Below the pieces are notes generated by a model. It was given only the letters and a program-made list of their open reading frames with translations. It searched no databases and was not told the origin of the DNA. A stretch of 64,000 bases of DNA from Desulfobacterium sp. (GTDB lineage Bacteria; Desulfobacterota; Desulfobacteria; Desulfobacterales; Desulfobacteraceae). A program made the position numbers and the translations under genes. Shown here piece after piece: positions 1-64,000 of the stretch; position 1 is the first letter of the stretch; each line of letters opens with the position of its first letter. The stretch is from the NCBI GenBank assembly GCA_016342325.1, contig JAEINR010000002.1, forward strand, positions 62,001-126,000, in the 5' to 3' direction.

Positions 1-396
1 AAAACTTTGAAATATCGCATAAACCAAGTTGTTAAAGAATATTTCAACAATAAAAATTTGCGACTGGTTGTTGTTGAAAAGTTACATAATTTAAAAAAAT
101 CTGCCAACGGCAGATCAAAAGAGTTCAGAAAGACGTTGAGTAACTGGAATTACAGGGAGCTTCTGGAAATCATTCAGAAACACACTGAAATTAACCGTGT
201 TAGTTTTAGAAGTGTAAACCCCTATAAAACAAGTCAAATGTGTCCGGTTTGTAATCACACTCAGCGGGAGAATCGAAATGGAGAGAATTTCAAATGTCTG
301 GAATGTGGTTTTTCAGAACAGGCTGACTATGTTGGCTCATTGAATATTCGAGATCGATTTCTCACAGGACGATATGGTGCCTGTTTCAAAACCTAA
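1..396 (+). CDS. tnpB: TnpB, IS200/IS605-family RNA-guided nuclease, C-terminal part (cut by window edge)
   Basis: The frame is open to the left edge, so this is only the C-terminal third of the protein. Visible are the RuvC-II glutamate in VVVEKLHN, a zinc ribbon (CPVC followed by CLEC about 19 residues later) and the RuvC-III aspartate in ADYVGSLNIRDR, in the usual TnpB order. TnpB is known as a transposon-encoded RNA-guided DNA endonuclease whose guide (omega/reRNA) comes from the 3' end of the gene and the element's right end. The catalytic residues seen here are intact, so nothing visible marks it as dead. Its base composition is AT-rich compared with the genes that follow, consistent with a mobile origin. 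Whether a tnpA lies upstream cannot be seen. Confidence 0.9.
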   Translation, partial: KTLKYRINQVVKEYFNNKNLRLVVVEKLHNLKKSANGRSKEFRKTLSNWNYRELLEIIQKHTEINRVSFRSVNPYKTSQMCPVCNHTQRENRNGENFKCLECGFSEQADYVGSLNIRDRFLTGRYGACFKT

Positions 397-431
397 GCAA
401 TACTATTGTTTAAGTAACTATTGAATTAAGA

Positions 432-451
432 AGGTATCAACGCTGATACCT
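432..451 (+). repeat. Perfect hairpin downstream of tnpB (probable element right end)
   Basis: An 8-bp perfect stem (AGGTATCA / TGATACCT) with a 4-nt ACGC loop lies 36 nt after the tnpB stop. IS200/IS605 elements carry a subterminal hairpin at each end that the transposase recognises, and the TnpB guide RNA scaffold also ends here. Role inferred from position; the exact element boundary was not determined. The rest of the gap up to 571 holds a weaker GGCAG/CTGCC stem (516-540) but no gene. Confidence 0.55.
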
Positions 452-571
452 ATCGGCACAATGGGGTGCTGACCCGATCAAATCTAAAATGGACAAAGGC
501 GTCTCTTTCTTCGAAGGCAGGCGGCTTTTTGCGTTCTGCCGGTGACAACCTTTTAAACAGGAGAAACTGCC

Positions 572-2224
572 ATGAGATTTGCAAAGTCAAACGATGTTCT
601 TGGAACCACTAACCGTGGAAATCCCGCCGAATCCGGCCTCTGCACCCTTTGCCGCGCCGACTGCAAGGGCAAGTGCGAAACCTGGCTGTCAAGCATGGTG
701 GGCCGTAAACTGCTCTATCCCAGGAGTTTCGGCCTGGTCACGGCAGGGGGAAACAACACCACCCATGTGGGGGTCTCCTATAATTCCTTGCGCATCCAGG
801 GCTATGCCTACGGTTCCCAGGGTATTTCCGATGCCATGACCCACAGCCCGGACGACTGTATCTTTCCCAACGTCAACCTTGCCACGGAATTTGGCAAGCG
901 AAAAAAGACCCGGATTCGCATGCCCTTGATGACAGGCGCCATGGGATCCACCTTTATCGCGGAAAAGTACTGGGACGCCTTTGCCATTGGCGGGGCCCTG
1001 GTGGGCATTCCCGTGGTGATCGGCGAAAACGTGGTGGGGGTGGACCGGGGGTCAAAGATCGCACCGGGGGAGAACAAGCAGGGGAAGATCGAGACGGCCC
1101 CGGAGCTGGACAGACGGATCGATACCTACCTGCGCTACTATGACGGATACGGGGCCATCATCGTCCAGCTCAATGTGGAAGACACCCGGAACGGCGTGGC
1201 TGAATATGTGGTGGACAAGTATGGGGACAAGTGCATCATCGAGCTCAAATGGGGCCAGGGTGCCAAGAACATCGGCGGGGAGATCCAGGTGAGAAGCCTG
1301 GATTACGCCATGTTCCTGAAAGATCGCGGCTATGTCGTGGATCCCGATCCCTCCATCCCCGAAGTGCAGAAGGGGTTTGAGCAGGGGGCCATCAAGAGCT
1401 TTGCCCGGCACAGCCGTTTGGGGGGGACCCATCTTGACTCCGTGGCCAAAGTGGAAGAGGATTTCATGAACAGCGTGGAGTACTTAAGGTCCATCGGGTT
1501 TGATCGGGTCACCCTCAAGACCGGCTCCTACGGCATGGAAGAGCTGGCCATGGCCATCCGGTTTGCCACCGACGCCAACCTGGATCTTTTGACCATAGAT
1601 GGTTCGGGCGGGGGAACGGGCATGAGTCCCTGGAACATGATGCAGAGCTGGGGGGTGCCTTCCATCAACCTCCATGCCAAGGCCCACGAGTATGCGGCTA
1701 TCCTGACGGCCAAGGGAAAGAGTGTGGTGGACATGAGCTTTGCTGGCGGGTTTGCCCTGGAGGATCACATCTTTAAGGCGTTGGCCCTGGGTGCCCCCTA
1801 CACCAAGCTCATCTGCATGGGCCGGGCCGTCATGATCCCGGGCTTCCTGGGGGCCAATATCGAAGGCTCTATCTATCCGGAAAGAAGGGCTGAGGTGAAC
1901 GGCAACTGGAACGAGCTGCCCAAGACCGTACTTGAGGTGGGAAAAACCGCCGGCGAGATCTTTGCCGGGTACCACGATCTGGAAAAGAAGCTGGGCCGGG
2001 ACGAGATGAAGAAGATTCCCTATGGTGCCATCGCTTTCTGGACCCTGGCCGACAAGCTCGGCTGCGGGCTCCAGCAGCTCATGGCCGGTGCCAGGAAGTT
2101 CTCCCTGAACCAGATATCACGGAACGAGATCTTTTCCGGCAACCGGGAGACGGCCCGGGAGACCGGCATTCCCCACGTGTCGGAGGTCAATGACGAGAGC
2201 GCTAAAAAGATCCTCAACGCCTAG
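572..2224 (+). CDS. FMN-binding glutamate synthase family protein (stand-alone synthase domain)
   Basis: 550 residues matching the central FMN/synthase domain of glutamate synthase without an amidotransferase domain. The stretch around SYGMEELAMAIRF, then TIDGSGGGTGMSPWNMMQ, is the phosphate-binding end of the TIM barrel, and RAVMIPGFLGANIEGS follows. The N-terminus carries a cysteine cluster (CTLCRADCKGKCETW, residues about 23-37) that could hold an Fe-S centre. An AGGAG ribosome site precedes the ATG by a good distance. Family members are often annotated as glutamate synthase, but the true substrate of stand-alone copies is usually not established. It is monocistronic: the next genes are on the other strand. 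A second synthase domain lies in the split GOGAT at 10144-11778, so this copy probably has another role. Confidence 0.85.
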   Translation: MRFAKSNDVLGTTNRGNPAESGLCTLCRADCKGKCETWLSSMVGRKLLYPRSFGLVTAGGNNTTHVGVSYNSLRIQGYAYGSQGISDAMTHSPDDCIFPNVNLATEFGKRKKTRIRMPLMTGAMGSTFIAEKYWDAFAIGGALVGIPVVIGENVVGVDRGSKIAPGENKQGKIETAPELDRRIDTYLRYYDGYGAIIVQLNVEDTRNGVAEYVVDKYGDKCIIELKWGQGAKNIGGEIQVRSLDYAMFLKDRGYVVDPDPSIPEVQKGFEQGAIKSFARHSRLGGTHLDSVAKVEEDFMNSVEYLRSIGFDRVTLKTGSYGMEELAMAIRFATDANLDLLTIDGSGGGTGMSPWNMMQSWGVPSINLHAKAHEYAAILTAKGKSVVDMSFAGGFALEDHIFKALALGAPYTKLICMGRAVMIPGFLGANIEGSIYPERRAEVNGNWNELPKTVLEVGKTAGEIFAGYHDLEKKLGRDEMKKIPYGAIAFWTLADKLGCGLQQLMAGARKFSLNQISRNEIFSGNRETARETGIPHVSEVNDESAKKILNA

Positions 2225-2318
2225 CCTAAACAAGCCGTAACCAAAGAGGATATCTGATTTTGTTGCCAAAATAGCATGAAAATCAGGGCTAAGAAGCGAG
2301 AAGATAACGTCAGTATTT

Positions 2319-2351
2319 CACGGCGGCTCCATGGGAGAGCGAGCCGCCGTG
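2319..2351. repeat. Inverted repeat between convergent genes
   Basis: An 11-bp perfect stem (CACGGCGGCTC / GAGCCGCCGTG) with an 11-nt loop sits between the ends of the convergent synthase and acyl-CoA ligase genes. Position suggests a bidirectional transcription stop, but neither strand shows a T tract after the stem, so it is not a classical intrinsic terminator. Confidence 0.45.
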
Positions 2352-2384
2352 GGAGGGGCATTGTGTCCACCCGGATGGATGGGG

Positions 2385-4118
2385 TTAGTTGTTGATCTCC
2401 TGGTCCCTGAGCACCCGTCGAAGCACCTTGCCCACGTTGGAGACCGGGATCTCCTCCCTGAATTCGATGTTTCTGGGTTTCTTGTAGGGGGCCATGTTCT
2501 CCTTGCAGAAGGTCATCATCTCCTTTTCAGAGAGGGTCTCTCCGGGTTTGAGTTTGATAAAGGCTTTGACCGACTCGCCGCTGCGATCGTCCGGGATGCC
2601 CACCACGGCCACGAGTTCCACCTTGGGATGGGTGTAGATAATGTCCTCCACGTCCCTGGGATAGACGTTGAATCCGCCCACGATGATCATGTCCTTTTTA
2701 CGGTCCGTGATCAGGACATAGCCGTTTTCGTCGATGTGGCCGATGTCACCGGTGAGGAAATAGCGCTGTCCGTCGAATTCTTTGAACACCTGGTCGTTGG
2801 CATCGGGCCGTTTCCAGTATCCCTTCATCACCTGGGGGCCGCACACGGCCACTTCCCCGTCCTCTCCCTTGGCCAGCTCGGTTTCCCCGGTCTCGATGTC
2901 CAGGATCTTTACGTCGGTGCTGGGCAGGGGAAAGCCGATGGAGCCGATCTGCCGGGTCTCCTTGAACGGAGGGTTGATGCAGACCGCAGGGGCTGTTTCC
3001 GTGAGCCCGTAGGCCTCGAAGATGATGGAACCGGTCTTCTCTTCAAACTGCCGGCATACCTCCGGGGGCAGGGGCGCCCCGCCTGACAGGCAGCCTAGAA
3101 GGGAGGAGATGTCGTACTTTTTTAAGTGGGCGTGGTTGGTAAAGGCCACAAAGATGGTGGGCACCGCCGTCATAAAGGTGGGTTTGTATTTTTCAACAGC
3201 CTTGAGCACATCGGTGAAGGGAGGCTTGCCCGCCCGGGGGTCGGGGATGCAGATGAGGCGGCTTGCCGACAGGGTGGCAAAGAGCATGGCGCTGGTGATG
3301 CCGAAGCTGTGGTACCAGGGCAGCACGCCAAGATAGGTGTGAAACCCGCCGTGGCGAATCTTCTCTGGTTTTCCCCCCTCTTCGTGGACCAGCCTGAAAT
3401 ACTCTTCACAGGCTTCAATGTTGTAGGTGAAGTTGGTGTGGGTGAGCTCGGCGCCCTTTGGCACCCCGGTGGTGCCGCCGGTGTAGAGCATCACGGCCGT
3501 GTCGTTCTCCGGATCGAACTCAATGGACGGGGGGGTGGGCCTGGCGCTTGCAACGATGTCGTCAAACATGAGGTGGCCGGGTTCATGGCTGTCGGCCTTG
3601 GGCAGCTTGCCCAAAAGAGCGCCCAGGAATCCCTTGAATTTCGGCAGATAGGACTTGATGTTGCAGATCACCACGGTTTTCACGTCCGTGCCCTTGATGG
3701 CCTGGACTGTGTTTTTGTAGAACTCGGGGTGGTCCATGCAGAACACCGCCTTTGACTCTGAATCGTTCAGCTGGTGGTTCAGTTCGGTGGGGGTGTACAC
3801 GGGATTGCAGTTGACGCACACGGCGCCTGCCTTGAGGATGCCAAAGAAGATCTCCGGAAACTGGGGGATGTTGGGCAGGAAAATAGCGACCTTGTCTCCC
3901 TTTTTGATTCCTTTGCCGGCCAGGAAGTTGGCGACCCTGTCTGCCGTGTCCTTTACCTGGGCATAGGTCCGGGTCGCGCCGTTGAAAATGGTGAACACAT
4001 TTCCAGGGTACTTTTGGGCTGAATTGTCAAGAACTTGGGGAAGGGGATAGTGGTAGTTTGAGATTTCGTGTGCTACGCCTTCAGGCCAGAACGGGGTTTC
4101 CCATTTCGATGTGTTCAT
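2385..4118 (-). CDS. fadD: Long-chain fatty acid-CoA ligase (copy 1)
   Basis: 577 residues, full length for an AMP-forming acyl-CoA synthetase. It activates fatty acids to acyl-CoA with ATP through an acyl-adenylate. Seen: the P-loop YTGGTTGVPKG at about residues 212-222, the adenylate motif YGLTETAP at about 368, TGDIGHIDENGY followed by DRKKDMIIVGGFNVYPRD, and the C-terminal GKVLRR with the catalytic lysine. An AAGGAG ribosome site precedes the ATG. The neighbouring gene 4211-5947 is a close paralogue over its whole length, so the two arose by tandem duplication. Long-chain fatty acid activation fits a sulfate reducer that oxidises fatty acids; exact chain-length preference cannot be read from the sequence. 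Confidence 0.93.
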   Translation of the reverse strand: MNTSKWETPFWPEGVAHEISNYHYPLPQVLDNSAQKYPGNVFTIFNGATRTYAQVKDTADRVANFLAGKGIKKGDKVAIFLPNIPQFPEIFFGILKAGAVCVNCNPVYTPTELNHQLNDSESKAVFCMDHPEFYKNTVQAIKGTDVKTVVICNIKSYLPKFKGFLGALLGKLPKADSHEPGHLMFDDIVASARPTPPSIEFDPENDTAVMLYTGGTTGVPKGAELTHTNFTYNIEACEEYFRLVHEEGGKPEKIRHGGFHTYLGVLPWYHSFGITSAMLFATLSASRLICIPDPRAGKPPFTDVLKAVEKYKPTFMTAVPTIFVAFTNHAHLKKYDISSLLGCLSGGAPLPPEVCRQFEEKTGSIIFEAYGLTETAPAVCINPPFKETRQIGSIGFPLPSTDVKILDIETGETELAKGEDGEVAVCGPQVMKGYWKRPDANDQVFKEFDGQRYFLTGDIGHIDENGYVLITDRKKDMIIVGGFNVYPRDVEDIIYTHPKVELVAVVGIPDDRSGESVKAFIKLKPGETLSEKEMMTFCKENMAPYKKPRNIEFREEIPVSNVGKVLRRVLRDQEINN

Positions 4119-4146
4119 CTTTTCTCCTTAAAGCAGGTTGTGGGAG

Positions 4147-4168
4147 CCTTGGGTCCCTGGACCCAAGG
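4147..4168. repeat. Inverted repeat between the two acyl-CoA ligase genes
   Basis: CCTTGGGTCC and GGACCCAAGG face each other with only CT between them, followed on the plus strand by six T (4174-4179). The T run is on the strand opposite to the flanking genes, so it could stop antisense transcription but is not a normal terminator for the ligase genes. Confidence 0.45.
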
Positions 4169-4210
4169 ACTCCTTTTTTATACCATATAGTAAATGGCTG
4201 ATCCTTTGGA

Positions 4211-5947
4211 TCAGGCCGTAACCTCCTCATCCCTCAGGACGCGGCGCAACACCTTGCCCACGTTGGACACGGGTATTTCGTCCCTGAATTCGATGCTTCT
4301 GGGCTTCTTGTAGGGGGCCATGTTTTCCTTGCAGAAGATCATCATCTCCTCTTTTGTAACTGTCTGGCCGGGTTTGAGCTTGATGAACGCTTTGACGCTC
4401 TCGCCGCTGCGATCGTCCGGAATTCCCACCACGGCCACAAGCTCCACCTGGGGATGGGTGTAGAGAATGTCCTCAACATCCCTGGGGTAGACGTTGAACC
4501 CGCCCACGATGATCATGTCTTTTTTGCGGTCCGTGATGACGAGGTAACCGTCTTCGTCGATGTGGGCGATGTCCCCCGTCAGAAAATAGCGGTTGCCGTC
4601 AAGCGTCCTGAACACCTCGTCGTTGGCGTCGGGCCGTTTCCAGTACCCCTTCATCACCTGGGGGCCGCACACGGCAAGCTCTCCGTCCTCTCCCTTGGCA
4701 AGCTCGGTTTCGCCGGTCTCAAGGTCCAGGATCTTGACATGGGTGCCGGGCATGGGAAAGCCGATGGAGCCGATCTTTCTCATTGCGCTGTCCGTGGGGT
4801 TGGCTGTCACCACCGGTGAGGTCTCGGTGAGGCCGTAGCCTTCGAAGATGGTGGAACCGGTTTTTTCTTCAAACTGCCGGCACACCTCCGGCGGCAATGG
4901 GGCCCCGCCTGAAAAGCATCCCATGAGGGAGGAAAGATCGTACTTGTCTATCTCACTGTGGTTGGTAAAGGCCACAAAGATGGTGGGCACGGCCGGCATC
5001 AGGGTGGGTTTGTACTTTTCGACTGCCTTGAGCACCTCGGTAAACGGGGGTTTTCCGGCCCTGGGGTCGGGGATGCAGACCAGTTTGCTGCTTGAGCCTG
5101 CGGCAGCGAGCATGGCAACGGTGATGCCGAAGCTGTGGTACCAGGGAAGCACACCGAGATAGGTGTGGAACCCGCCCCGCCTGGGCGATTCCGCAGGCTT
5201 GCCCGGTTCGTGGACAAACCGGCCGTAGGTCTCCAGGGCCGCGACATCGTAGGTGAAGTTGGTGTGGGTCAGCTCCGCCCCCTTGGGTACACCAGTGGTG
5301 CCGCCGGTGTAGAGCATGACCGCTGTGTCGTTTTCAGGATCGATGGCGACCTGGGGCGGGGTCGGGCTAGAGGAGGCCACCATGTCGTCAAACATGAGAT
5401 GGCCGGGTTCATGGCTGTCGGCTTTGGGAATCTTGCCCAGGATAGAGCCCAGGAACGCCTTGACCTTGGGCAGGTAGGACTTGATGTTGCAGACCACCAC
5501 GGTTTCCACCCCCGTGCCTTTGATGGCCTGGACCGTGTTGCTGTAAAATTCGGGATGGTCCATGCAGAAGACCATTTTTGACTCGGAATCGTTCAGCTGG
5601 TGGTTCAACTCGGTGGGGGTGTAGACGGGATTGCAGTTGACACAGCAGGCGCCGGCCTTGAGGATACCGAAAAAGATCTCGGGAAACTGGGGAATGTTGG
5701 GTAGAAATATGGCCACCTTGTCTCCCCGCTTGATCCCTTTCCGGGCCAGGAAGTTGGCGATGCGGTCGCTGGTATCCTTTACCTGGGCAAAGGTCCGTGT
5801 GGCGCCGTTGAAAATGGTGAATACGTTGTCAGGGGTGCTTTTTGCTGAGTCGTCAAGAAGCTTGAAAAGAGGAAAGTGGTAATCAGGAACAGTGTTTGCT
5901 ACGCCCTTGGGCCAGAAAGGGGTATCCCAGGTTGGTGCATCCATCAT
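4211..5947 (-). CDS. fadD: Long-chain fatty acid-CoA ligase (copy 2)
   Basis: 578 residues, co-linear with the ligase at 2385-4118 and nearly identical in all motifs: YTGGTTGVPKG (about 213-223), YGLTETSPVV, TGDIAHIDEDGY, DRKKDMIIVGGFNVYPRD and the C-terminal GKVLRR. AAGGAG precedes the tandem ATGATG start. The copies differ mainly in the middle (acyl-tunnel side) and in surface residues, which could mean different chain-length preference; that is inference. The 92-nt gap between them has a short inverted repeat but no good promoter was recognised, so cotranscription from this upstream copy into 4118-2385 is likely. Confidence 0.93.
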   Translation of the reverse strand: MMDAPTWDTPFWPKGVANTVPDYHFPLFKLLDDSAKSTPDNVFTIFNGATRTFAQVKDTSDRIANFLARKGIKRGDKVAIFLPNIPQFPEIFFGILKAGACCVNCNPVYTPTELNHQLNDSESKMVFCMDHPEFYSNTVQAIKGTGVETVVVCNIKSYLPKVKAFLGSILGKIPKADSHEPGHLMFDDMVASSSPTPPQVAIDPENDTAVMLYTGGTTGVPKGAELTHTNFTYDVAALETYGRFVHEPGKPAESPRRGGFHTYLGVLPWYHSFGITVAMLAAAGSSSKLVCIPDPRAGKPPFTEVLKAVEKYKPTLMPAVPTIFVAFTNHSEIDKYDLSSLMGCFSGGAPLPPEVCRQFEEKTGSTIFEGYGLTETSPVVTANPTDSAMRKIGSIGFPMPGTHVKILDLETGETELAKGEDGELAVCGPQVMKGYWKRPDANDEVFRTLDGNRYFLTGDIAHIDEDGYLVITDRKKDMIIVGGFNVYPRDVEDILYTHPQVELVAVVGIPDDRSGESVKAFIKLKPGQTVTKEEMMIFCKENMAPYKKPRSIEFRDEIPVSNVGKVLRRVLRDEEVTA

Positions 5948-6032
5948 TTTTCTCCTTTGGTTTAGGTCCTTGGAAATATTGACTCCCCAGCACGGGTGCC
6001 GCGGCGGAGCTGTTTATTGCCGGAGCCTTGAG

Positions 6033-8897
6033 TTATAGAAGGATCTTCTCGTAGATCTTGAAGACCCGCTCTTTGAGTTCAAAAAAATGATCTGACAATG
6101 CTGTCTCTTCTTTTTCTTTTAAGTTGAGCCTGTGAATGGTCTTTCTCTGGAGCAGGTATGCCTGTTTGATCTCCTCTGCTTGGGTTGGGGTTAATAGGGT
6201 CTCCTTGGCTAATGTTTCAAGGAGGCGAACATTATCGGTCCATCGGGTGAGGGCCGGGTGATCATGGCTGTGTTTCAGCACCAGGTACTGGACCAGGAAT
6301 TCGATGTCCACGATGCCGCCCCTGTCCTGTTTTAGGTCCAGGATAGCGGTTTTGAGATGGCTTTCCCGAAGCCGGTCCCGCATCTGGTTGACCTCTTTTT
6401 TAAGGCGGGCAGGATCCCGTTTGACCCTCAGCACTGCATCCCTGATGCGGATAAAGCGCTTTTGAAGTGCTGGGTCGCCGCTCACCGGTCGTGCCCGGAC
6501 AATGGCCTGGTGTTCCCAGGTCCATGCATCCGTTGTGATGTACTCTTCAAAGGCTTCGATCTGGCTGACGATCATGCCGGACTGGCCCGAGGGCCTCAGC
6601 CGCAGGTCGGTTTCGTAGATGGTGCCGGCAGGGGTGTGGACGGTGAGGGCGTGGATGATTCGCTGGCCGAGCAGGGTGTAGAACCGAGTGTTTTCAATGT
6701 TTTTCTTACCGCCCTGGGTCATGCCCTCCCCGCCGGCATGGATAAAGACAAGGTCCAGATCGGACTTATAGCCAAGCTCAATGCCCCCAAGCTTTCCATA
6801 GGCCACGGCCGCAAACCCCGGGGAGACCGATCCGTCCCCTTTGATCCCGGAAGGGGTGCCGTATTTTTGGGCGGTGTGGTTCCATGACATTTCAATCACC
6901 TTGTCAAGCACGGTCTCCGCCACATGGGTGAGGCAGTCGCTCACCTTCATCAAGGGATAGTTGCCGCCCACGTCTGCCACGGCGATCCTGAGGGTGTTTA
7001 TCAGCCGGAAGATGCAGAGCTCCTCAAGCTGGAATTCGGCGTCCGACGGGGGGATCTGGTCCATGCGCCGGGCAAGTTCGGCCTCAAGTTCCTTTTTGTC
7101 CGGGGGGGTGTTGCGGTCATTGGGGGCCAGGAGTTCGTCCAGCAGGGCCGGGTGCTTTGAGAGAAATTCCAGAATCCAGGGGCTCTTTGCCGCAAGTTCC
7201 CCAAGGTGGTTAAGGGTGTGGGGCTTTTCCAGGAGAAGGGAGATGTAGCAGGTGCGCCGTTCAATGGTGATGATTAGATCCACAAGCCTGGCCAGCACGG
7301 TTTCGCTGTCGGTCTGTTCCCCTGCTGTTTGTACGAGCTTGGGAACCAGCCGGTTCAAGCGCCGCCGTCCGTTGGGGGTGAGCCGTTTGGTGTTGGGATG
7401 CGCCTCCAGGGACTTGAGCAGGTTGATGACGGTGTCGGGCTGGTCAAATCCGTGGACACTGTGGGAAATCAGGTCCCCACACTGGGGGTCGTTGAGGTTT
7501 TGCCACAGATAGTTGAGCTGGTTGGTCTCCCCGTTTCCCGGCGTTTTCTCCTCCACCAGCAGGTGGTTGAAATGGGAATGAACCGTTGAACGGTGGTGGT
7601 CCAGGCGTTGGGCAAACAGCGACCAGGAGTCAAATCCCATGGACAGGGCAAGCCGGGTGCGGTCCGAGGTTTGTTTGGGCAGATCGTGGGTCTGGAGATC
7701 GCAATACGCCTGGAGCCGATGCTCCACCCGCCGCAGGAAAATATAGGCCTGGGTCAGCTCCTTCCTTGTCCGGTCGTCGATGCAGGATCGCAGGTGTAAC
7801 AGCTCCAGGATCTTGAGGATCCGCCGCTCCTGGAACTCGGGCTCCACCCCTCCCCGGATGAGTTGGAACAGCTGGCCAAAGAACTCGATCTCCCGGATGC
7901 CGCCGGCGCCGATCTTGATGTTGTCCTTGAGTTTTTTGTCCTTGACCTGGAGGGAGATCCGCTTTTTCATCTCCCGGAACGATTCAAAGCTGCCGTAGTC
8001 GAAATAGCGTCGGTATATAAACGGATTGAGGGTGTTGAGCAAGCGGTTGCCGGCAGGGATGTCTCCGGCGATGGGGCGGGCCTTGATCAGGGCGTACCGT
8101 TCCCACTCCCGGCCCTGGGTCTGGTAGTAATCCTCCATGGTGGCAAAACTGGTCACCAGGGGGCCGCTTGACCCAAAGGGGCGTAGCCGTGTATCCACCC
8201 GAAATAGTGTTGTATCAGTCATGGTTGAATCAAACACCTTTAAAAAATTCCTGCACAATCGTGTGAAAAATTCTTCGTTGGTACAGCTTCTTCCACCACC
8301 ATCGGTATCGCCAATAGAGGGATAGGCAAAGATAAGGTCTATGTCCGAGGAAAAGTTGAGCTCCCGGGCGCCGAGCTTGCCCATGCCAAGAACAACGATT
8401 CCCTGTTGCCCTCCCTGTTTATTTAAGGGCGTTCCGAAAGTTGAACGAAGTTTATCATAAAGAAGCAAGATCGTTTTGTCAACAAATGCCTCGGCAAGGG
8501 CGGACAAATCGCCCATGGTCCGGGTCAGGGTCGCGGTACCCGTCAAATCCTGCCAGGCGATGCGTACCATTTCACGCTGGCGGATCTGTGACAGGATGGC
8601 GACCAGCTCCTGGTCGGTGGTGACGTCGGCAAGGGCTGTTTTCAGCCGTTTATCGTATTCGCCGTGGCCATAGGCTCGGTTCAGATCCGTGGAGGTCACA
8701 AGGTCCATGACGGTTTCCGGGCTGCGAATGATGCTTGAAGCAATGAATTCGCTGAAGAGCAGGGCCGTGTCAAGGTGGTTCCTGAATATTTCGTTTCCCG
8801 GCAGGACCAGCTCCTTTTCCAGGAGGCTTGCATCCAGGTTTGCCTGCCTGTTCCTCAACTGTTTGGCGAGGGTCAAAGGGAGTTCCGTCATTTTCAT
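6033..8897 (-). CDS. glnE: Bifunctional glutamine synthetase adenylyltransferase / adenylyl-removing enzyme
   Basis: About 954 residues, the normal length for GlnE. Two nucleotidyltransferase modules are visible: GMGKLGARELNFSSDIDLIF at about residue 170 (N-terminal adenylyl-removing half) and AYGKLGGIELGYKSDLDLVF at about 698 (C-terminal adenylylating half), both keeping the GKLG...E...SDxDL signature. GlnE switches glutamine synthetase off and on according to PII state. I place the start at 8897 (MKMTELPL) because AAGGAG lies 6 nt upstream; a longer reading from 8936 has no such site. It is divergent from the glutamate synthase operon, so the intergenic region probably holds promoters for both sides of ammonia assimilation. 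Confidence 0.95.
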   Translation of the reverse strand: MKMTELPLTLAKQLRNRQANLDASLLEKELVLPGNEIFRNHLDTALLFSEFIASSIIRSPETVMDLVTSTDLNRAYGHGEYDKRLKTALADVTTDQELVAILSQIRQREMVRIAWQDLTGTATLTRTMGDLSALAEAFVDKTILLLYDKLRSTFGTPLNKQGGQQGIVVLGMGKLGARELNFSSDIDLIFAYPSIGDTDGGGRSCTNEEFFTRLCRNFLKVFDSTMTDTTLFRVDTRLRPFGSSGPLVTSFATMEDYYQTQGREWERYALIKARPIAGDIPAGNRLLNTLNPFIYRRYFDYGSFESFREMKKRISLQVKDKKLKDNIKIGAGGIREIEFFGQLFQLIRGGVEPEFQERRILKILELLHLRSCIDDRTRKELTQAYIFLRRVEHRLQAYCDLQTHDLPKQTSDRTRLALSMGFDSWSLFAQRLDHHRSTVHSHFNHLLVEEKTPGNGETNQLNYLWQNLNDPQCGDLISHSVHGFDQPDTVINLLKSLEAHPNTKRLTPNGRRRLNRLVPKLVQTAGEQTDSETVLARLVDLIITIERRTCYISLLLEKPHTLNHLGELAAKSPWILEFLSKHPALLDELLAPNDRNTPPDKKELEAELARRMDQIPPSDAEFQLEELCIFRLINTLRIAVADVGGNYPLMKVSDCLTHVAETVLDKVIEMSWNHTAQKYGTPSGIKGDGSVSPGFAAVAYGKLGGIELGYKSDLDLVFIHAGGEGMTQGGKKNIENTRFYTLLGQRIIHALTVHTPAGTIYETDLRLRPSGQSGMIVSQIEAFEEYITTDAWTWEHQAIVRARPVSGDPALQKRFIRIRDAVLRVKRDPARLKKEVNQMRDRLRESHLKTAILDLKQDRGGIVDIEFLVQYLVLKHSHDHPALTRWTDNVRLLETLAKETLLTPTQAEEIKQAYLLQRKTIHRLNLKEKEETALSDHFFELKERVFKIYEKILL

Positions 8898-8968
8898 ATG
8901 ACTCTCCTTGTTGAGTGAAAATCCATGGTTATGCATGGACTCCTAACAGAATCCTAACAACAAAACTA

Positions 8969-8997
8969 TTGAAAAAGATGATAATATTGCCTATAGT
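8969..8997 (+). promoter_or_regulatory. Sigma70-type promoter of the glutamate synthase operon
   Basis: TTGAAA (8969-8974), a 17-nt spacer and TATAGT (8992-8997), about 52 nt before the start at 9050, in the AT-rich gap between glnE and the split GOGAT. Good match to the consensus; use in vivo is inferred. Confidence 0.6.
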
Positions 8998-9049
8998 ATT
9001 CGATTTATATATTGCTCAAACCACTGTAAATAACAAGGAGAAAAAGAGA

Positions 9050-10180
9050 ATGTGCCGTCTGTTTGCACTAACAAGCAAGGAACCGGTCTCTCCCATGGAA
9101 GCCATTAAGGCCCTCGATGTTATGAAAGAGGGCCACGATGGGTCCGGGGTGGGCATTATGCTCCGTGATCTTGGTGGTCCGTTTGAGGAGATGAAAGATG
9201 CACCTATCCTGAGTGGCATCTTCACCGAGGATGGGATCCGGCGTCTTGATCTGTTCATGATGGATCAGGGTTTCATGACCAAGTATAAGGTGAGCATCAA
9301 GGTCCCTAAGACAAATACTTCAGGAATTCCACGGCGCGGTCTCTATCTGATCAGGGCGTACGAGTATCCGGAAAGCTGGGATGGCCTTGACAAGGGTGAG
9401 GTTGAGCGCCGATTGATGATGACACGGCTCAAGATCCGGGAGATGGGGGAAGAGAAGCGGGACATGATCGTGTTCTCCTTTTGGCCGGACACCATCATGC
9501 TCAAGGAGCTGGGCGATCCCATGGACGTGGGCCACTACCTGGGGCTTGACCGAAAGGATCTAAAGGCCAGGGTGATCATGGCCCAGGGCAGGCAGAACAC
9601 CAACTATGCCATTGACCTTTATGCCTGCCATCCCTTTTTCATCAAGGGCTTCACCACCATGACCAACGGCGAGAACACCGCCTTTATTCCCATCAGGGAC
9701 TTTCTCTCGTCCCGGGACTACCCAGGCTATACAGGGTACCATTCCGATTCCGAGGTGTTTGCCCACATCCTTCACTACACCATGGAGGGGCTGGGCCTTG
9801 GGCTGGATACCTATAAGCACGTGATGACCCCCCTCCAGGACAAGACGCTGGAGAAGCATCCGGATGCTCCCTTTTTAAAGCATCTGAAGCAGTCCTGTCG
9901 CCAGCTGATCATCGACGGTCCCAACTGCGTGATCGGTACGCTCCCGGACAACACCTTGTTCATGGCCCAGGACCGGAAAAAGCTTCGGCCCGGGGTGGTC
10001 GGCGGAAGACCCGGCATGTTCGCTTTCTCCTCGGAGATCTGCGGCCTGGACGCCGTGATTCCGGACCGGGACAAATCCCGTGACATTCAGCCCATGCACC
10101 TTGACACTGCAATTGTTAGCCCTGACCGCCAGGAGGTAAAAATATGTCGGCAAACCGAACCATTAGCCCTTCCACTCTAA
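9050..10180 (+). CDS. Class II glutamine amidotransferase subunit of split glutamate synthase
   Basis: About 376 residues starting MCRLFALTSKEP, with the nucleophile cysteine at position 2 after removal of Met, as in Ntn-type amidotransferases. The start at 9050 is chosen over 8915 for this reason and because AAGGAG precedes it. NGENTAFIPIRDFL and HSDSEVFAHIL resemble the glutaminase domain of the GOGAT large chain. It would release ammonia from glutamine and pass it to the synthase domain encoded directly downstream. Archaea and many anaerobes split the large subunit into three polypeptides in this order. The end overlaps the next gene by 37 nt, which implies tight coupling. Confidence 0.85.
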   Translation: MCRLFALTSKEPVSPMEAIKALDVMKEGHDGSGVGIMLRDLGGPFEEMKDAPILSGIFTEDGIRRLDLFMMDQGFMTKYKVSIKVPKTNTSGIPRRGLYLIRAYEYPESWDGLDKGEVERRLMMTRLKIREMGEEKRDMIVFSFWPDTIMLKELGDPMDVGHYLGLDRKDLKARVIMAQGRQNTNYAIDLYACHPFFIKGFTTMTNGENTAFIPIRDFLSSRDYPGYTGYHSDSEVFAHILHYTMEGLGLGLDTYKHVMTPLQDKTLEKHPDAPFLKHLKQSCRQLIIDGPNCVIGTLPDNTLFMAQDRKKLRPGVVGGRPGMFAFSSEICGLDAVIPDRDKSRDIQPMHLDTAIVSPDRQEVKICRQTEPLALPL

Positions 10181-11778
10181 GCCTCAAGGACCTGCCCTGG
10201 CAGATCGATTGGAAAAAGGACCGATGCACCCTCTGCGGCCAGTGTACGGCTGTGTGCCCGGTTCAGGCCATTGAGCTTGGCGTGTTTCGAAAGAGAAATC
10301 TTGTCACCTCCATCCACCGGGTGGAGGATAACCAGACGAGTTTTGAGACCTTTTACGGCATTCGCCAGAAGACCACCATTCCGGAGGCTTGCATTGGATG
10401 CGCCATGTGCGCCATGGTCTGTCCCAACGATGCCATTGAGCCCACACCCAGTACTGGCACCCCACGGTTCAGGTTTCATCAGGACCAGGACGGGGAGCCC
10501 CGGAAACGGGGGGGACGGCGAAATACCACGGAATCGTTGCTGGACCAGATCAAGTTCATCCGGATCTCCATGCTCACCGATCCGGCCCTGGATGCCGGTC
10601 GCCACGAGTTTGAGATGAGAAGCCTGCTGGGTCGGGTGCTGCCCCCGGAGGAGAACATGCGTCGCCTCAGGACCCATGGGTGGATTCCCCCGGTCCGGGA
10701 GATATATCCGTTGATCATCGGCGGCATGAGTTTCGGCGCGCTGTCTCCCACCATGTGGGAGGGACTCCAGATGGGGGTTGCTTACCTCAACGAAGAGCTG
10801 GGCATGCCCGTCCGGATCTCCACAGGGGAGGGCGGGTGTCCGCCCCGGTTGTTGCGGTCGCGCTTCCTTAAATATGTGATTCTCCAGATCGCTTCTGGGT
10901 ATTTCGGGTGGGACGAGATCATCCACGCCATTCCCCACATGAAGGAGGATCCCTGCGCCATTGAGATTAAGTATGGCCAGGGGGCCAAGCCAGGAGACGG
11001 CGGGTTGCTCATGTGGCACAAGGTCAATAAATTGATCGCGGCCATCCGGGGCGTTCCCCAGGGAATCAGCCTGCCCAGCCCCCCCACCCATCAGACCCAG
11101 TATTCCATTGAGGAGTCCGTGGCAAAGATGATCCAGTCTATGTCCATGGCCTGGGGATTCAGGGTGCCGGTATACCCGAAAATTTCCGCCTCTTCCACTT
11201 CTTTGGCGGTGCTCAACAACCTGACCCGGAACGACTTTGCCTCGGGCCTTGCCATCGACGGTGAGGACGGGGGAACGGGCGCTGCCTATTCCGTGTCCAT
11301 GGATCACATGGGGCATCCCATTGCCTCCTGCATCCGGGACAACTACCTGAACCTGGTTAAGATCGGAAAGCAGAATGAAATTCCCATCTTTGCCGGGGGC
11401 GGCATCGGAAAAAACGGCAACATTGCAGCCAATGCAGCGGCCCTGATCATGCTCGGGGCAAGTGGCGTCCAGATCGGAAAATATGTGATGCAGGCCGCGG
11501 CCGGCTGTATCGGCACGGAGAAAGAACGCTGCAATGTCTGCAATCTGGGCATCTGCCCCAAGGGCATCACCTCCCAGGATCCCCGGCTCTACAGGCGGCT
11601 GGATCCCGAGGCCGTGGCCCAGCGGGTGGTGGATCTTTTTGTCAGCTTTGATATGGAGCTCAAAAAGATTGTGGCGCCCCTGGGGCGCTCCACATCCCTG
11701 CCCATCGGCATGTCCGACGCACTTGGCATCAACGATTATGCTGCGGCAGAGCGCCTCAAAATCAAGTACGTGGTTTAG
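10144..11778 (+). CDS. gltB: Glutamate synthase, FMN/synthase subunit with N-terminal 2x[4Fe-4S] ferredoxin domain
   Basis: 544 residues. The N-terminus has two CxxCxxCxxxCP clusters (C28-C31-C34-C38 and C83-C86-C89-C93), a bacterial ferredoxin fold. The rest is the FMN-binding synthase barrel: GEDGGTGAAYS, IFAGGGIGKNGN and GASGVQIGKYVMQAA. Near the C-terminus CNVCNLGICPKGI corresponds to the cysteines that hold the 3Fe-4S centre of GOGAT. It condenses 2-oxoglutarate with ammonia to glutamate using electrons delivered through the Fe-S centres. AGGAGG sits just before the ATG, inside the end of the amidotransferase gene. With the neighbours it forms the archaeal-type split GOGAT. Confidence 0.9.
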   Translation: MSANRTISPSTLSLKDLPWQIDWKKDRCTLCGQCTAVCPVQAIELGVFRKRNLVTSIHRVEDNQTSFETFYGIRQKTTIPEACIGCAMCAMVCPNDAIEPTPSTGTPRFRFHQDQDGEPRKRGGRRNTTESLLDQIKFIRISMLTDPALDAGRHEFEMRSLLGRVLPPEENMRRLRTHGWIPPVREIYPLIIGGMSFGALSPTMWEGLQMGVAYLNEELGMPVRISTGEGGCPPRLLRSRFLKYVILQIASGYFGWDEIIHAIPHMKEDPCAIEIKYGQGAKPGDGGLLMWHKVNKLIAAIRGVPQGISLPSPPTHQTQYSIEESVAKMIQSMSMAWGFRVPVYPKISASSTSLAVLNNLTRNDFASGLAIDGEDGGTGAAYSVSMDHMGHPIASCIRDNYLNLVKIGKQNEIPIFAGGGIGKNGNIAANAAALIMLGASGVQIGKYVMQAAAGCIGTEKERCNVCNLGICPKGITSQDPRLYRRLDPEAVAQRVVDLFVSFDMELKKIVAPLGRSTSLPIGMSDALGINDYAAAERLKIKYVV

Positions 11779-11789
11779 GAGAAGCGGTT

Positions 11790-14123
11790 ATGAAGGAAAC
11801 AGAGTATTACAGGATTTCAGGCAAGAAAGAGGATCTGCGCCTCTCCTCCAGGATTCTTGAAGAGACCATTCAGCGGGAGGTTGCCCACGGACACAGGGTC
11901 ATTGAGGTGGAAGCCTTTGGCCAGCACGGCATTGGCGGCCGCCTTTTCAAGGCAGAGGGCGAAGCGGTCAAGATACGGATTCTGGGTCATTCCGGCCAGC
12001 GGACCGGCTCTTTGGGATGTGCCAACACCCAGATAGAGATCATGGGGCCGGCCTCCGATGATATTGGCTGGCTCAATGCCGGGGCTGAGATCACGGTCCG
12101 GGGCAACGCCTCCAATGGCGCCATGAACGGCGCGGCCCAGGGAAAGGTCTTCATTGCCGGCAACATCGGCGCCCGGGGCATGACCATGACCAAGCAGAAC
12201 CCGCGATTTGCGCCCCCGGAGCTGTGGGTGCTGGGATCGGCCGGGGACTACTTTGGCGAGTTCATGGCCGGCGGTATTGCCGTTGTCTGCGGCCATGAAC
12301 CCCAGAACCCGGACAGTGTGCTCGGTTACCGACCGTTTGTGGGCATGGTCGGGGGCAAGGCATTTTTCAGGGGCAAGCCCAGCGGCTACTCCCAGGCCGA
12401 TGCCGTCCTGGTTCCCATTAAGGACGCGGATTGGGATTGGCTGGTAACCAACATCCAGAATTTTCTGGCCAAGATAGGGCGCCCCTGGCTGTTCGACACC
12501 CTGTCCAAACGATCCGAGTGGCAGCTGCTCCGGGCAAAAAATCCCAGGGAGAAGATGTCAAAGAGCAAGCAACTCTCCATGGCCGCGTTTCGACAGGATG
12601 TCTGGGACCGGGAGCTTGGAAAAGGCGGGCTCATCGGTGACCTCCAGGAGGTGGAACCCGATGCCATTCCGTTGATCACCAAGGGGGAGCTCCGGCGGTA
12701 CATTCCCCTATGGGAGCATGGAACATATAAGGCGCCCTGCCAGACTGCCTGCCCCACCGGGATTCCTGTCCAGGAGCGGTGGCATCTCATACGGAACGGC
12801 CTTGTGGAGGAGGCCCTGGAGCTGGGGCTCAAGTACACCCCGTTTCCGGCCACCGTGTGCGGTAACCTCTGCCCCAGCCCCTGCATGGCTTCCTGCACCA
12901 AGAACGACCAGTATATGACCCCGGTGAATGTGAGACTGATGGGCCTGGCCGGCCAGGATGCGGTTAGACCGGAACCCGCCCCTGCCAGCGGAAAGCAGGT
13001 GGCCGTGCTCGGGGCAGGACCCGGCGGTATCTCAGCCGCCTGGCATCTGGCCCTCAAGGGCCATGGCGTGGTGCTCATTGACGGTTCGGACAAGATCGGC
13101 GGCAAGATCGCATCGTTGATCCCGGAGTCCAGGATCGCCCAGGCGACCCTCCACGCGGAACTGGATCGGGTCAGGGAACTTATCCCCGACATCCGGCTGA
13201 ACCAGGATATCACGACCCAGGAGTTCAAGCGTCTTAAAAACGAGTTTGATTTTGTGGTGGTGGCCACCGGTGCAAGCAAGCCCCGACTGTTGCCCGTGCC
13301 CGGCATTGAAAAGGCCGTGTCGGCCAATGCGTTCCTGGAAGCGGCCAAAGCCGAGGATGCTGTCTGCGGGAAGCGGGTGGTGATCATCGGGGCGGGAAAT
13401 GTGGGGTGTGATGTTGCCACTGAGGCCAAGCGCCTTGGGGCGGAAAGCATCTCCATGATCGATGTCCAGAAGCCCGCCGCCTTTGGTAAGGAGCGGGAGG
13501 ATGCCGAAGCGGTGGGCGCCACCTTTGCCTGGCCCTGCTTTACCCGGGAGATCACAGAGGGCGGCGTGGTGCTCCAGGATGACGATCTTATGGCAGCCGA
13601 TACTGTGGTGGTCTCCATCGGGGATCTGCCGGACATCGATTTCCTCTCAGATACGGTTGATTCCCGGAACGGCTTCATTGTGGTGGATGGGTTCAACCGC
13701 ACCTCGGACAACAGCGTCTTTGCCATTGGTGATTCCGTGGCGCCGGGACTTATCACCGATGCCATTGGCGCCGGAAAGCGGGCGGCCTATGCCATTGATG
13801 CCACCATCCAGGGCAAAGCCCCGGAAATGGATGACCCCCGTCCCCAAATTGATAAGGCACGGGTCTCCCTGGAATACTTTGACCCAACCATTAAAAGTTA
13901 TGATACACTGGATCAATGCGGTGGAGAGTGCGCTTCCTGCGGACGATGCAGGGATTGTCACATCTGTGTCACGGTCTGCCCGGAAGCGGCCATCCAGCGG
14001 TTTGAAACGAGCAGCGGCGGGTATGAGTACAGGGCGGATCCTGCCCTGTGCATCGGATGCGGTTTCTGCGCAGGGGCCTGTCCCTGCGGTATCTGGGCCC
14101 TTGTCCCCAACACGCCCCTCTAG
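11790..14123 (+). CDS. gltD: Fusion of GOGAT GXGXG domain with NAD(P)H-dependent small subunit and C-terminal ferredoxin
   Basis: 777 residues, a multi-domain chain. Residues about 20-240 form the GXGXG beta-helix domain of the GOGAT large subunit. From about 310 it continues as the small subunit: a cysteine-rich segment (QTACPTGIP, then VCGNLCPSPCMASC), an FAD site VLGAGPGGISAAW near 404 and an NAD(P)H site VIIGAGNVGCDVA near 530. The last 70 residues add two further clusters (CASCGRCRDCHICVTVCP and CIGCGFCAGACP). It would take electrons from NAD(P)H, or exchange them with ferredoxin, and feed the synthase subunit. The GXGXG-GltD fusion with extra ferredoxin clusters at both subunits is typical of anaerobes. 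It starts 11 nt after the gltB stop with a GGAG site. Confidence 0.88.
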   Translation: MKETEYYRISGKKEDLRLSSRILEETIQREVAHGHRVIEVEAFGQHGIGGRLFKAEGEAVKIRILGHSGQRTGSLGCANTQIEIMGPASDDIGWLNAGAEITVRGNASNGAMNGAAQGKVFIAGNIGARGMTMTKQNPRFAPPELWVLGSAGDYFGEFMAGGIAVVCGHEPQNPDSVLGYRPFVGMVGGKAFFRGKPSGYSQADAVLVPIKDADWDWLVTNIQNFLAKIGRPWLFDTLSKRSEWQLLRAKNPREKMSKSKQLSMAAFRQDVWDRELGKGGLIGDLQEVEPDAIPLITKGELRRYIPLWEHGTYKAPCQTACPTGIPVQERWHLIRNGLVEEALELGLKYTPFPATVCGNLCPSPCMASCTKNDQYMTPVNVRLMGLAGQDAVRPEPAPASGKQVAVLGAGPGGISAAWHLALKGHGVVLIDGSDKIGGKIASLIPESRIAQATLHAELDRVRELIPDIRLNQDITTQEFKRLKNEFDFVVVATGASKPRLLPVPGIEKAVSANAFLEAAKAEDAVCGKRVVIIGAGNVGCDVATEAKRLGAESISMIDVQKPAAFGKEREDAEAVGATFAWPCFTREITEGGVVLQDDDLMAADTVVVSIGDLPDIDFLSDTVDSRNGFIVVDGFNRTSDNSVFAIGDSVAPGLITDAIGAGKRAAYAIDATIQGKAPEMDDPRPQIDKARVSLEYFDPTIKSYDTLDQCGGECASCGRCRDCHICVTVCPEAAIQRFETSSGGYEYRADPALCIGCGFCAGACPCGIWALVPNTPL

Positions 14124-14169
14124 GTCGCGGGTGGGGAATTGATATGAATTTAGGCGGAAAAGAGAGAAT

Positions 14170-15303
14170 ATGAAAGCGTTATTAGCACTTGCGGACGGCA
14201 GGACATTCCCCTGCCTCAGTTTTACGGGGCCTGGGGAGGCTGCCGGCGAGGTGGTGTTCAACACCAGCATGACCGGCTACCAGGAGATTCTGACCGATCC
14301 ATCCTATTTTGGACAGATGGTGACCCTTACCTGTCCCATGATCGGCAACTACGGTGTCTGCCCCGAGGATGTGGAGTCAGACAGGATCCAGGCACGGGCA
14401 CTCATTGTCCGGGAGTATGTGGATTTTCCCAGCAACTGGCGCTCCACAGGCACCCTGGCCGACTATCTCAAAAAAGAGGGGGTGCTGGGCATTGAGGATC
14501 TTGATACCCGGGCGTTGACCCGCCATATCCGTAACAAGGGTGCCATGGGGGCGGTGATCTCCACCACGGACCTGGATCCTGCAAGCCTTGTGGAAAAGGC
14601 CAAGGCCGTTGCCCCCATGGAGGGGTGCGACTTTGTCAAGGAAGTGACCTGTGCGTTTCCCTATTTCTGGCGGGACAACCAGCCGGTCCATGTGGCCAAG
14701 AACGTTGTCCTCGACCCGGCTGTCTGGCGCCATGGCAAGGAGAAACACCGGGTGGTGGCCCTTGATTTCGGTATCAAGTACAACATCATCCGCTGCCTTG
14801 AGACGGCCGGCTGCGAAGTGCTGGTGGTGCCTGCTACCACGTCTGCGGAGACAGTCAAGGCCCTTGAGCCCGACGGTATCTTTCTCTCCAACGGCCCCGG
14901 GGATCCCGGGCCCGTGACCTACGCCATTGACACCATCCGGGCGCTGCTGGGATTCAAGCCCATGTTCGGCATCTGTTTGGGCATGCAGCTCATGGCCCTT
15001 GCCATGGGTGCCAAGACCCTTAAGATCAAGTTCGGCCACAGGGGCGGGAACCAGCCGGTGAAGAACCTTGCCACGGGCAAGGTGGAGATCACCGCCCAGA
15101 ACCATGGGTTTGCCGTGGATCTCGACTCCCTGGGCGAAAAGGGAGGGCTCATGACCCACATCAATCTCAACGAGCGCTCCCTTGAGGGGATCAAGAATGA
15201 GGATCTCCAGGCCTTTGCCGTCCAGTACCACCCCGAAGCTTCCCCCGGCCCCCATGACGCCGCCTATCTCTTTAACCAGTTTGCAGCTATGATGGACAAG
15301 TAA
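14170..15303 (+). CDS. carA: Carbamoyl phosphate synthase small subunit
   Basis: 377 residues, normal length. The N-terminal CPSase domain ([20 protein letters not shown]) is followed by a class I amidotransferase domain with the nucleophile in [11 protein letters not shown] (about residue 267) and the His-Glu pair in [10 protein letters not shown] near the C-terminus. It hydrolyses glutamine and channels ammonia to CarB for pyrimidine and arginine synthesis. The next gene starts one nucleotide after the stop, so the two subunits are translationally coupled. It follows the GOGAT genes by 46 nt on the same strand. Confidence 0.97.
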
Positions 15304-15304
15304 T

Positions 15305-18300
15305 ATGCCTAAACGCACGGACATAAAAAAGATATTGATTATCGGAGCGGGCCCCATCATCATCAGCCAGGGCTGCGAGTTTGATTATTCCGGAACCCAG
15401 GCCTGCAAGGCCCTCAAGGAAGAAGGATATGAGGTGGTGCTGGTCAACTCCAATCCCGCCACCATCATGACCGATCCTGAAACCGCGGATCGCACCTATA
15501 TTGAGCCGGTGACCCCGGAGAGTCTGGCCAAGATCATCGAAAAGGAGCGGCCCTGCGCCCTGCTGCCCACCCTGGGCGGCCAGACAGGGCTCAACACGGC
15601 GGTTGAAGCCGCCAAAATGGGGGTGCTTGAAAAGTACAATGTCGAGATGATCGGCGCCTCCATCGAGGCGATCAACAAGGCCGAGGACCGGGAGTTGTTC
15701 CGGGACGCCATGAACAAGATCGGGTTGCGGATTCCCAACTCCGGGTTTGCCAACAACATGCAGGAAGTGGATATCATCTCCAAGGAGATCGGGTTCCCTA
15801 TCATCGTCCGGCCAAGCTTCACCCTGGGCGGCACCGGGGGCGGAGTGGCCTACAATCCCGAGGAGCTGGCCGTGCTGGCCAAGAGCGGGCTCGACGCCAG
15901 CTTCATCACCCAGGTGATGCTCGAGGAGTCGGTGCTGGGCTGGAAAGAGTACGAGCTGGAGGTGATGCGGGACCATGCGGGTAACGTGGTGATCATCTGT
16001 TCCATCGAGAACATTGACGCCATGGGGGTTCATACCGGAGACAGCATCACCGTGGCCCCGGCCCAGACCCTGTCGGACAAGGAATACCAGGTCCTGAGGG
16101 ACGCATCCATCGCCATCATGCAGGAGATCGGTGTGGATACGGGCGGTTCCAACGTCCAGTTTGCCATCAACCCGGAAGATGGGGAGATGATCATCGTTGA
16201 GATGAACCCCAGGGTTTCCAGGAGTTCCGCCTTGGCCTCCAAGGCCACGGGCTTCCCCATTGCCAAGATTGCGGCCAAGCTGGCCGTGGGGTATACCCTG
16301 GATGAGATCACCAACGACATCACCGGTGAGACCCTGGCAAGTTTTGAGCCCTCCATCGACTATTGCGTGGTGAAGATTCCCCGGTGGACCTTTGAGAAGT
16401 TCCCCGAGACCGAGGATATCCTGACCACGGCCATGAAGAGTGTTGGGGAGACCATGAGCATCGGCCGGACCTTTAAGGAAGCCCTGCAAAAGGGATTGCG
16501 ATCCCTGGAGATCGGGCGGTTCGGGTTCGGCGCCGACGGCAAGGATCCTGAGCCAGGCTCCCTATCCCGGAATGAGCTGGAGTACCGGCTGGCCACCCCC
16601 AACTCCCAGCGGATCTTCTTTATCAAGCATGCCATGACCAACGGTATGGGCGTGGAGGCGATCCACGATCTCACCCACATCGACCCCTGGTTTCTCTTTC
16701 AGATGAAGCAGTTGGTGGAGTTTGAAAAGACCATTGCCCTGGCAGGCAAAGACCTGCCCAAGGATATGCTGGTCAAGGCCAAGCGGTGGGGGTATTCTGA
16801 CAAGCAGCTGGCCCATCTCACGGGCATTGGCGAGGAGAAGATCGAAACCCTTCGAAAGCGCATGGGCATTGTACCCGCATACAAGCTGGTTGACACCTGT
16901 GCCGCAGAGTTCAGGGCCGCCACCCCCTACTACTACTCCACCTATGAGAAGGAGTGTGAGGCCAGGGTGTCCGATCGCAAAAAGGTGATCATCCTGGGCG
17001 GCGGTCCCAACCGTATCGGCCAGGGCATCGAGTTTGACTACTGTTGCGTCCATGCCTCCTTTGCCCTTAAGGAAGAGGGTGTGGAGAGCATCATGGTCAA
17101 TTCCAACCCTGAGACCGTGAGCACCGATTACGACACCTCGGACAAGCTCTATTTTGAGCCGCTGACAAGGGAGGATGTACTCCACATCGTTGAAAAGGAG
17201 AAGCCCTTTGGGGTGATCGTCCAGTTCGGCGGTCAGACCCCCCTCAACCTTGCCAGCGATCTTGAAAAGGCTGGCGTGCCCATCATCGGCACAAGCCCGG
17301 ACAGCATTGACCGGGCCGAGGACAGGGACCGGTTCCAGGAGATGCTTGACAAGCTTGACATTGCCCAGCCAGCCAACGGCATTGCCACCGACATCGATGC
17401 TGCCCATGCCATTGCCCGGAAGATCGGCTATCCCGTGATGGTGCGGCCGTCCTTTGTCCTCGGGGGCCGGGCCATGAAGATCGTCTATGACGCATCCGAG
17501 CTTGAGGAGTTCTTCAACCTTGCGGTCAAGGCGTCTCCGGATCATCCGGTGCTCATCGACCAGTTCCTGGAGGATGCCTTTGAGCTGGATGTGGACGCCA
17601 TCTCCGACGGCGAGAACACAGTGATCGGCGGCATGATGGAGCACATTGAAGAGGCGGGTATTCATTCGGGTGATTCGGCTTGCGTGCTGCCCCCCTACAG
17701 CATCGATCAGAAGCACATTGATGAGATGACCCGGGCGGCCAAAGCCCTTGCCAAGGAGCTCAATGTCAAGGGGTTGATGAACATCCAGTTCGGCATCATG
17801 GACGACAAGGTCTATGTGATCGAGGTCAATCCCCGGGCGTCCAGGACCATTCCCTTTGTGAGCAAGGCCACCGGGGTTCCCCTGGCAAAGCTTGCCACCA
17901 AGGTGATGCTGGGCAAGACCCTGGCAGAGCTGGGGCTCACTGAACAGGTGATCCCGGCCCACTATTCCGTGAAAGAGGCGGTGATGCCCTTTGACCGGTT
18001 TTCCAAGGTGGATCCTGTCCTCGGGCCTGAGATGAAGTCCACGGGCGAAGTCATGGGCATGGACATGGATCTGGGGGCTGCCGTTGCCAAGGCCCAGCTG
18101 GGGGCGGGCCAGAACCTGCCCGTTGAGGGCACCGTGTTCATCAGTGTCCAGGACAGCGATAAAAATGCGGCCCTGGAGGTGGTACAAGAGTTCTACCAGA
18201 TGGGTTTCACCCTGTTGGCCACCCGGGGAACGGCCATGTTTCTCCAGGAGAACGGGATCCCGGCCAAGGTGGTTGAGAAGGTTTCCACGGGCCGACCCAA

Positions 18301-18532
18301 TGTGGTGGACGCGGTCAAGAACAACGAGATCCAGCTCATCCTCAACACCGGGGCCAGCAGCCAGACCAAGGCGGACGGGTATGCCATCAGAAGGGCCGCC
18401 ATTCGGTACAAGGTGCCCTATGCAACCACCACCGACGGCACCCGTGCCATCTGTAAAGCCATCCAGGCTTTAAAAAGGGAGAGCCTGACCGTCATGGCGA
18501 TCCAGGATTACCACACCCAGGAAGGTGAATAA
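15305..18532 (+). CDS. carB: Carbamoyl phosphate synthase large subunit
   Basis: 1075 residues, almost exactly the usual length. Two homologous ATP-grasp halves are visible: the first opens [19 protein letters not shown], the second [18 protein letters not shown]. Both halves keep [16 protein letters not shown]-type and [16 protein letters not shown] metal and ATP motifs. The C-terminal 130 residues are the MGS-like allosteric domain ([20 protein letters not shown]). Forms carbamoyl phosphate from bicarbonate, ammonia and two ATP. Sits between carA and purF with minimal gaps. Confidence 0.97.
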
Positions 18533-18533
18533 C

Positions 18534-19946
18534 ATGTGTGAAAACGACAGACCCAGGGATGAATGTGGGGTCTTTGGCCTCTACCGGCATCCGGAAGCCG
18601 CCAAGCTGACCTATTTCGGACTCTATGCCCTCCAGCACAGGGGCCAGGAGAGCGCCGGCATCAGTGTTACCAGGGGAAACAATAAGATTGATTCCCACAA
18701 GGGCATGGGACTTGTCCATGATGTCTTTAAAATGGAGGACCTGGAGCGCATCGAGGGCGGCAGTGCCATCGGCCATGTGCGGTATTCCACCACTGGGGAT
18801 TCGGTGATCGCCAATGCCCAGCCCTTTGTGGTCAACCACCGGGGACGCTCCTATGCCGTGGCCCACAACGGGAACCTGGTGAACGCCCACAAGCTGAAAC
18901 GGGAGCTTGAGGAGAACGGGTCCATCTTCCAGACCACCATGGACTCGGAGGTGTTTCTTCATCTCTTTGTGAAGAACTTAAAGGGCGGGGACGTGGTCAC
19001 GGCGATTCAGAAGGCCGTGGCAAAGATCGAGGGGGCTTACTCCCTGGTTATCCTGACCTGCAAGGGTGAGGTGATCGGCGTTAAGGATCCCAATAGTTTC
19101 AGGCCCCTGGCATTGGGGAAGCTCAACGGCAGCTATGTGCTCTCGTCAGAGACCTGCGCCTTTGATCTTGTCCAGGCTGAATTTGTCCGGGAGCTGGATC
19201 CCGGTGAGATCGTCATCATCAACGAGGACGGGGTCACCAGTATCAAGCCTGATCCCGTGCCAAAGAAACACTCTTTGTGCATCTTTGAGTACATCTACTT
19301 CTCAAGGCCTGATTCCACCATCTTTGGTAAAAACGTTTACCAGATGCGGAAGGCCCATGGCCGGCGGCTGGCCCAGGAGGCGCCGGTGGATGCTGACTTT
19401 GTGATGCCCTTTCCCGATTCCGGCAACTATGCGGCCATCGGGTATGCCGAGGAGTCGGGTATTCCCTTTGAGATGGGCATGATTCGGAACCATTACGTGG
19501 GCAGAAGCTTTATCCAGCCCACCCAGAGCATGCGGGACTTTGCCGTCCGGGTGAAGCTCAACCCCGTGCGGGAACTGATCCGGAACAAGGAGATCATCAT
19601 TATCGAGGATTCCATCATCCGGGGCACCACGGCCATGACAAGGGTCAAGGCGTTGCGGGATCTTGGGGCGAAAAAGGTTCACATGCGCATCTCTTGTCCC
19701 CCCCACCGGTTCCCTTGCTATTACGGCATCGATTTCTCCTCAAAGGGGGAGCTTGTGGCGGCCAGCAAAACCGAGGAGGAGCTGACAAAATACCTCGGGC
19801 TGGATACCCTGCACTACCTCTCCATCCCGGGGATGCTCGAGGCAAGTGGCGTGGAAAACCCGGAGGATCACTTTTGCAAGGCCTGTTTTGACGGATCCTA
19901 CCCGGTTCCCTTTGATCCTGAATTCACCAAGGCGTGCATGGGGTAA
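18534..19946 (+). CDS. purF: Amidophosphoribosyltransferase
   Basis: 470 residues. First step of purine synthesis: PRPP plus glutamine to phosphoribosylamine. The start is MCENDRPRDECGVFG, so a ten-residue propeptide precedes the catalytic cysteine (Cys11), as in Bacillus-type enzymes. ALQHRGQESAGI is the glutaminase domain, and IIIEDSIIRGTTAM is the PRPP-binding loop. The late cysteines (CFDGSYP and nearby) may belong to the 4Fe-4S site of Bacillus-type PurF. The ATG is 1 nt after the carB stop. A GTG 9 nt earlier would overlap carB and is less likely. Confidence 0.96.
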   Translation: MCENDRPRDECGVFGLYRHPEAAKLTYFGLYALQHRGQESAGISVTRGNNKIDSHKGMGLVHDVFKMEDLERIEGGSAIGHVRYSTTGDSVIANAQPFVVNHRGRSYAVAHNGNLVNAHKLKRELEENGSIFQTTMDSEVFLHLFVKNLKGGDVVTAIQKAVAKIEGAYSLVILTCKGEVIGVKDPNSFRPLALGKLNGSYVLSSETCAFDLVQAEFVRELDPGEIVIINEDGVTSIKPDPVPKKHSLCIFEYIYFSRPDSTIFGKNVYQMRKAHGRRLAQEAPVDADFVMPFPDSGNYAAIGYAEESGIPFEMGMIRNHYVGRSFIQPTQSMRDFAVRVKLNPVRELIRNKEIIIIEDSIIRGTTAMTRVKALRDLGAKKVHMRISCPPHRFPCYYGIDFSSKGELVAASKTEEELTKYLGLDTLHYLSIPGMLEASGVENPEDHFCKACFDGSYPVPFDPEFTKACMG

Positions 19947-20947
19947 TGATGCGGAAACGAACAGTCGCTTTTTCCAAGGATTCTTCCAACCTGTTTTTTC
20001 ATATCCTCACCAAGTGTAACTTGAGCTGTCGCCATTGTTACATCAACCGGGAGGAGCACGGGGAGACCACCCTGTCCATGGACACCATCCGGCAATGGCT
20101 TGGGCTGTTTGCCGATAGGTCCCGGGAGACCAACCTGATCTTGCTTGGGGGGGAGCCCACCCTTCATCCGGACTTGAGCCTTGCCGTGAAAGAGGCAAGG
20201 CAGCTTGGCTTTAAATCCATCACCATCGACACCAACGGGTATCTCTTCCACAACATACTGGACAGGATCACCCCGGAGGAGGTGGATTTTATCAGCTTCT
20301 CCCTGGACGGTGCCACCCCTTCCACCAACGACGCCATCCGGGGCAAGGGGTGTTATGACGCCTGTGTGGCAGGGGTGAAACAAGCCGTTGCCAAGGGGTT
20401 TTCCACCTCCATGATCTATACGGTGAGCGGGGAGAACATCCATGAGCTCCACCGGATGCCTGCCATGGTGAAGGACTTGGGCATCGACCGCTTCTTCATC
20501 CAGGTGGTGGGGATCCGGGGGGAATCGGCGGACGAGAACGACGGGCTCCAGGTCACCAGAACAAAATGGCTTGAGACCGTGCCCGGGGTGGCGGAAGAGG
20601 TGGCCCGGTCCGGCATCATTGTGACCTATCCAAAGGTGTTCCTGGATCCGGGGGAGGCGTTCCAGTGCGCAGGGCTTGTGGCGGACAACTACTTTGTCTT
20701 TCCCAACGGCAGGGTATACCGCTGTCCCGTTTGTGAAGACCATGCGGTCCACGGTCTTGCCATTGTGGAAGATCGCCTTGTGCCGACGACCCACCTGAAC
20801 GAAACCGCCCTCTTCAACCTGGATATTCCTGAAGGGTGCGTCATGAACAAGCTGGTCCAGCCCGGCAACATCACCTACCGGGCCGACGGCACCCCCGAAC
20901 ACAGGATCGCCTGCTGCATGCTCAAGGAGGAGATTCTGCCGGGGTAG
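19946..20947 (+). CDS. Radical SAM protein with SPASM-like cysteine-rich C-terminus
   Basis: About 333 residues. CNLSCRHC near residues 24-31 is the CxxxCxxC site for the SAM-binding 4Fe-4S cluster. LLGGEPTLHPDL is the GGE motif and ISFSLDGATPSTND fits the barrel. The C-terminal third has further cysteines (CAGLVAD, RCPVCED, GCVMNK, ACCML) that could bind auxiliary clusters, as in peptide-modifying SPASM enzymes. The ATG overlaps the purF stop (TAATG), so translation is coupled and it is the last gene of the car-pur run. No precursor peptide gene was found beside it. Substrate unknown. Confidence 0.85.
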   Translation: MMRKRTVAFSKDSSNLFFHILTKCNLSCRHCYINREEHGETTLSMDTIRQWLGLFADRSRETNLILLGGEPTLHPDLSLAVKEARQLGFKSITIDTNGYLFHNILDRITPEEVDFISFSLDGATPSTNDAIRGKGCYDACVAGVKQAVAKGFSTSMIYTVSGENIHELHRMPAMVKDLGIDRFFIQVVGIRGESADENDGLQVTRTKWLETVPGVAEEVARSGIIVTYPKVFLDPGEAFQCAGLVADNYFVFPNGRVYRCPVCEDHAVHGLAIVEDRLVPTTHLNETALFNLDIPEGCVMNKLVQPGNITYRADGTPEHRIACCMLKEEILPG

Positions 20948-21004
20948 ATTTTTTTTCAGTCTGGGTTTTTTTCTAGGCTTTTTACCGATCATCAGACCCA
21001 ACTT

Positions 21005-21036
21005 CGCCGGGATCCCTGAATATAGGGATCCCGGCG
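21005..21036. repeat. Perfect 13-bp palindrome after the purF/radical SAM genes
   Basis: CGCCGGGATCCCT and AGGGATCCCGGCG with a 6-nt GAATAT loop. It lies 57 nt downstream of the radical SAM stop and before a promoter-like AT-rich stretch. There is no T tract after it, so it may be a transcript-stabilising or REP-like structure rather than an intrinsic terminator. The remainder of the 247-nt gap shows no gene. Confidence 0.6.
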
Positions 21037-21194
21037 TGGGGCTGATGAACGTCAGTTCGACTACCTGGGGTTCCCCCCGGACGTCAGGCGGGGTTCGTAT
21101 TTCAATGGTACTCTGAACGTTGTTCATAAAATCGATACATGTCCGATCTCTTTGATACTAACTTTTAACGGTTATCAGTCAAATGCAAGGGGGT

Positions 21195-23423
21195 ATGATG
21201 GATTTTCGAAAAAAAATGAGCACTTTATTGGGATTCACCTTTTTAACCCTGCTCATTTTAACAACATCAGCCAGTGGCAACGCTGACACACAGTTCATGT
21301 TGGGGGCGGCAGTTCACGACATAACCGGTCCACCGGCCGAGGTCATGTTTGCCGGATATTGTGACTTCGATCAAGTCGGCCGGGGAATTTTCATGCGGCA
21401 GCGGGCCCGCACCATTATCATTCAAGACATTCAAACCGATAAAAGAGTGGTTCTTGTCACCGCAGACATTCCGATGATGTCCGACGGGGTGTACGCAACG
21501 GTTATCAACAAGTTGAGAAATCGCTTCGGGAATCTGTACACAGAGGCCAACGTGGTGATCTCTGCCACCCACACCCACAGCGGCCCCGGCGGCTATTTCA
21601 AAACATATGCCTTGAATATTTTTGCGGGAATGACCTTCCATGAAGATAATTTTGACACCATTGTTCAGGGCATTTACGCCTCCATCGTCCAGGCCCATGG
21701 GAATCTCACCCCCGGAGAAATCCGCATCAATTCCGGCTTTTTTTCACCGGAAAAAGGAACCCGGATCAACCGTCAGAGATCCCCGGAAGCTTACGTTCTC
21801 AACCGGGATGCCCCGGATTATCTGCTTGCCAGTGGTGCCTTTGACGACACGAATCGAAAAATGACGCAATTGAAACTGGTGGCTGGGGATGGTACGCCCA
21901 TGGGCATGTACAACTGGACCCCGGTTCATCCCAATGTATCCGGAAGTCACCTTTTTCTCATCAACGGGGATATCAACGGGTACGCATCCTACCTGTTTGA
22001 AAAATCCGGCACCCCCTTTACTTCGGCAAACAACGGTTTTATAGCCGCCTTTGCCCAGAACGACTGTGCAGACACTTCGGGTAATCTGCCTGAAGATGCC
22101 CTGTTGTTTACCGATATTCACAAAGATGGAGAGGAAGACTGGATTGCCGACGGCACACACGATTATGAACGCGTTGCCCTGCGGGCCAAAACCGTGGCCG
22201 GCCTTGCCGCCGAACTTTATGACGGGAACGGAACCGTACTCACGGGGAATATAGACTATCGGCAGATATTCGTCCCAATGAAGGATTTTCTGATTGATCC
22301 AGCCTACATTGATGCCGAGGACATCTATTATGCGGACAGACTTGGCGAGACCCAAGACAATTGCCGCCTGTGCGGGGGCTCAGCCGGGGTCGGTTTCTTT
22401 GCCGGATCCACCGAGGACGGCGACAGCGGCATGGTCAACGTCGGCGAGGGGAATACCCGGGATATCGATGATTATCGTATTGCCAGTTTGTCGGATCTGA
22501 TACAAGATCCTATTCCGGCGGTCACGAACTTGCTGATGCAAATGATCGTCCCAGGGGAAGCGCTATACGCCGAAATGGACTGCCAGATGGAAAAGCAAAT
22601 CGGTCTCAGTCTGGATGAATTGAACCGGATCATCCCCAATGGCAAGGCCTGGAATCTTAATGTACCGATTCAGATCATCCGGATTGGGGAACTTGCCATT
22701 CTAACCCTTCCGCTGGAGGTCTCGACCATGGCGGGAAGACGTCTGAAAGATGAGATCAAAAGTGTACTTCCAGACACTTCCTGGGTGGTCATCAACGCCA
22801 CCGCCAACAGCGATGCGAGATACCTGACAACCCGGGAAGAATATGCGGCACAGCAATATGAAGGGGGTGCCACTCTTCTGGGCCCCTATTCTCTCAATGC
22901 GGTCAGACAAATCGTCCATGAGCTGGCCGAAACATTCACTCCCTCGGTTGATTATCCTGACTATGCAGTGGGGTTTGAGGCTTTTGAACGTGATCTTGAG
23001 ACCCGGTCCATTTTCCAGATATCCGGAAATGTGATCTTTGACGACAAACCCCTGTTCAAACGGTTCGGGGATGTCATCGAGCAGCCACCCCCTTCCCGAA
23101 TCATCGGTGACATGGTGACAGCCCGCTTCCAGGGGGCCCATCCAAACAACAATATGGCCGTCGCCACATCCGAAAGCTACCTTGCCGTTGAAAAAAAAAT
23201 CGACGGCATCTGGAAACCCGTTCTCGATGACCATGATCCCTCTACCCGGTATCTCTGGCAAAGGGACGGCATTGCTAACTCAATTGTGACCATTGAATGG
23301 CATATTCCCATGGACACGGAACCGGGTACATACCGAATTCGTCATATGGGAAGATGGAAATCCGGATGGACCGGCCAAATCAAACGATACGAAGGCTTGA
23401 CCCGTAGTTTTGAGGTCTATTGA
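21195..23423 (+). CDS. Neutral/alkaline ceramidase-family hydrolase, secreted
   Basis: About 742 residues with an N-terminal signal peptide (hydrophobic run LLGFTFLTLLILTTSASG). The mature part opens AAVHDITGPPAEVMFAGYCD, then VVISATHTHSGPGGY, the zinc-binding HxHSGP motif of neutral ceramidases, and later AFAQNDCADTSGNLPED, matching the segment around the family's catalytic serine. The C-terminal immunoglobulin-like part is present (RIRHMGRWKSG). Known members split the amide of ceramide or related lipids outside the cytoplasm. AAGGGGG precedes an ATGATG pair; the start is 21195 or 21198. No operon partner is evident, and the next gene follows after 36 nt. Confidence 0.85.
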   Translation: MMDFRKKMSTLLGFTFLTLLILTTSASGNADTQFMLGAAVHDITGPPAEVMFAGYCDFDQVGRGIFMRQRARTIIIQDIQTDKRVVLVTADIPMMSDGVYATVINKLRNRFGNLYTEANVVISATHTHSGPGGYFKTYALNIFAGMTFHEDNFDTIVQGIYASIVQAHGNLTPGEIRINSGFFSPEKGTRINRQRSPEAYVLNRDAPDYLLASGAFDDTNRKMTQLKLVAGDGTPMGMYNWTPVHPNVSGSHLFLINGDINGYASYLFEKSGTPFTSANNGFIAAFAQNDCADTSGNLPEDALLFTDIHKDGEEDWIADGTHDYERVALRAKTVAGLAAELYDGNGTVLTGNIDYRQIFVPMKDFLIDPAYIDAEDIYYADRLGETQDNCRLCGGSAGVGFFAGSTEDGDSGMVNVGEGNTRDIDDYRIASLSDLIQDPIPAVTNLLMQMIVPGEALYAEMDCQMEKQIGLSLDELNRIIPNGKAWNLNVPIQIIRIGELAILTLPLEVSTMAGRRLKDEIKSVLPDTSWVVINATANSDARYLTTREEYAAQQYEGGATLLGPYSLNAVRQIVHELAETFTPSVDYPDYAVGFEAFERDLETRSIFQISGNVIFDDKPLFKRFGDVIEQPPPSRIIGDMVTARFQGAHPNNNMAVATSESYLAVEKKIDGIWKPVLDDHDPSTRYLWQRDGIANSIVTIEWHIPMDTEPGTYRIRHMGRWKSGWTGQIKRYEGLTRSFEVY

Positions 23424-23459
23424 TTTCAACCGGTCCCGGGGCGGCCGAGGAGGTGGTCC

Positions 23460-24941
23460 ATGAACGATCCTAGGCTGAAATCCCTGGTGATGTTGCTCCT
23501 GCTCCTGCTCGGGGCCGGGGGTGCCGGAGCGGGCCTGCTGCCCGAATCGGTCCGGGGCATCTATCTGCCGGCAAACCGGCTCAACACCCGGCGGCTCACC
23601 CAGGCGATCCATTACGCAAGGCTTGCCCATCTGAACGCCGTGGTGGTCCATGTCAAGGATCCCCGGGGGGGGGTGGTCTGGAATTCCCGTAACGCCATCG
23701 CCCTTTCCATTGGTGCCGTCAAGGGAAAGGGGGGTGTGGAACGGGCCCTTAAACAGCTCAAGGAGAACAAGATATGGGCCATTGCCAAGATAGATGTTTT
23801 CAGCGACGATCTTCTGGCCCGAAACTATCCCGGCGTGGGCATTGAGGATAAAACCCACGGGGGACTGTGGCAGGACAGGAACGGTCTTGGCTGGACCAAT
23901 CCCTTTGACACAAGGGTGTGGGCCTACGTTCTGGATCTTTGCCGGGAGCTTGCGGCCATGGGGTTTGATGAACTCCAGTTCGACTATGTGCGGTTCCCTT
24001 CCGACGGCAGGCTCGCAAGTATCCGCTATCCCCTGGTCCAGGAGGGCGTGTCAAAAGCACGGTGCATCGGCAATTTCGTTAGCCGGGCCCGGGACGTGCT
24101 CAAGCCCTTGGGGGTGGTCATTTCCGTGGATCTCTTTGGGCTCACCGCCTGGAAGCGGGACGATTTCGGGGTCGGCCAGGTCCTTGAGGAGATAGCCCCC
24201 TTTGTTGACGTGATTTGTCCCATGTTCTATCCTTCCCACTTTCCGACCGGATTTTTGGGCTGGGAAGTCCCCGGTGACTATCCGGAAAAGATCATGGCCC
24301 TGAGCATGGCGGCGCTGAAAAAAAGAACGTCCAAGCGGATCCGGCCCTGGATCCAGGGGTTCTGGTACGATCCCGGCCAGATTCAGGCCCAGATGGATGG
24401 GGTGGCCTCCCAGGGAACCGCCAGTTGGGCCGTGTGGCACCCCTCCGGCAACTATTCGACCCTCTACCAGGCCCTTGCCCGGTCCATGGACACCACCTTT
24501 CCAGAGCCCGTACTCTACCCCCCCATTGAAACGCTTCGAAAAAAGGGGGTTGGCATTGTCCATGGGGCCATGGGTATCGTCAATCTCACCGACTACACGG
24601 GCGGGGATTCGGTCCTCTCCCTGGAGCGGCCGAAACCGGGGGTACCCCCGCGGTTTGCCACCGCTTCCGGGGTGGTGTCCACCATGGACGAGGCGATCCT
24701 CGACCGGATTTTATTCAAACGGAACATCGCCTATCCAAGGCTTGCCACCAAGACAAGGAAGGTGTTGCTCGTGGCCACACTCCTCTTCGAAGACACCGGA
24801 ATCGATCCCAGGAAGATGGGGGAAGCCCCGGTCCATGTCAACTGGGATCAGGACTGCGTGTTCACCCGTCGCGTGCCGCCGCCATTGCTGAAACGCCATG
24901 GGGCACGCCATCTCCCTGCCGGCCCTGCTGAAGGGCCATGA
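23460..24941 (+). CDS. Putative glycoside hydrolase (DUF4015/GH-like), exported
   Basis: 493 residues. A short hydrophobic N-terminus (LKSLVMLLLLLLGAGGAGAG) suggests export. The core RGIYLPANRLN, then VVVHVKDPRGGVVW, IAKIDVFSDD and MGFDELQFDYVRFPSDG is the DUF4015 glycoside hydrolase-like TIM barrel, in which acidic residues in the DYVRFPSDG strand are probably catalytic. About 150 residues beyond the barrel (from near residue 345) are less conserved and end in VHVNWDQDCVFTRRV. AGGAGG precedes the ATG. Substrate unknown; a cell-wall or exopolysaccharide glycan is a guess from the family. Confidence 0.75.
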   Translation: MNDPRLKSLVMLLLLLLGAGGAGAGLLPESVRGIYLPANRLNTRRLTQAIHYARLAHLNAVVVHVKDPRGGVVWNSRNAIALSIGAVKGKGGVERALKQLKENKIWAIAKIDVFSDDLLARNYPGVGIEDKTHGGLWQDRNGLGWTNPFDTRVWAYVLDLCRELAAMGFDELQFDYVRFPSDGRLASIRYPLVQEGVSKARCIGNFVSRARDVLKPLGVVISVDLFGLTAWKRDDFGVGQVLEEIAPFVDVICPMFYPSHFPTGFLGWEVPGDYPEKIMALSMAALKKRTSKRIRPWIQGFWYDPGQIQAQMDGVASQGTASWAVWHPSGNYSTLYQALARSMDTTFPEPVLYPPIETLRKKGVGIVHGAMGIVNLTDYTGGDSVLSLERPKPGVPPRFATASGVVSTMDEAILDRILFKRNIAYPRLATKTRKVLLVATLLFEDTGIDPRKMGEAPVHVNWDQDCVFTRRVPPPLLKRHGARHLPAGPAEGP

Positions 24942-25022
24942 TGTCTGGTGCTGCATACCTATTCCGGGGAGGGGGCTTGGCGATCTCGTCATCCATGGGT
25001 AGAGAATCCGGAGACAAAGGTG

Positions 25023-25583
25023 CTATAGCGAAATACCGAAATGCTGCATCAGCTCCATGGCCCGGGGATCGTCAGCCAGGCGTTGTTTCATGGCCTGGTG
25101 GACTTCTTCACTCTTTTCTTTATTCTGCACAATTGACGTATAGTAATCGACAGGACCTCGTATTCCTGCATCTTTCAGCTCTTCTTGAAAATATTTTGTC
25201 AGTGTATCGCCATATTCGGAAATCATGTTCTTTTCCTTGGACGGCAGTGAATCATAGCGCGCTTGATTCGATCCCGCATAGGGTTGACCCACTTTGAGAT
25301 CAAGGTTGGTATAATCCGTGAACAAATCCGCATACCACTGGGGAAGAGAAAAGGCTTCAAGGGGGAGGTCATTTGCCGATAATCCCATTGACGTATCCGG
25401 TTCTCCGGTGGCCATGGTTGTCTGGTCCTTTTGAGCCATTTCCTTGGCCTTCCCGGAAAAACTTACGGTGTCGGATTCCCGAGTCGTGGGGATAACGGGT
25501 GTTTGAGCAGGACGCCTTGTGTTTTTTTGTCCTAAATGGGGACTGTACACACCCTGGGCCGATGGAATGCCTGAAAGAGCCAT
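25023..25583 (-). CDS. Uncharacterised protein, about 186 residues
   Basis: Not recognised. The start MALSGIPSAQGVY is chosen because AGGAGG lies 7 nt upstream. The N-terminal 60 residues are Thr/Pro/Ser-rich and include SDTVSFSGKAKEMAQ, a pattern seen at disordered N-termini of flagellum- and anti-sigma-type proteins; the rest is hydrophilic and helical (YGDTLTKYFQEELKDAG). No signal peptide, membrane segment or cysteines are seen. It faces the upstream glycosidase tail to tail and lies 203 nt downstream of tonB on the same strand. Confidence 0.7.
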   Translation of the reverse strand: MALSGIPSAQGVYSPHLGQKNTRRPAQTPVIPTTRESDTVSFSGKAKEMAQKDQTTMATGEPDTSMGLSANDLPLEAFSLPQWYADLFTDYTNLDLKVGQPYAGSNQARYDSLPSKEKNMISEYGDTLTKYFQEELKDAGIRGPVDYYTSIVQNKEKSEEVHQAMKQRLADDPRAMELMQHFGISL

Positions 25584-25786
25584 AATCATACCTCCTGGAT
25601 TTTTATTCCCTATTAAGTAATTTAATGTCTCATTCAGCAATTAGTATGCCACAGGCGATAAAACGGCGAACACCCCGGTCGACAGAGAGACGCGATCGGT
25701 CTGAACGGTTCTGTAAAGGGAAACCATGGGAAAAATTTGCCGTTTCCCACGTGAGTCTTGCCTCTGCCTTGTCATATCCGATTTTT

Positions 25787-26470
25787 TTAGGTGAGTTCGA
25801 ATACAATGGTGATCTCCATGGCAAGGGGTGGTTTGAACAGGTTTGCCGGGGGCGGGGCAAAGGGGGCGGCGTCCTTCAGGGCCCGCAGGGCGGCCCGGTC
25901 AAGGCTTTTGTGCCGTGCGTGGGTTACGATGGCGGCAGACAAGACCTTGCCCTGGGCCGTGATCACAAAGGAGATCGTCACCTTTCCCTCCATGTGCCGT
26001 GCCCGGGCCGTGTCAGGATAGCGCTTGCAGGTCTCGATCTTCAGCCGCAGCATGTCAAAATAATCTTTCTTGGTAAAGAAATCAGACGGTTTGGAGAGCC
26101 CCCAGTCTGCAGTTGAAAATGGGGTGGGGCAGGGCGTTCCCGGAAGTTGCGGCACCCCGATCCCCACCAGGGGGGTGTCCGGCCGGCTGGCATCCACAGG
26201 ATCGATCTTGACCGGGGGAAGCACCATCTTTTGAACCCGTGTTTCCTGGGCCGTGGCCACAGTCGGCGGGGTGTGCCTGGCCCTGGGCCTTGGTATCTCC
26301 CGCCCAACAGGCCTTGAATTCTCCTTGAGGCCCAGCTCGATATAGGTCCGGGCACCAAAACCGACACGTCCGGACAGATGGAGGAGGATGGCCAGGTGGA
26401 TCGCCATGGAGACCAGCAACACGCCTTGGAAAATCGTAAAGCGAGGTTTTTTAAGGGTTGAATGGGCCAT
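25787..26470 (-). CDS. tonB: Energy transducer TonB
   Basis: About 227 residues. One N-terminal membrane anchor (IFQGVLLVSMAIHLAILLHL), a periplasmic linker rich in Pro/Arg, then a TonB C-terminal domain (RYPDTARARHMEGKVTISF, ending FKPPLAMEITIVFEL). It carries proton-motive energy from ExbB/ExbD to outer-membrane receptors. The start at 26470 follows the exbD stop directly (4-nt gap), giving an exbB-exbD-tonB operon. No TonB-dependent receptor is within the window, so the client is unknown; a B12 receptor elsewhere is one possibility given the btu genes at 36-39 kb. Confidence 0.9.
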   Translation of the reverse strand: MAHSTLKKPRFTIFQGVLLVSMAIHLAILLHLSGRVGFGARTYIELGLKENSRPVGREIPRPRARHTPPTVATAQETRVQKMVLPPVKIDPVDASRPDTPLVGIGVPQLPGTPCPTPFSTADWGLSKPSDFFTKKDYFDMLRLKIETCKRYPDTARARHMEGKVTISFVITAQGKVLSAAIVTHARHKSLDRAALRALKDAAPFAPPPANLFKPPLAMEITIVFELT

Positions 26471-26474
26471 CGTG

Positions 26475-26882
26475 TCAAAATCCCTTTTCAGTTGCCAGGC
26501 ACAGCCGCCCTGCACCCGCTGCCTTGGCAAGATCCATCACCTTGACCGCCTTGTTCAACACGACTCCCCGGTCGGCCTTGATGATCACCAGTTTGTCCCT
26601 GTCCGTGCCGATCAGTTCCTTGAGGTGCTTGAACAAGCGGTCCTGGCCGATCTTTGCCTCGTTGATATAGGCTTGCCCCGCCTTGTCCACATACACGGTG
26701 ATCTCGGTGGCGACCTGGGGGGCCGCAGCACTGGCCTGGGGCAGCTTGATCTTGATCCCTTCGTCCACCATGAAGTTGGTGGTGAGCAGAAAGTAGATCA
26801 GTAGCATGAACACGATGTCGATGAGGGAGGTCAGCGGGGCCTGTATCTCATACCGGGGGCGCTTTGTCTTGTGTACAAGCAT
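26475..26882 (-). CDS. exbD: Biopolymer transport protein ExbD/TolR
   Basis: 135 residues. The single membrane helix LTSLIDIVFMLLIYFLLTTNF contains the proton-carrying aspartate in SLIDIVF. The C-terminal periplasmic domain ends with VMDLAKAAGAGRLCLATEKGF. It works with ExbB as the proton-driven motor for TonB. The start is 1 nt after the exbB stop; a longer reading to 27074 would run over exbB and is rejected. Confidence 0.93.
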   Translation of the reverse strand: MLVHKTKRPRYEIQAPLTSLIDIVFMLLIYFLLTTNFMVDEGIKIKLPQASAAAPQVATEITVYVDKAGQAYINEAKIGQDRLFKHLKELIGTDRDKLVIIKADRGVVLNKAVKVMDLAKAAGAGRLCLATEKGF

Positions 26883-26883
26883 C

Positions 26884-27498
26884 TCACGCTCCCGGGGGGG
26901 TGGTGACGGCTTTGAGAAAGGTGACCGCCCCGTTCTGAAGTCTTGCCTCATAGGTGTCGATCCTGGCCACAAGGTAGGAATGGGCCACCATGCAGGGAAG
27001 CGCCACACCAATGCCCAGGGCCGTGGTGAGCATGGCCTCCCAGATGCCGCCGGCAAGCACGGACGCATTGACATTTCCCCCCAGCTGCTGGATCACCATA
27101 AAGGCCTTGATCATTCCCACCACCGTGCCCAGAAGCCCCAGGAGCGGAGCGATGTTGCCGATGGTGGCCAGGGTCTGGAGGTAGGCGGAAAGCGTTCTCA
27201 CTTCGCCTTCGATGGCGTTGACGATCACCGTCTCCAGGGTCGCCCGCTCCCTGTCCTTCACCTCAATGGCCTGGGTCAGCATCCGGCCCATGGGAGAGTC
27301 GTTGTTGGCGGACAGCTCCCTTGCCTCGCCAGTCTTCTCTTTGGCAATCAGGGCTGAAACGGTTTCGGCAAGGTTGCCGCCCCTGGATCTCATCCTGGCA
27401 AAGCTGATGATTCTTTCGAAAAAAATGGCCAGGGCAATAACCGAACACAGGAGGATGGGCACCACGAGAAATCCTCCCTTTGATAAAATTTCAAACAT
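26884..27498 (-). CDS. exbB: MotA/TolQ/ExbB proton channel protein
   Basis: 204 residues with three membrane segments: PILLCSVIALAIFFERII near the N-terminus, then APLLGLLGTVVGMIKAFMVI and a third beginning GIWEAMLTTALGIGVALPCM. GLLGTVVGM and the TTALG turn are family hallmarks. AAGGAG precedes the ATG. First gene of exbB-exbD-tonB. The gap to the upstream repeat-protein gene is 111 nt, and a separate promoter was not recognised there. Confidence 0.93.
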   Translation of the reverse strand: MFEILSKGGFLVVPILLCSVIALAIFFERIISFARMRSRGGNLAETVSALIAKEKTGEARELSANNDSPMGRMLTQAIEVKDRERATLETVIVNAIEGEVRTLSAYLQTLATIGNIAPLLGLLGTVVGMIKAFMVIQQLGGNVNASVLAGGIWEAMLTTALGIGVALPCMVAHSYLVARIDTYEARLQNGAVTFLKAVTTPPGA

Positions 27499-27609
27499 AG
27501 ATATCTCCTTTATCAGTGAATTAAACTCTTCTTGTTAAAATTGCCGGCAATTCAAGGCCGGGAGCAGTGGGCCATGGGTCGTTGCCCGTTACCCGGGAGC
27601 AGGAAGCTG

Positions 27610-29448
27610 TCACCCGGCCATCTGCTCTTCCTGGAAGTCGACGATATCGGGATGGCCGTCAAAGTCGAGGTCCCGTTCCTTTTTGACCATGACCTCGGAT
27701 GCGTCGTAGCGCTCCCAGAGATCGGGTTTGCCGTCCCCATTGGTATCCTCCTCCACCGTGACCACATGGCCCTGGTCATAGAAGAACCAGGTGTCCGTCA
27801 GATCATCGCCGTTGGTGTCCTTTTCCGCCCGTATGGGATTTTCCTCCGGGTCATAGAACCACACCAGGGTCAATCGGCCGGCAATTCCTTCCTGTTCCTC
27901 GCTTTTCACCATCTTGCCCTTGGGGTCGTAGTGGACCCTGAAGTCTATTTTTGCGTCGCTGTCTTCATCCATCTCCTTGATCCTGAGCACCCCGTCCTTA
28001 TAAAAGAATCGTGCGTCAACGCTCTTGTCGCAATACAGGTTCTGCTCGGTGATCCAGGACCAGCCAGGGGCGTCAAAGCGCTGGGCAATGTCAAAGCAGC
28101 CGTCTCCGTCGCTGTCCTTTTTCAGGTTGGCTTGCTTGCCGTTCTTGTACCGGATCTTGAGGTCCACCCGTCCGTCATGGTTTTCATCCTTTTCCATGCG
28201 GGTGATCTGATTGGCACTGTAATATTGCCAGGTGTCGATGCGGCCGTTGAGGTTGCCATCGCTTTCCACCCTTTTTCGCTCCTCGTTTTTGTCAAAGAAA
28301 ATGGTTGTATCCGGTGTGCCGTCTTTGTTGTCATCCCGGGTCTGGCGGCTGAGCTTGCCGGCCGTGAAATAGGAGACGGTCTCCAGCAGGCTGTCTTCGT
28401 CGCTGTCATACTCGACCCGGATCGGCACCCCTTTTTCAAAGAACCTGAGCCGGTCGATCTTTCCCGAGTAGCGGGTGTCCTCCTTGATGTTTTTTACAAG
28501 TCCCTGGGGGTCGAAACAGGTGAACCGGTCCAGGGTGGTGTCGTGGTTGGTGTCCCTTTCCTGGGTGGCTGGGATGCCGTTTCTAAAGGTCGTAAAGGTG
28601 TCAAACCGAGCGTCAAGGTTGGTGTCCTTTTTCTGGTGTATGGGCGCCATGGACGCGAAGGTGGTGACCGAGTCCATGGTTCCATCGGTGTTGATGTCCT
28701 TTTCTTGGCGTGCGATCTCTCCTTTGACATAGGTGCGGAAGGTTTCCATGATGGTGTCCCTGTCAAGGTCATGGGAGCTGGTTTTGGGAAGCCCTTCGCC
28801 ATCATAGTGCACCACTGAATCCAGATGACCGTCCTCGTCGTCATCCACCCGCTGCTCAACGGGCTTGCCCTTGGCAAAGGTTTGCCACACATTGACCGTG
28901 CCGTTGTCGTTGGTGTCCTTGGTGGAACGCTTTACCTGGCCCTGGTCAAAATAATAGACAAGGTCGAACTCCCCGGTGGCGGATGTGTCTTTTCTCATCT
29001 CCATAATGGCGCCAGTGCCATCAAACAGGGAGAGCTGAACCCGGCTGCCATCCGGTGCGTGCCGGGTCTGCCGGGTCCGCTTCTCATTTTCGAAATAGTC
29101 CTTGCAGTCCATGGCTCCGTCAAGGTCCGTGTCCCGTTCAATCCGGATCAGCTTTCCTTCCCCATAGTACTGGTGTCTGTCCATGGCACCGTCATGGTTG
29201 GTGTCTATTTCCATGCGGAGGATGGTGTCGTTGGCATCAAACACGGCGACCTGGTCTGTTCTGTTGTCGTCATTGGTGTCTTTTTCCACCCGTCGTTCCT
29301 GGCTGGCTGCCGTCGCCTGTTCCGCTTTTGCCTTCTGTGTCGCCCTAGGCTCTTGTTTCGCTATAGGCTCCCGTTTCGCTATAGGCTCCTGGGCCTGGGC
29401 AAGGGAGGTTGAAACGATCATCACCACGATCAAAAATAGCTTCTTCAT
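27610..29448 (-). CDS. Secreted Asp-rich repeat protein (about 23 EF-hand-like 24-residue repeats)
   Basis: About 612 residues. A signal peptide (MKKLFLIVVMIVSTSLAQA) is followed by a short low-complexity part with EPIAK repeats. The rest is a tandem array of about 23 units of 24-25 residues, each close to D-T-N-x-D-G-x-x-D then an aromatic-rich strand ending G-x-x-x-R-x-E/K. The acidic loop resembles calcium loops of EF-hand, dockerin and thrombospondin type 3 repeats, so calcium binding and an elongated shape are likely but inferred. I take the Met at 29448 because the signal peptide begins there. It lies just upstream of exbB on the same strand, so it may be a cell-surface or periplasmic partner of the Ton system. 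No catalytic domain seen. Confidence 0.85.
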   Translation of the reverse strand: MKKLFLIVVMIVSTSLAQAQEPIAKREPIAKQEPRATQKAKAEQATAASQERRVEKDTNDDNRTDQVAVFDANDTILRMEIDTNHDGAMDRHQYYGEGKLIRIERDTDLDGAMDCKDYFENEKRTRQTRHAPDGSRVQLSLFDGTGAIMEMRKDTSATGEFDLVYYFDQGQVKRSTKDTNDNGTVNVWQTFAKGKPVEQRVDDDEDGHLDSVVHYDGEGLPKTSSHDLDRDTIMETFRTYVKGEIARQEKDINTDGTMDSVTTFASMAPIHQKKDTNLDARFDTFTTFRNGIPATQERDTNHDTTLDRFTCFDPQGLVKNIKEDTRYSGKIDRLRFFEKGVPIRVEYDSDEDSLLETVSYFTAGKLSRQTRDDNKDGTPDTTIFFDKNEERKRVESDGNLNGRIDTWQYYSANQITRMEKDENHDGRVDLKIRYKNGKQANLKKDSDGDGCFDIAQRFDAPGWSWITEQNLYCDKSVDARFFYKDGVLRIKEMDEDSDAKIDFRVHYDPKGKMVKSEEQEGIAGRLTLVWFYDPEENPIRAEKDTNGDDLTDTWFFYDQGHVVTVEEDTNGDGKPDLWERYDASEVMVKKERDLDFDGHPDIVDFQEEQMAG

Positions 29449-29528
29449 ATCTGTCACCTTTTCCCATAATAGCGACAGGGCGTTGCAGGCAAGCGTCCCC
29501 TGGCGCTGATATTGAGGCCGTAAAAAAC

Positions 29529-29580
29529 AAAAAAAGCCACAAAGGTTTTTCTTTTCAAAGAAAAAGGCCTTCGTGGCTTT
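29529..29580 (-). terminator. Intrinsic terminator behind arfB
   Basis: Read on the minus strand, AAAGCCAC and GTGGCTTT arms (29573-29580 and 29533-29540) close a long imperfect stem, and the transcript then runs into a T-rich stretch (A-rich on plus at 29522-29535). It lies about 115 nt beyond the arfB stop and before the repeat-protein gene. Confidence 0.7.
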
Positions 29581-29694
29581 GGATCGTTCAATCGTTTTTT
29601 TACTAGTTCTGGGGACCGCCTTCTGGCGATCAATAATCAACTCTCATATGAAATTGATCAGATGGTGTCAACCCTTTTTATCGCCTTGAGCCGG

Positions 29695-30117
29695 TTAATG
29701 ATCCTGGCTGCCGACCTTGCCCCTCAGTCTTTTCAGCCGGGATCTCTTTGTCTTGCCGTCCAGGCGGCGTCGCTTTGACCCGGCTGTGGGCCGGGTTTTG
29801 CGCCGTTTTTTCGGGATGACAATGCTCTGCTGAATCAGGGCCCCAAGCCGTGCAAGGGCCGCCTCCCGGTTCATCTCCTGCTTCCGGTGCTCCCGGGACT
29901 TGATGATGATTACCCCCTGGTCCGTGATCCGATGGTCCGAAAGCGCGAGCAACAGTTCTTTATAGCGGTCGGGCAGGGAGGAGGCCTTGATGTCGAACCG
30001 CAGATGGATGGCCGACGAGACCTTGTTGACGTTCTGGCCCCCTGCTCCCTGGGCGCGGATCGCCGTCATCTCTATCTCTGTACTTGGAATGGTGACGGTG
30101 TTTGAGATTTTCAGCAT
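29695..30117 (-). CDS. arfB: Alternative ribosome-rescue factor ArfB (peptidyl-tRNA hydrolase)
   Basis: 140 residues, as usual for ArfB/YaeJ. The GGQ catalytic motif is in [20 protein letters not shown] near residue 27, and the C-terminal tail is strongly basic ([16 protein letters not shown] and on), the part that enters the empty mRNA channel. It frees ribosomes stalled without a stop codon. It starts 2 nt after the AhpD-like gene, forming a two-gene unit ended by the terminator at 29529-29580. Confidence 0.95.
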
Positions 30118-30119
30118 GG

Positions 30120-30455
30120 TTAATTAAATTCCAGCTCATCCACCAGGGCAATGGCTTTTCTGGCCCAGGGAAAGGTCACTGATCCTCCCCCGACCACGGC
30201 TATTTTGATCGCCTCCACCGCCTGGTTCCGGGTGCATCCTTCGGCTTTACAGTTCTGGAGATGATAGGCGATGCACTCATCGCACCTGGCAATGATGGAG
30301 ATGGAGAGCCCTGTCAACTCCTTGTATTTTTTTGGAATTTCCCCGTCTGAATAGGCGTTGTCGTCAAGGGCGCCGAATTCAGAGAAGAAATTGTCAGTAT
30401 CGGCAAGTCTCTGGTTCAGTTCAGTTCGTTTTTCGTTAAACGCGTTTAAATCCAC
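30120..30455 (-). CDS. Carboxymuconolactone decarboxylase/AhpD-like protein
   Basis: 111 residues with the AhpD-type active site [17 protein letters not shown]: a CxxC pair followed by a histidine four residues on. Proteins of this group are thiol-disulfide or peroxide-linked enzymes, less often true decarboxylases. The start is GTG with AGGAGG just upstream. Cotranscribed with arfB. The physiological substrate is unknown. Confidence 0.88.
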
Positions 30456-30804
30456 TCGTCCTCCTGGGGTTGTTCCGCTGTGTTATGATCAGACCGGCAA
30501 TAAACGATAGCGCCTCGCCCATGAACCGATCCCATTTCTTATTGCAATAGGTGATCAGGTCTCCCTTCGGGTGCAAACATCCATATACCTCAGTCCTCCC
30601 ATATTGGACCGCTGGAAAGATCCGTGTCAAGGAGTATTTCCGTTGCTCCTTGGTTGCGGAATGGTGTATCGTGATGACAGCGTTGTAAATCATGGTCCTG
30701 CCCATTGTTGCCCTGGCAGTCGTGTGAATCCGTGGGCGAGTCCATATGAATGCGTTCTTATGAATGCGTTATCGTGCATGAACCTGTCCATGGAAATCTC
30801 TGAC
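30456..30804. other. Intergenic stretch without a supported gene
   Basis: Divergent gap between the AhpD-like gene and the FemAB-like gene. A minus-strand frame of about 85 residues (30436-30693) preceded by AGGACC crosses it, but it resembles no family I know and overlaps the AhpD start, so it is not called. Promoters for both flanking genes should lie here; none stood out. Confidence 0.4.
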
Positions 30805-31893
30805 ATGCATATGTCTCAAAACAGATCCCGACACAATCCGCCTGACCCCTCTGCCCTGGTCATCCGGGAGGGGGTGGATCCGGCGTTGTGGGACCGCTAT
30901 GTCCGGACTGAGCCCTGTGCCGAATTTACCCACCTGTCCAGCTGGGGCCGGGTGATTGAAGCGGTGTATGGTCACAAACCGGTCTATTTGGCGGTAACGG
31001 AAACCAGGGGTGATTCCCAGGCGGTTTGCGGGATCCTGCCCCTGTTTCGATTTTGGTCCATGGCCGGGGGAGGGCGGCTGGTGTCGCTGCCCTTTTTTGA
31101 CACGGCCGGGCTCCTTGGGTCTTCCCGGGTTGTGGAATCCATGCTCCTCAAAAGGGCTGTGGCCCTGGTGCAGGCCCACGGCTTTCCGGGCCTTGAGATC
31201 CGCCAGGATTTCCCCTTCATCTGCTCACCCCGGGTGCCCGGGCTCCGCCTCAAGGTGGCCACCTTGAAAATGGGGCTGAAATTGAGACTTGAATCCTCCC
31301 CCCGGAAGATGATGAACCGGTTCCGGTCCAAGGTGCGCAGCCAGATCAACAAGGGGGTGAAAAACGGGTTAAAGGCACGGATCGGCAAGGCGGAGTTGAT
31401 CGACCCCTTTTATGAGGTGTTCAGCCGGAACATGCGGGACCTTGGCTCCCCTGTCCACTCCAGACGATTCTTTGGAACCATCATGGAAAACTTCCGGGAG
31501 CACGCTTTCATCTGTGTGGTGAGTTGGGGCCAGCAACCTGTTGCCGCAGGGTTCATGTTCCGGTTCAAGGATGAGATGAAGAACCCCTGGGCCTCCTCCC
31601 TCCGGGCGTTCAGGCCCCTTGCCCCCAACATGCTCCTCTACTGGGAGATGATCCGCTTTGCCTGCAACCTTAAACTTTCTTGGTTTGACATGGGGCGATC
31701 CACCCGGAACGCCCCCACCTTTCGATTCAAGCAGCAGTGGCAACCGGAAGCGAGGCAACTCTACTGGTTTCAATGGTCCCCTGGGCCGGACGGGCTCCTA
31801 GCGGAATCCCTTAGTTTCAAATGCTGGCCCAGGCTGCCCGTGGCCATGGCCAATCTACTCGGGCCCATGGTGCGACGGCACATCTCTTTGTGA
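30805..31893 (+). CDS. FemAB/GNAT-like protein, probably cell-envelope related
   Basis: About 362 residues from the Met at 30805; the true start is uncertain because several in-frame Met codons (30760-30811) lack a strong ribosome site. The layout fits FemAB-related acyltransferases of the exopolysaccharide/PEP-CTERM type: FTHLSSWGRVIEAVYGHKP near the N-terminus, a basic helix (KMMNRFRSKVRSQINKGVKNG) in the middle and WFDMGRSTRNAPTFRFKQQW late, the last being a typical conserved segment. Such proteins transfer acyl or aminoacyl groups to envelope glycans or peptides. The next gene begins 10 nt after the stop, and a glycosyltransferase lies nearby, supporting an envelope role. Substrate unknown. 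Confidence 0.75.
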   Translation: MHMSQNRSRHNPPDPSALVIREGVDPALWDRYVRTEPCAEFTHLSSWGRVIEAVYGHKPVYLAVTETRGDSQAVCGILPLFRFWSMAGGGRLVSLPFFDTAGLLGSSRVVESMLLKRAVALVQAHGFPGLEIRQDFPFICSPRVPGLRLKVATLKMGLKLRLESSPRKMMNRFRSKVRSQINKGVKNGLKARIGKAELIDPFYEVFSRNMRDLGSPVHSRRFFGTIMENFREHAFICVVSWGQQPVAAGFMFRFKDEMKNPWASSLRAFRPLAPNMLLYWEMIRFACNLKLSWFDMGRSTRNAPTFRFKQQWQPEARQLYWFQWSPGPDGLLAESLSFKCWPRLPVAMANLLGPMVRRHISL

Positions 31894-31903
31894 TGGGGGG
31901 CGT

Positions 31904-33091
31904 ATGAAAACGAAACACCTGGTAACCATTCCCATGCCCCTTCAGGTGGTTGTGGACGATGTGGGGTGGTGGTCGGGACGGGACGGGTCCGCATACAACC
32001 AGCCCTTTCGTACCGCCATGGGCCGGGATCACCTACCCCAGGATTATGGGGCACTGGTGCGGCTGGGCAAGAAGCTCGCCATGAAGATCCTGGCCGGTTT
32101 TGTGCTCTGCGAGTGGGACCGGCAGGGCATCTTGAAACACCTTCCCTCGGCCACCTGGATGGGAAGGCAGTGGTCGGTTGACTGGGTAAACCAGGAGCAC
32201 CTGGAAAGGGCCGGAGGGATTATTAAACAGGCCGCCCACCACCTGGAGATTGCCCTCCACGGCATCGGCCACGAGTTCTGGACGGGTTCTACCATGCATC
32301 GGGCCGAGTTCCATGACCAATGGGCAAGGATGCGCCACCCGGACGAGATCCGGCGTCACCTGGATTGTTTTTTCAGGATTATGGACCACCACGGCCTTTC
32401 CCCCCAGCCCACCACATTTATTCCCCCGGCCATGAAGCACAGCTTTGGCAATGGGGACAAGGGGATCCAGAAGCTGTTAAAAGAGGCCGGGATCCGCCAG
32501 GTGACCGCCTGTTTTCAAAAGGCAAGGCACCTGTCTTCCCCCCGCTATCCCACGGTCACCTGGGAGAGCGGGGTGGTGATCCTGGACCGGGGGGAGGCAA
32601 ACATTCCCTGGAACGCCATCGCTGCCACGCCCAGGTTCGGCTTTGACAGGCCCCTGCTGGTGCTCCACTGGGCAAATATCCTCCATAAGAACCCGGACCG
32701 GAACCCCCTGGTCGTGGATGCCTGGGTCGACTTTATCCAAAAGGGGGCCCAAGAGCACGGCGTCCTGCTCTCCCCGAACACGGACGCCTGCTTTACCCAG
32801 TACCTTTACCGGGTGTGCTCTAAAATTCATAGGACGCCCAACGGGGTTTGCATCGATATTTCCCGGCGGCACACCCTTCCTTTTAATGCCCTTAACGGTC
32901 CGTTTGCGGTCCGGGTGAACCTGCCGGGTCCCTTGGTGTTCCGGGTGGTCGGGGCAAGGGTGGCAGCCCTAGGACTGGGGGGGGGCGGTTCTCCCACACT
33001 CCCAGGGAAATCTTTGGGTCAGGGGCAAAGCGCTTCCCTCATCTTCCTGGTTCCCCACGCCGATCACGTCCATCTGAAACTGGGCGTGTAG
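31904..33091 (+). CDS. Probable NodB-like polysaccharide deacetylase-family protein
   Basis: 395 residues. VVVDDVGWW near residue 17 and LEIALHGIGHEF near residue 112 resemble the Asp-Asp and His-containing metal motifs of NodB-type carbohydrate esterases, and FIPPAMKHSF follows in the place of the third motif. The C-terminal 90 residues hold a Gly-rich stretch (LGLGGGGSPTLPG) and look like a beta domain. No signal peptide is evident, which argues for a cytoplasmic or atypical role. Paired with the FemAB-like gene (10-nt gap). The assignment rests on motif spacing only; another TIM/beta-alpha barrel enzyme is possible. Confidence 0.5.
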   Translation: MKTKHLVTIPMPLQVVVDDVGWWSGRDGSAYNQPFRTAMGRDHLPQDYGALVRLGKKLAMKILAGFVLCEWDRQGILKHLPSATWMGRQWSVDWVNQEHLERAGGIIKQAAHHLEIALHGIGHEFWTGSTMHRAEFHDQWARMRHPDEIRRHLDCFFRIMDHHGLSPQPTTFIPPAMKHSFGNGDKGIQKLLKEAGIRQVTACFQKARHLSSPRYPTVTWESGVVILDRGEANIPWNAIAATPRFGFDRPLLVLHWANILHKNPDRNPLVVDAWVDFIQKGAQEHGVLLSPNTDACFTQYLYRVCSKIHRTPNGVCIDISRRHTLPFNALNGPFAVRVNLPGPLVFRVVGARVAALGLGGGGSPTLPGKSLGQGQSASLIFLVPHADHVHLKLGV

Positions 33092-33202
33092 ATTTGACAT
33101 CTAAAATGGATTCTGTCTTGACAGGAGGCGCTAATTTCCTTGATTTTGGAGGGGGTATTGGGAATCCCTATGGATCCGTAAGAACCGATTCGGATAATCT
33201 CT

Positions 33203-33230
33203 TTGACTTGGGGGCTACCATCCATATAAT
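33203..33230 (+). promoter_or_regulatory. Sigma70-type promoter of the PP2C gene
   Basis: TTGACT (33203-33208), a 16-nt spacer and a perfect TATAAT (33225-33230), 48 nt before the start at 33278. One of the best promoter matches in the window. Confidence 0.65.
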
Positions 33231-33277
33231 TGAGTCTGATTTTTATGACACACTTATAAGGGAAGCTAAACCAAGAC

Positions 33278-34084
33278 ATGGATACGGAACACATCCTGGA
33301 AAAAGGGTCGGGCAGGATCAACGAAGACGCCCTTGTCATGGAGGAAAACATGTTCGGGGTCTTTGACGGGGCAACCAGCCTTGACAGGACCTTGTTTGAC
33401 GGCTGTAAAACCGGGGGCATGCTTGCCTCGTCAACGGCTTGCTCCGTGTTTGCAAAGAACGGGTTTCCCCTGGCCAAGCTTGCCAGGATCGCCAACCGGG
33501 AAATTGGGGAGACCATGCGCTTCCATGGCGTGGACGGGTCTGCACGGGAGCGTCTCTGGAGCACCAGCGCCGCCGTGGCCAGGGTCGAGGATCAATCGCT
33601 TGAGTGGGTCCAGGCCGGGGATGCCGCCATTGTCCTTATCTATAAGGATCGCTCCCACAAGGTGCTTGTGGATCAACCGGACCACGACTATGAGACCCTC
33701 TCCATCTGGAAAAAGATGGCTTCAACCAGCCAGGTCACCATTGGTGAGGCCCTGGCCGAACAGATCAAAAAGACCCGGCAAGGGATGAACCGCTCCTATG
33801 GGGTGCTCAACGGTGAGCGCCGGGCCGAAGGGTTTATCCATTCCGGTGTTGAATCCCTGGACAAGGTTACGGACATCCTTCTTTTCACGGACGGTCTCCA
33901 ATTGCCTTCGACAACCCCCACGCCCCGGAAGGGGTTTGACGATCTGGTCCGGCACTATCTAAGCCTTGGGCTTTCCGGCCTCAGGGACCGCATCCGACGG
34001 GTTGAAAAGAAAGATCCCCTGTGCCGGGAATATCCCCGGTTCAAGTGCCACGACGATATCGCCGCCATCTCCATCCGTCTGTAG
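33278..34084 (+). CDS. PP2C-family protein serine/threonine phosphatase
   Basis: 268 residues with the metal-binding motifs of PP2C in order: GRINEDALVMEEN at the N-terminus, FGVFDGATSLD near 29, DILLFTDGLQLP near 202 and KCHDDIAAISIRL at the C-terminus. Removes phosphate from Ser/Thr of a partner protein using two metal ions. It has no sensor or membrane segment. No kinase is adjacent. It has its own promoter and ends tail to tail with the glycosyltransferase gene. Confidence 0.85.
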   Translation: MDTEHILEKGSGRINEDALVMEENMFGVFDGATSLDRTLFDGCKTGGMLASSTACSVFAKNGFPLAKLARIANREIGETMRFHGVDGSARERLWSTSAAVARVEDQSLEWVQAGDAAIVLIYKDRSHKVLVDQPDHDYETLSIWKKMASTSQVTIGEALAEQIKKTRQGMNRSYGVLNGERRAEGFIHSGVESLDKVTDILLFTDGLQLPSTTPTPRKGFDDLVRHYLSLGLSGLRDRIRRVEKKDPLCREYPRFKCHDDIAAISIRL

Positions 34085-34181
34085 TTTTTTGCCAGGAACC
34101 CCTTTTCCGGGCAATGCAAAAGCGGGGGATGAATGGGCGTATGGGCGTGAACCCATCCATGGCGGGCTGCCCTATCCGCCA

Positions 34182-35423
34182 TCATTCCTGATTCCTGATT
34201 CCCGGGCCCCGGGCTTTTCGATACACCTCCTCTATCCTTTCAAACACCTGTTTCCATGTGCAGGCACCTGCCATGGACGCCGTTTCTCCCGGATCCGGAA
34301 CCCCTTTGCTGACAATGGCCTCGATTTTTTTGGCCAGGGTGGTTGCCAGGGTTTTTTCCAGAAGGGGCATGTCTGCTTCATGGGGGGTGTCCACGGCGGC
34401 AAGTTCCGGCAAGCCTAGGAGGGATATCCGGTTGCAATCATGGTGACCCAGCACCTCCTTTGTGCCGGGTAGCGCCGTGGTGACCACGGAACACCCCGAA
34501 GCCAGGGCTTCCATGAGCACCAATGGCAATCCTTCGAAAAACGACGGCAGCACAAAGAGGTGGGCGCGTTTCATGAGGTCGGCAAGGTCGGGGTGACTCA
34601 AGGGCCCGTGGAGCACCACCTTTTCCCCCAGGTCTTTTGCCAGTCGGACACAGAGCGCTTTCTCTTCTCCGCTGCCCCCCCCGGCAAGATGTAGCCGCCA
34701 GGGCAGGGAACGGATGGATTTAAGGGATCGGAGCAGCCACGGCACCCCCTTGGACCGGCTCAGTTTTCCGGCATAGAGCAGCTCAACCGGTGGGGGCATG
34801 GGCTTTTTGCCCGGAGTGAAGAGGGTGTCGTCAAATCCTGCACCCACCACGTCCACCTTTTCCCTGGCAGCGGGGTAGGTTGTGAGGATCTCCTGTTTCT
34901 GGGCCTGGCTCAGGGCCATGATCCGGCCCACCCGTGTTGAGAGCAGGGTTGGCTTTTCTTTCAGGTGGGGACACAGGGCACGCTGCCTCAGGCAGGTGCC
35001 GTGGCAGGAGACCACCAAAGGAATTTGGGGGGCGATTTCGGCAGCAAAGCTTGAGACCAGCCAGAGGTGATGGCTGTGGATGATATCAGGCTGGAATTCA
35101 TTGACCGCCCCTTTGATTGTTTCTTTAAACGCGATCTCGTATTTCGCCAGTTGTTCCGGCGTCAGGGTGGAGAACACGCTGCTCGGGTAGGGCATCACGT
35201 CGCTCATCCCGGGGATGGGAAAGTTCAGTCCCGGACCCTTGAATCTGACATAGCGGATTCTGTCCGGTTTGATGGAGGGGCTCTCCAGGAGGAAATCGTC
35301 CTGGATGGCAGCCACAAGGCCGTTCTCGTGGCCGTTTTCGGTGCAGTACCCCATTAGGGCCTGGAGATATTTTCCGCTGCCGGTCAGGTCCGGCATCTGG
35401 CTGATGATGTGTAGTATTTTCAT
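34182..35423 (-). CDS. Glycosyltransferase family 4 (group 1)
   Basis: About 413 residues, two-domain GT-B fold. MKILHIISQMPDLTGSGKYL is the N-terminal strand with a Gly-rich turn; VELLYAGKLSRSKGVPWLL and FVLPSFFEGLPLVLMEALASG are the C-terminal domain, with the EGxPLVxxEA nucleotide-sugar motif. It would transfer a sugar from an activated donor, probably to an envelope glycan. The start at 35423 is the ATG behind a TTG frame extension. Read away from the cobalamin promoter region. Confidence 0.9.
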   Translation of the reverse strand: MKILHIISQMPDLTGSGKYLQALMGYCTENGHENGLVAAIQDDFLLESPSIKPDRIRYVRFKGPGLNFPIPGMSDVMPYPSSVFSTLTPEQLAKYEIAFKETIKGAVNEFQPDIIHSHHLWLVSSFAAEIAPQIPLVVSCHGTCLRQRALCPHLKEKPTLLSTRVGRIMALSQAQKQEILTTYPAAREKVDVVGAGFDDTLFTPGKKPMPPPVELLYAGKLSRSKGVPWLLRSLKSIRSLPWRLHLAGGGSGEEKALCVRLAKDLGEKVVLHGPLSHPDLADLMKRAHLFVLPSFFEGLPLVLMEALASGCSVVTTALPGTKEVLGHHDCNRISLLGLPELAAVDTPHEADMPLLEKTLATTLAKKIEAIVSKGVPDPGETASMAGACTWKQVFERIEEVYRKARGPGIRNQE

Positions 35424-35548
35424 GGGCAATACCCTATAACTGTTTCCACTGGAATTGATGCCTGCTTGACCGAATGTAATAAAAAATGAACTCTATTCCT
35501 ATGGGAGAACCTATAACACGAATATGTTGATATTAGTAAATAATTCCA

Positions 35549-35577
35549 TTGACATTTAGGTGCAGGCGTTTTATTCT
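35549..35577 (+). promoter_or_regulatory. Sigma70-type promoter of the cobalamin operon
   Basis: Perfect TTGACA (35549-35554), 17-nt spacer, TATTCT (35572-35577), placed just upstream of the riboswitch so the transcript would start at its 5' end. Confidence 0.65.
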
Positions 35578-35587
35578 TTGGCAAAAT

Positions 35588-35765
35588 TTCAGGTGCTATT
35601 GTAGAAAAGAGGGAATCCTGTGAGAATCAGGAACGGACCCGCCGCTGTAACCGGGGATGAACGCTGCTTAATGTCACTGTCCAATGGGATGGGAAGATGC
35701 AGCAAGTAAAATGATCCGGGAGTCAGAAAACCTGCCTGAACAGAATGATCCTTTGTGCCTGCGCG
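35588..35765 (+). promoter_or_regulatory. Cobalamin (adenosylcobalamin) riboswitch
   Basis: The conserved string order of the class is present: GGTGC-type 5' helix, GAATCCTGTGAGAATCAGGA, GCCGCTGTAACCGGG, the B12-box region around GTCACTGTCC with GGGAAGATGC, then GAGTCAGAAAACCTGCCTG. It sits directly upstream of B12 transport and synthesis genes and is followed by an intrinsic terminator at 35811-35848, so ligand binding probably ends transcription. Boundaries are approximate. Confidence 0.92.
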
Positions 35766-35810
35766 GTTGGGCTGGATTGATATATTGTTTTGTGAGGATA
35801 AATACGGAAT

Positions 35811-35848
35811 CCCCATATCGATTGAATGTCGATATGGGGTTTTTTTTT
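35811..35848 (+). terminator. Intrinsic terminator of the cobalamin riboswitch
   Basis: Perfect 11-bp stem (CCCCATATCGA / TCGATATGGGG) with a 7-nt loop and nine T. It lies about 60 nt after the aptamer and before btuC, the expected place for the expression platform. Confidence 0.9.
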
Positions 35849-35932
35849 GCTCCAAAATCCGGAATTTTGAATTGCGGGACGAATAGACGACCGGCAGCAG
35901 GTGTGTTTCGGTAGAGGGCTACGGCATGTTAA

Positions 35933-35948
35933 TGTTTCACATGAAACA
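35933..35948. promoter_or_regulatory. parS-like ParB-binding site in the btuC leader
   Basis: TGTTTCACATGAAACA differs from the bacterial parS consensus TGTTNCACGTGAAACA at one position (A for G in the centre). It is embedded in a longer inverted repeat (AATGTTTCA-CA-TGAAACATT). It lies between the riboswitch terminator and btuC, so a local operator is an alternative reading. See the second match at 42732. Confidence 0.5.
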
Positions 35949-36058
35949 TTGGGCTGTTTTCCTGTAAACATGAATCACGCCGAGAACGATATACTGATTC
36001 AATAACAAAGGATTAGGGATGTGAATCCCAAGGGTGGCCTGAGGAATATGGCTCATAA

Positions 36059-37108
36059 ATGAGTATACCGGTTAACGCCATATCAAGAAAGAGGACAGGG
36101 TTTCTGGTGCTCCTGTTCTCTTTTCTCCTTGTCGGGATGATTCTTGTTTCCGCATCCATGGGGTATATGCAGATTGGGCCCGCGGAGATCGTGGGCATCG
36201 TCATGGGTGAGTTGGGGGGTGGTGGCGTTTGTGTGGAAAGGCTGGATGCCACCTTGAGGACCATCGTGATGGAGGTCCGCCTGCCAAGGATTCTTACCTG
36301 TGCAGCCGTGGGAGGGGCGCTTTCGATTTCGGGCGTCCTCTTCCAGGGAATACTTCTTAATCCCCTTGCGGATCCGTACACCCTTGGGGTGTCGGCCGGT
36401 GCCGCCTTCGGTGCCTGTGTCGCCATTGTGTTGAGTCTTGGCTCAACCTTTGTTCCGGTTCCGTTGTTCGCTTTTGTCGGGGCCTGTTTGACCCTGTTGT
36501 TGGTTATGTTCCTCTCCTATACAGGTAACAACAGGACCTCGGCCTTTTCTTCCAATAATTTGATCCTTTCGGGCATCATTGTTGCCGCTATCCTGTCGGC
36601 GGGCATTAGTTTTCTGAAGTACGTTGCCGACGAGCAGGTCTCTGTCATCATCTTCTGGCTCATGGGCAGCTTTGCTTCAAAGACCTGGGGCGACGTGGTT
36701 CTGACCCTGGCTTTCCTCATCGGCGGGCTTGGGATATCCCTGTTTTTTGCCCGGGACCTCAATCTGGTCTCCCTTGGGGAGCGTTCCGCCGAAAGTCTTG
36801 GGGTAGACACCGGGCGGGTGACCCTGATTCTTCTCATCACAGGCTCCCTGCTGGCCGCGGTTTCGGTCTCGGTTTCCGGGATCATCGGGTTTGTGGGTCT
36901 CCTGGTGCCCCACATGGTGCGGTTGGTCTCAGGACCGGACAATCGCAAGCTCATTCCCTTGTCCATGCTCATGGGCGCCATTCTGCTTCTGGGAGCGGAT
37001 ACCATCACCCGGGCCGTTCTTCCCCATGAGATTCCCATTGGTGTGCTCACCGCCCTTATGGGTGGGCCGGTCTTCTGCTGGATCTTCAAGCGGAGCCAGC
37101 GCAACTAG
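36059..37108 (+). CDS. btuC: FecCD-family ABC transporter permease, vitamin B12/corrinoid type
   Basis: 349 residues with about ten hydrophobic segments, a BtuC/FecCD permease. RLPRILTCAAVGGALSISG, GILLNPLADPYTLGVSAGAA and GFVGLLVPHMVRLVSGPDNR are family signatures, the last contacting the ATPase. It forms the inner-membrane channel for corrinoid import. First gene after the cobalamin riboswitch; the B12 substrate is inferred from that. A GAGGAAT site precedes the ATG. Confidence 0.9.
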   Translation: MSIPVNAISRKRTGFLVLLFSFLLVGMILVSASMGYMQIGPAEIVGIVMGELGGGGVCVERLDATLRTIVMEVRLPRILTCAAVGGALSISGVLFQGILLNPLADPYTLGVSAGAAFGACVAIVLSLGSTFVPVPLFAFVGACLTLLLVMFLSYTGNNRTSAFSSNNLILSGIIVAAILSAGISFLKYVADEQVSVIIFWLMGSFASKTWGDVVLTLAFLIGGLGISLFFARDLNLVSLGERSAESLGVDTGRVTLILLITGSLLAAVSVSVSGIIGFVGLLVPHMVRLVSGPDNRKLIPLSMLMGAILLLGADTITRAVLPHEIPIGVLTALMGGPVFCWIFKRSQRN

Positions 37109-37116
37109 GCGCAGCC

Positions 37117-37902
37117 ATGGAAATGTCCATCCGAAACCTCAGCTTCTCCTATGACAAAGTCCCGGTGCTCCAGGGGGTTGACCTTGATTTCAAACGGGGA
37201 CGATTCTATTCGATCCTCGGCCCCAACGGCTGCGGCAAGACCACCCTGCTCGATCTTCTCATCCGCCATAGAACGCCTGACACCGGCACCATCACCCTGG
37301 ACACCAGGGCCTTGGGTCGCTTATCCAGAAAAGAGATTGCACAAACCATCTCCCTGGTTTCCCAGAACTACAACATTAATTTTCCCTTTACCGTGAAAGA
37401 GGTGGTGATGATGGGCCGTCATCCCTATATCTCTCGATTTTCCACCCCGGGCGCCGAGGATATCCGGATCGTGGACCAGGTGATGGAGCGAACGGGCATC
37501 AACGGTTTCAGGAACCGGCGGATCACTGAATTGAGCGGCGGGGAGCGGCAGCGCTGTGTGGTTGCCAGGGCCCTTTGCCAAGATACCCCCCTGCTTTTCC
37601 TGGATGAGGCTTTCTCCAGTATGGATATCAGTCACACCCTGCGCCTTTTGGCCATGGTGAAAAAGGAAGTGGCGCGATCCAACAAGATCGTTGTGTCGGT
37701 GTTCCATGATATCAATCTTGCTTCTGCCTGGTCTGACAGCCTCGTGTTCATGAAGGGGGGCAGGGTGGCCGCCGCCGGTGACACCCGTGAGGTACTGACC
37801 GAGGCGGTGCTGGGGGAGGTGTTTGAGGTGGCGTCCAAGGTGGCGTTCAACGAATATGCCGGAGCCAAACAAGCCTATTTCAAGGCAGAGGGCCATGGAT
37901 AA
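37117..37902 (+). CDS. btuD: ABC transporter ATP-binding protein, corrinoid import
   Basis: 261 residues. Walker A GPNGCGKTT near residue 36, Q-loop SLVSQNYNINFPF, signature LSGGERQRCVVARAL near 138 and Walker B LLFLDEAFSSMD. Powers the BtuC permease. It starts 8 nt after btuC and its end overlaps the btuF start by 8 nt. Confidence 0.93.
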   Translation: MEMSIRNLSFSYDKVPVLQGVDLDFKRGRFYSILGPNGCGKTTLLDLLIRHRTPDTGTITLDTRALGRLSRKEIAQTISLVSQNYNINFPFTVKEVVMMGRHPYISRFSTPGAEDIRIVDQVMERTGINGFRNRRITELSGGERQRCVVARALCQDTPLLFLDEAFSSMDISHTLRLLAMVKKEVARSNKIVVSVFHDINLASAWSDSLVFMKGGRVAAAGDTREVLTEAVLGEVFEVASKVAFNEYAGAKQAYFKAEGHG

Positions 37903-38869
37903 AATAAGGAAAGAGGTGGCATCAATGTTTCCATTGAAAGCAAGGACCATTGTGGTTGGGATTGCCGGAGCGAGTCTTGTGGTGATGCTCTCTTTTTTAT
38001 CCACGGCGGCTGCGGGCTTGTCCTTGGTTGACCAGGCCGGGAGGACGATCACGGTTGATAAACCCTTTTCCCGGATCATCTCCCTCTACGGGGCCCATAC
38101 GGAGAATTTGCGCTTTTTGGGGCTGGACCGGGAGATCATCGGCGTGGCCCGGAGCGACTCCCACGACAAGCGGTTTTCATCAAAGCCCTGGTTCTCCTAC
38201 CATGATGACCCGGAAAAATTCCTCGGGGCACGGCCAGACCTTGTGCTGGTCCGGCCCATGATCGAACTGGGGTACCCGGGGCTGATTAAACGGCTTGAGC
38301 GTTCGGGCATCACCGTGGCCTCGTTACAGCCTGCCACGGTGGAGGAAATGTACGATTACTGGATCGCCCTTGGCACGCTTTCAGGAAGGGAAACCCGGGC
38401 GGCCAAGATGGTGGCTGATTTTCAACGCCAGGTGGCTTTTTATCGCTCCCTCACCCAGGGGGTGACATCAAAGAAACGGGTTTATTTTGAGGCGATCCAT
38501 TCCAGGATGAAGACCTTTACCCCGGGATCCATGGCCTTGTTTGCCCTGGAGGCCGCAGGGGGTATCAACGTTGCCGGGGATGCCTCCTCCTCCAGGGGGA
38601 CAAACATCGGCAACTACGGTAAGGAGCGGATTCTCTCCCACGGCAAAGAGATCGATGTGTTCCTTGCCCAGCAGGGGGTGATGAACCAGGTCTCCCTTGG
38701 GATGATTAAAGACGAACCGGGTTTTGGCATTATCAAAGCGGTCCGTAACAACCAGGTCTATCTCATTGATGAGATGATCGTGTCACGGCCCGGATTCAGG
38801 CTGTTACAGGGAATTAGAACCATAGGGGAGATCCTCTATCCCGAACTGTTCGGCAACCTTGCCGAATGA
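37895..38869 (+). CDS. btuF: Periplasmic corrinoid-binding protein of the ABC transporter
   Basis: About 324 residues. An N-terminal signal sequence or anchor (ARTIVVGIAGASLVVMLSFL) precedes a class III binding-protein fold: GRTITVDKPFSRIISLYGAH, ARPDLVLVRP and a long rigid helix. It captures the ligand outside the membrane and hands it to BtuC. I choose the Met at 37895 because GAGGG lies close upstream and the 8-nt overlap with btuD is usual; an earlier frame start at 37823 lies inside btuD. Confidence 0.88.
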   Translation: MDKIRKEVASMFPLKARTIVVGIAGASLVVMLSFLSTAAAGLSLVDQAGRTITVDKPFSRIISLYGAHTENLRFLGLDREIIGVARSDSHDKRFSSKPWFSYHDDPEKFLGARPDLVLVRPMIELGYPGLIKRLERSGITVASLQPATVEEMYDYWIALGTLSGRETRAAKMVADFQRQVAFYRSLTQGVTSKKRVYFEAIHSRMKTFTPGSMALFALEAAGGINVAGDASSSRGTNIGNYGKERILSHGKEIDVFLAQQGVMNQVSLGMIKDEPGFGIIKAVRNNQVYLIDEMIVSRPGFRLLQGIRTIGEILYPELFGNLAE

Positions 38870-38913
38870 GTCGGGATCTGGAGCTCAACCCACAACCAAG
38901 GAAACAAAATATA

Positions 38914-39621
38914 ATGAAAACAGTTGGCACACTTTTCGGCATTGGCGTAGGTCCCGGGGACCCGGAACTTTTAACCCTCAAGGCCGTGCGCAAGATCAAC
39001 CAGGCCGATGTGATCTTTACTGCGGCATCCACCAAAAACGCCTACAGCCTAGCCGTGGAGATCGCCCGTCCCCATATTGCAGAGCAGGCAACCATCCGTT
39101 CCCTCTCCTTTACCATGAGTAAAGACAAGGTCAAGGCCCGGGAGGCGTGGGACAGCAATGCCCGAACCATCGCAGAGGTCCTGGAGCAGGGAAAGAATGC
39201 GGCCTTCCTCACCCTGGGGGACCCCATGACCTATTCCACCTACGGCTATGTGCTCAAGAGTCTGACATCGGTGATGCCCCATGCCGTCATTGAAACCATT
39301 CCAGGGATCACCTCATTCCATGCGGCAGCAGCACGCATCAACCGAACCCTTGTTGAGGGGGAAGAGTCCTTGCTGATCTCCTCCGGCGCCTATGGCGGCG
39401 AGCCCTTGAGGAAGAGCATGGATGGGGTGGAAAATGTGGTATTGCTCAAGGCCTATAAAAACACCGTGGACATCAATACCGCTCTCAAGGGGGCAGGGCT
39501 CTTTGAAAACGGGGTCGCCATTTCCAAATGCGGCCGGGAAGGGGAAGAGATCATCGATAACCTGGGCGATCTTGAGACCAGGGATCCCAACTACTGGACC
39601 CTGATCCTGGCCGGAAAATGA
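38914..39621 (+). CDS. cobI: Precorrin-2 / cobalt-factor II C20-methyltransferase
   Basis: About 235 residues, a tetrapyrrole methylase. FGIGVGPGDPELLTLKAV is the N-terminal SAM-binding turn, TLGDPMTYSTYGYVL the second motif and ETIPGITSFHAAAARIN the third, with features of the C20 enzyme. Methylates C20 from SAM. AAGGAAA lies before the ATG at 38914; an earlier ATG at 38866 overlaps the btuF stop and is possible. Confidence 0.92.
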   Translation: MKTVGTLFGIGVGPGDPELLTLKAVRKINQADVIFTAASTKNAYSLAVEIARPHIAEQATIRSLSFTMSKDKVKAREAWDSNARTIAEVLEQGKNAAFLTLGDPMTYSTYGYVLKSLTSVMPHAVIETIPGITSFHAAAARINRTLVEGEESLLISSGAYGGEPLRKSMDGVENVVLLKAYKNTVDINTALKGAGLFENGVAISKCGREGEEIIDNLGDLETRDPNYWTLILAGK

Positions 39622-39649
39622 AGAAACCCAGGCAGAAAAAGGGAGGGCT

Positions 39650-41059
39650 ATGATGGGGGTTGATATCATCGGCATGGGATTGAGTGGGGAGGACCTCACC
39701 AACAGACATGAACAGATCATCCGCAGGGCCGATCTCCTGGTGGGGGGAATCCGCCATCTTGAGCAGTTCCAGGATCTTGCCATTGAGACCCTTCCCATAT
39801 CAAAGGATATTGCCCTTGTGGTTGAAACCGTAAGGGAAAGAATGGGGTCTGCGCGCATCGTGGTGCTGGCATCCGGGGATCCGCTCTTTTTCGGCATCGG
39901 GTCCACACTGGTCCGGGCCCTTGGAAAAGAGGCGGTGACCTTCCACCCCAATGTCTCCTCCCTTGCGGCGGCCTTTAGCGCCATTAAGGAGCCCTGGCAG
40001 GACGCCCGGCTTATTAGTCTCCATGGGCGGGAGGTGCCGGATCTGGTGTCGATATTGAAGACCCATTCCAGGATCGGCATTCTCACGGACCACACACGGA
40101 CGCCGGGTTGGATCGCACAGGTTCTCCTGGACAACCCCATACCCGGGGTCGGTATGTGGGTGCTGGAACGCCTCGGTACTAAAGAGCAGGCCATCACCTG
40201 GCATGATGACATGGCCAAGGTGGCTGCCATGGGGTTTGCCACGCCCAATGTGGTGGTGGTGAAACAGAGTTTTGCCACTAGGGAGGAGGACTCCCGGATG
40301 TCTGGAAGTACGGACTCCTTGGGTGAAACGTTGAACCAGGCACCGGTCACCGGGGAGAAGATGTCCCAAGTGCACGGAACCAGGGACCGCACCGCCCCGG
40401 CTCAGGGGGAGGATTCCTCTACCATATGGCCGGGAATGCCGGATGAGCGTTTTGTCCATGAAAAGGGGCTGATCACCAAGGCCGAGGTGAGGAGCATTTC
40501 CCTGTCAAAGCTCAAGCTTGTATCCCACCATTTCACGGTCTGGGATCTGGGTGCAGGGTCCGGGTCCGTGGGTATTGAGGTGTCTGCCTTTGTCCACAAG
40601 GGACGGGTGGTTGCCGTGGAGAAGAATGAAAACAGGCTCGCCGATATACGGGCAAATGTTGCCCGGTTCGGGGTTACCAACCTTGACGTGGTCCATGGAA
40701 ACAGTCTTGGGGTGATGGATCAGTTGCCTGATCCGGACAGGATCTTCATTGGCGGCGGAGGCCAGGATCTTTTGGCGATCATCCAAGAAGCCGGAAAACG
40801 GCTTAAACCCAGCGGGGTGATGGTGGTCAACACGGTGCTTCTCCAGAATATGGAGCCGGTGCTGGCGCTTTTGAAGAAGATGGGATTCAGGTCCCAGTTG
40901 ATCCAGGTCCAGGTATCAAAATCAACGTCCATGCCGGTTGGTGAACGCCTAGAAGCGTTGAATCCGGTGTGGGTGATCTCAGGTGAAAAACCCAAACGGA
41001 CCAACGAACAGCCTCAAAAGCATAAAAGCGTTGAACCCGGTGGGGGTGATCCCAGGTGA
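39650..41059 (+). CDS. cobL: Precorrin-6Y C5,15-methyltransferase (CbiE-CbiT fusion), with altered C-terminus
   Basis: 469 residues. N-terminal CbiE methylase (VDIIGMGLSGEDLTNRH, ASGDPLFFGIGSTL) and C-terminal CbiT part with a Rossmann SAM site (VWDLGAGSGSVGIEVSAF, FIGGGGQDLL). It methylates C5 and C15 and decarboxylates the C12 acetate. Two oddities: an unusually long polar linker between the domains (about residues 208-262, rich in Ser/Thr/Glu/Gly), and a C-terminus that runs into a 73-bp tandem repeat. Copy 1 encodes the natural ending through VWVISGEKPK; copy 2 is read in another frame and stops at a TGA. The fifth, partial copy still encodes a plausible old ending, VWVIPDEKF. The core should be active. 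Confidence 0.9.
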   Translation: MMGVDIIGMGLSGEDLTNRHEQIIRRADLLVGGIRHLEQFQDLAIETLPISKDIALVVETVRERMGSARIVVLASGDPLFFGIGSTLVRALGKEAVTFHPNVSSLAAAFSAIKEPWQDARLISLHGREVPDLVSILKTHSRIGILTDHTRTPGWIAQVLLDNPIPGVGMWVLERLGTKEQAITWHDDMAKVAAMGFATPNVVVVKQSFATREEDSRMSGSTDSLGETLNQAPVTGEKMSQVHGTRDRTAPAQGEDSSTIWPGMPDERFVHEKGLITKAEVRSISLSKLKLVSHHFTVWDLGAGSGSVGIEVSAFVHKGRVVAVEKNENRLADIRANVARFGVTNLDVVHGNSLGVMDQLPDPDRIFIGGGGQDLLAIIQEAGKRLKPSGVMVVNTVLLQNMEPVLALLKKMGFRSQLIQVQVSKSTSMPVGERLEALNPVWVISGEKPKRTNEQPQKHKSVEPGGGDPR

Positions 41060-41283
41060 AAAACCCAAACGGACCAACGATCAGCCTCAAAAGCATAAAA
41101 GCGTTGAACCCGGTGGGGGTGATCCCAGGTGAAAAACCCAAACGGACCAACGAACAGCCTCAAAAGCATAAAAGCGTTGAACCCGGTGGGGGTGATCCCA
41201 GGTGAAAAACCCAAACGGACCAACGATCAGCCTCAAAAGAATAAAAGCGTTGAACCCGGTGTGGGTGATCCCAGATGAAAAAT
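40955..41283. repeat. 73-bp tandem repeat (4 copies plus a partial fifth) at the 3' end of cobL
   Basis: Units begin at 40955, 41028, 41101, 41174 and 41247 (partial). Each full unit is 73 bp and starts GCGTTGAACCCGGTG (copy 1 GCGTTGAATCCGGTG). The copies differ at only a few bases, e.g. CGAACAG/CGATCAG alternates between copies 1/3 and 2/4. Because 73 is not a multiple of three, each copy shifts the frame. The high identity points to recent expansion by slippage or unequal exchange. Confidence 0.97.
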
Positions 41284-41299
41284 TCTAAGGAAACGATAT

Positions 41300-42082
41300 A
41301 TGTCTATTGAAACCTATCCAGTTATATTTGCAGGTGCAGGACCCGGGGATCCGGATCTTATTACGGTCAAGGGTCAGAAGGCCCTTGCCACGGCCGATAT
41401 TATCATCTATGCAGGCTCCCTTGTGCCGGAAGCCCTGCTCAAGTGGAAACAAGAGGCGGCAGAGGCGTTTAACAGTGCGTCCATGAATCTTGAAGAGATC
41501 ATTGAAATGATCCGCAAGGCCCATGGCCAAGGCAAGCGGGTGGTGAGGCTCCACACCGGAGACCCGTCCCTCTACGGCGCCATCTTTGAGCAGATGCGGG
41601 AGCTTGAGAAATTTGATATCACCTACCAGGTGATTCCTGGGGTTACGGCAGCCTTTGCCGCAGCCGCAGCCATGGGCATGGAGTATACCCTGCCCGAGGT
41701 GACCCAGACCCTGATTCTCACCCGGATATCGGGCCGAACCCCGGTGCCGGAGCAGGAGGAACTGGAAAAACTGGCTTCCCACCAGTGCTCCATGGCCATC
41801 TATCTTTCCATTGCCCACGTGAAACGGGTGGAAGAGATCCTTGGTACCCATTATGGGCAAGACAGCGTCTGTGCCGTCGCCTACAAGGTCGGACACCCGG
41901 AAGAGCGGATCGTGTTCACCACCATTGCAAAACTCAGCCACACGGTGGAGACCGAGAAGCTTAACCGCCAGGCCCTGATCATCGTCGGCAAGGCGGTTGC
42001 CGCAGCCAGGGACAAGGGCGATGTGATCAAGTCGAAACTCTATGATGCGGGGTTTGCCCACGGTTTTAGGGACAAGAAGTGA
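41300..42082 (+). CDS. cobM: Precorrin-4 / cobalt-precorrin-4 C11-methyltransferase
   Basis: 260 residues, tetrapyrrole methylase. FAGAGPGDPDLITVKGQKAL is the N-terminal SAM motif and is diagnostic for CobM/CbiF; VVRLHTGDPSLYGAIFEQM and VIPGVTAAFAAAAAMGMEYT follow. Methylates C11. AAGGAAA precedes the ATG, which lies just behind the 73-bp repeat array. The stop overlaps the cbiG start by 4 nt. Confidence 0.94.
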   Translation: MSIETYPVIFAGAGPGDPDLITVKGQKALATADIIIYAGSLVPEALLKWKQEAAEAFNSASMNLEEIIEMIRKAHGQGKRVVRLHTGDPSLYGAIFEQMRELEKFDITYQVIPGVTAAFAAAAAMGMEYTLPEVTQTLILTRISGRTPVPEQEELEKLASHQCSMAIYLSIAHVKRVEEILGTHYGQDSVCAVAYKVGHPEERIVFTTIAKLSHTVETEKLNRQALIIVGKAVAAARDKGDVIKSKLYDAGFAHGFRDKK

Positions 42083-43173
42083 TCCAAGAACCGGAACGGA
42101 TGAAAGACATTGCCATCTGGGCCATCACCCCGGGAGGGGTGGGGTTGGGCGTGCGACTGGCCAAAGGGGTTGACCGATCGGATCTGTTTGTGTCGGAGAA
42201 ACTTGCCCTTTCCAGTGAGGTTCCTCCAGGGGCAAGTCGGTTCACCACCCTTTCAAAGGCCCTTGAAAAGGAGTTTCATACCTATTCGGCCCACATTTTT
42301 CTCTTTTCCACGGGCATTGCCGTTCGCATGATCGCGCCTTTGTTGAGATCCAAGCTCACAGACCCGGCCGTGGTGGTGGTGGATGACAGGGGGCTCCATG
42401 CCGTGAGTTTGGTTTCAGGGCACCTGGGGGGCGCAAATGAACTGGCCCTGGCGGTGGGAGACATTGTCGGGGCAAGGCCGGTGATCACCACGGCCACGGA
42501 CGTGAACCAATTGCCCGCCATCGATCTGGTTGCAAAGGAAAACCAGCTTAAGATCGAGAATCCGGAAATGATCAAGACCATCAACATGGCCTTTTTACAG
42601 GGCCGGGCCCTAGAGGTTCAGGACCCTTTTGGTCTGGTCTCACCCCATCTTCCGGAACGGTTCATTATTCCAAGGGAGGAGGGGCCCACGGGGTCGAGGC
42701 CGGCGGTAATTTGTACGGACAGGACTTTTCCTGTTCCACGTGAAACTATTGTGCTTCGACCCGGGTCCCTGGCTGTGGGCATTGGGTGTAACCGGGGCAC
42801 GGCCATGGAAGAGATTCAAGGTTTTTTGATCGCCGTGTTCCAGGATCAGGGTCTCAGCCTCGACAGCGTCGCCCTGTTGGCCACCACCGAGGTTAAGGCC
42901 GATGAAATTGGCCTGTTGGCCCTTGGCACAGCCCTTGGTCTTGATATTCGATTTTATGATAAACCGAGCCTCAACTCGGTAACCACGATTCAGAATCCAT
43001 CCAGGGTGGTGGAGAAACATTTGGGAGTAAAAAGCGTATGCGAAGCAGCAGCGATTCTGGCAGCGAACAACGGGAAGCTCATTGTACCAAAGCAAAAGAA
43101 GGGGAATGTGACCCTGGCCGTGGCACGAAAACCGGTCGGCTCTTTGTCATCGGAACAGGACCTGGGGATGTAA
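42079..43173 (+). CDS. cbiG: Cobalt-precorrin-5A hydrolase
   Basis: 364 residues. CbiG opens the lactone ring of cobalt-precorrin-5A and releases acetaldehyde, a step of the anaerobic pathway. Seen: IFLFSTGIAVRMIAPLL, VVVVDDRGLHAVSLVSGHLGG and GANELALAVGDIVGARPVIT in the N-terminal domain, then LAVGIGCNRGTAMEEIQGFL in the C-terminal domain, and a natural C-terminal IVPKQKKGNVTLAVAR. The start is GTG 42079 (overlap with cobM) or ATG 42100. The 3' end overlaps cobJ by 136 nt. A parS-like site lies inside at 42732. Confidence 0.93.
   Translation: MIQEPERMKDIAIWAITPGGVGLGVRLAKGVDRSDLFVSEKLALSSEVPPGASRFTTLSKALEKEFHTYSAHIFLFSTGIAVRMIAPLLRSKLTDPAVVVVDDRGLHAVSLVSGHLGGANELALAVGDIVGARPVITTATDVNQLPAIDLVAKENQLKIENPEMIKTINMAFLQGRALEVQDPFGLVSPHLPERFIIPREEGPTGSRPAVICTDRTFPVPRETIVLRPGSLAVGIGCNRGTAMEEIQGFLIAVFQDQGLSLDSVALLATTEVKADEIGLLALGTALGLDIRFYDKPSLNSVTTIQNPSRVVEKHLGVKSVCEAAAILAANNGKLIVPKQKKGNVTLAVARKPVGSLSSEQDLGM
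42732..42747. promoter_or_regulatory. parS-like ParB-binding site inside cbiG
   Basis: TGTTCCACGTGAAACT matches the parS consensus TGTTNCACGTGAAACA at all positions but the last, with the central CACGTG intact. Intragenic parS sites are common in bacteria. It encodes Val-Pro-Arg-Glu-Thr in cbiG at a spot of low family conservation. Confidence 0.6.
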
Positions 43174-43922
43174 GTTACATGGCGGGCAGGGCCCTTGCCC
43201 TCCTGGAACAGGCCGAGGCCATTGCAGGGTATACCACCTATATTGATCTGATCAAGCCGGTGATAGAGGGTAAGGAGATCATTGCCACGGGGATGAAAAA
43301 AGAGGTGGACCGGGTGGAAAAAGCCATCAGCGAAGCCTTGGGCGGCAAGGTGTGCGCCCTGGTGTCCGGCGGGGATGCCGGCATCTATGCCATGGCAGGG
43401 CTTGTGTTTGAGATGTGCGAGAAAAAGGGAATCCATCTGGTTCGCCACGGCAGTGACCGAAAGGAGACCGATGGTTCCCCGGTGCTTGAGATCGAGGTGG
43501 TCCCGGGTATCCCGGCCCTTGCCTCGGGTGCGTCCCTGGTGGGGGCTCCCCTGACCCATGATTTTTGCGCCATCAGCCTGAGCGACCTGCTCACCCCCTG
43601 GGAAACCATTGAAAAGCGCATCGAGGCGGCGGCTTCGGCCGACTTTGTCATTGCCATCTACAATCCCAAGAGCAAGAAACGGGATTGGCAGCTTAACCGG
43701 GCAAGGGAGATCATCCTTAAATACAGGAAGCCTTCCACCCCGGTGGGGGTGGTGACCGGTGCCATGCGGGAGAACCAGGCGGTGGAGGTGGTGTCTTTGG
43801 AGACGCTGGACCAGGCCGAGGTGGGCATGCAAACGGTTCTTTTTGTGGGCAACCAGGCATCCGTAGAATATCTTGACTTCATGTACACACCCAGGGGATA
43901 CTCGGGCAAGTACACGCTATAG
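43038..43922 (+). CDS. cobJ: Precorrin-3B / cobalt-factor III C17-methyltransferase
   Basis: 294 residues. The methylase core begins at GRLFVIGTGPGDVSYMAGRA near residue 34; ALVSGGDAGIYAMAGLVFEM and EVVPGIPALASGASLVGAPL follow, then VIAIYNPKSKKRDWQLNRA, diagnostic for the C17 enzyme. It methylates C17 with ring contraction. The only in-frame start before the core is the ATG at 43038 (GGGAG 9 nt upstream), giving a polar 33-residue leader and a 136-nt overlap with the end of cbiG. Confidence 0.93.
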   Translation: MRSSSDSGSEQREAHCTKAKEGECDPGRGTKTGRLFVIGTGPGDVSYMAGRALALLEQAEAIAGYTTYIDLIKPVIEGKEIIATGMKKEVDRVEKAISEALGGKVCALVSGGDAGIYAMAGLVFEMCEKKGIHLVRHGSDRKETDGSPVLEIEVVPGIPALASGASLVGAPLTHDFCAISLSDLLTPWETIEKRIEAAASADFVIAIYNPKSKKRDWQLNRAREIILKYRKPSTPVGVVTGAMRENQAVEVVSLETLDQAEVGMQTVLFVGNQASVEYLDFMYTPRGYSGKYTL

Positions 43923-43963
43923 GCAAGGGGTTCTTTTCTTTTAATCATCATCGGAGGCAGGTA

Positions 43964-44479
43964 ATGAAGGGGTATGTTCAGGTCTACACGGGAAACGGCA
44001 AGGGAAAAACAACGGCGTCCCTGGGACTCACGGTCCGGGCGGCCGGCGCTGGATTCAAGGTGTTTATCGTTCAGTTTCTGAAGCAGGGGGACTATTCCGA
44101 GATCAAGGCGTTGGAGCGTTTTTTCGATCAGATCACCATTGAGCAATACGGCCTGGGCCGCTTTGTTAAGGGAAAGCCTTCAGCTGAGGATATCGAGGCC
44201 GGTAAAAAGGGATATGAACGGGTGGCTGCAATCCTGAAACAGGGGGACCACGATCTGGTGGTGGTGGAAGAGGGCAATGTAGCTGTCAAGTTCGGCCTTT
44301 TCCCTGAACAGGGGCTTCTGGATCTTATGGATATGAAACCTGATCATGTGGAACTTGTGATAACGGGCAGGGGGGCCACCCCTGCTGTTATTGAAAGGGC
44401 GGATCTTGTGACTGAGATGCGGGAGATCAAGCATTATTATCAGGCGGGTGTGCCTGCAAGGGTTGGCATAGAAAAATGA
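43964..44479 (+). CDS. cobO: Cob(I)yrinic acid a,c-diamide adenosyltransferase
   Basis: 171 residues, the CobA/CobO type. YTGNGKGKTTASLGLTVRA is the P-loop at residues about 8-18, and KVFIVQFLKQGDYSEIKALE follows; VELVITGRGATPAVIERADL is near the end. Adds the 5'-deoxyadenosyl group from ATP to cobalt. GGAGG precedes the ATG; the stop overlaps cobQ by 4 nt. Confidence 0.93.
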   Translation: MKGYVQVYTGNGKGKTTASLGLTVRAAGAGFKVFIVQFLKQGDYSEIKALERFFDQITIEQYGLGRFVKGKPSAEDIEAGKKGYERVAAILKQGDHDLVVVEEGNVAVKFGLFPEQGLLDLMDMKPDHVELVITGRGATPAVIERADLVTEMREIKHYYQAGVPARVGIEK

Positions 44480-45954
44480 AAAAAACAGACGCCATCGCCG
44501 TGTTCGGCACCGGTTCCGATGTGGGAAAGAGCATTGTCAACGCCGCCCTGTGCCGGTCCCTGGTGGACCGGGGCGTGGATGTGGCACCGTTCAAGTCCCA
44601 GAACATGTCCAACAACTCCGGTATCACCCCGGAGGGGCTTGAGATGGGCAGGGCCCAGATCGTCCAGGCCGAGGCCTCACGGATCGCCCCCCACGTGGAC
44701 ATGAACCCGGTGCTCCTGAAACCCACCGGCGAGATGGGCTCCCAGGTGGTGCTCAACGGAAGGGCCTATGCCGACCAGACCGCCGCCGATTACCACAGCA
44801 AAAAAGCGCTCTATTTCAAGGAGTCCTGCAAGGCCTATGACCGGCTCAAGGGGCGTTGTGATCTCGTGGTCATGGAGGGGGCCGGCTCCTGCGCCGAGGT
44901 GAACCTCATGCATTCGGACATCGTCAATTTTCCCATGGCCGCCTATGCCGGAGCCCCGGTGATCCTTGTGGCGGACATAGACAGGGGCGGCGTGTTCGGC
45001 CAGATTGTGGGTACGCTTTCCTGCCTTCCTCAAGAATTTCGGGACATGGTCAAGGGCTTTATCATCAACCGGTTCCGGGGGGATATCTCCCTGTTCAGGG
45101 ACGGAGTGGACTGGATCGAAAAGAAGACCGGTAAGCCCGTGTTTGGGGTGCTTCCCTGGTACACCCATTTCAGGGTGGATGCCGAGGACTCCGTGGAGCT
45201 TGAAGCGTGGCCCCAGGTGGCTTCCCTGGACCGAAACAAGCCTGCCATCGGCGTGATCCGGCTGCCCCATATTGCCAATTTCACCGATTTTCACGCCCTG
45301 GCTGACATGGACGGAATCGAGGTTGCCTTTGTGGACAGGCCCCGGGATCTCTCCTTGTTCACGGCTGTGATCATTCCCGGGTCCAAGAACACCCGGGCAG
45401 ACATGGCGTGGCTCAGGGACCAGGGTTGGGAATCTCCCATCCGGGAGCATGTGGCCAACAAGGGTCATCTATTTGGCATCTGTGGTGGGTACCAGATCCT
45501 GGGCCGGGTCATTGAAGATCCCGACGGCCTGGAAGGAACCCCGGGAACCATCCCGGGATTGGGTCTGCTGCCGGTGGAAACCGTATTAAAAGCCCCCAAG
45601 ACCACCACCTTGAGTACCTTTGAATGGGAGGGCACCCCTGGGGAGGGGTATGAGATCCACATGGGCCAGACAGCCCGGCTGTCCGGCGCGCCCCTGTTCA
45701 CAGTGACCGCCAGGAACCGTACCGACTGCAACGACGTGGACGGATGCGTCTCCGACAACGGGCTTGTTGCCGGAACCTACATGCACGGCCTGTTCGACAC
45801 CCCGGCGCTTCTTGGGAAGTGGCTTGGGACCGTTGGCATCGACACCCCGGTCCAGTCCGAAATCTCCTCCAAGGAGAGGGACTACACCCTGTTGAAAGAG
45901 CATTTTGAACACCACATCGATATGGATCAGCTCATGGCTGTCACAGGCCTTTAG
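44476..45954 (+). CDS. cobQ: Cobyric acid synthase (glutamine-hydrolysing)
   Basis: 492 residues. The N-terminal dethiobiotin synthetase-like ATPase domain (VFGTGSDVGKSIVNAALCRS, FKSQNMSNNSG, VMEGAGSCAEVNL) is followed by a class I amidotransferase-like domain with the catalytic Cys in LFGICGGYQILGR near residue 334 and a His in GTYMHGLFDTP. Amidates the side chains b, d, e and g of adenosylcobyrinic acid diamide. ATGA overlap with cobO. Confidence 0.95.
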   Translation: MKKTDAIAVFGTGSDVGKSIVNAALCRSLVDRGVDVAPFKSQNMSNNSGITPEGLEMGRAQIVQAEASRIAPHVDMNPVLLKPTGEMGSQVVLNGRAYADQTAADYHSKKALYFKESCKAYDRLKGRCDLVVMEGAGSCAEVNLMHSDIVNFPMAAYAGAPVILVADIDRGGVFGQIVGTLSCLPQEFRDMVKGFIINRFRGDISLFRDGVDWIEKKTGKPVFGVLPWYTHFRVDAEDSVELEAWPQVASLDRNKPAIGVIRLPHIANFTDFHALADMDGIEVAFVDRPRDLSLFTAVIIPGSKNTRADMAWLRDQGWESPIREHVANKGHLFGICGGYQILGRVIEDPDGLEGTPGTIPGLGLLPVETVLKAPKTTTLSTFEWEGTPGEGYEIHMGQTARLSGAPLFTVTARNRTDCNDVDGCVSDNGLVAGTYMHGLFDTPALLGKWLGTVGIDTPVQSEISSKERDYTLLKEHFEHHIDMDQLMAVTGL

Positions 45955-46011
45955 CTTTTTTTAGCTTCTCGCACATGGATTGATCCCCTTTCTTGTTTAT
46001 AAGGTAAACCC

Positions 46012-46109
46012 GGTGTCAATTCGAATGCGAACGTTTATAACTTTGATTCCCGGGCTGTTTCGCCAGGGGAATCAAACTAATTATTTAGTTCTGGCTTGTC
46101 CAGGTTAAG
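46012..46109. repeat. Dispersed repeat, copy A (cobQ-cobU gap)
   Basis: Two blocks shared with other gaps. GTTCTGGCTTGTCCAGGTTA (46088 onward, 22 nt) is identical to 54381-54402. The block 46012-46033 is, on the opposite strand, 18 of 22 identical to 54403-54424. The gap 45955-46148 otherwise holds only AT-rich DNA and probably a cobU promoter. Confidence 0.75.
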
Positions 46110-46148
46110 CCAACGGCCTGGTCCGGTTTGATGGATGAAAGGCATAGA

Positions 46149-46682
46149 ATGAACAACACGACAACATTGGTGATCGGCGGATGCCGGAGCGGAAAGAGCA
46201 GCCATGCCCTTGGTCTGGCAAACGCCCTTTTAGGAAAGAAGAAGATTTTCATTGCCACCTCAGTACCCACGGATACGGAGATGGAGGTAAGGGTAACCCG
46301 GCACCAGCAGGAGCGGGGGAGGGACTGGGACACGGCTGAGGTGCCCGTGGAGATCCCAGGGATCATTGACGAGGCCTCGGCAACGGCCGATGTGATACTG
46401 GTGGACTGCCTCACCCTCTGGACCTCGAATCTCATGTTTCAAGGCCTTGACCAACCGGGCATTGAACAACACCTCCAGGCCCTTGCCACAAGCCTTGAAC
46501 ACGCCCAATGCCCAGTGATCCTTGTCTCCAACGAGGTGGGCGCGGGCATTGTGCCTGAAAACGCCCTGGCCCGGCAGTTCCGGGACATGGCAGGGTTTGT
46601 GAACCAGAAGATCGCCTCGGTGGCTGACAGGGTTACTTGGATGGTGGCCGGGATACCGGTACAGATCAAACCGGCCCCTTAG
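46149..46682 (+). CDS. cobU: Adenosylcobinamide kinase / adenosylcobinamide-phosphate guanylyltransferase
   Basis: About 177 residues. LVIGGCRSGKSSHALGLA is the P-loop; IATSVPTDTEMEVRVTRHQQ and DVILVDCLTLWTSNLM are the other CobU signatures, and LVSNEVGAGIVPENALARQF follows. It phosphorylates adenosylcobinamide and attaches GMP to prepare the nucleotide loop. The Met at 46149 is used (AAAGG upstream); a TTG 21 nt earlier is unlikely. It is separated from cobQ by about 190 nt, so it may have its own promoter. The stop overlaps the convergent HD-GYP gene by 4 nt. Confidence 0.92.
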   Translation: MNNTTTLVIGGCRSGKSSHALGLANALLGKKKIFIATSVPTDTEMEVRVTRHQQERGRDWDTAEVPVEIPGIIDEASATADVILVDCLTLWTSNLMFQGLDQPGIEQHLQALATSLEHAQCPVILVSNEVGAGIVPENALARQFRDMAGFVNQKIASVADRVTWMVAGIPVQIKPAP

Positions 46683-47788
46683 CTTTTGAGGGCCTGGCGC
46701 TCTTCCTCATGGTCGGCATATTGGAGGGCGACCTCCCTGAAGTCCTTTTCAATGGCCAGGAAGGCTGTGGCAACATCCGGGTCAAAGTGGGCCCCTGCTT
46801 CCTGTTCGATGATGTCGACGGCCTTGGCATGGGGAAACGGGGGTTTGTAGACCCGTTTGCTGATCAGGGCGTCATAGACGTCTGCAATGGCCATGAGTCT
46901 TGCCGAAAAGGGAATCTCCTTTCCTTTGAGCCCCTGGGGATAGCCGGTCCCGTCCCATTTTTCATGGTGGCTGAGGGAGATCTCCCGGGCATAGTTGAGA
47001 AATGAATCCTCAATGTCCAGGCCCAGGATTTCGAGGGGACGGCTCAGGGCCTCGTACCCGCAAATCGTGTGTATCTTCATCTCCTTGAACTCTTCCGGCG
47101 TCAGCTTGCCCGGTTTCTGCAGGATGCTGTCCCTCACCCCCACCTTGCCGATATCGTGCAAGGGGGCTGATTTTTCCAAGAGATCCACGGTCTCCCTGTC
47201 CAGGCGGAGGCTGCCGTTTATGGACCGGTCACTCATATACCGACCCAGCAACCGGATGTAGTTCTTTGTTCTCATGATGTGGCCACCGGTTTCGTTGTCC
47301 CGGTATTCGGCCAGGGTCGCAAGGCCGAGGATCATGATGTCCTGGGTGAAGTAGATCTCTTTTGTGCGCCGGGCCACCTTGTTTTCAAGGGCTCGGTTCT
47401 GGTCGAACAGGGCCAGTTGGGTGGCCACCCTGGACTTGACAATGGGGGGGCTGACCGGTTTGGTGATATAATCGACGCATCCCCTCTCAAATCCCTTGTA
47501 TTCATCTTCGATGGTTCCCTGGGTGGTGATGAAGATCACGGGTATCTTCCGGGTGGCTGGGTCGTCCTTAAGCCTGCGGCAAACCTCGTATCCGTCCAGA
47601 TCCGGCATCATGACATCCAGGAGTATCAGGTCGGGCACGGGCCAGGATGTGGCAAGTCTCAATCCCTGTTCTCCGCTGGTCGTCGCCTTGATTCGGTAGC
47701 TTGGCTTCAACAGTGTGTTCAGGACGTCGATGTTTTCCGGGCTGTCGTCCACGATGAGGATCGTCTGTCGGGGATCGGTTTTTTCCAT
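46679..47788 (-). CDS. Response regulator with HD-GYP phosphodiesterase domain
   Basis: About 369 residues. Receiver domain at the N-terminus (TILIVDDSPENIDVLNTLL, phospho-acceptor Asp in LILLDVMMPDLDGYEV), then an HD-GYP domain: APLHDIGKVG, LSHHEKWDGTGYPQGLKG and MAIADVYDALISKR. HD-GYP proteins of this RpfG type hydrolyse cyclic di-GMP. GGGAG lies before the ATG at 47788. It is followed upstream by an HPt protein and a REC-kinase on the same strand, which probably phosphorylate it. Confidence 0.93.
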   Translation of the reverse strand: MEKTDPRQTILIVDDSPENIDVLNTLLKPSYRIKATTSGEQGLRLATSWPVPDLILLDVMMPDLDGYEVCRRLKDDPATRKIPVIFITTQGTIEDEYKGFERGCVDYITKPVSPPIVKSRVATQLALFDQNRALENKVARRTKEIYFTQDIMILGLATLAEYRDNETGGHIMRTKNYIRLLGRYMSDRSINGSLRLDRETVDLLEKSAPLHDIGKVGVRDSILQKPGKLTPEEFKEMKIHTICGYEALSRPLEILGLDIEDSFLNYAREISLSHHEKWDGTGYPQGLKGKEIPFSARLMAIADVYDALISKRVYKPPFPHAKAVDIIEQEAGAHFDPDVATAFLAIEKDFREVALQYADHEEERQALKS

Positions 47789-47896
47789 GGGATTCTCCCA
47801 AACTTTTATATCTCCTTGCATATGAATTGAGCCTATTTTTTACACCAATAGGTCAAGCAGGCATCCATTCCCATGCAAACATCTATCGCCTGTTGC

Positions 47897-48592
47897 TTAA
47901 ACACCGGGGATGCCATTCAGCAGCTCCAGGGTCTGTTCAAAGTCATAGTTCTCAAGGGACTTGTCCAGCGCTTGGAGCCGCCGGGTCAGAACGGGTTCAA
48001 TGACAATCGTCTGGAGCTGTTGCAGGATCTCCCCGGACTGGGTGTCTGACTCGGCAAGCAGTCGTTTGAGTTCATGGACAAGGGCCGCAATCTCTTCGGG
48101 CTGGGGCGCTTTGGCCGGAGCGACGGACGGGCCAGCCGCTTGGGCAGGAGGCAGGGAGGCGATGGTTGCAATGAGGCGTTCCATGGCCGAGGAGAGGGTT
48201 TTTACGGCATTCATCCACTTCTTCTTATCTTGTTTAATGGCTGTTTCAACGGCTTTTGCTGCCTGTCTGAGTCCCCTTGCGCCGAGGTTGCCGGAAACGC
48301 CTTTGAGGGCGTGGATATGGTCCAGGGCGTGCTGTTTTTTCCCTGAAACCAGGGCCGTTTCGATGGCGGAAACGGTGTCGGCCTGGTTGATGGCGAACTT
48401 CCGGAGAAGGCTGACAAAGCGTCGTGGGTTGTTATCGACCCGCATCAACCCCTCATTGATGTCGATTCCCGGTAGAACCGACGGTAGCAAGGGGGCGGGG
48501 GGGAGGGCGACCAAGCCATCAAAGGCTTCCGGACGCGTCCTGTCCTTGTCGATGGAGAGACTTCCCGGCTGTTTTTTCTTCCCTTCTCCCAT
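47897..48592 (-). CDS. HPt (histidine phosphotransfer) domain protein
   Basis: 231 residues. HIHALKGVSGNLGARGLRQA near residue 95 is the HPt signature with the phospho-accepting His (HALKG). A Pro/Ala-rich linker (about residues 148-164) is followed by a second helical part that lacks the histidine (ELKRLLAESDTQSGEILQQL) and may be a degenerate HPt repeat. Likely relay between the REC-kinase at 48617-49774 and the HD-GYP regulator. Confidence 0.85.
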   Translation of the reverse strand: MGEGKKKQPGSLSIDKDRTRPEAFDGLVALPPAPLLPSVLPGIDINEGLMRVDNNPRRFVSLLRKFAINQADTVSAIETALVSGKKQHALDHIHALKGVSGNLGARGLRQAAKAVETAIKQDKKKWMNAVKTLSSAMERLIATIASLPPAQAAGPSVAPAKAPQPEEIAALVHELKRLLAESDTQSGEILQQLQTIVIEPVLTRRLQALDKSLENYDFEQTLELLNGIPGV

Positions 48593-48616
48593 GTTATCCT
48601 CTTTTCCTTCTTTCGC

Positions 48617-49774
48617 CTAGGCACACGGCAGTTCAATGGTGAAGCGAGCCCCCTGTCTTTGACGGTTCTCCGCCCAGATTCGTCCCTTGTGCTCTTCGAT
48701 GATGTTTTTGCTGATGGATAGCCCAAGCCCTGTGCCCATGCCGTTGGGCTTTGTGGTGTAAAACGCCTTCCAGATAGCGTTCAGTATGGTGTCGGGGATG
48801 CCGGGGCCGTTATCCTCAACACGGATCATGACGCTGCCATAGGCGGCGTGTACCCTGATGTCGATGGTGCCCTTGAAATCCTCTCCAATGGCGTCACAGG
48901 CGTTTTTCAACAGATTGATCAGCACCTGTTCGATCTGCCGGGCGTTGGCGACAACCCGGGGTAGATCCGGTTCAATGGTCAGGCGTACCCGGTCCAGGTG
49001 TTTCAGGTGGAAGTGGCAGAGGGTAACGGCATTGTCCATGGATACGGCAAGGTCGATGGGTTCACGGCCATGGCTGTCCTGGCGTGAGAAGCGCTGCATG
49101 CCGTCGACAATGGCGTTGATCATGTTGGCGCCTTTGATGATCTCCTCCAATCGGTGGACGCTCTCCTTGATATTCGCTGCCACACCTTCCGAATCCAGGA
49201 TGACGCCTTCCTGGGCCATGGCGTCGAACTGGAATTTTAGGATTTCAGCATTGCCCAATACATAGGTTAACGGGTTGTTGATCTCATGGGCGATCCCGGC
49301 TGAGAGTGTCCCGAGGCTTGCGAGGCGTTCCGAGTGTATTAACTGCTTTGCCCGCTCCTGGGCCAGGTGCTCAAGATTGTCCCTGTGGCGCTTGAGTTCC
49401 ACATGGGCATGGATCCTTGCCTTTAGCACGGATGGGTTGATCGGTTTTCGTATATAATCGACGCCCCCTAGGGCAAATCCCCTGGCTTCATTGGTATCAC
49501 CCCCCCTGGATGTGACAAAGATTACGGGAATCGACCGGGTTTTTTTAACGGATTTCAGGCGTTGGCACACCTCATAGCCGTCCATTGCCGGCATGCGGAT
49601 GTCCAGGAGAATGAGGTCCGGCGGCGTTGGGGAAGTCGCAATCTTAAGGGCCTTTTCCCCGCTGTTGGCTGCCATCACACGGTAATCGTGGTTCAGGATC
49701 TCCAACAGGATATCGATGTTTTCGGTCACATCGTCCACGACCAGGATCGTCGGTCTTGGCGGTTTGATCGGCAT
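48617..49774 (-). CDS. Receiver-histidine kinase protein
   Basis: About 385 residues. An N-terminal receiver domain (TILVVDDVTENIDILLEIL, Asp in LILLDIRMPAMDGYEV) is followed by a short coil and a kinase core: H-box SAGIAHEINNPLTYVLGNAE, N-box VLINLLKNACDAIGED, G1 DNGPGIP and G2 GTGLGLSISKNI. No membrane segment, so it senses a cytoplasmic partner. The start is ATG 49774 or GTG 49786. The gene order kinase, HPt, HD-GYP on one strand suggests one phosphorelay that changes c-di-GMP. Confidence 0.93.
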   Translation of the reverse strand: MPIKPPRPTILVVDDVTENIDILLEILNHDYRVMAANSGEKALKIATSPTPPDLILLDIRMPAMDGYEVCQRLKSVKKTRSIPVIFVTSRGGDTNEARGFALGGVDYIRKPINPSVLKARIHAHVELKRHRDNLEHLAQERAKQLIHSERLASLGTLSAGIAHEINNPLTYVLGNAEILKFQFDAMAQEGVILDSEGVAANIKESVHRLEEIIKGANMINAIVDGMQRFSRQDSHGREPIDLAVSMDNAVTLCHFHLKHLDRVRLTIEPDLPRVVANARQIEQVLINLLKNACDAIGEDFKGTIDIRVHAAYGSVMIRVEDNGPGIPDTILNAIWKAFYTTKPNGMGTGLGLSISKNIIEEHKGRIWAENRQRQGARFTIELPCA

Positions 49775-49834
49775 TGTCCCATCCACTCGTTTTTAAACGG
49801 TTACAGGGGCACAACTGATATGGAATTTAAAATA

Positions 49835-49910
49835 TTAGCTTCTTCGCTCTGGGTTGCGTGTTCTTTGGGCAAGAGAATCAGAAAACTTTTTTCTGGCTTG
49901 TCCTGATTAG
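49835..49910. repeat. Dispersed repeat, copy B (gap 49787-50089)
   Basis: TTAGCTTCTT..., then CAAGAGAATCAGAAAACTTT and CTGGCTTGTCC, align over about 75 nt with 54322-54402 with few differences. The remainder of this roughly 300-nt gap between the kinase and the flavoprotein gene shows no gene; both flanking genes read on the minus strand, so the kinase promoter should be here. Confidence 0.75.
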
Positions 49911-50089
49911 GAAAGCACTCTGTCCCTACGAAATTATCCTTACTACACAAGGATGTCAAACAAAAAAAGGGATTCCCATTGCCGGAGGAGGCAAGGAATA
50001 GTGGCTTGAAAAGTATCAACCAGCAACAACCATGGGCTGTCGCTGGTTATTGGTCTTTGTATATCAATGGTCCGGCGGAATTTTAATAC

Positions 50090-50653
50090 CTATCCTGCAA
50101 TTTTTTCAGCAAACGTCACTGCCTGGTTTTTTACATCAAGATCCAGGGCGTCGGGGACGGTGCATTTTACATAGAGTTCCCCTGCGCTTTTTCCCTTGTA
50201 AAAGTTAACCAGGCGATTATAGGCTGTGAATGCGGGTTCTGCATTGTCGGTAAAGTCGCTTCCGCCCGTGACCAGAAGGGCCTGGCGTCGGCCTTCCACC
50301 AGGGAGGCGTGGTCGGGTTTATGGTAGTTGGTCACAAGGCTGTAGCTCCGGTCCATGATGGCCTTTGTCGGGGAGGTCAATCCCCAGAAGTAGAGGGGGG
50401 AGGCAAACAGGGTCAGGTCTGCCTGGGTCATTTTTTTCAGGATCTCTAAGCCGTCGTCATTCCTGATGCAGGCAACCTGTGTGGGGTCCTCTTTGCATTT
50501 GGCGCAGCCAAGACAGGGATTGATCTCTTTTGAGTGGAGATAGATGGATTTGACCTCATGTCCCATGGCCTGGAGGTGTTCCTCCACCCATCCTAGAATC
50601 GTGGCTGTATTCCCTTTTTTTTTGCTGCTTCCCATCAAGGTGATGATCTTCAT
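50090..50653 (-). CDS. Flavodoxin-like NAD(P)H-dependent oxidoreductase with cysteine motif
   Basis: About 187 residues. IITLMGSSKKKGNTATILGW is the FMN phosphate loop; PCLGCAKCKEDPTQVACI is a compact cysteine motif like that of iron-sulfur flavoproteins (though the last spacing is longer), and FASPLYFWGLTSPTKAIMDR is typical of the family. It may transfer electrons via FMN, possibly with a 4Fe-4S cluster. AAAGGAG precedes the ATG at 50653; the frame is open further upstream but without such a site. Confidence 0.85.
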   Translation of the reverse strand: MKIITLMGSSKKKGNTATILGWVEEHLQAMGHEVKSIYLHSKEINPCLGCAKCKEDPTQVACIRNDDGLEILKKMTQADLTLFASPLYFWGLTSPTKAIMDRSYSLVTNYHKPDHASLVEGRRQALLVTGGSDFTDNAEPAFTAYNRLVNFYKGKSAGELYVKCTVPDALDLDVKNQAVTFAEKIAG

Positions 50654-50927
50654 AATCGCTCCTTTTATTGTTTGGTAAACATTAATGCAGATGCCGGGTG
50701 AAATCAACCCCCCACCATGGCAATCCCCAGGGGGTGCGCCCGGGCAGGGGCAGATGGCGGTACCCTGACTCGGGGTGAGGCGTTACCATGCCCGGCTTTT
50801 ATTCACCATGGGGACGCCTCCTGATTTGGGGCGACTCTTTAATAGAAAAATGGTATGAAGATACCCATGGTATCGTCCCAGGGGAAGAGTCTGCGAATGG
50901 TTACGACAGCAAGGAGTCGCCACAGGA

Positions 50928-51656
50928 ATGACGCAATTAAAAAAAACAGGATCCCGGAGATTGGAGCGGATCTCCTATTGGGACGGGGAAGAGGAGTTTC
51001 AGGGGCTTTTCTTAACCCCGGGCGGCGCCTGCCCTCCCCTTGTGGTGCTCTTCCATGAGTATCTGGGTCTGGAGCAGCACATCAAGGACAAGGCCATGGA
51101 TCTTGTTGGTCAGGGGGTTGCGGTTTTTGTTGCAGACCTCTATGGCCGAAAAAATCGGCCCCGGAACCACCAGGAGGCCTATCCCCACTATCGGTATCTT
51201 AAGGCCAATCCCCTGGTGATGGAAAAACGGGCCCAGCTTGCGGTAGCCCAGGCCATGGGGTGCGGGAATTTCCAAACCCATGGCGGCATTGCGGTCCTGG
51301 GCTTCTCCATGGGGGGATGGGCCGCCCTTGGTGTGGCACGGTCCAACCCTGACATCCGGCTTGGAATTTCAGTCTACGGCTATCTCAACACCCTTACCCG
51401 GATGGACCGTGTCACCTGTGATCTCTTGATCCTCCACGGGCTCAAGGACAAAATTGTGCCCCGGTCGGATCTTGCGGCGTTCCTGGACCTTGCCGGGGCG
51501 CTCGAGGGGAACTGTGAGCTTGTCCTCTACAACCGGGTGGGCCATGGGTTTTGTAACCCTGCCCTTGAACCGGATTTGGCCCTGGGGAATTTCTATGATC
51601 ACGGGTACCATGAAAAGGCGTGGCGCAGGATTGTTGATGCCGTAAAACAGATGTGA
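50928..51656 (+). CDS. Dienelactone hydrolase-family alpha/beta hydrolase
   Basis: 242 residues. The nucleophile elbow is GFSMGGWAAL (Ser near residue 125; many true dienelactone hydrolases have Cys). LLILHGLKDKIVPRSDL holds the Asp and NRVGHGFCNP the His of a complete triad. VVLFHEYLGLEQHIKDKAM is the oxyanion region. An ester or lactone hydrolase of unknown substrate. Next comes a methyltransferase gene 47 nt away. Confidence 0.88.
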   Translation: MTQLKKTGSRRLERISYWDGEEEFQGLFLTPGGACPPLVVLFHEYLGLEQHIKDKAMDLVGQGVAVFVADLYGRKNRPRNHQEAYPHYRYLKANPLVMEKRAQLAVAQAMGCGNFQTHGGIAVLGFSMGGWAALGVARSNPDIRLGISVYGYLNTLTRMDRVTCDLLILHGLKDKIVPRSDLAAFLDLAGALEGNCELVLYNRVGHGFCNPALEPDLALGNFYDHGYHEKAWRRIVDAVKQM

Positions 51657-51703
51657 CACCGTTAACACGTACAGCTTACTGCTCAAACAATAAGGATGGA
51701 ACC

Positions 51704-52327
51704 ATGGACAAAACCACCACAGCCTATGACAACAACGCCGAAAGGTATGCGGATAAATTCATGGCGTTTGCGCCCTATGCCGAAAAGATCCGCAGGTTCA
51801 GGGACAGGTATGTGACGGAAAATTCAACCCTGCTTGACCTGGGGTGCGGACCGGGCAACAATGCCGCCATTCTTTCAACGGTGGAGAACCTCAGGATCAT
51901 CGGCATGGATCTGTCCCGGGAGATGGTGCGCTTAGCAAAGGCCAATGTCCCGGAAGGCGATTTTTCTGTGAAGGACTTGAGAGACCTTGATTTTAAAGAG
52001 CCCTGTGACGCTGTGGTGGCATCCTTCTGCATCGTCCACCTCACCCTGGAAGAGACAGCCATCCTGATCCGCAAGATCGCAAGGATCCTGAAGCCCGGCG
52101 GCCATCTTTATCTGAGCTTCATGGAAGGCCGGGGCCAGGGCTTTGAAACCACCAGCTTCTCTGGGGATGAGATCTTTTTTAACTACTATGGCAGGGACAA
52201 GATAGCGGCGCTCCTGGAACAAAACCAGCTGGCGGTGGTGGAGACCCTTGAGGGCGACTATGAGGAGCAGGACGGCTCCTTTACAACGGATATTTTCATG
52301 GTAGCACAGGGACGAACAGGTTGCTGA
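51704..52327 (+). CDS. Class I SAM-dependent methyltransferase
   Basis: About 207 residues. LLDLGCGPGNNAAILSTVEN is motif I, IIGMDLSREMVRLAKANVPE motif II, and DAVVASFCIVHLTLEETAIL the post II region. Transfers a methyl group from SAM; substrate unknown. AAGGATGG precedes the ATG at 51704. Its stop overlaps the TTG start of the AraC-type regulator, so these two are coupled. Confidence 0.88.
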   Translation: MDKTTTAYDNNAERYADKFMAFAPYAEKIRRFRDRYVTENSTLLDLGCGPGNNAAILSTVENLRIIGMDLSREMVRLAKANVPEGDFSVKDLRDLDFKEPCDAVVASFCIVHLTLEETAILIRKIARILKPGGHLYLSFMEGRGQGFETTSFSGDEIFFNYYGRDKIAALLEQNQLAVVETLEGDYEEQDGSFTTDIFMVAQGRTGC

Positions 52328-53220
52328 GCCAAGGGTTTTTTCCCGGCATCGCCATTGGTGTCAAGGCCCTTGATCGGGTCTGCTCCCTTGGCTCCTGGGA
52401 TTTCTCACGGGACCAGCTCTGGGGGGTTGACGACCATGTGGGCCATCGTCTTCAACTCACCTACGTGGCCCGGGGCAAGGTTGATTTTTACCTGGACGGC
52501 AACGGGTTTGAGCTCAGGCCGGGGGACCTTGTGATCACACGGCCCTGGCAGTCCCAGAAGGTGGGGTCCCCCCACATCAATGCCTGCCAGCTTTATTGGT
52601 TTGCCCTGGACGTCAACTCCCTGACCCCGGCTTCAAATGCCTGGCAGTGGCCGGATTGGCTGGTTTTTTCCCGCCATGACCTGGACCAGATGACCCGGTT
52701 CCTGTGTACCGACACCCGGGCGGTATGGCAGGCAGGTCTTGAGATCGATACCTGCTTTAAGAAGATGCACAAGGATCTGCACATCAGGGGAATCGCCCCC
52801 CGGGAGACCCATCTTAAGCTTCATATCAACGAGCTGTTTGTGAGATGTTACGATATACAGCACCGCGACCTTCCTTCGGCCCGGGCATCCAGGTCCACGG
52901 CCCAGCAGGCCGTGGACCTCTTTCTGGCAGACCTTGGTAACCATCTTTCCGTGGATTGGGGACTTGATCTCATGGCGGAGCAATGCGGACTTAAAAAGAG
53001 CCAGTTCACCCAGTACTGCCGGAAGATGACCAACCGAACCCCCATGGAGCACCTGGCGGACCTACGGATAAGAAGGGCGGAGACCCTGCTTCGCACCCAG
53101 CGGAGCAAGGCCGTGGCCGAGATCGCCCTTGCCTGCGGATTTCACTCGGCCCAGTATTTTGCAACGATTTTTAAAAAGCGGGTGGGCATGAGCCCCTCCC
53201 AGTACCGGGAGGGGCATTGA
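52321..53220 (+). CDS. AraC-family transcriptional regulator
   Basis: 299 residues. N-terminal cupin-like sensing part (RLQLTYVARGKVDFYLDGNG, FELRPGDLVITRPWQ) and a C-terminal double helix-turn-helix: LDLMAEQCGLKKSQFTQYCR and VAEIALACGFHSAQYFATIF, ending with GMSPSQYREGH. The likely start is TTG at 52321 overlapping the methyltransferase stop, with AGGGA upstream. It may control the hydrolase-methyltransferase unit before it or the divergently placed isomerase gene after it; ligand unknown. Confidence 0.88.
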   Translation: MLSQGFFPGIAIGVKALDRVCSLGSWDFSRDQLWGVDDHVGHRLQLTYVARGKVDFYLDGNGFELRPGDLVITRPWQSQKVGSPHINACQLYWFALDVNSLTPASNAWQWPDWLVFSRHDLDQMTRFLCTDTRAVWQAGLEIDTCFKKMHKDLHIRGIAPRETHLKLHINELFVRCYDIQHRDLPSARASRSTAQQAVDLFLADLGNHLSVDWGLDLMAEQCGLKKSQFTQYCRKMTNRTPMEHLADLRIRRAETLLRTQRSKAVAEIALACGFHSAQYFATIFKKRVGMSPSQYREGH

Positions 53221-53246
53221 TTGTTTTGGGGCCCGGGCGGTGGGTG

Positions 53247-54308
53247 CTATTCGACGGTCTCAAGCCGCATCAAAGCGAGGGTTTTCAATCGTTCCAGCAT
53301 GTTTTTTACATAGACCACCTGCTCGCAGGCATACCGCCGCTCCAGGCGAAGGTTCTCCTCCAGTGAGAGGTTCTCGTCCGGCTCGGTCTGGCTGGGTTCC
53401 CTTCTCGGAAGAAGGGGGTCCGGTCCCTCGCTGTCGTGGCGAATCCCCTTGGATCGGTAGCCCACCACCTGCTCCAGGGCAAACACCTTAACCTGGGGGT
53501 GGGTGCTGCCCAGCATGAGAAGATCAAACATAAGCTTTACCTGGGGCAGGTCGTCCTCCCCCTGGAGCACCCCCTGGTGGCCGAATCCGGTTTTGTCCTT
53601 GACCCGGCACACCCCCTTGATGTGGGCATGGCGGATGTGGGGCGCCATGGCGGCCAGGGCCTCCAGGGGATATTCATTGGCGTTGATCATGTTGCCGAAG
53701 TCAAAGAGAAGCTTGATCCTGGGGCTTGCCACGGTTTCAATGATCTTGACAAGCTCCCTTGCCTTGAGGGCTTCGTGGGATTCCAGCACAAAGGTAAGAT
53801 CGTTGGCCTCTGCCACTTGTGCTACTTTTTTAAGATCCAGGATGCCCCGCTCCATGATGGCGCTGAGCCGTCCTCCGTGGACAATGTAGAGGCGGATCCG
53901 CCGGATGCCGAGCCGGGTGGCCAGCTGCACGGCCTGGTTGATCTCCCGGGGGGCGGTGTTGCTGATCTCAAGCACCAGCTCCAGGCCCAGTCGCCGGGCT
54001 TGCCTTTCAATATCTTCCAGTTCCATGATGGATTTATTCCGAAGTCCCTTGCCCTTGCCGTAGTCGATGTGGATCCCCACCCCGTTCAGGCCGTTTTCAT
54101 AGGCAAAGTTCATTAGATCCTGGAGTTCGTAGCCGCTGTACTTGAAGTTCATGTTAAAGGAGTAGGTGTGGGCGTGGAGGTTGATGGCCTTGATGCGGTG
54201 GAGCAGCTTTTCGGCCGTGGCCCGGTCAAAGGCCGGTACGGGAATCCCCATGCGGGTATCGGCCTTTTCGGCCACAAGGCGGTTGAAATAGCGCTGAATC
54301 GTATCCAT
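53247..54308 (-). CDS. TIM-barrel sugar phosphate isomerase/epimerase-like protein
   Basis: About 353 residues from MDTIQRYFNRLV. YENGLNGVGIHIDYGKGKGL, LELVLEISNTAPREINQAVQ, NDLTFVLESHEALKAREL and KLLFDFGNMINANEYPLEAL fit the xylose isomerase/AP endonuclease 2 barrel with Glu, Asp and His as metal ligands; HIRHAHIKGVC closes the barrel. The N-terminus up to residue 60 and the Arg/Glu-rich tail are unlike usual members. The longer frame to 54674 is excluded because it runs through the dispersed repeat copy C. Substrate unknown. Confidence 0.75.
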   Translation of the reverse strand: MDTIQRYFNRLVAEKADTRMGIPVPAFDRATAEKLLHRIKAINLHAHTYSFNMNFKYSGYELQDLMNFAYENGLNGVGIHIDYGKGKGLRNKSIMELEDIERQARRLGLELVLEISNTAPREINQAVQLATRLGIRRIRLYIVHGGRLSAIMERGILDLKKVAQVAEANDLTFVLESHEALKARELVKIIETVASPRIKLLFDFGNMINANEYPLEALAAMAPHIRHAHIKGVCRVKDKTGFGHQGVLQGEDDLPQVKLMFDLLMLGSTHPQVKVFALEQVVGYRSKGIRHDSEGPDPLLPRREPSQTEPDENLSLEENLRLERRYACEQVVYVKNMLERLKTLALMRLETVE

Positions 54309-54321
54309 GGAGAGTGCCCCC

Positions 54322-54424
54322 TTAGCTTCTTGGATCTGATTTTCGTGTTGCTTTGGCAAGAGAATCAGAAAACTTTTTTGGTTCTGGCTTGTCCAGGTTA
54401 AGCGTTTGCAGTCGAATTGATACC
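54322..54424. repeat. Dispersed repeat, copy C (gap 54309-54695)
   Basis: The longest copy. It matches copy B over 54322-54402 and copy A over 54381-54402, and carries CGTTTGCAGTCGAATTGATACC at 54403-54424, whose core recurs at 62987-63003. The rest of this roughly 390-nt gap has a TTGACA at 54574 with only a poor -10 behind it, before aapJ, and no gene. Confidence 0.8.
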
Positions 54425-54695
54425 TGTATTCCCTGGCAAAAGTCGTGATGGGTTTTATCGCCATCTGGGAGGAGCTATAGCCTGTTTTTTGGGAAAAATC
54501 AAAACAAAATAGGAGAATTGCCCCCTGTTTGGGGTGTTTTATGTTCAAAATCTTCCAGTGAGCAATTGTAAAATTGACAAAACAAATTCCTGATACTACT
54601 CCTGTGTCAATAGATATAGGGGCTGGGTCCACGCCTTTGGGGCTGAATCCAATCTTTTTTTTGAGTTTACCCAATCAATGGAACAGGAGAAAGGT

Positions 54696-55712
54696 ATGAA
54701 AAAGCACTTTTTAGGTTCACTGAAACTGATGATGGTTGCCTCCCTCATGGCGGCCCTGCCGGCCTGGGCTGGCACCCTGGACGATGTTCGCACCGCCGGC
54801 TATGTCAAGTGCGGCGTCAACCCCAACAACCCCGGATTCTCAGCCCTGGACAGCAAGGGAGAGCGGATCGGGTTTGACATCGATTTCTGCCGGGCCCTGG
54901 CCGCAGCCGTCAATGTGGATGCCAAGTTTGTGCCCCTGACATCCAAGGAGCGTTTGCCGGCCCTCCAGTCCGGTGAGATCGATTTCCTCTCCCGGACTAC
55001 CACCTGGACCATGAGTCGGGACACCCGCATGGGACTCGACTTTGCCGCCACGGTGCTCTACGACGGCCAGGGATTCATGGTCAGGAAAGATCTTGGGATC
55101 AAGAGCGCGAAAGAGCTTGACGGCGCTTCTGTCTGCCTGGCCACGGGTACCACCACCGAGCTCAACGTGGCCGATTATTTCCGGAAAAACAACATGACTT
55201 TCAAGCCCGTTGTGTTTGAAAAGCAGGAGGATGTTCGCAAGGCCTATGACGCGGGCCGTTGCGACTGCCACACCACGGATATCTCAGGCCTTGCGGCCCA
55301 GCGCACCCTGATGACCAAGCCGGAAGAGCACCTGATCCTTCCCGAGGTGATCTCCAAGGAGCCCCTGGCCCCCCTCACCCGCCATGGTGACGACCAGTGG
55401 AACGACATTGCAAGATGGGTGATCAACGCCACCATTGCTGCTGAGGAGAACAACATCACCCAGGCCAATGTGGAGACCGTTGCCAAGACCACCACCAACC
55501 CGGGGATCAAGCGGATGCTGGGCATCACCGGCACCCTATGGCAGGACATGGGCCTGGATAAGGATGCGCCCATCCGAATCATCAAGGCCGTTGGCAACTA
55601 CGGCGAGATCTTTGAGCGGAGCCTGGGCAAGAACACGCCCCTTCGCATGGAGCGGGGCCTGAACCAGCTTTGGAGCAAGGGCGGCGTTCTTTATACGCCT
55701 CCTTTCCGTTAA
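54696..55712 (+). CDS. aapJ: Amino-acid ABC transporter substrate-binding protein, AapJ type
   Basis: About 338 residues. A signal peptide (LKLMMVASLMAALPAWA) precedes a type 3 solute-binding domain: GYVKCGVNPNNPGFSALDSK, then DIDFCRALAAAVNVDAKFVP, LQSGEIDFLSRTTTWTMSRD and VCLATGTTTELNVADYFRK. AapJ proteins bind a broad range of L-amino acids in the periplasm. AGGAGAAAGG precedes the ATG at 54696. First gene of an aapJQMP set. Confidence 0.92.
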   Translation: MKKHFLGSLKLMMVASLMAALPAWAGTLDDVRTAGYVKCGVNPNNPGFSALDSKGERIGFDIDFCRALAAAVNVDAKFVPLTSKERLPALQSGEIDFLSRTTTWTMSRDTRMGLDFAATVLYDGQGFMVRKDLGIKSAKELDGASVCLATGTTTELNVADYFRKNNMTFKPVVFEKQEDVRKAYDAGRCDCHTTDISGLAAQRTLMTKPEEHLILPEVISKEPLAPLTRHGDDQWNDIARWVINATIAAEENNITQANVETVAKTTTNPGIKRMLGITGTLWQDMGLDKDAPIRIIKAVGNYGEIFERSLGKNTPLRMERGLNQLWSKGGVLYTPPFR

Positions 55713-55856
55713 TAGCCCCCACCCTTATAGATGGTCGCACGGGAACGGATGCCGGGTTTTCCTGTTGTAATAGGAAATGGCCGCTGTTCCTCTGCGAGAA
55801 GCTATAATCCGGTTGCGGCCGCAAGGCCGTGACCGATCATCGAGTCGAGATTCTTT

Positions 55857-57239
55857 ATGACAGACAGCGCTTCCATGCCGGCACCGGAAAAAATTCCGTT
55901 CTGGCGAAATCCAACCATCCGGGCCTACGGGTTCCAGGCCGTTATGCTCGTCGGCCTTGTTTTACTTGCCCTGGTCATCTACCGGAACACCCTGGCCAAC
56001 CTCACCCTGAGGGGGATCAACACGGGTTTCGCCTTTCTCTCTAACGAAGCCGGGTTCGGCATCGGAGAGACCTCGGCCATCCCCATGATCAATCCCGGGT
56101 TCTTTTATTTTCTTTTCTCCACCCTGGGCGTTGCCCTGGGCCTCTTTTTGCTCTTCCGCTATCTTATCCAGGCGGAGGGCAACGGGAAAAACAGGTTCAT
56201 GCTTGCCGCCGGCGGGGTCCTGTTCATCGGTTCCCTGGGGTGCTTCTACACCTCCATATCCCTGGTGGAGACCTACACCTACACCCATGCCGCCACCTAT
56301 GTGACGGCCCTTGTCACGGGGTTGATCAACACCCTCAAGGTGGCGGTGCTGGGGTGTGTGTTGTCCACCATCCTGGGGCTGTTCATTGCGTTGGCCCGGC
56401 TATCGCCCAACTGGCTGTTGAAGAAGCTTGCCCACGCATACATTGAGATCAACCGTAACATCCCGGTGCTCATGCATCTCTTCTTCTGGTACTTCATCGT
56501 GTTCCAGCGGCTTCCCGGGGTGAGACAGAGCGCCTCGTTGTTTGACACCGTTTTTTTCAACAATCGGGGGGTCTATCTGCCACGGCCGGTTTTCCAGGAG
56601 AATTTTGCCCTTTTTTTCGTGGCTATTTTTCTTTCCCTCGTGATCGTTCTCTTTTTGTGGCTCCACGGCCGGAAACGCCAGGGGCTGACCGGTAAAAAAA
56701 CGCCCCTGATGGTCCCCTGCCTCGGGGTTATGATCGGGCTTCCCGCCCTGGTCTACCTTTTTACCGGCACTCCCTTTCATTTTGATTATCCTGTGTTGAA
56801 AGGGTTCAATTTCAAGGGCGGCATGACCCTCACCCCGGAGTTCATGGCCCTTGTCACGGGTCTGACCGTGTATGTATCCGCCTTTAACGCGGAGATCATC
56901 CGAAGCGGCATCGAATCCGTATCCAAAGGTCAGACCGAGGCCGGCCGGGCGCTTTCCATGTCCGAAGGCCGGATCATGCGCAAGGTGGTCCTGCCCCAGG
57001 CCCTGCGGGTGATCATTCCCCCCATGACCAGCGAATACCTGGCCATAGCCAAGAACTCCTCCCTGGCTGTTGCCATCGGGTACCCGGATCTGGTGAGCAT
57101 CGGGGGTACCATCCTCAACCAGACCGGTCAGTCCATCGAGGTCATTGGCATCTGGATGACCGTCTATCTTATCATCAGTCTTCTCATCTCCATTGGAATG
57201 AACTGGTACAACGCCAAAATCAGGTTAATACAGCGATGA
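55857..57239 (+). CDS. aapQ: Amino-acid ABC transporter permease, AapQ type
   Basis: 460 residues with about eight hydrophobic segments. GLINTLKVAVLGCVLSTILG marks the start of the transport domain; YVSAFNAEIIRSGIESVSKG, then TEAGRALSMSEGRIMRKVVL and PQALRVIIPPMTSEYLAIAK are the HAAT-type EAA loop. Longer than common AapQ by an extended loop (about residues 250-310). Overlaps aapM by 4 nt (ATGA). Confidence 0.92.
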   Translation: MTDSASMPAPEKIPFWRNPTIRAYGFQAVMLVGLVLLALVIYRNTLANLTLRGINTGFAFLSNEAGFGIGETSAIPMINPGFFYFLFSTLGVALGLFLLFRYLIQAEGNGKNRFMLAAGGVLFIGSLGCFYTSISLVETYTYTHAATYVTALVTGLINTLKVAVLGCVLSTILGLFIALARLSPNWLLKKLAHAYIEINRNIPVLMHLFFWYFIVFQRLPGVRQSASLFDTVFFNNRGVYLPRPVFQENFALFFVAIFLSLVIVLFLWLHGRKRQGLTGKKTPLMVPCLGVMIGLPALVYLFTGTPFHFDYPVLKGFNFKGGMTLTPEFMALVTGLTVYVSAFNAEIIRSGIESVSKGQTEAGRALSMSEGRIMRKVVLPQALRVIIPPMTSEYLAIAKNSSLAVAIGYPDLVSIGGTILNQTGQSIEVIGIWMTVYLIISLLISIGMNWYNAKIRLIQR

Positions 57240-58324
57240 AAACCACAGTACAGCCCTACCGCGGGGACCGCCCGCCCATTTTTAAGACCGGCGCCCTCAA
57301 CTGGATGAAGAACAATCTTTTTTCGCCCTGGTACAATGCCGTGCTCACGGTGGTGACTGGGGCCCTTCTTTATATCCTCGTCACCCCCCTGTGGCGGTGG
57401 GGCGTGACCAATGCCTGCTTCGGCACCACCCCCGATGTCTGCAAAGACAACCACGGGGCCTGCTGGGCCTTTATCCAGGACATGTGGCCCGTGTTCATGG
57501 TGGGCACCTATCCCAGTGACCAGCGGTGGCGGGTGGCCCTTGCCGCAGGCCTGGTGGCGGTGCTCATTATCGCCACCCTGTTCCGGGCCCTTCGGAAACA
57601 GCGGGTACTCCACCTTTGCTGGGTCCTGTCCCCTATTGTGATCTTCATTCTGGTCCGGGGGGGCGAGGTCTTTCATCTGTCCCATGTGCCCTCCACCCAG
57701 TGGGGCGGCCTCATGCTCACCGTGTTTCTCTCCCTGGTCAGCATGATCTTTGCCTTTCCCTTGAGTGTGCTCCTGGCCCTGGGCCGCCAGAGCGACATGC
57801 CCGTGATCCGGTCGGTGAGCGTGGCCTATATCGAGCTTGTCCGGGGGGTGCCGTTGATATCCATCCTGTTCATGGCCTCGGTGGTGCTTCCCCTGTTTTT
57901 CCCGCCTGAGATGGAGTTCAGCAAGATCATGCGGGCCGTGGTGGGCATCACCCTCTTCTTTGCCGCCTACCTTGCCGAAAACATCCGAGGCGGGCTCCAG
58001 GGACTTTCCCAGGGCCAGTATGAGGCCGCCGATGCCCTGGGACTGGGGTACTGGAAAAAGACGGGGTTCATCATCCTGCCCCAGGCCCTGCGCATTGTGC
58101 TGCCCCCCATGGTCAACAACTTCATCGGCATTCTCAAGGACACTTCCCTTGTCGGCATCATCGGGCTCATCGATCTGCTCCAGGTGGCCTTTGCCGCCAC
58201 CTCCAACCCCAAGTGGCTGGGAAAGATCGAAGAGGCCTATCTCTTTGTGGCACTGTTTTACTGGATCATGTGCTACAGCCTCTCCAAGTTCAGCCGGATT
58301 CTGGAAGAGCGTTACCAGCTATAG
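57236..58324 (+). CDS. aapM: Amino-acid ABC transporter permease, AapM type
   Basis: 362 residues. AYIELVRGVPLISILFMASV is the start of the core segment, then AENIRGGLQGLSQGQYEAAD and ALGLGYWKKTGFIILPQALR, the EAA loop, and FIGILKDTSLVGIIGLIDLL. The N-terminal part has several extra membrane segments. Forms the channel with AapQ. A 110-nt gap follows, before aapP. Confidence 0.92.
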   Translation: MKTTVQPYRGDRPPIFKTGALNWMKNNLFSPWYNAVLTVVTGALLYILVTPLWRWGVTNACFGTTPDVCKDNHGACWAFIQDMWPVFMVGTYPSDQRWRVALAAGLVAVLIIATLFRALRKQRVLHLCWVLSPIVIFILVRGGEVFHLSHVPSTQWGGLMLTVFLSLVSMIFAFPLSVLLALGRQSDMPVIRSVSVAYIELVRGVPLISILFMASVVLPLFFPPEMEFSKIMRAVVGITLFFAAYLAENIRGGLQGLSQGQYEAADALGLGYWKKTGFIILPQALRIVLPPMVNNFIGILKDTSLVGIIGLIDLLQVAFAATSNPKWLGKIEEAYLFVALFYWIMCYSLSKFSRILEERYQL

Positions 58325-58338
58325 ATGTTTGACCGGGA

Positions 58339-58367
58339 TTGACATTTGCTTTACCTAATACTAATAG
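58339..58367 (+). promoter_or_regulatory. Possible internal promoter before aapP
   Basis: TTGACA at 58339-58344 with TAATAG 17 nt later (58362-58367), in an AT-rich gap. The -35 is perfect but the -10 is weak, so it is only suggestive. Confidence 0.3.
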
Positions 58368-58434
58368 GAAAAGGGATTTATTCATATGCGGGGAGCGGTA
58401 AAGCGTTAACCGCATACACAACAGGAAAGATTGC

Positions 58435-59193
58435 ATGGAACATAATATCGATAATAAACCCGTCATGATAGAGATGAACCAGGTCAACAAGTGGTACGAT
58501 GATTACCACGCCCTGGACAACATCAACCTTAAGGTGAGAAAGGGCGAACGCATGGTGATCTGCGGTCCGTCCGGTTCGGGTAAGTCCACCCTCATCCGCA
58601 CCATCAACCGCCTGGAGGAGCACCAGTACGGCCAGATTATCGTGGAAGGGGTGGAGATGACCCCGGACGTGAAAAAGATCCACGAGATCCGAAAGGAGGT
58701 GGGCATGGTGTTCCAGCAGTTCAACCTCTTTCCCCACCTGACCGTGTTGAACAACATCACCTTGAGTCCCGTGTGGGAGCGGAACATCCCGAAAAAAGAG
58801 GCGGAGCAGACCGCACTTGCGCTGTTGGAGCGGGTGGGCATCCTGGAACAGGCCAACAAGTACCCGGGCCAGCTTTCCGGGGGCCAGCAGCAGCGGGTGG
58901 CCATTGCAAGGGCCCTGGCCATGAAGCCCAAGATCATGCTCTTTGACGAGCCCACTTCGGCCCTGGACCCGGAGATGATCAAGGAGGTCCTGGACGTGAT
59001 GCGGGAGCTTGCCATGAACGGCATGACCATGATGGTGGTGACCCATGAGATGGTCTTTGCCCGGGAGGTGGCCGACACCATGGTGTTCATGGATGCGGGC
59101 AGGATCGTTGAAAAATCGACCCCCAAAGAGTTCTTTTCCAACCCCAAAGAGGAGCGGACAAGACAGTTTCTCAACCAGATTTTGAACAATTAA
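58435..59193 (+). CDS. aapP: Amino-acid ABC transporter ATP-binding protein, AapP type
   Basis: 252 residues. Walker [20 protein letters not shown] near residue 42, Q-loop [18 protein letters not shown], signature [20 protein letters not shown], Walker [21 protein letters not shown] and [20 protein letters not shown]. Full match to polar amino-acid ATPases. AGGAAA precedes the ATG. Confidence 0.95.
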
Positions 59194-59199
59194 GCAAAG

Positions 59200-61023
59200 G
59201 TGATCCAAGTGACAGAAGCAAATACCCCCAATGGGCGTCCCCTTCCCGGAACCGTGGTACACTATGATGAGATCGGCCGGATTATGGCCTGTGCAACCCC
59301 CAAGATCACCGGCAACCCCCATGCCTTTAATGCCCATGTGGGGGGGCAGTTTTTCTCAACCCCCCATGCCATGGCCCTTGGGGCCCAGCGTCACCAGGCG
59401 TTAAACTACACGGGGCTGCTTGGCTATCTGGCTGACCTTGCCCAGGAAAAGGGGGTCGCCCTGGTGGATTTTCTCAAGGAATTCTCCCCGGCAGAGGGCT
59501 TTTTTATTGATCTCACCGCTGCCTATGAAGATCTGTGGCAGCGTTCCGAACACCATCATCTCGATTTTGCCGGCTTCCTGGACCTCCGGAAACAGGAGAA
59601 GATCTTCCCCACGGGCTACCTTGACCACTGCCACGGCCAGATCGAAAGCCTGGTGCTCATGGCCCACTATTTTAAGGCCCGGCAAATTCCGGCAACCCCG
59701 GACCGGGTGGTGATGGGCACAGGCTTTAAGAACCTCTACAATGCCCTGGTAACCGTTCTTATGACCGGGGAGGTCCGGGTGGACCCCCAGGGAAGGGATG
59801 CAAGAGCGCCAAAGCCCGGCACCCTCCTGGTGCCACGGGGCCATTACCAGAGTCTTGTCAAGGCCCCCTCCTTCCACAACGGCCGTCTTAAGGTGATTGA
59901 GCGCATGGATGAAGCCCACCTCGAAGAGGCCCTTGAAAACCGGGGGGACATCAAGGCCGTCTACTTCAGCGTGGTGGCCAATCCTTCAGGAGACGTGATG
60001 CCGGAAGCGCAGATCCGGGGCATTGCCCGGGCGATCCTCCGGTACAACGCCCGTAATCCCAACGATCCCGTGTTTGTGGTGGCGGACCAGGTGTACAACG
60101 GCAGCCTCCTGAAAAAGGGGTTGGAAATTTTTTCCATTGCATCGGTCTCCGGGGCATCCCTTGGTGTGGATGATGACACTGTGAAATCCATGGCCATGTT
60201 CGACTACACCGTCACCATTGTCTCTCCGTCCAAGACCCTGGGGTATGCCTCGGCCCGGATCGGGTTTGCCGCCTCCAACGCCAAAATTCCCGGGGACCGG
60301 GACGATATCATCACCCGCATGGGCAATGTCCTTGGTCATGAGGGGTCGGACGGGGTGGAGGTGTCTGTGGAGACAGGGGCCCTGGGGGCCTATGCCTTTA
60401 CCCCACAGTCCTGGATCGATACCAACTCCGAGTATGTGAAAGCCCAGCTTGACCGGGCCAGAAACCATGTGGCGACCATTAACCGTTCCCTTGGTAAAGC
60501 GTTCTTCACCATCAACGACCCCGATGCCGGCTGGTATATCCTCTCAAGCTTTCCCAGGAAGCATCTTCCCTTGGGTATCCGGGACAGCACCGACCTGATG
60601 GCCTGGTTCATGGGGTATGCCCGGTTCCAGAAAGAGACCGGCGTCATTGTCCGGCCCGGTTCCCAGTTTGGTCTCGAAGCCCCCAACCTTGATCCCCAGG
60701 ATCACCTGATCCTGAGATCCACCCTTGCCATGAAACCGGAAGATCTGGACGCGTTCTTCCGCAGGCTCACCCAGGGTATCGTCAAGCTGGACAAGATGAA
60801 AGCGCTTGAGACCCTGACGGCAACACAACTTGGCGCCGCCATTGAGACGGCCCATGGCCTGGAACAGTTCATCCTGGGTACGGCCCAGGTGTTTTCCCTG
60901 GAGCGCCTCAGGGATTTCATCCAGAAGCCGGGACTCATGGACCTCTCCCTGGAAGAGGTGTGCATGCTGATCAAGGCCCTTGCCATGGACGAGGTAACCA
61001 CCGTCCTTTCCTTTGCCGATTAA
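59200..61023 (+). CDS. Large PLP-dependent (fold type I) aminotransferase-like enzyme
   Basis: About 607 residues, larger than normal class I aminotransferases (near 400). The PLP lysine is in SPSKTLGYASARIGFAASN near residue 343; VANPSGDVMPEAQIRG and VVADQVYNG are the usual Asn and Asp/Tyr sites. About 130 residues precede the aminotransferase fold (HVGGQFFSTPHAMALGAQRH) and about 80 helical residues follow it. It lies 6 nt after the amino-acid transporter ATPase, so it probably acts on an imported amino acid. Aspartate 4-decarboxylase has a similar length but I see no clear match; substrate unknown. Start GTG 59200 or, with a better ribosome site, GTG 59209. Confidence 0.75.
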   Translation: MIQVTEANTPNGRPLPGTVVHYDEIGRIMACATPKITGNPHAFNAHVGGQFFSTPHAMALGAQRHQALNYTGLLGYLADLAQEKGVALVDFLKEFSPAEGFFIDLTAAYEDLWQRSEHHHLDFAGFLDLRKQEKIFPTGYLDHCHGQIESLVLMAHYFKARQIPATPDRVVMGTGFKNLYNALVTVLMTGEVRVDPQGRDARAPKPGTLLVPRGHYQSLVKAPSFHNGRLKVIERMDEAHLEEALENRGDIKAVYFSVVANPSGDVMPEAQIRGIARAILRYNARNPNDPVFVVADQVYNGSLLKKGLEIFSIASVSGASLGVDDDTVKSMAMFDYTVTIVSPSKTLGYASARIGFAASNAKIPGDRDDIITRMGNVLGHEGSDGVEVSVETGALGAYAFTPQSWIDTNSEYVKAQLDRARNHVATINRSLGKAFFTINDPDAGWYILSSFPRKHLPLGIRDSTDLMAWFMGYARFQKETGVIVRPGSQFGLEAPNLDPQDHLILRSTLAMKPEDLDAFFRRLTQGIVKLDKMKALETLTATQLGAAIETAHGLEQFILGTAQVFSLERLRDFIQKPGLMDLSLEEVCMLIKALAMDEVTTVLSFAD

Positions 61024-61031
61024 TCCCCGCT

Positions 61032-61155
61032 GGGATCAGGCCTAGCTTATTCGCTTATATCTGTGGGGTCAGGCTTAGCTTATTGTCGTTTTTAACAAAA
61101 CGACAATAAGCTAAGCCTGACCCCTTTTTTTTTCAATAAGCCAAGCCTGACCCCG
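61032..61155. repeat. REP-like palindromic cluster; 61065-61133 also forms a strong terminator
   Basis: A core palindrome with a perfect 28-bp stem (61065-61092 and 61097-61124), a TAAC loop and nine T behind it. The arm begins GGGGTCAGGCTTAGCTTATT. Degenerate copies flank it: GGGATCAGGCCTAGCTTATT at 61032 in the same direction, and AATAAGCCAAGCCTGACCCC ending near 61154 in the opposite. The GGGGTCAGGCTT theme resembles palindromes that accompany Y1 (REP-associated) transposases. It lies 9 nt after the aminotransferase stop and can act as its terminator. The rest of the gap to 61334 shows no gene. Confidence 0.85.
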
Positions 61156-61334
61156 TTCCTTTCCTTGACTTTTGTCCGTAACCGACTATCTTTATATCCG
61201 TTTTTCAACAAAAGGCTTGTAAACAGAAACGATCGGAGATATTTTCACGGTCGGGCAGTGTGCCCGCCATCCGTCCGCTAGGGCCGGCCTGTTATCAATC
61301 GCCCCTGGCAAATGAACGAGGAGCCAAACAAGAC

Positions 61335-62885
61335 GTGACCAGCCAAACCAATTCCCTGGAGATCGCCCCCATCCAGACCGTACGCACCCGGGAAACCGAT
61401 GTGACCCGCGTGGTGCATTCCGGGCTCATCATGCGACCCATCTATGAACTGGAAGGGCGCAGGTTTACCACAGACGGGGAGGAGGGCCAGGACCTGCGGG
61501 ATCTTGTGGATCTCATGTGGGTGGCCTTTGCCGTCCTGGACGCTGTGTCCGAGCTGACCGAGTACCATGTGGGCGCCACCCGGCAAGAGGTGCTGGAAAA
61601 GGTGACCCCGGCCATTCGGAACCAGGTGCGGGTGGCTGGAGGCGATCTGTCCGAAGCGGCGCTTCTGGAGCTGTTACGAAAGGTGTTCGATCACCTGGTG
61701 AACAGGGAGAACCGTTATCTTCCCTTTGAATACCGATATTTTGACGGGGCGGCCAGCGCGTTCAAGCCCCGGCGGTTCTGGCTGATCAAGGCCGTGTACA
61801 CGGGCAAGGGCCAGGAGACCCTGTTCTCCCTTACCGAAGAGGGGTATGCCGCCTATTTCGGCCTTTACGAAACCAGCGCCCTTGACTCCACGGCCATTGG
61901 AAATCTTCGCATCAAGCTCCTCATCGAGCGGGGGAACGTGGACGACGCCATTGCTGTGGCAGAGCAGAACAACAAGCAGTGCACCCGTAAGGCCCACGAC
62001 ATTCGCAACACCCGCCGGGCCATCCAGCGGAACATCCATTCCATCGATTTTGGCAGGATCAACGCCATGGCCGACGAGGGCACGGGCCAGGCCACCCAGA
62101 TCCAGCGGGAGAGCAGTCGCCTCCACTACATGGTCCTGGACAACCTCCAGGTGACGGAGAATGGGGCCCAGGAGTTCAAGCTCCGGCAGCTGGCCCGGCA
62201 CCTCAAGCGGTTGAATCTGCGGCAGATGGAACTGGTGGGGGAGCTCCAGCGGTTGCCCGACGACTATCACCAGAACAGCTACAAACTATTCAGAAAACGA
62301 AACCCGGGAATCCTGCCTGCCCTGGACGAGGTACTGCGCCGGGTGTGCCGCATGGAAGAGAATGATGCCGCGGCTGTTGGCCGGGAGTTCATTGCCATGT
62401 TCGACCCCCCGGCCCAGCCTCCTTTGTTTGATCCGGGATCCATGATCGATTCCATCTGCCAAGCCCTGGACCGTCGCGCCACGGCAGGGGACAGGGGACA
62501 GGCCCTCCAGGAGATTGACGGGGAGTCTGTTGAGCATTATGAGGCGGAACTCACCGAACCCCTGATGCGGCAGGCCCGGAGGATGATTCAAAACCGGGTG
62601 GCGAAATCCGAGGGCACAATGATGGAAGATCTTCTGAAAGAGGCGATCCTCGACCAGGAGGCCCCACTGTTGTCCACGGCCGTGGCCTTGACCGTGTTCC
62701 AGTCCATCATTGGCCATGCCAACGGCAGCCGGTACGGATTCCAGGTGCGGCGTGTCTCAAAGGCGGAACCGTTATCCCTTGAGCTGCCCGGGGGCAGACG
62801 CTACCGGGGAGACCATCTGGTGCTCACCCCCGTGGAATCGGATTTTCCGGTCCTGGGCAACTATAGCTCTGGCCAGACCAATTGA
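61335..62885 (+). CDS. Probable kleisin-like subunit of an SMC complex (MukF/MksF/JetA type)
   Basis: About 516 residues from GTG 61335 (GAGGAG upstream); the frame is open from 61260. Not recognised by a strong motif. LVDLMWVAFAVLDAVSEL and KVFDHLVNRENRYLPFEYRY with FWLIKAVYTGKGQETLFSLT look like a winged-helix domain in the N-terminal third; the centre is helical (VAEQNNKQCTRKAHDIRNTR), and the C-terminal part has another helical/winged region. This layout fits kleisins of MukBEF, MksBEF and Wadjet complexes. The next genes are a 257-residue protein and a gene starting with a P-loop, the same order as mksF-mksE-mksB and jetA-jetB-jetC. It has no enzymatic motif. Function inferred from context. 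Confidence 0.55.
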   Translation: MTSQTNSLEIAPIQTVRTRETDVTRVVHSGLIMRPIYELEGRRFTTDGEEGQDLRDLVDLMWVAFAVLDAVSELTEYHVGATRQEVLEKVTPAIRNQVRVAGGDLSEAALLELLRKVFDHLVNRENRYLPFEYRYFDGAASAFKPRRFWLIKAVYTGKGQETLFSLTEEGYAAYFGLYETSALDSTAIGNLRIKLLIERGNVDDAIAVAEQNNKQCTRKAHDIRNTRRAIQRNIHSIDFGRINAMADEGTGQATQIQRESSRLHYMVLDNLQVTENGAQEFKLRQLARHLKRLNLRQMELVGELQRLPDDYHQNSYKLFRKRNPGILPALDEVLRRVCRMEENDAAAVGREFIAMFDPPAQPPLFDPGSMIDSICQALDRRATAGDRGQALQEIDGESVEHYEAELTEPLMRQARRMIQNRVAKSEGTMMEDLLKEAILDQEAPLLSTAVALTVFQSIIGHANGSRYGFQVRRVSKAEPLSLELPGGRRYRGDHLVLTPVESDFPVLGNYSSGQTN

Positions 62886-62986
62886 TACCGCTACCTATTA
62901 ATAATGGTGGGTTGGTATCACGTCATTTGACCGGCACTATGATTGGATTCATTCAAAGAAAAATATGGCCGGGCGTATAGCTGGTC

Positions 62987-63003
62987 GCAATCGAATTGAT
63001 ACC
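62987..63003. repeat. Dispersed repeat, short copy D
   Basis: GCAATCGAATTGATACC recurs (one mismatch) at the end of copy C (54408-54424). A related CCAATTGATACC lies at 62878-62889. They sit in the 202-nt gap between the kleisin-like and MukE-like genes, an unusually wide gap inside a predicted operon. Confidence 0.6.
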
Positions 63004-63087
63004 AGTTGATCTTCTCTCATTAAGATCCGGGCTCAATTCATATGCGAGGAGCGATACGTCCCTGGCACAAAATATAGAGACCTTACC

Positions 63088-63861
63088 ATGGAAAATATTT
63101 ATGAGATCAGCCGGCTCGTCTACCTGAGTCTGGCATACAGCAACGGCAATAAACGGATCGTGACCGAGCACCAGACCGAACTGGTCGAGCTGCTCCAGCG
63201 GTTCCAGGCGGAGGAGGCGTTCCACCAGGCGGTCCTGGAAAGCTTGCGGGGCATGGAGCTCCAGCTCTTGGAGGTGGAACCCCTGGCGTTGCGGCTCTCG
63301 GCCCGGAACTCCGCCAGCTTTTTTGCCGCCACCCTCACCGATTACGGCAAGATGCTGGCCCGCACCCCGCTGAAGGCGGCGGAACTCTTGTGTGTGCACT
63401 GTGCCGTGGCCACGGCCTTTTTTCCCACGGAAGCGGACTTGGACGCCCCGGTGGAGGATCTGGGGGTGATCGTGCCCGGTGATGTGATCGAGATCCTCCG
63501 GCTGTTTGCCAAGGGCGAGGAGACCGTGGATCCTGAAGACGAGATCCTGCATCCTGAGGTGAGGACTGCTGCCAAACGGCTCAGGGAACTTCCCGAGGAA
63601 AACCCGGACAGCAAGCGGGCCGTGGGCGGTAACAGCTGGCTTGAGCTGATCACCAGGGTCCTTGAGCACATGGTCGCAACCGGTTACCTGCTGGAGTTCA
63701 AAGAAGAGAGCGAGGAGGTGGAGTACCGACCCACCCCGGCCTACCAGTCCTCAATGCGGGTGGCCGCAGTGTACGCCTTCCACTCCTTCCGGGAGATCGT
63801 AGCGGAACGGAAAATGGCCATGACCCCCCCGGAACATTCAGGAGAGATGCCCCATGTATAG
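63088..63861 (+). CDS. Probable MukE/MksE/JetB-like (KITE) subunit
   Basis: 257 residues, hydrophilic and mainly helical. NSWLELITRVLEHMVATGYL and LEFKEESEEVEYRPTPAYQS near the C-terminus look like a winged-helix hairpin, as in KITE proteins that dimerise on the kleisin. No known catalytic motif. It ends 8 nt inside the next gene (ATG at 63854), which begins like an SMC ATPase. Identity rests on size, secondary-structure look and gene order. Confidence 0.5.
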   Translation: MENIYEISRLVYLSLAYSNGNKRIVTEHQTELVELLQRFQAEEAFHQAVLESLRGMELQLLEVEPLALRLSARNSASFFAATLTDYGKMLARTPLKAAELLCVHCAVATAFFPTEADLDAPVEDLGVIVPGDVIEILRLFAKGEETVDPEDEILHPEVRTAAKRLRELPEENPDSKRAVGGNSWLELITRVLEHMVATGYLLEFKEESEEVEYRPTPAYQSSMRVAAVYAFHSFREIVAERKMAMTPPEHSGEMPHV

Positions 63862-64000
63862 GCTCAGCGGATTTTTCATCAGCGATATCGTGGCCGGGGA
63901 GAACATCCTCAGGAACGGATATTTTCCCATCCACAAGGAGGGTGAACGGGCGGACCACGGCATCATCGTGGCGGCCAACGGCTCCTGCAAGACCACCCTG
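63854..64000 (+). CDS. Probable SMC/MukB/JetC-like ATPase, N-terminus only (cut by window edge)
   Basis: 49 residues visible, starting MYRLSGFFISDIVAGENILR and reaching a P-loop at residues about 40-48 (AANGSCKTT). An N-terminal strand pair followed by a P-loop near residue 45 is how SMC, MukB and JetC proteins begin. The consensus Gly before Lys is Cys here, see findings. Overlaps the previous gene by 8 nt. The rest, and any toprim nuclease (JetD/MksG), would lie to the right. Confidence 0.6.
   Translation, partial: MYRLSGFFISDIVAGENILRNGYFPIHKEGERADHGIIVAANGSCKTTL

What the first reader, a model, noticed from the sequence alone, without database searches (positions are those of the whole stretch)
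27610..29448. Secreted protein with about 23 Asp-rich repeats beside exbB-exbD-tonB
The 24-25 residue units (D-T-N-x-D-G-x-x-D core) form nearly the whole mature protein. The array seems to bind many calcium ions and lies in the same direction just upstream of the Ton motor genes, which lack any receptor gene here. It could be a surface or periplasmic device powered by or anchored near the Ton system.
Basis: partly seen in the sequence, partly recalled or inferred. Interest (0 to 1): 0.5.

Follow-up and report, generated by a model that had tools for sequence, protein, structure and literature searches.

The report
Frozen 23-repeat partner of TonB motors
A secreted protein made of 23 probably calcium-binding repeats is inherited, in many relatives of the sulfate-reducing bacterium Desulfobacterium, as a near-constant neighbour of one type of TonB motor, which suggests an undescribed extra part of the machine that powers nutrient uptake through the outer membrane.

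Summary
On the minus strand, 29448-27610 encodes a 612-aa exported protein that is 23 units of 24-25 residues; 18 units keep all four Dx[DN]xDGxxD ligand positions. It lies 111 bp before exbB-exbD-tonB, same strand. Outside the class, 17 of 24 phylum genomes with a match show the pair. The array is not a drifting tandem repeat: numbered units are mostly orthologous, the same five units lack the motif in nearly every species, and 32 of 69 intact rows have 23 units, none more. AlphaFold2 gives a confident all-beta model, nearest to single-layer OspA and MORN sheets. A TonB-dependent receptor lies within 8 kb in 24 of 36 long loci. Best reading: a periplasmic Ca2+-stiffened rod, an accessory of this Ton motor, in the seat that DUF3450/TtpC/TPR proteins hold in Vibrio-type TonB2 systems. 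Metal binding, contact with the motor and periplasm spanning are inferred.

The parts
27610..29448 (-). Repeat protein gene, 612 aa, ATG at 29448; exported protein of 23 units
   Evidence: the open frame also has a TTG start at 29640, which would bury the signal peptide
29392..29448 (-). Signal peptide, residues 1-19, probable cleavage AQA^QE (read by eye; no predictor was run)
   Evidence: sequence; helix 3-16 in the model; lipobox-like sequence in 1 of 70 rows
29281..29391 (-). Linker, residues 20-56, mostly low confidence, with short EPIAK repeats
   Evidence: mostly gaps in the other 16 rows of the alignment
27613..29280 (-). Array of 23 units of 24/25 residues; 18 with all four Dx[DN]xDGxxD ligand positions; units 4, 5, 12, 18, 20 without
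   Evidence: fold
27703..27747 (-). Most conserved unit, 22: residues 568-582 DTNGDGKPDLWERYD; D568, D572, D576, W578, E579, Y581, D582 invariant in 17 aligned proteins
27499..27609 (-). Spacer between repeat gene and exbB; no terminator-like site on this strand
   Evidence: fold z-score 0.72
26884..27498 (-). exbB, 204 aa, short form
   Evidence: PF01618 107.7 bits
26475..26873 (-). exbD, 132 aa
   Evidence: PF02472 99 bits
25787..26530 (-). tonB ORF, 247 aa from TTG; an ATG at 26470 would give 227 aa
   Evidence: PF03544 58.9 bits, TIGR01352 63.9 bits

Best explanation
The repeat protein is a dedicated periplasmic accessory of one subfamily of ExbB-ExbD-TonB motor in Desulfobacterota. It is exported by an ordinary signal peptide and folds into one long single-layer antiparallel beta-sheet of about 46 strands, two per unit; acidic turns of 18 of the 23 units hold Ca2+ and stiffen the sheet (inferred). 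The rod stands beside the Ton motor and guides or holds TonB, or joins the motor to the receptor or the peptidoglycan, so that force reaches TonB-dependent receptors; the conserved C-terminal units, above all unit 22, are the likely docking end (inferred). Shown: sequence, array architecture, conserved gene unit. Predicted: fold. Inferred: metal, location, partner contact, mechanical role.
For: Linkage: 49 of 58 ExbB-subfamily places in 192 class genomes have the repeat gene directly upstream, same strand; in 58 genomes (own included), 18 of the 21 with this ExbB also have a repeat match. Apart from recurring receptor and ABC genes the flanks differ, and in G046 the order is repeat-tonB-exbB-exbD, so the unit outlives rearrangement. 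Outside the class, 17 of 24 phylum genomes with a match keep the pair. Uptake context: a TonB-dependent receptor within 8 kb in 24 of 36 long loci, a FecCD permease in 13 of 36; G006 and G028 have one receptor match each (E up to 1e-10) and it lies within 6 kb of exbB (G006 is 78% complete and its repeat gene is cut by the contig end). Constraint: same-numbered units match best in 15-22 of 23 in 13 comparisons, mean identity 0.47 to the same unit elsewhere against 0.26 between units of the window array; 32 of 69 intact rows have 23 units and none more. Fold: pLDDT 87.9; OspA Z 10.8, junctophilin Z 8.1, SET7/9 Z 7.3. Precedent: TtpB2 (DUF3450), TtpC2 and TtpD2 (TPR) are essential parts of the Vibrio vulnificus TonB2 system (PMC6957404, abstract and passages); the window's own genome has such a DUF3450, long ExbB, ExbB, ExbD, TonB, TPR cluster on C148 without the repeat protein.
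Against: This ExbB type exists without the repeat gene: G015, G026, G031 (one genus) and G184 have none upstream, and G204 has none in the 1 kb held. G145 has a full-length repeat protein with no exbB in 5.2 kb downstream and no ExbB of this subfamily in the genome. Repeat number falls to about 9 in distant relatives. Repeat length and TonB length do not correlate (Spearman -0.09, n=39, with several ORFs picked wrongly). 12 of 36 long loci, the window's among them, show no receptor within 8 kb. Beyond the class the repeat protein is uncommon: 26 of 297 phylum genomes match. Physical contact, metal and location were not tested.
Confidence: 0.5

Rival explanations
1. Metal buffer or shuttle: the acidic array binds the metal brought in by the linked receptor (Fe, Ni, Co or another) and hands it to a FecBCD-type binding protein, as lanmodulin may do beside a Ton/ABC system for lanthanides (recalled).
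For: Four ligand positions kept in 252 of 361 unit-by-species cells; 13 of 36 loci have a FecCD permease within 8 kb; weak phmmer and profile matches to lanmodulin, E 0.065 and 0.084.
Against: The protein follows the motor rather than a given ABC system: 23 of 36 loci show no FecCD within 8 kb. The lanmodulin matches are near chance level and the model has no helices outside the signal peptide. A buffer would not need fixed unit order and five fixed motif-less units.
Confidence: 0.2
2. The unit is a Tol-like or envelope-tethering machine rather than an uptake motor; the repeat protein takes the place of a TolB/Pal-type periplasmic partner.
For: NCBIfam scores TolQ and TolR above ExbB and ExbD (96.5 against 70.9; 61.8 against 50.5 bits), all below cut-off.
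Against: The third protein has a TonB C-terminal domain (PF03544, TIGR01352), and receptors recur beside the unit; TolB and Pal were not searched for.
Confidence: 0.1
3. A secreted or surface Ca2+-dependent adhesin-like protein that shares regulation with the Ton genes but not their work.
For: All 17 aligned proteins match NF050087 'Lsa25.6 family adhesin' at E up to 0.001.
Against: The window protein scores 56 bits against a cut-off of 150; lipobox-like sequence in 1 of 70 rows; co-occurrence with one ExbB subfamily is tighter than I would expect from co-regulation alone.
Confidence: 0.12

Closest known systems
Vibrio TonB2-type system with TtpB (DUF3450), TtpC and TtpD (TPR) (PMC6957404)
   Same: A Ton motor with extra, co-encoded components; the same genome also carries this type
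   Different: Here ExbB is short (204 aa) and I saw no DUF3450, long-ExbB or TPR gene beside it; the one extra protein is an all-beta acidic repeat protein
Lsa25.6 family (NF050087, Leptospira)
   Same: Similar D-rich repeat; 17 of 17 aligned proteins match weakly
   Different: Window protein scores 56 of 150 bits needed; 612 aa against a 196-position model; no lipobox
MORN_2 / MORN single-layer beta-sheets and OspA
   Same: Antiparallel sheet, about 24-residue two-strand unit; VIA-align Z 7-11; 3 of 17 proteins match PF07661 at E up to 0.1
   Different: Carries Dx[DN]xDG turns; the window protein itself has no MORN_2 match
Dx[DN]xDG calcium motif proteins (PMC3123361; start of abstract and passages seen)
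   Same: Same linear motif, followed by an acidic residue at position 9
   Different: Here the context is a tandem beta-sheet array; the multi-copy case in the passages I saw is a beta-propeller
Rhs/YD-repeat shells, teneurins
   Same: First rows of Foldseek, best E 2.1e-14
   Different: TM-scores about 0.1 and rmsd about 40 A: local strand pattern, no shell shown

Membership tests
ExbB-ExbD-TonB (Ton) energy transduction system | MotA/TolQ/ExbB channel protein | tested here: met
   PF01618, 107.7 bits against cut-off 22.9
ExbB-ExbD-TonB (Ton) energy transduction system | ExbD/TolR protein | tested here: met
   PF02472, 99 bits against 25.4
ExbB-ExbD-TonB (Ton) energy transduction system | TonB C-terminal domain | tested here: met
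   PF03544 58.9 bits against 24.6; TIGR01352 63.9 against 27.1
ExbB of NCBIfam equivalog TIGR02797, or TolQ of TIGR02796 | Score over the curated cut-off | tested here: not met
   70.9 against 206.2; 96.5 against 221: Ton/Tol class, not a canonical equivalog
Vibrio TonB2-type Ton system | DUF3450, long TtpC-type ExbB and TPR genes in the cluster | tested here: not met
   The scanned genes beside the window unit match none of these; present in the same genome on C148 and, for DUF3450, long ExbB and TPR, on C130
Lsa25.6 family (NF050087) | Score over the curated cut-off | tested here: not met
   56 against 150 bits
EF-hand | Helix-loop-helix around the calcium loop | tested here: not met
   Predicted model has no helix outside the signal peptide, pLDDT 87.9
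MORN_2 (PF07661) | Sequence profile match | tested here: not met
   No match for the window protein at E up to 0.1; 3 of 17 relatives match
MORN / OspA-like single-layer beta-sheet | Single-layer antiparallel sheet | tested here: inconclusive
   Z up to 10.8 to OspA at rmsd 5.8-16 A; Z 7-8 to MORN proteins; a shared arrangement, not homology
Rhs/YD-repeat proteins | Closed beta shell of YD repeats | tested here: inconclusive
   Foldseek E 2.1e-14 but TM about 0.1
Dx[DN]xDG calcium-binding proteins | Motif conserved | tested here: met
   18 of 23 units; 252 of 361 unit-by-species cells keep the four ligand positions
Dx[DN]xDG calcium-binding proteins | Calcium bound | not testable with these tools
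   needs biochemistry

The most novel reading that the evidence does not exclude
The protein is a molecular ruler of the Ton motor: 46 strands at a nominal 0.48 nm per strand (recalled) give about 22 nm, near the periplasm width usually quoted for Gram-negative cells (recalled), so one Ca2+-stiffened rod of 23 units, a number not exceeded in any locus measured, could reach from motor to outer membrane and guide or brace TonB. That would be a Ton architecture unlike the three-protein or Ttp-type systems.
Probability: 0.22. Interest if true: 0.8.

Novelty: new variant of a known kind. Interest (0 to 1): 0.58.

Why it matters
How TonB carries force across the periplasm is still argued (recalled). 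A co-encoded, probably elongated protein tied to one class of Ton motor across many families of a phylum gives a new handle: its removal, its shortening by whole units, or loss of the acidic turns are clean tests of whether Ton motors need a scaffold. It also shows a long repeat array that evolution has largely frozen in number and order, which is unusual for tandem repeats.

Tried and rejected
Accidental neighbour: rejected. Young expanding tandem repeat: rejected; no DNA-level tandem array and unit-by-unit orthology. EF-hand or lanmodulin relative: matches at E 0.057-0.084 only, and an all-beta model. Correlation of repeat length with TonB length: none; the automatic ORF picking failed for several loci, so this is weak. 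Longer TonB where the repeat gene is missing: three genomes of one genus have 295-309 aa TonB, but G184 and G204 have 250 and 224 aa, so dropped. Cobalamin riboswitch control of the unit: of 20 sources scanned, only the window (35574-35753) and L033 (3983-4165) have one, both ahead of separate B12-type genes; the other 18 have none at gathering score. Substrate of the linked receptors: neighbours differ (DUF364, PBP_like-HTH_17, FecBCD-type; CobN-like by eye), so none was assigned. Own-genome paralogue: none.

Rows against the pairing. Class genomes with only a repeat match (8): G042 and G127 (other proteins with a 24-residue repeat), G144 (27-residue period), G153, G165, G176, G189 (pieces at contig ends) and G145 (full length, unpaired). 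ExbB places without an adjacent repeat gene (9): G199 and G141 end at the contig edge; G091 has about 0.8 kb before the edge; G204 about 1 kb; G132 has the repeat gene 7.7 kb away with opposite-strand genes between; G184, G015, G026, G031 lack it. Gaps are between match ends, not gene ends. Phylum genomes outside the class (24 with a match): 17 paired; G398 has a 33% identical ExbB 1.1 kb away; G489 shows exbD/tonB only; G361 ends at the contig edge; G404, G237, G324, G239 unpaired.

Unit counts are estimates from motif spacing. I gave 71 loci picked by hand from those held, which favours high scorers; one (L183) was not a repeat locus and was put in by mistake; 70 gave a row, 69 intact, one locus being there twice (L126/L177). 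37 of 69 came out below 23, three of them at 22.6-22.9. One search took 21 loci left out: 18 gave an estimate, the highest 23.1. The 36 loci were also picked by hand; receptors were sought by tblastn, so absences are not firm. The 14 proteins were picked among 23-unit ones.

Print: in nine searches of the open-access library (listings) I saw no description of this pairing; subscription papers are not in that library. Passages only were seen of PMC11247825 (cable-bacteria nickel; nothing on such a protein in them), PMC12204202 (no hit for 'Desulfobacter' or 'calcium'), PMC8824477 and PMC5736177.

Full report
What is there. The finding lies on the minus strand: ATG at 29448, stop ending at 27610, 612 residues. 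A signal peptide read by eye (MKKLFLIVVMIVSTSLAQA) and a short linker lead into 23 units of 24 or 25 residues that fill the rest of the protein. Autocorrelation peaks at lag 24 with 0.191, against a maximum of 0.114 in 1000 shuffles. 18 of 23 units keep D1, [DN]3, [DN]5 and D, E or N at 9; units 4, 5, 12, 18 and 20 do not. The gene is followed after 111 bp by exbB, exbD and tonB on the same strand, with no terminator-like site on that strand in the spacer. The genome has no second copy at E up to 0.01. The nearest named relative is a Desulfobacterium MAG (L031, best segment 80% identical), a genus NCBI places in Desulfobacterales, phylum Thermodesulfobacteriota (Desulfobacterota in GTDB, recalled).

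Is the neighbour accidental? In 58 genomes (own included), 19 match the repeat protein and 21 hold the same ExbB subfamily (197 bits or more; the next ExbB matches are at 39% identity or less); 18 hold both. In 192 genomes of the class, 51 hold both, 8 only a repeat match, 6 only the ExbB, 127 neither (Fisher p 5e-31, which ignores shared descent). Of 58 ExbB places, 49 have the repeat gene immediately upstream on the same strand, median gap 69 bp between matches, range 16-1137. All exceptions are told in Tried and rejected. In 297 genomes spread over the phylum, 26 match; of the 24 outside the class, 17 have a same-strand ExbB directly downstream. Apart from recurring receptor and ABC genes, flanking genes differ between genomes, and in G046 the order is repeat-tonB-exbB-exbD, so the association survives rearrangement.

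The uptake context. In 24 of 36 long loci a TonB-dependent receptor lies within 8 kb of exbB, and in 13 of 36 a FecCD permease does; Pfam confirms two receptors, a Peripla_BP_2 protein, a DUF364 protein, a PBP_like-HTH_17 protein and others as neighbours. The window's own locus has no receptor nearby, but its genome has at least 24 receptor matches and five TonB C-terminal matches, so a missing local receptor is no puzzle. On C148 the same genome has a six-gene cluster DUF3450, long ExbB, ExbB, ExbD, TonB, TPR by Pfam; on C130 a receptor, DUF3450, long ExbB and TPR by Pfam, with ORFs that look like exbB and exbD and the TonB match between them. This is the layout of the Vibrio vulnificus TonB2 system, in which TtpB2, TtpC2 and TtpD2 are each needed (PMC6957404, abstract and passages). 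Neither cluster has the repeat protein. The repeat protein therefore occupies the position of an accessory, but of a different build.

The array is largely frozen. Between the window protein and 13 other 23-unit proteins, 15 to 22 of 23 units match best the same-numbered unit, and the pattern of 24- and 25-residue units is nearly identical; mean identity is 0.47 to the orthologous unit and 0.26 between units of the window array. Across 17 aligned proteins the four ligand positions hold in 252 of 361 unit-by-species cells, and the units without them are the same ones in nearly every species: units 4, 5, 18, 20 have them in 0 of 17, unit 12 in 1 of 17. Of 70 rows measured, 69 were intact; 32 have 23 units, 37 come out lower, down to about 9, none higher; 18 further estimates do not exceed 23 either. 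The sample is not random, the counts are estimates from spacing, and the ceiling may only mean that diverged units can be lost but not duplicated.

The fold. AlphaFold2 on the 17-row alignment gives mean pLDDT 87.9 and pTM 0.61, 46 strands, two per unit, no helix outside the signal peptide. Foldseek's first rows are Rhs proteins and teneurins with TM about 0.1; VIA-align, a second look at Foldseek's rows, puts OspA first (Z 10.8; rmsd 5.8-16 A), then TarM/SdgB (Z about 9), junctophilin (Z 8.1) and SET7/9 (Z 7.3); that these are single-layer or MORN sheets is recalled. 3 of 17 relatives match MORN_2 and 13 of 17 DUF6802 at E up to 0.1.

Mechanism. Most likely the protein is a periplasmic rod, stiffened by Ca2+ in 18 turns, that works with this Ton motor as a scaffold, guide or tether for TonB; the C-terminal units, with invariant D568, D572, D576, W578, E579, Y581 and D582, are the best candidate for docking. 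Unit architecture and linkage are shown; the fold is predicted; export, calcium, location, contact and role are inferred. A strict ruler is less likely, since shorter arrays exist. PMC5736177 (passages) shows for E. coli that lengthening Lpp widens the periplasm and breaks signalling, and that a longer RcsF restores it; this makes a length test meaningful, no more.

Novelty. No Pfam family reaches its cut-off on the window protein, the NCBIfam match is far below cut-off, and nine searches of the open-access library showed no account of the pairing. It is a new variant of a known kind: a Ton system with an undescribed accessory.

Noticed in passing
40953-41282: 73-bp tandem array, 4.5 copies at 96% match, over the 3' end of the gene at 39650-41059, which looks like a corrin-biosynthesis CbiE/CbiT gene by eye; the period is not a multiple of three.
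   Followed up: no
35574-35753 and 36059-39621: Cobalamin riboswitch (105 bits) ahead of FecCD permease, ABC ATPase, binding protein and tetrapyrrole methylase genes.
   Followed up: partly
21183-23423: Neutral/alkaline ceramidase gene (PF04734 and PF17048) in a relative of Desulfobacterium.
   Followed up: no
L190 3099-10226: In G132 a block of six opposite-strand ORFs (kinase-like, PP2C-like, vWA-like by eye) lies between the repeat gene and exbB, as if inserted.
   Followed up: no
L048 (G039): The repeat gene is broken by several stops while exbB stays open, and tonB looks shortened: a decaying copy.
   Followed up: partly
L049, L135, L167: Related 24-residue D-rich repeats follow a different N-terminal part in proteins with no ExbB found nearby.
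   Followed up: partly
L149 (G145): Full-length repeat protein, 685-aa frame, with no exbB within 5.2 kb downstream; its downstream neighbours look like lgt and cysS by eye.
   Followed up: partly
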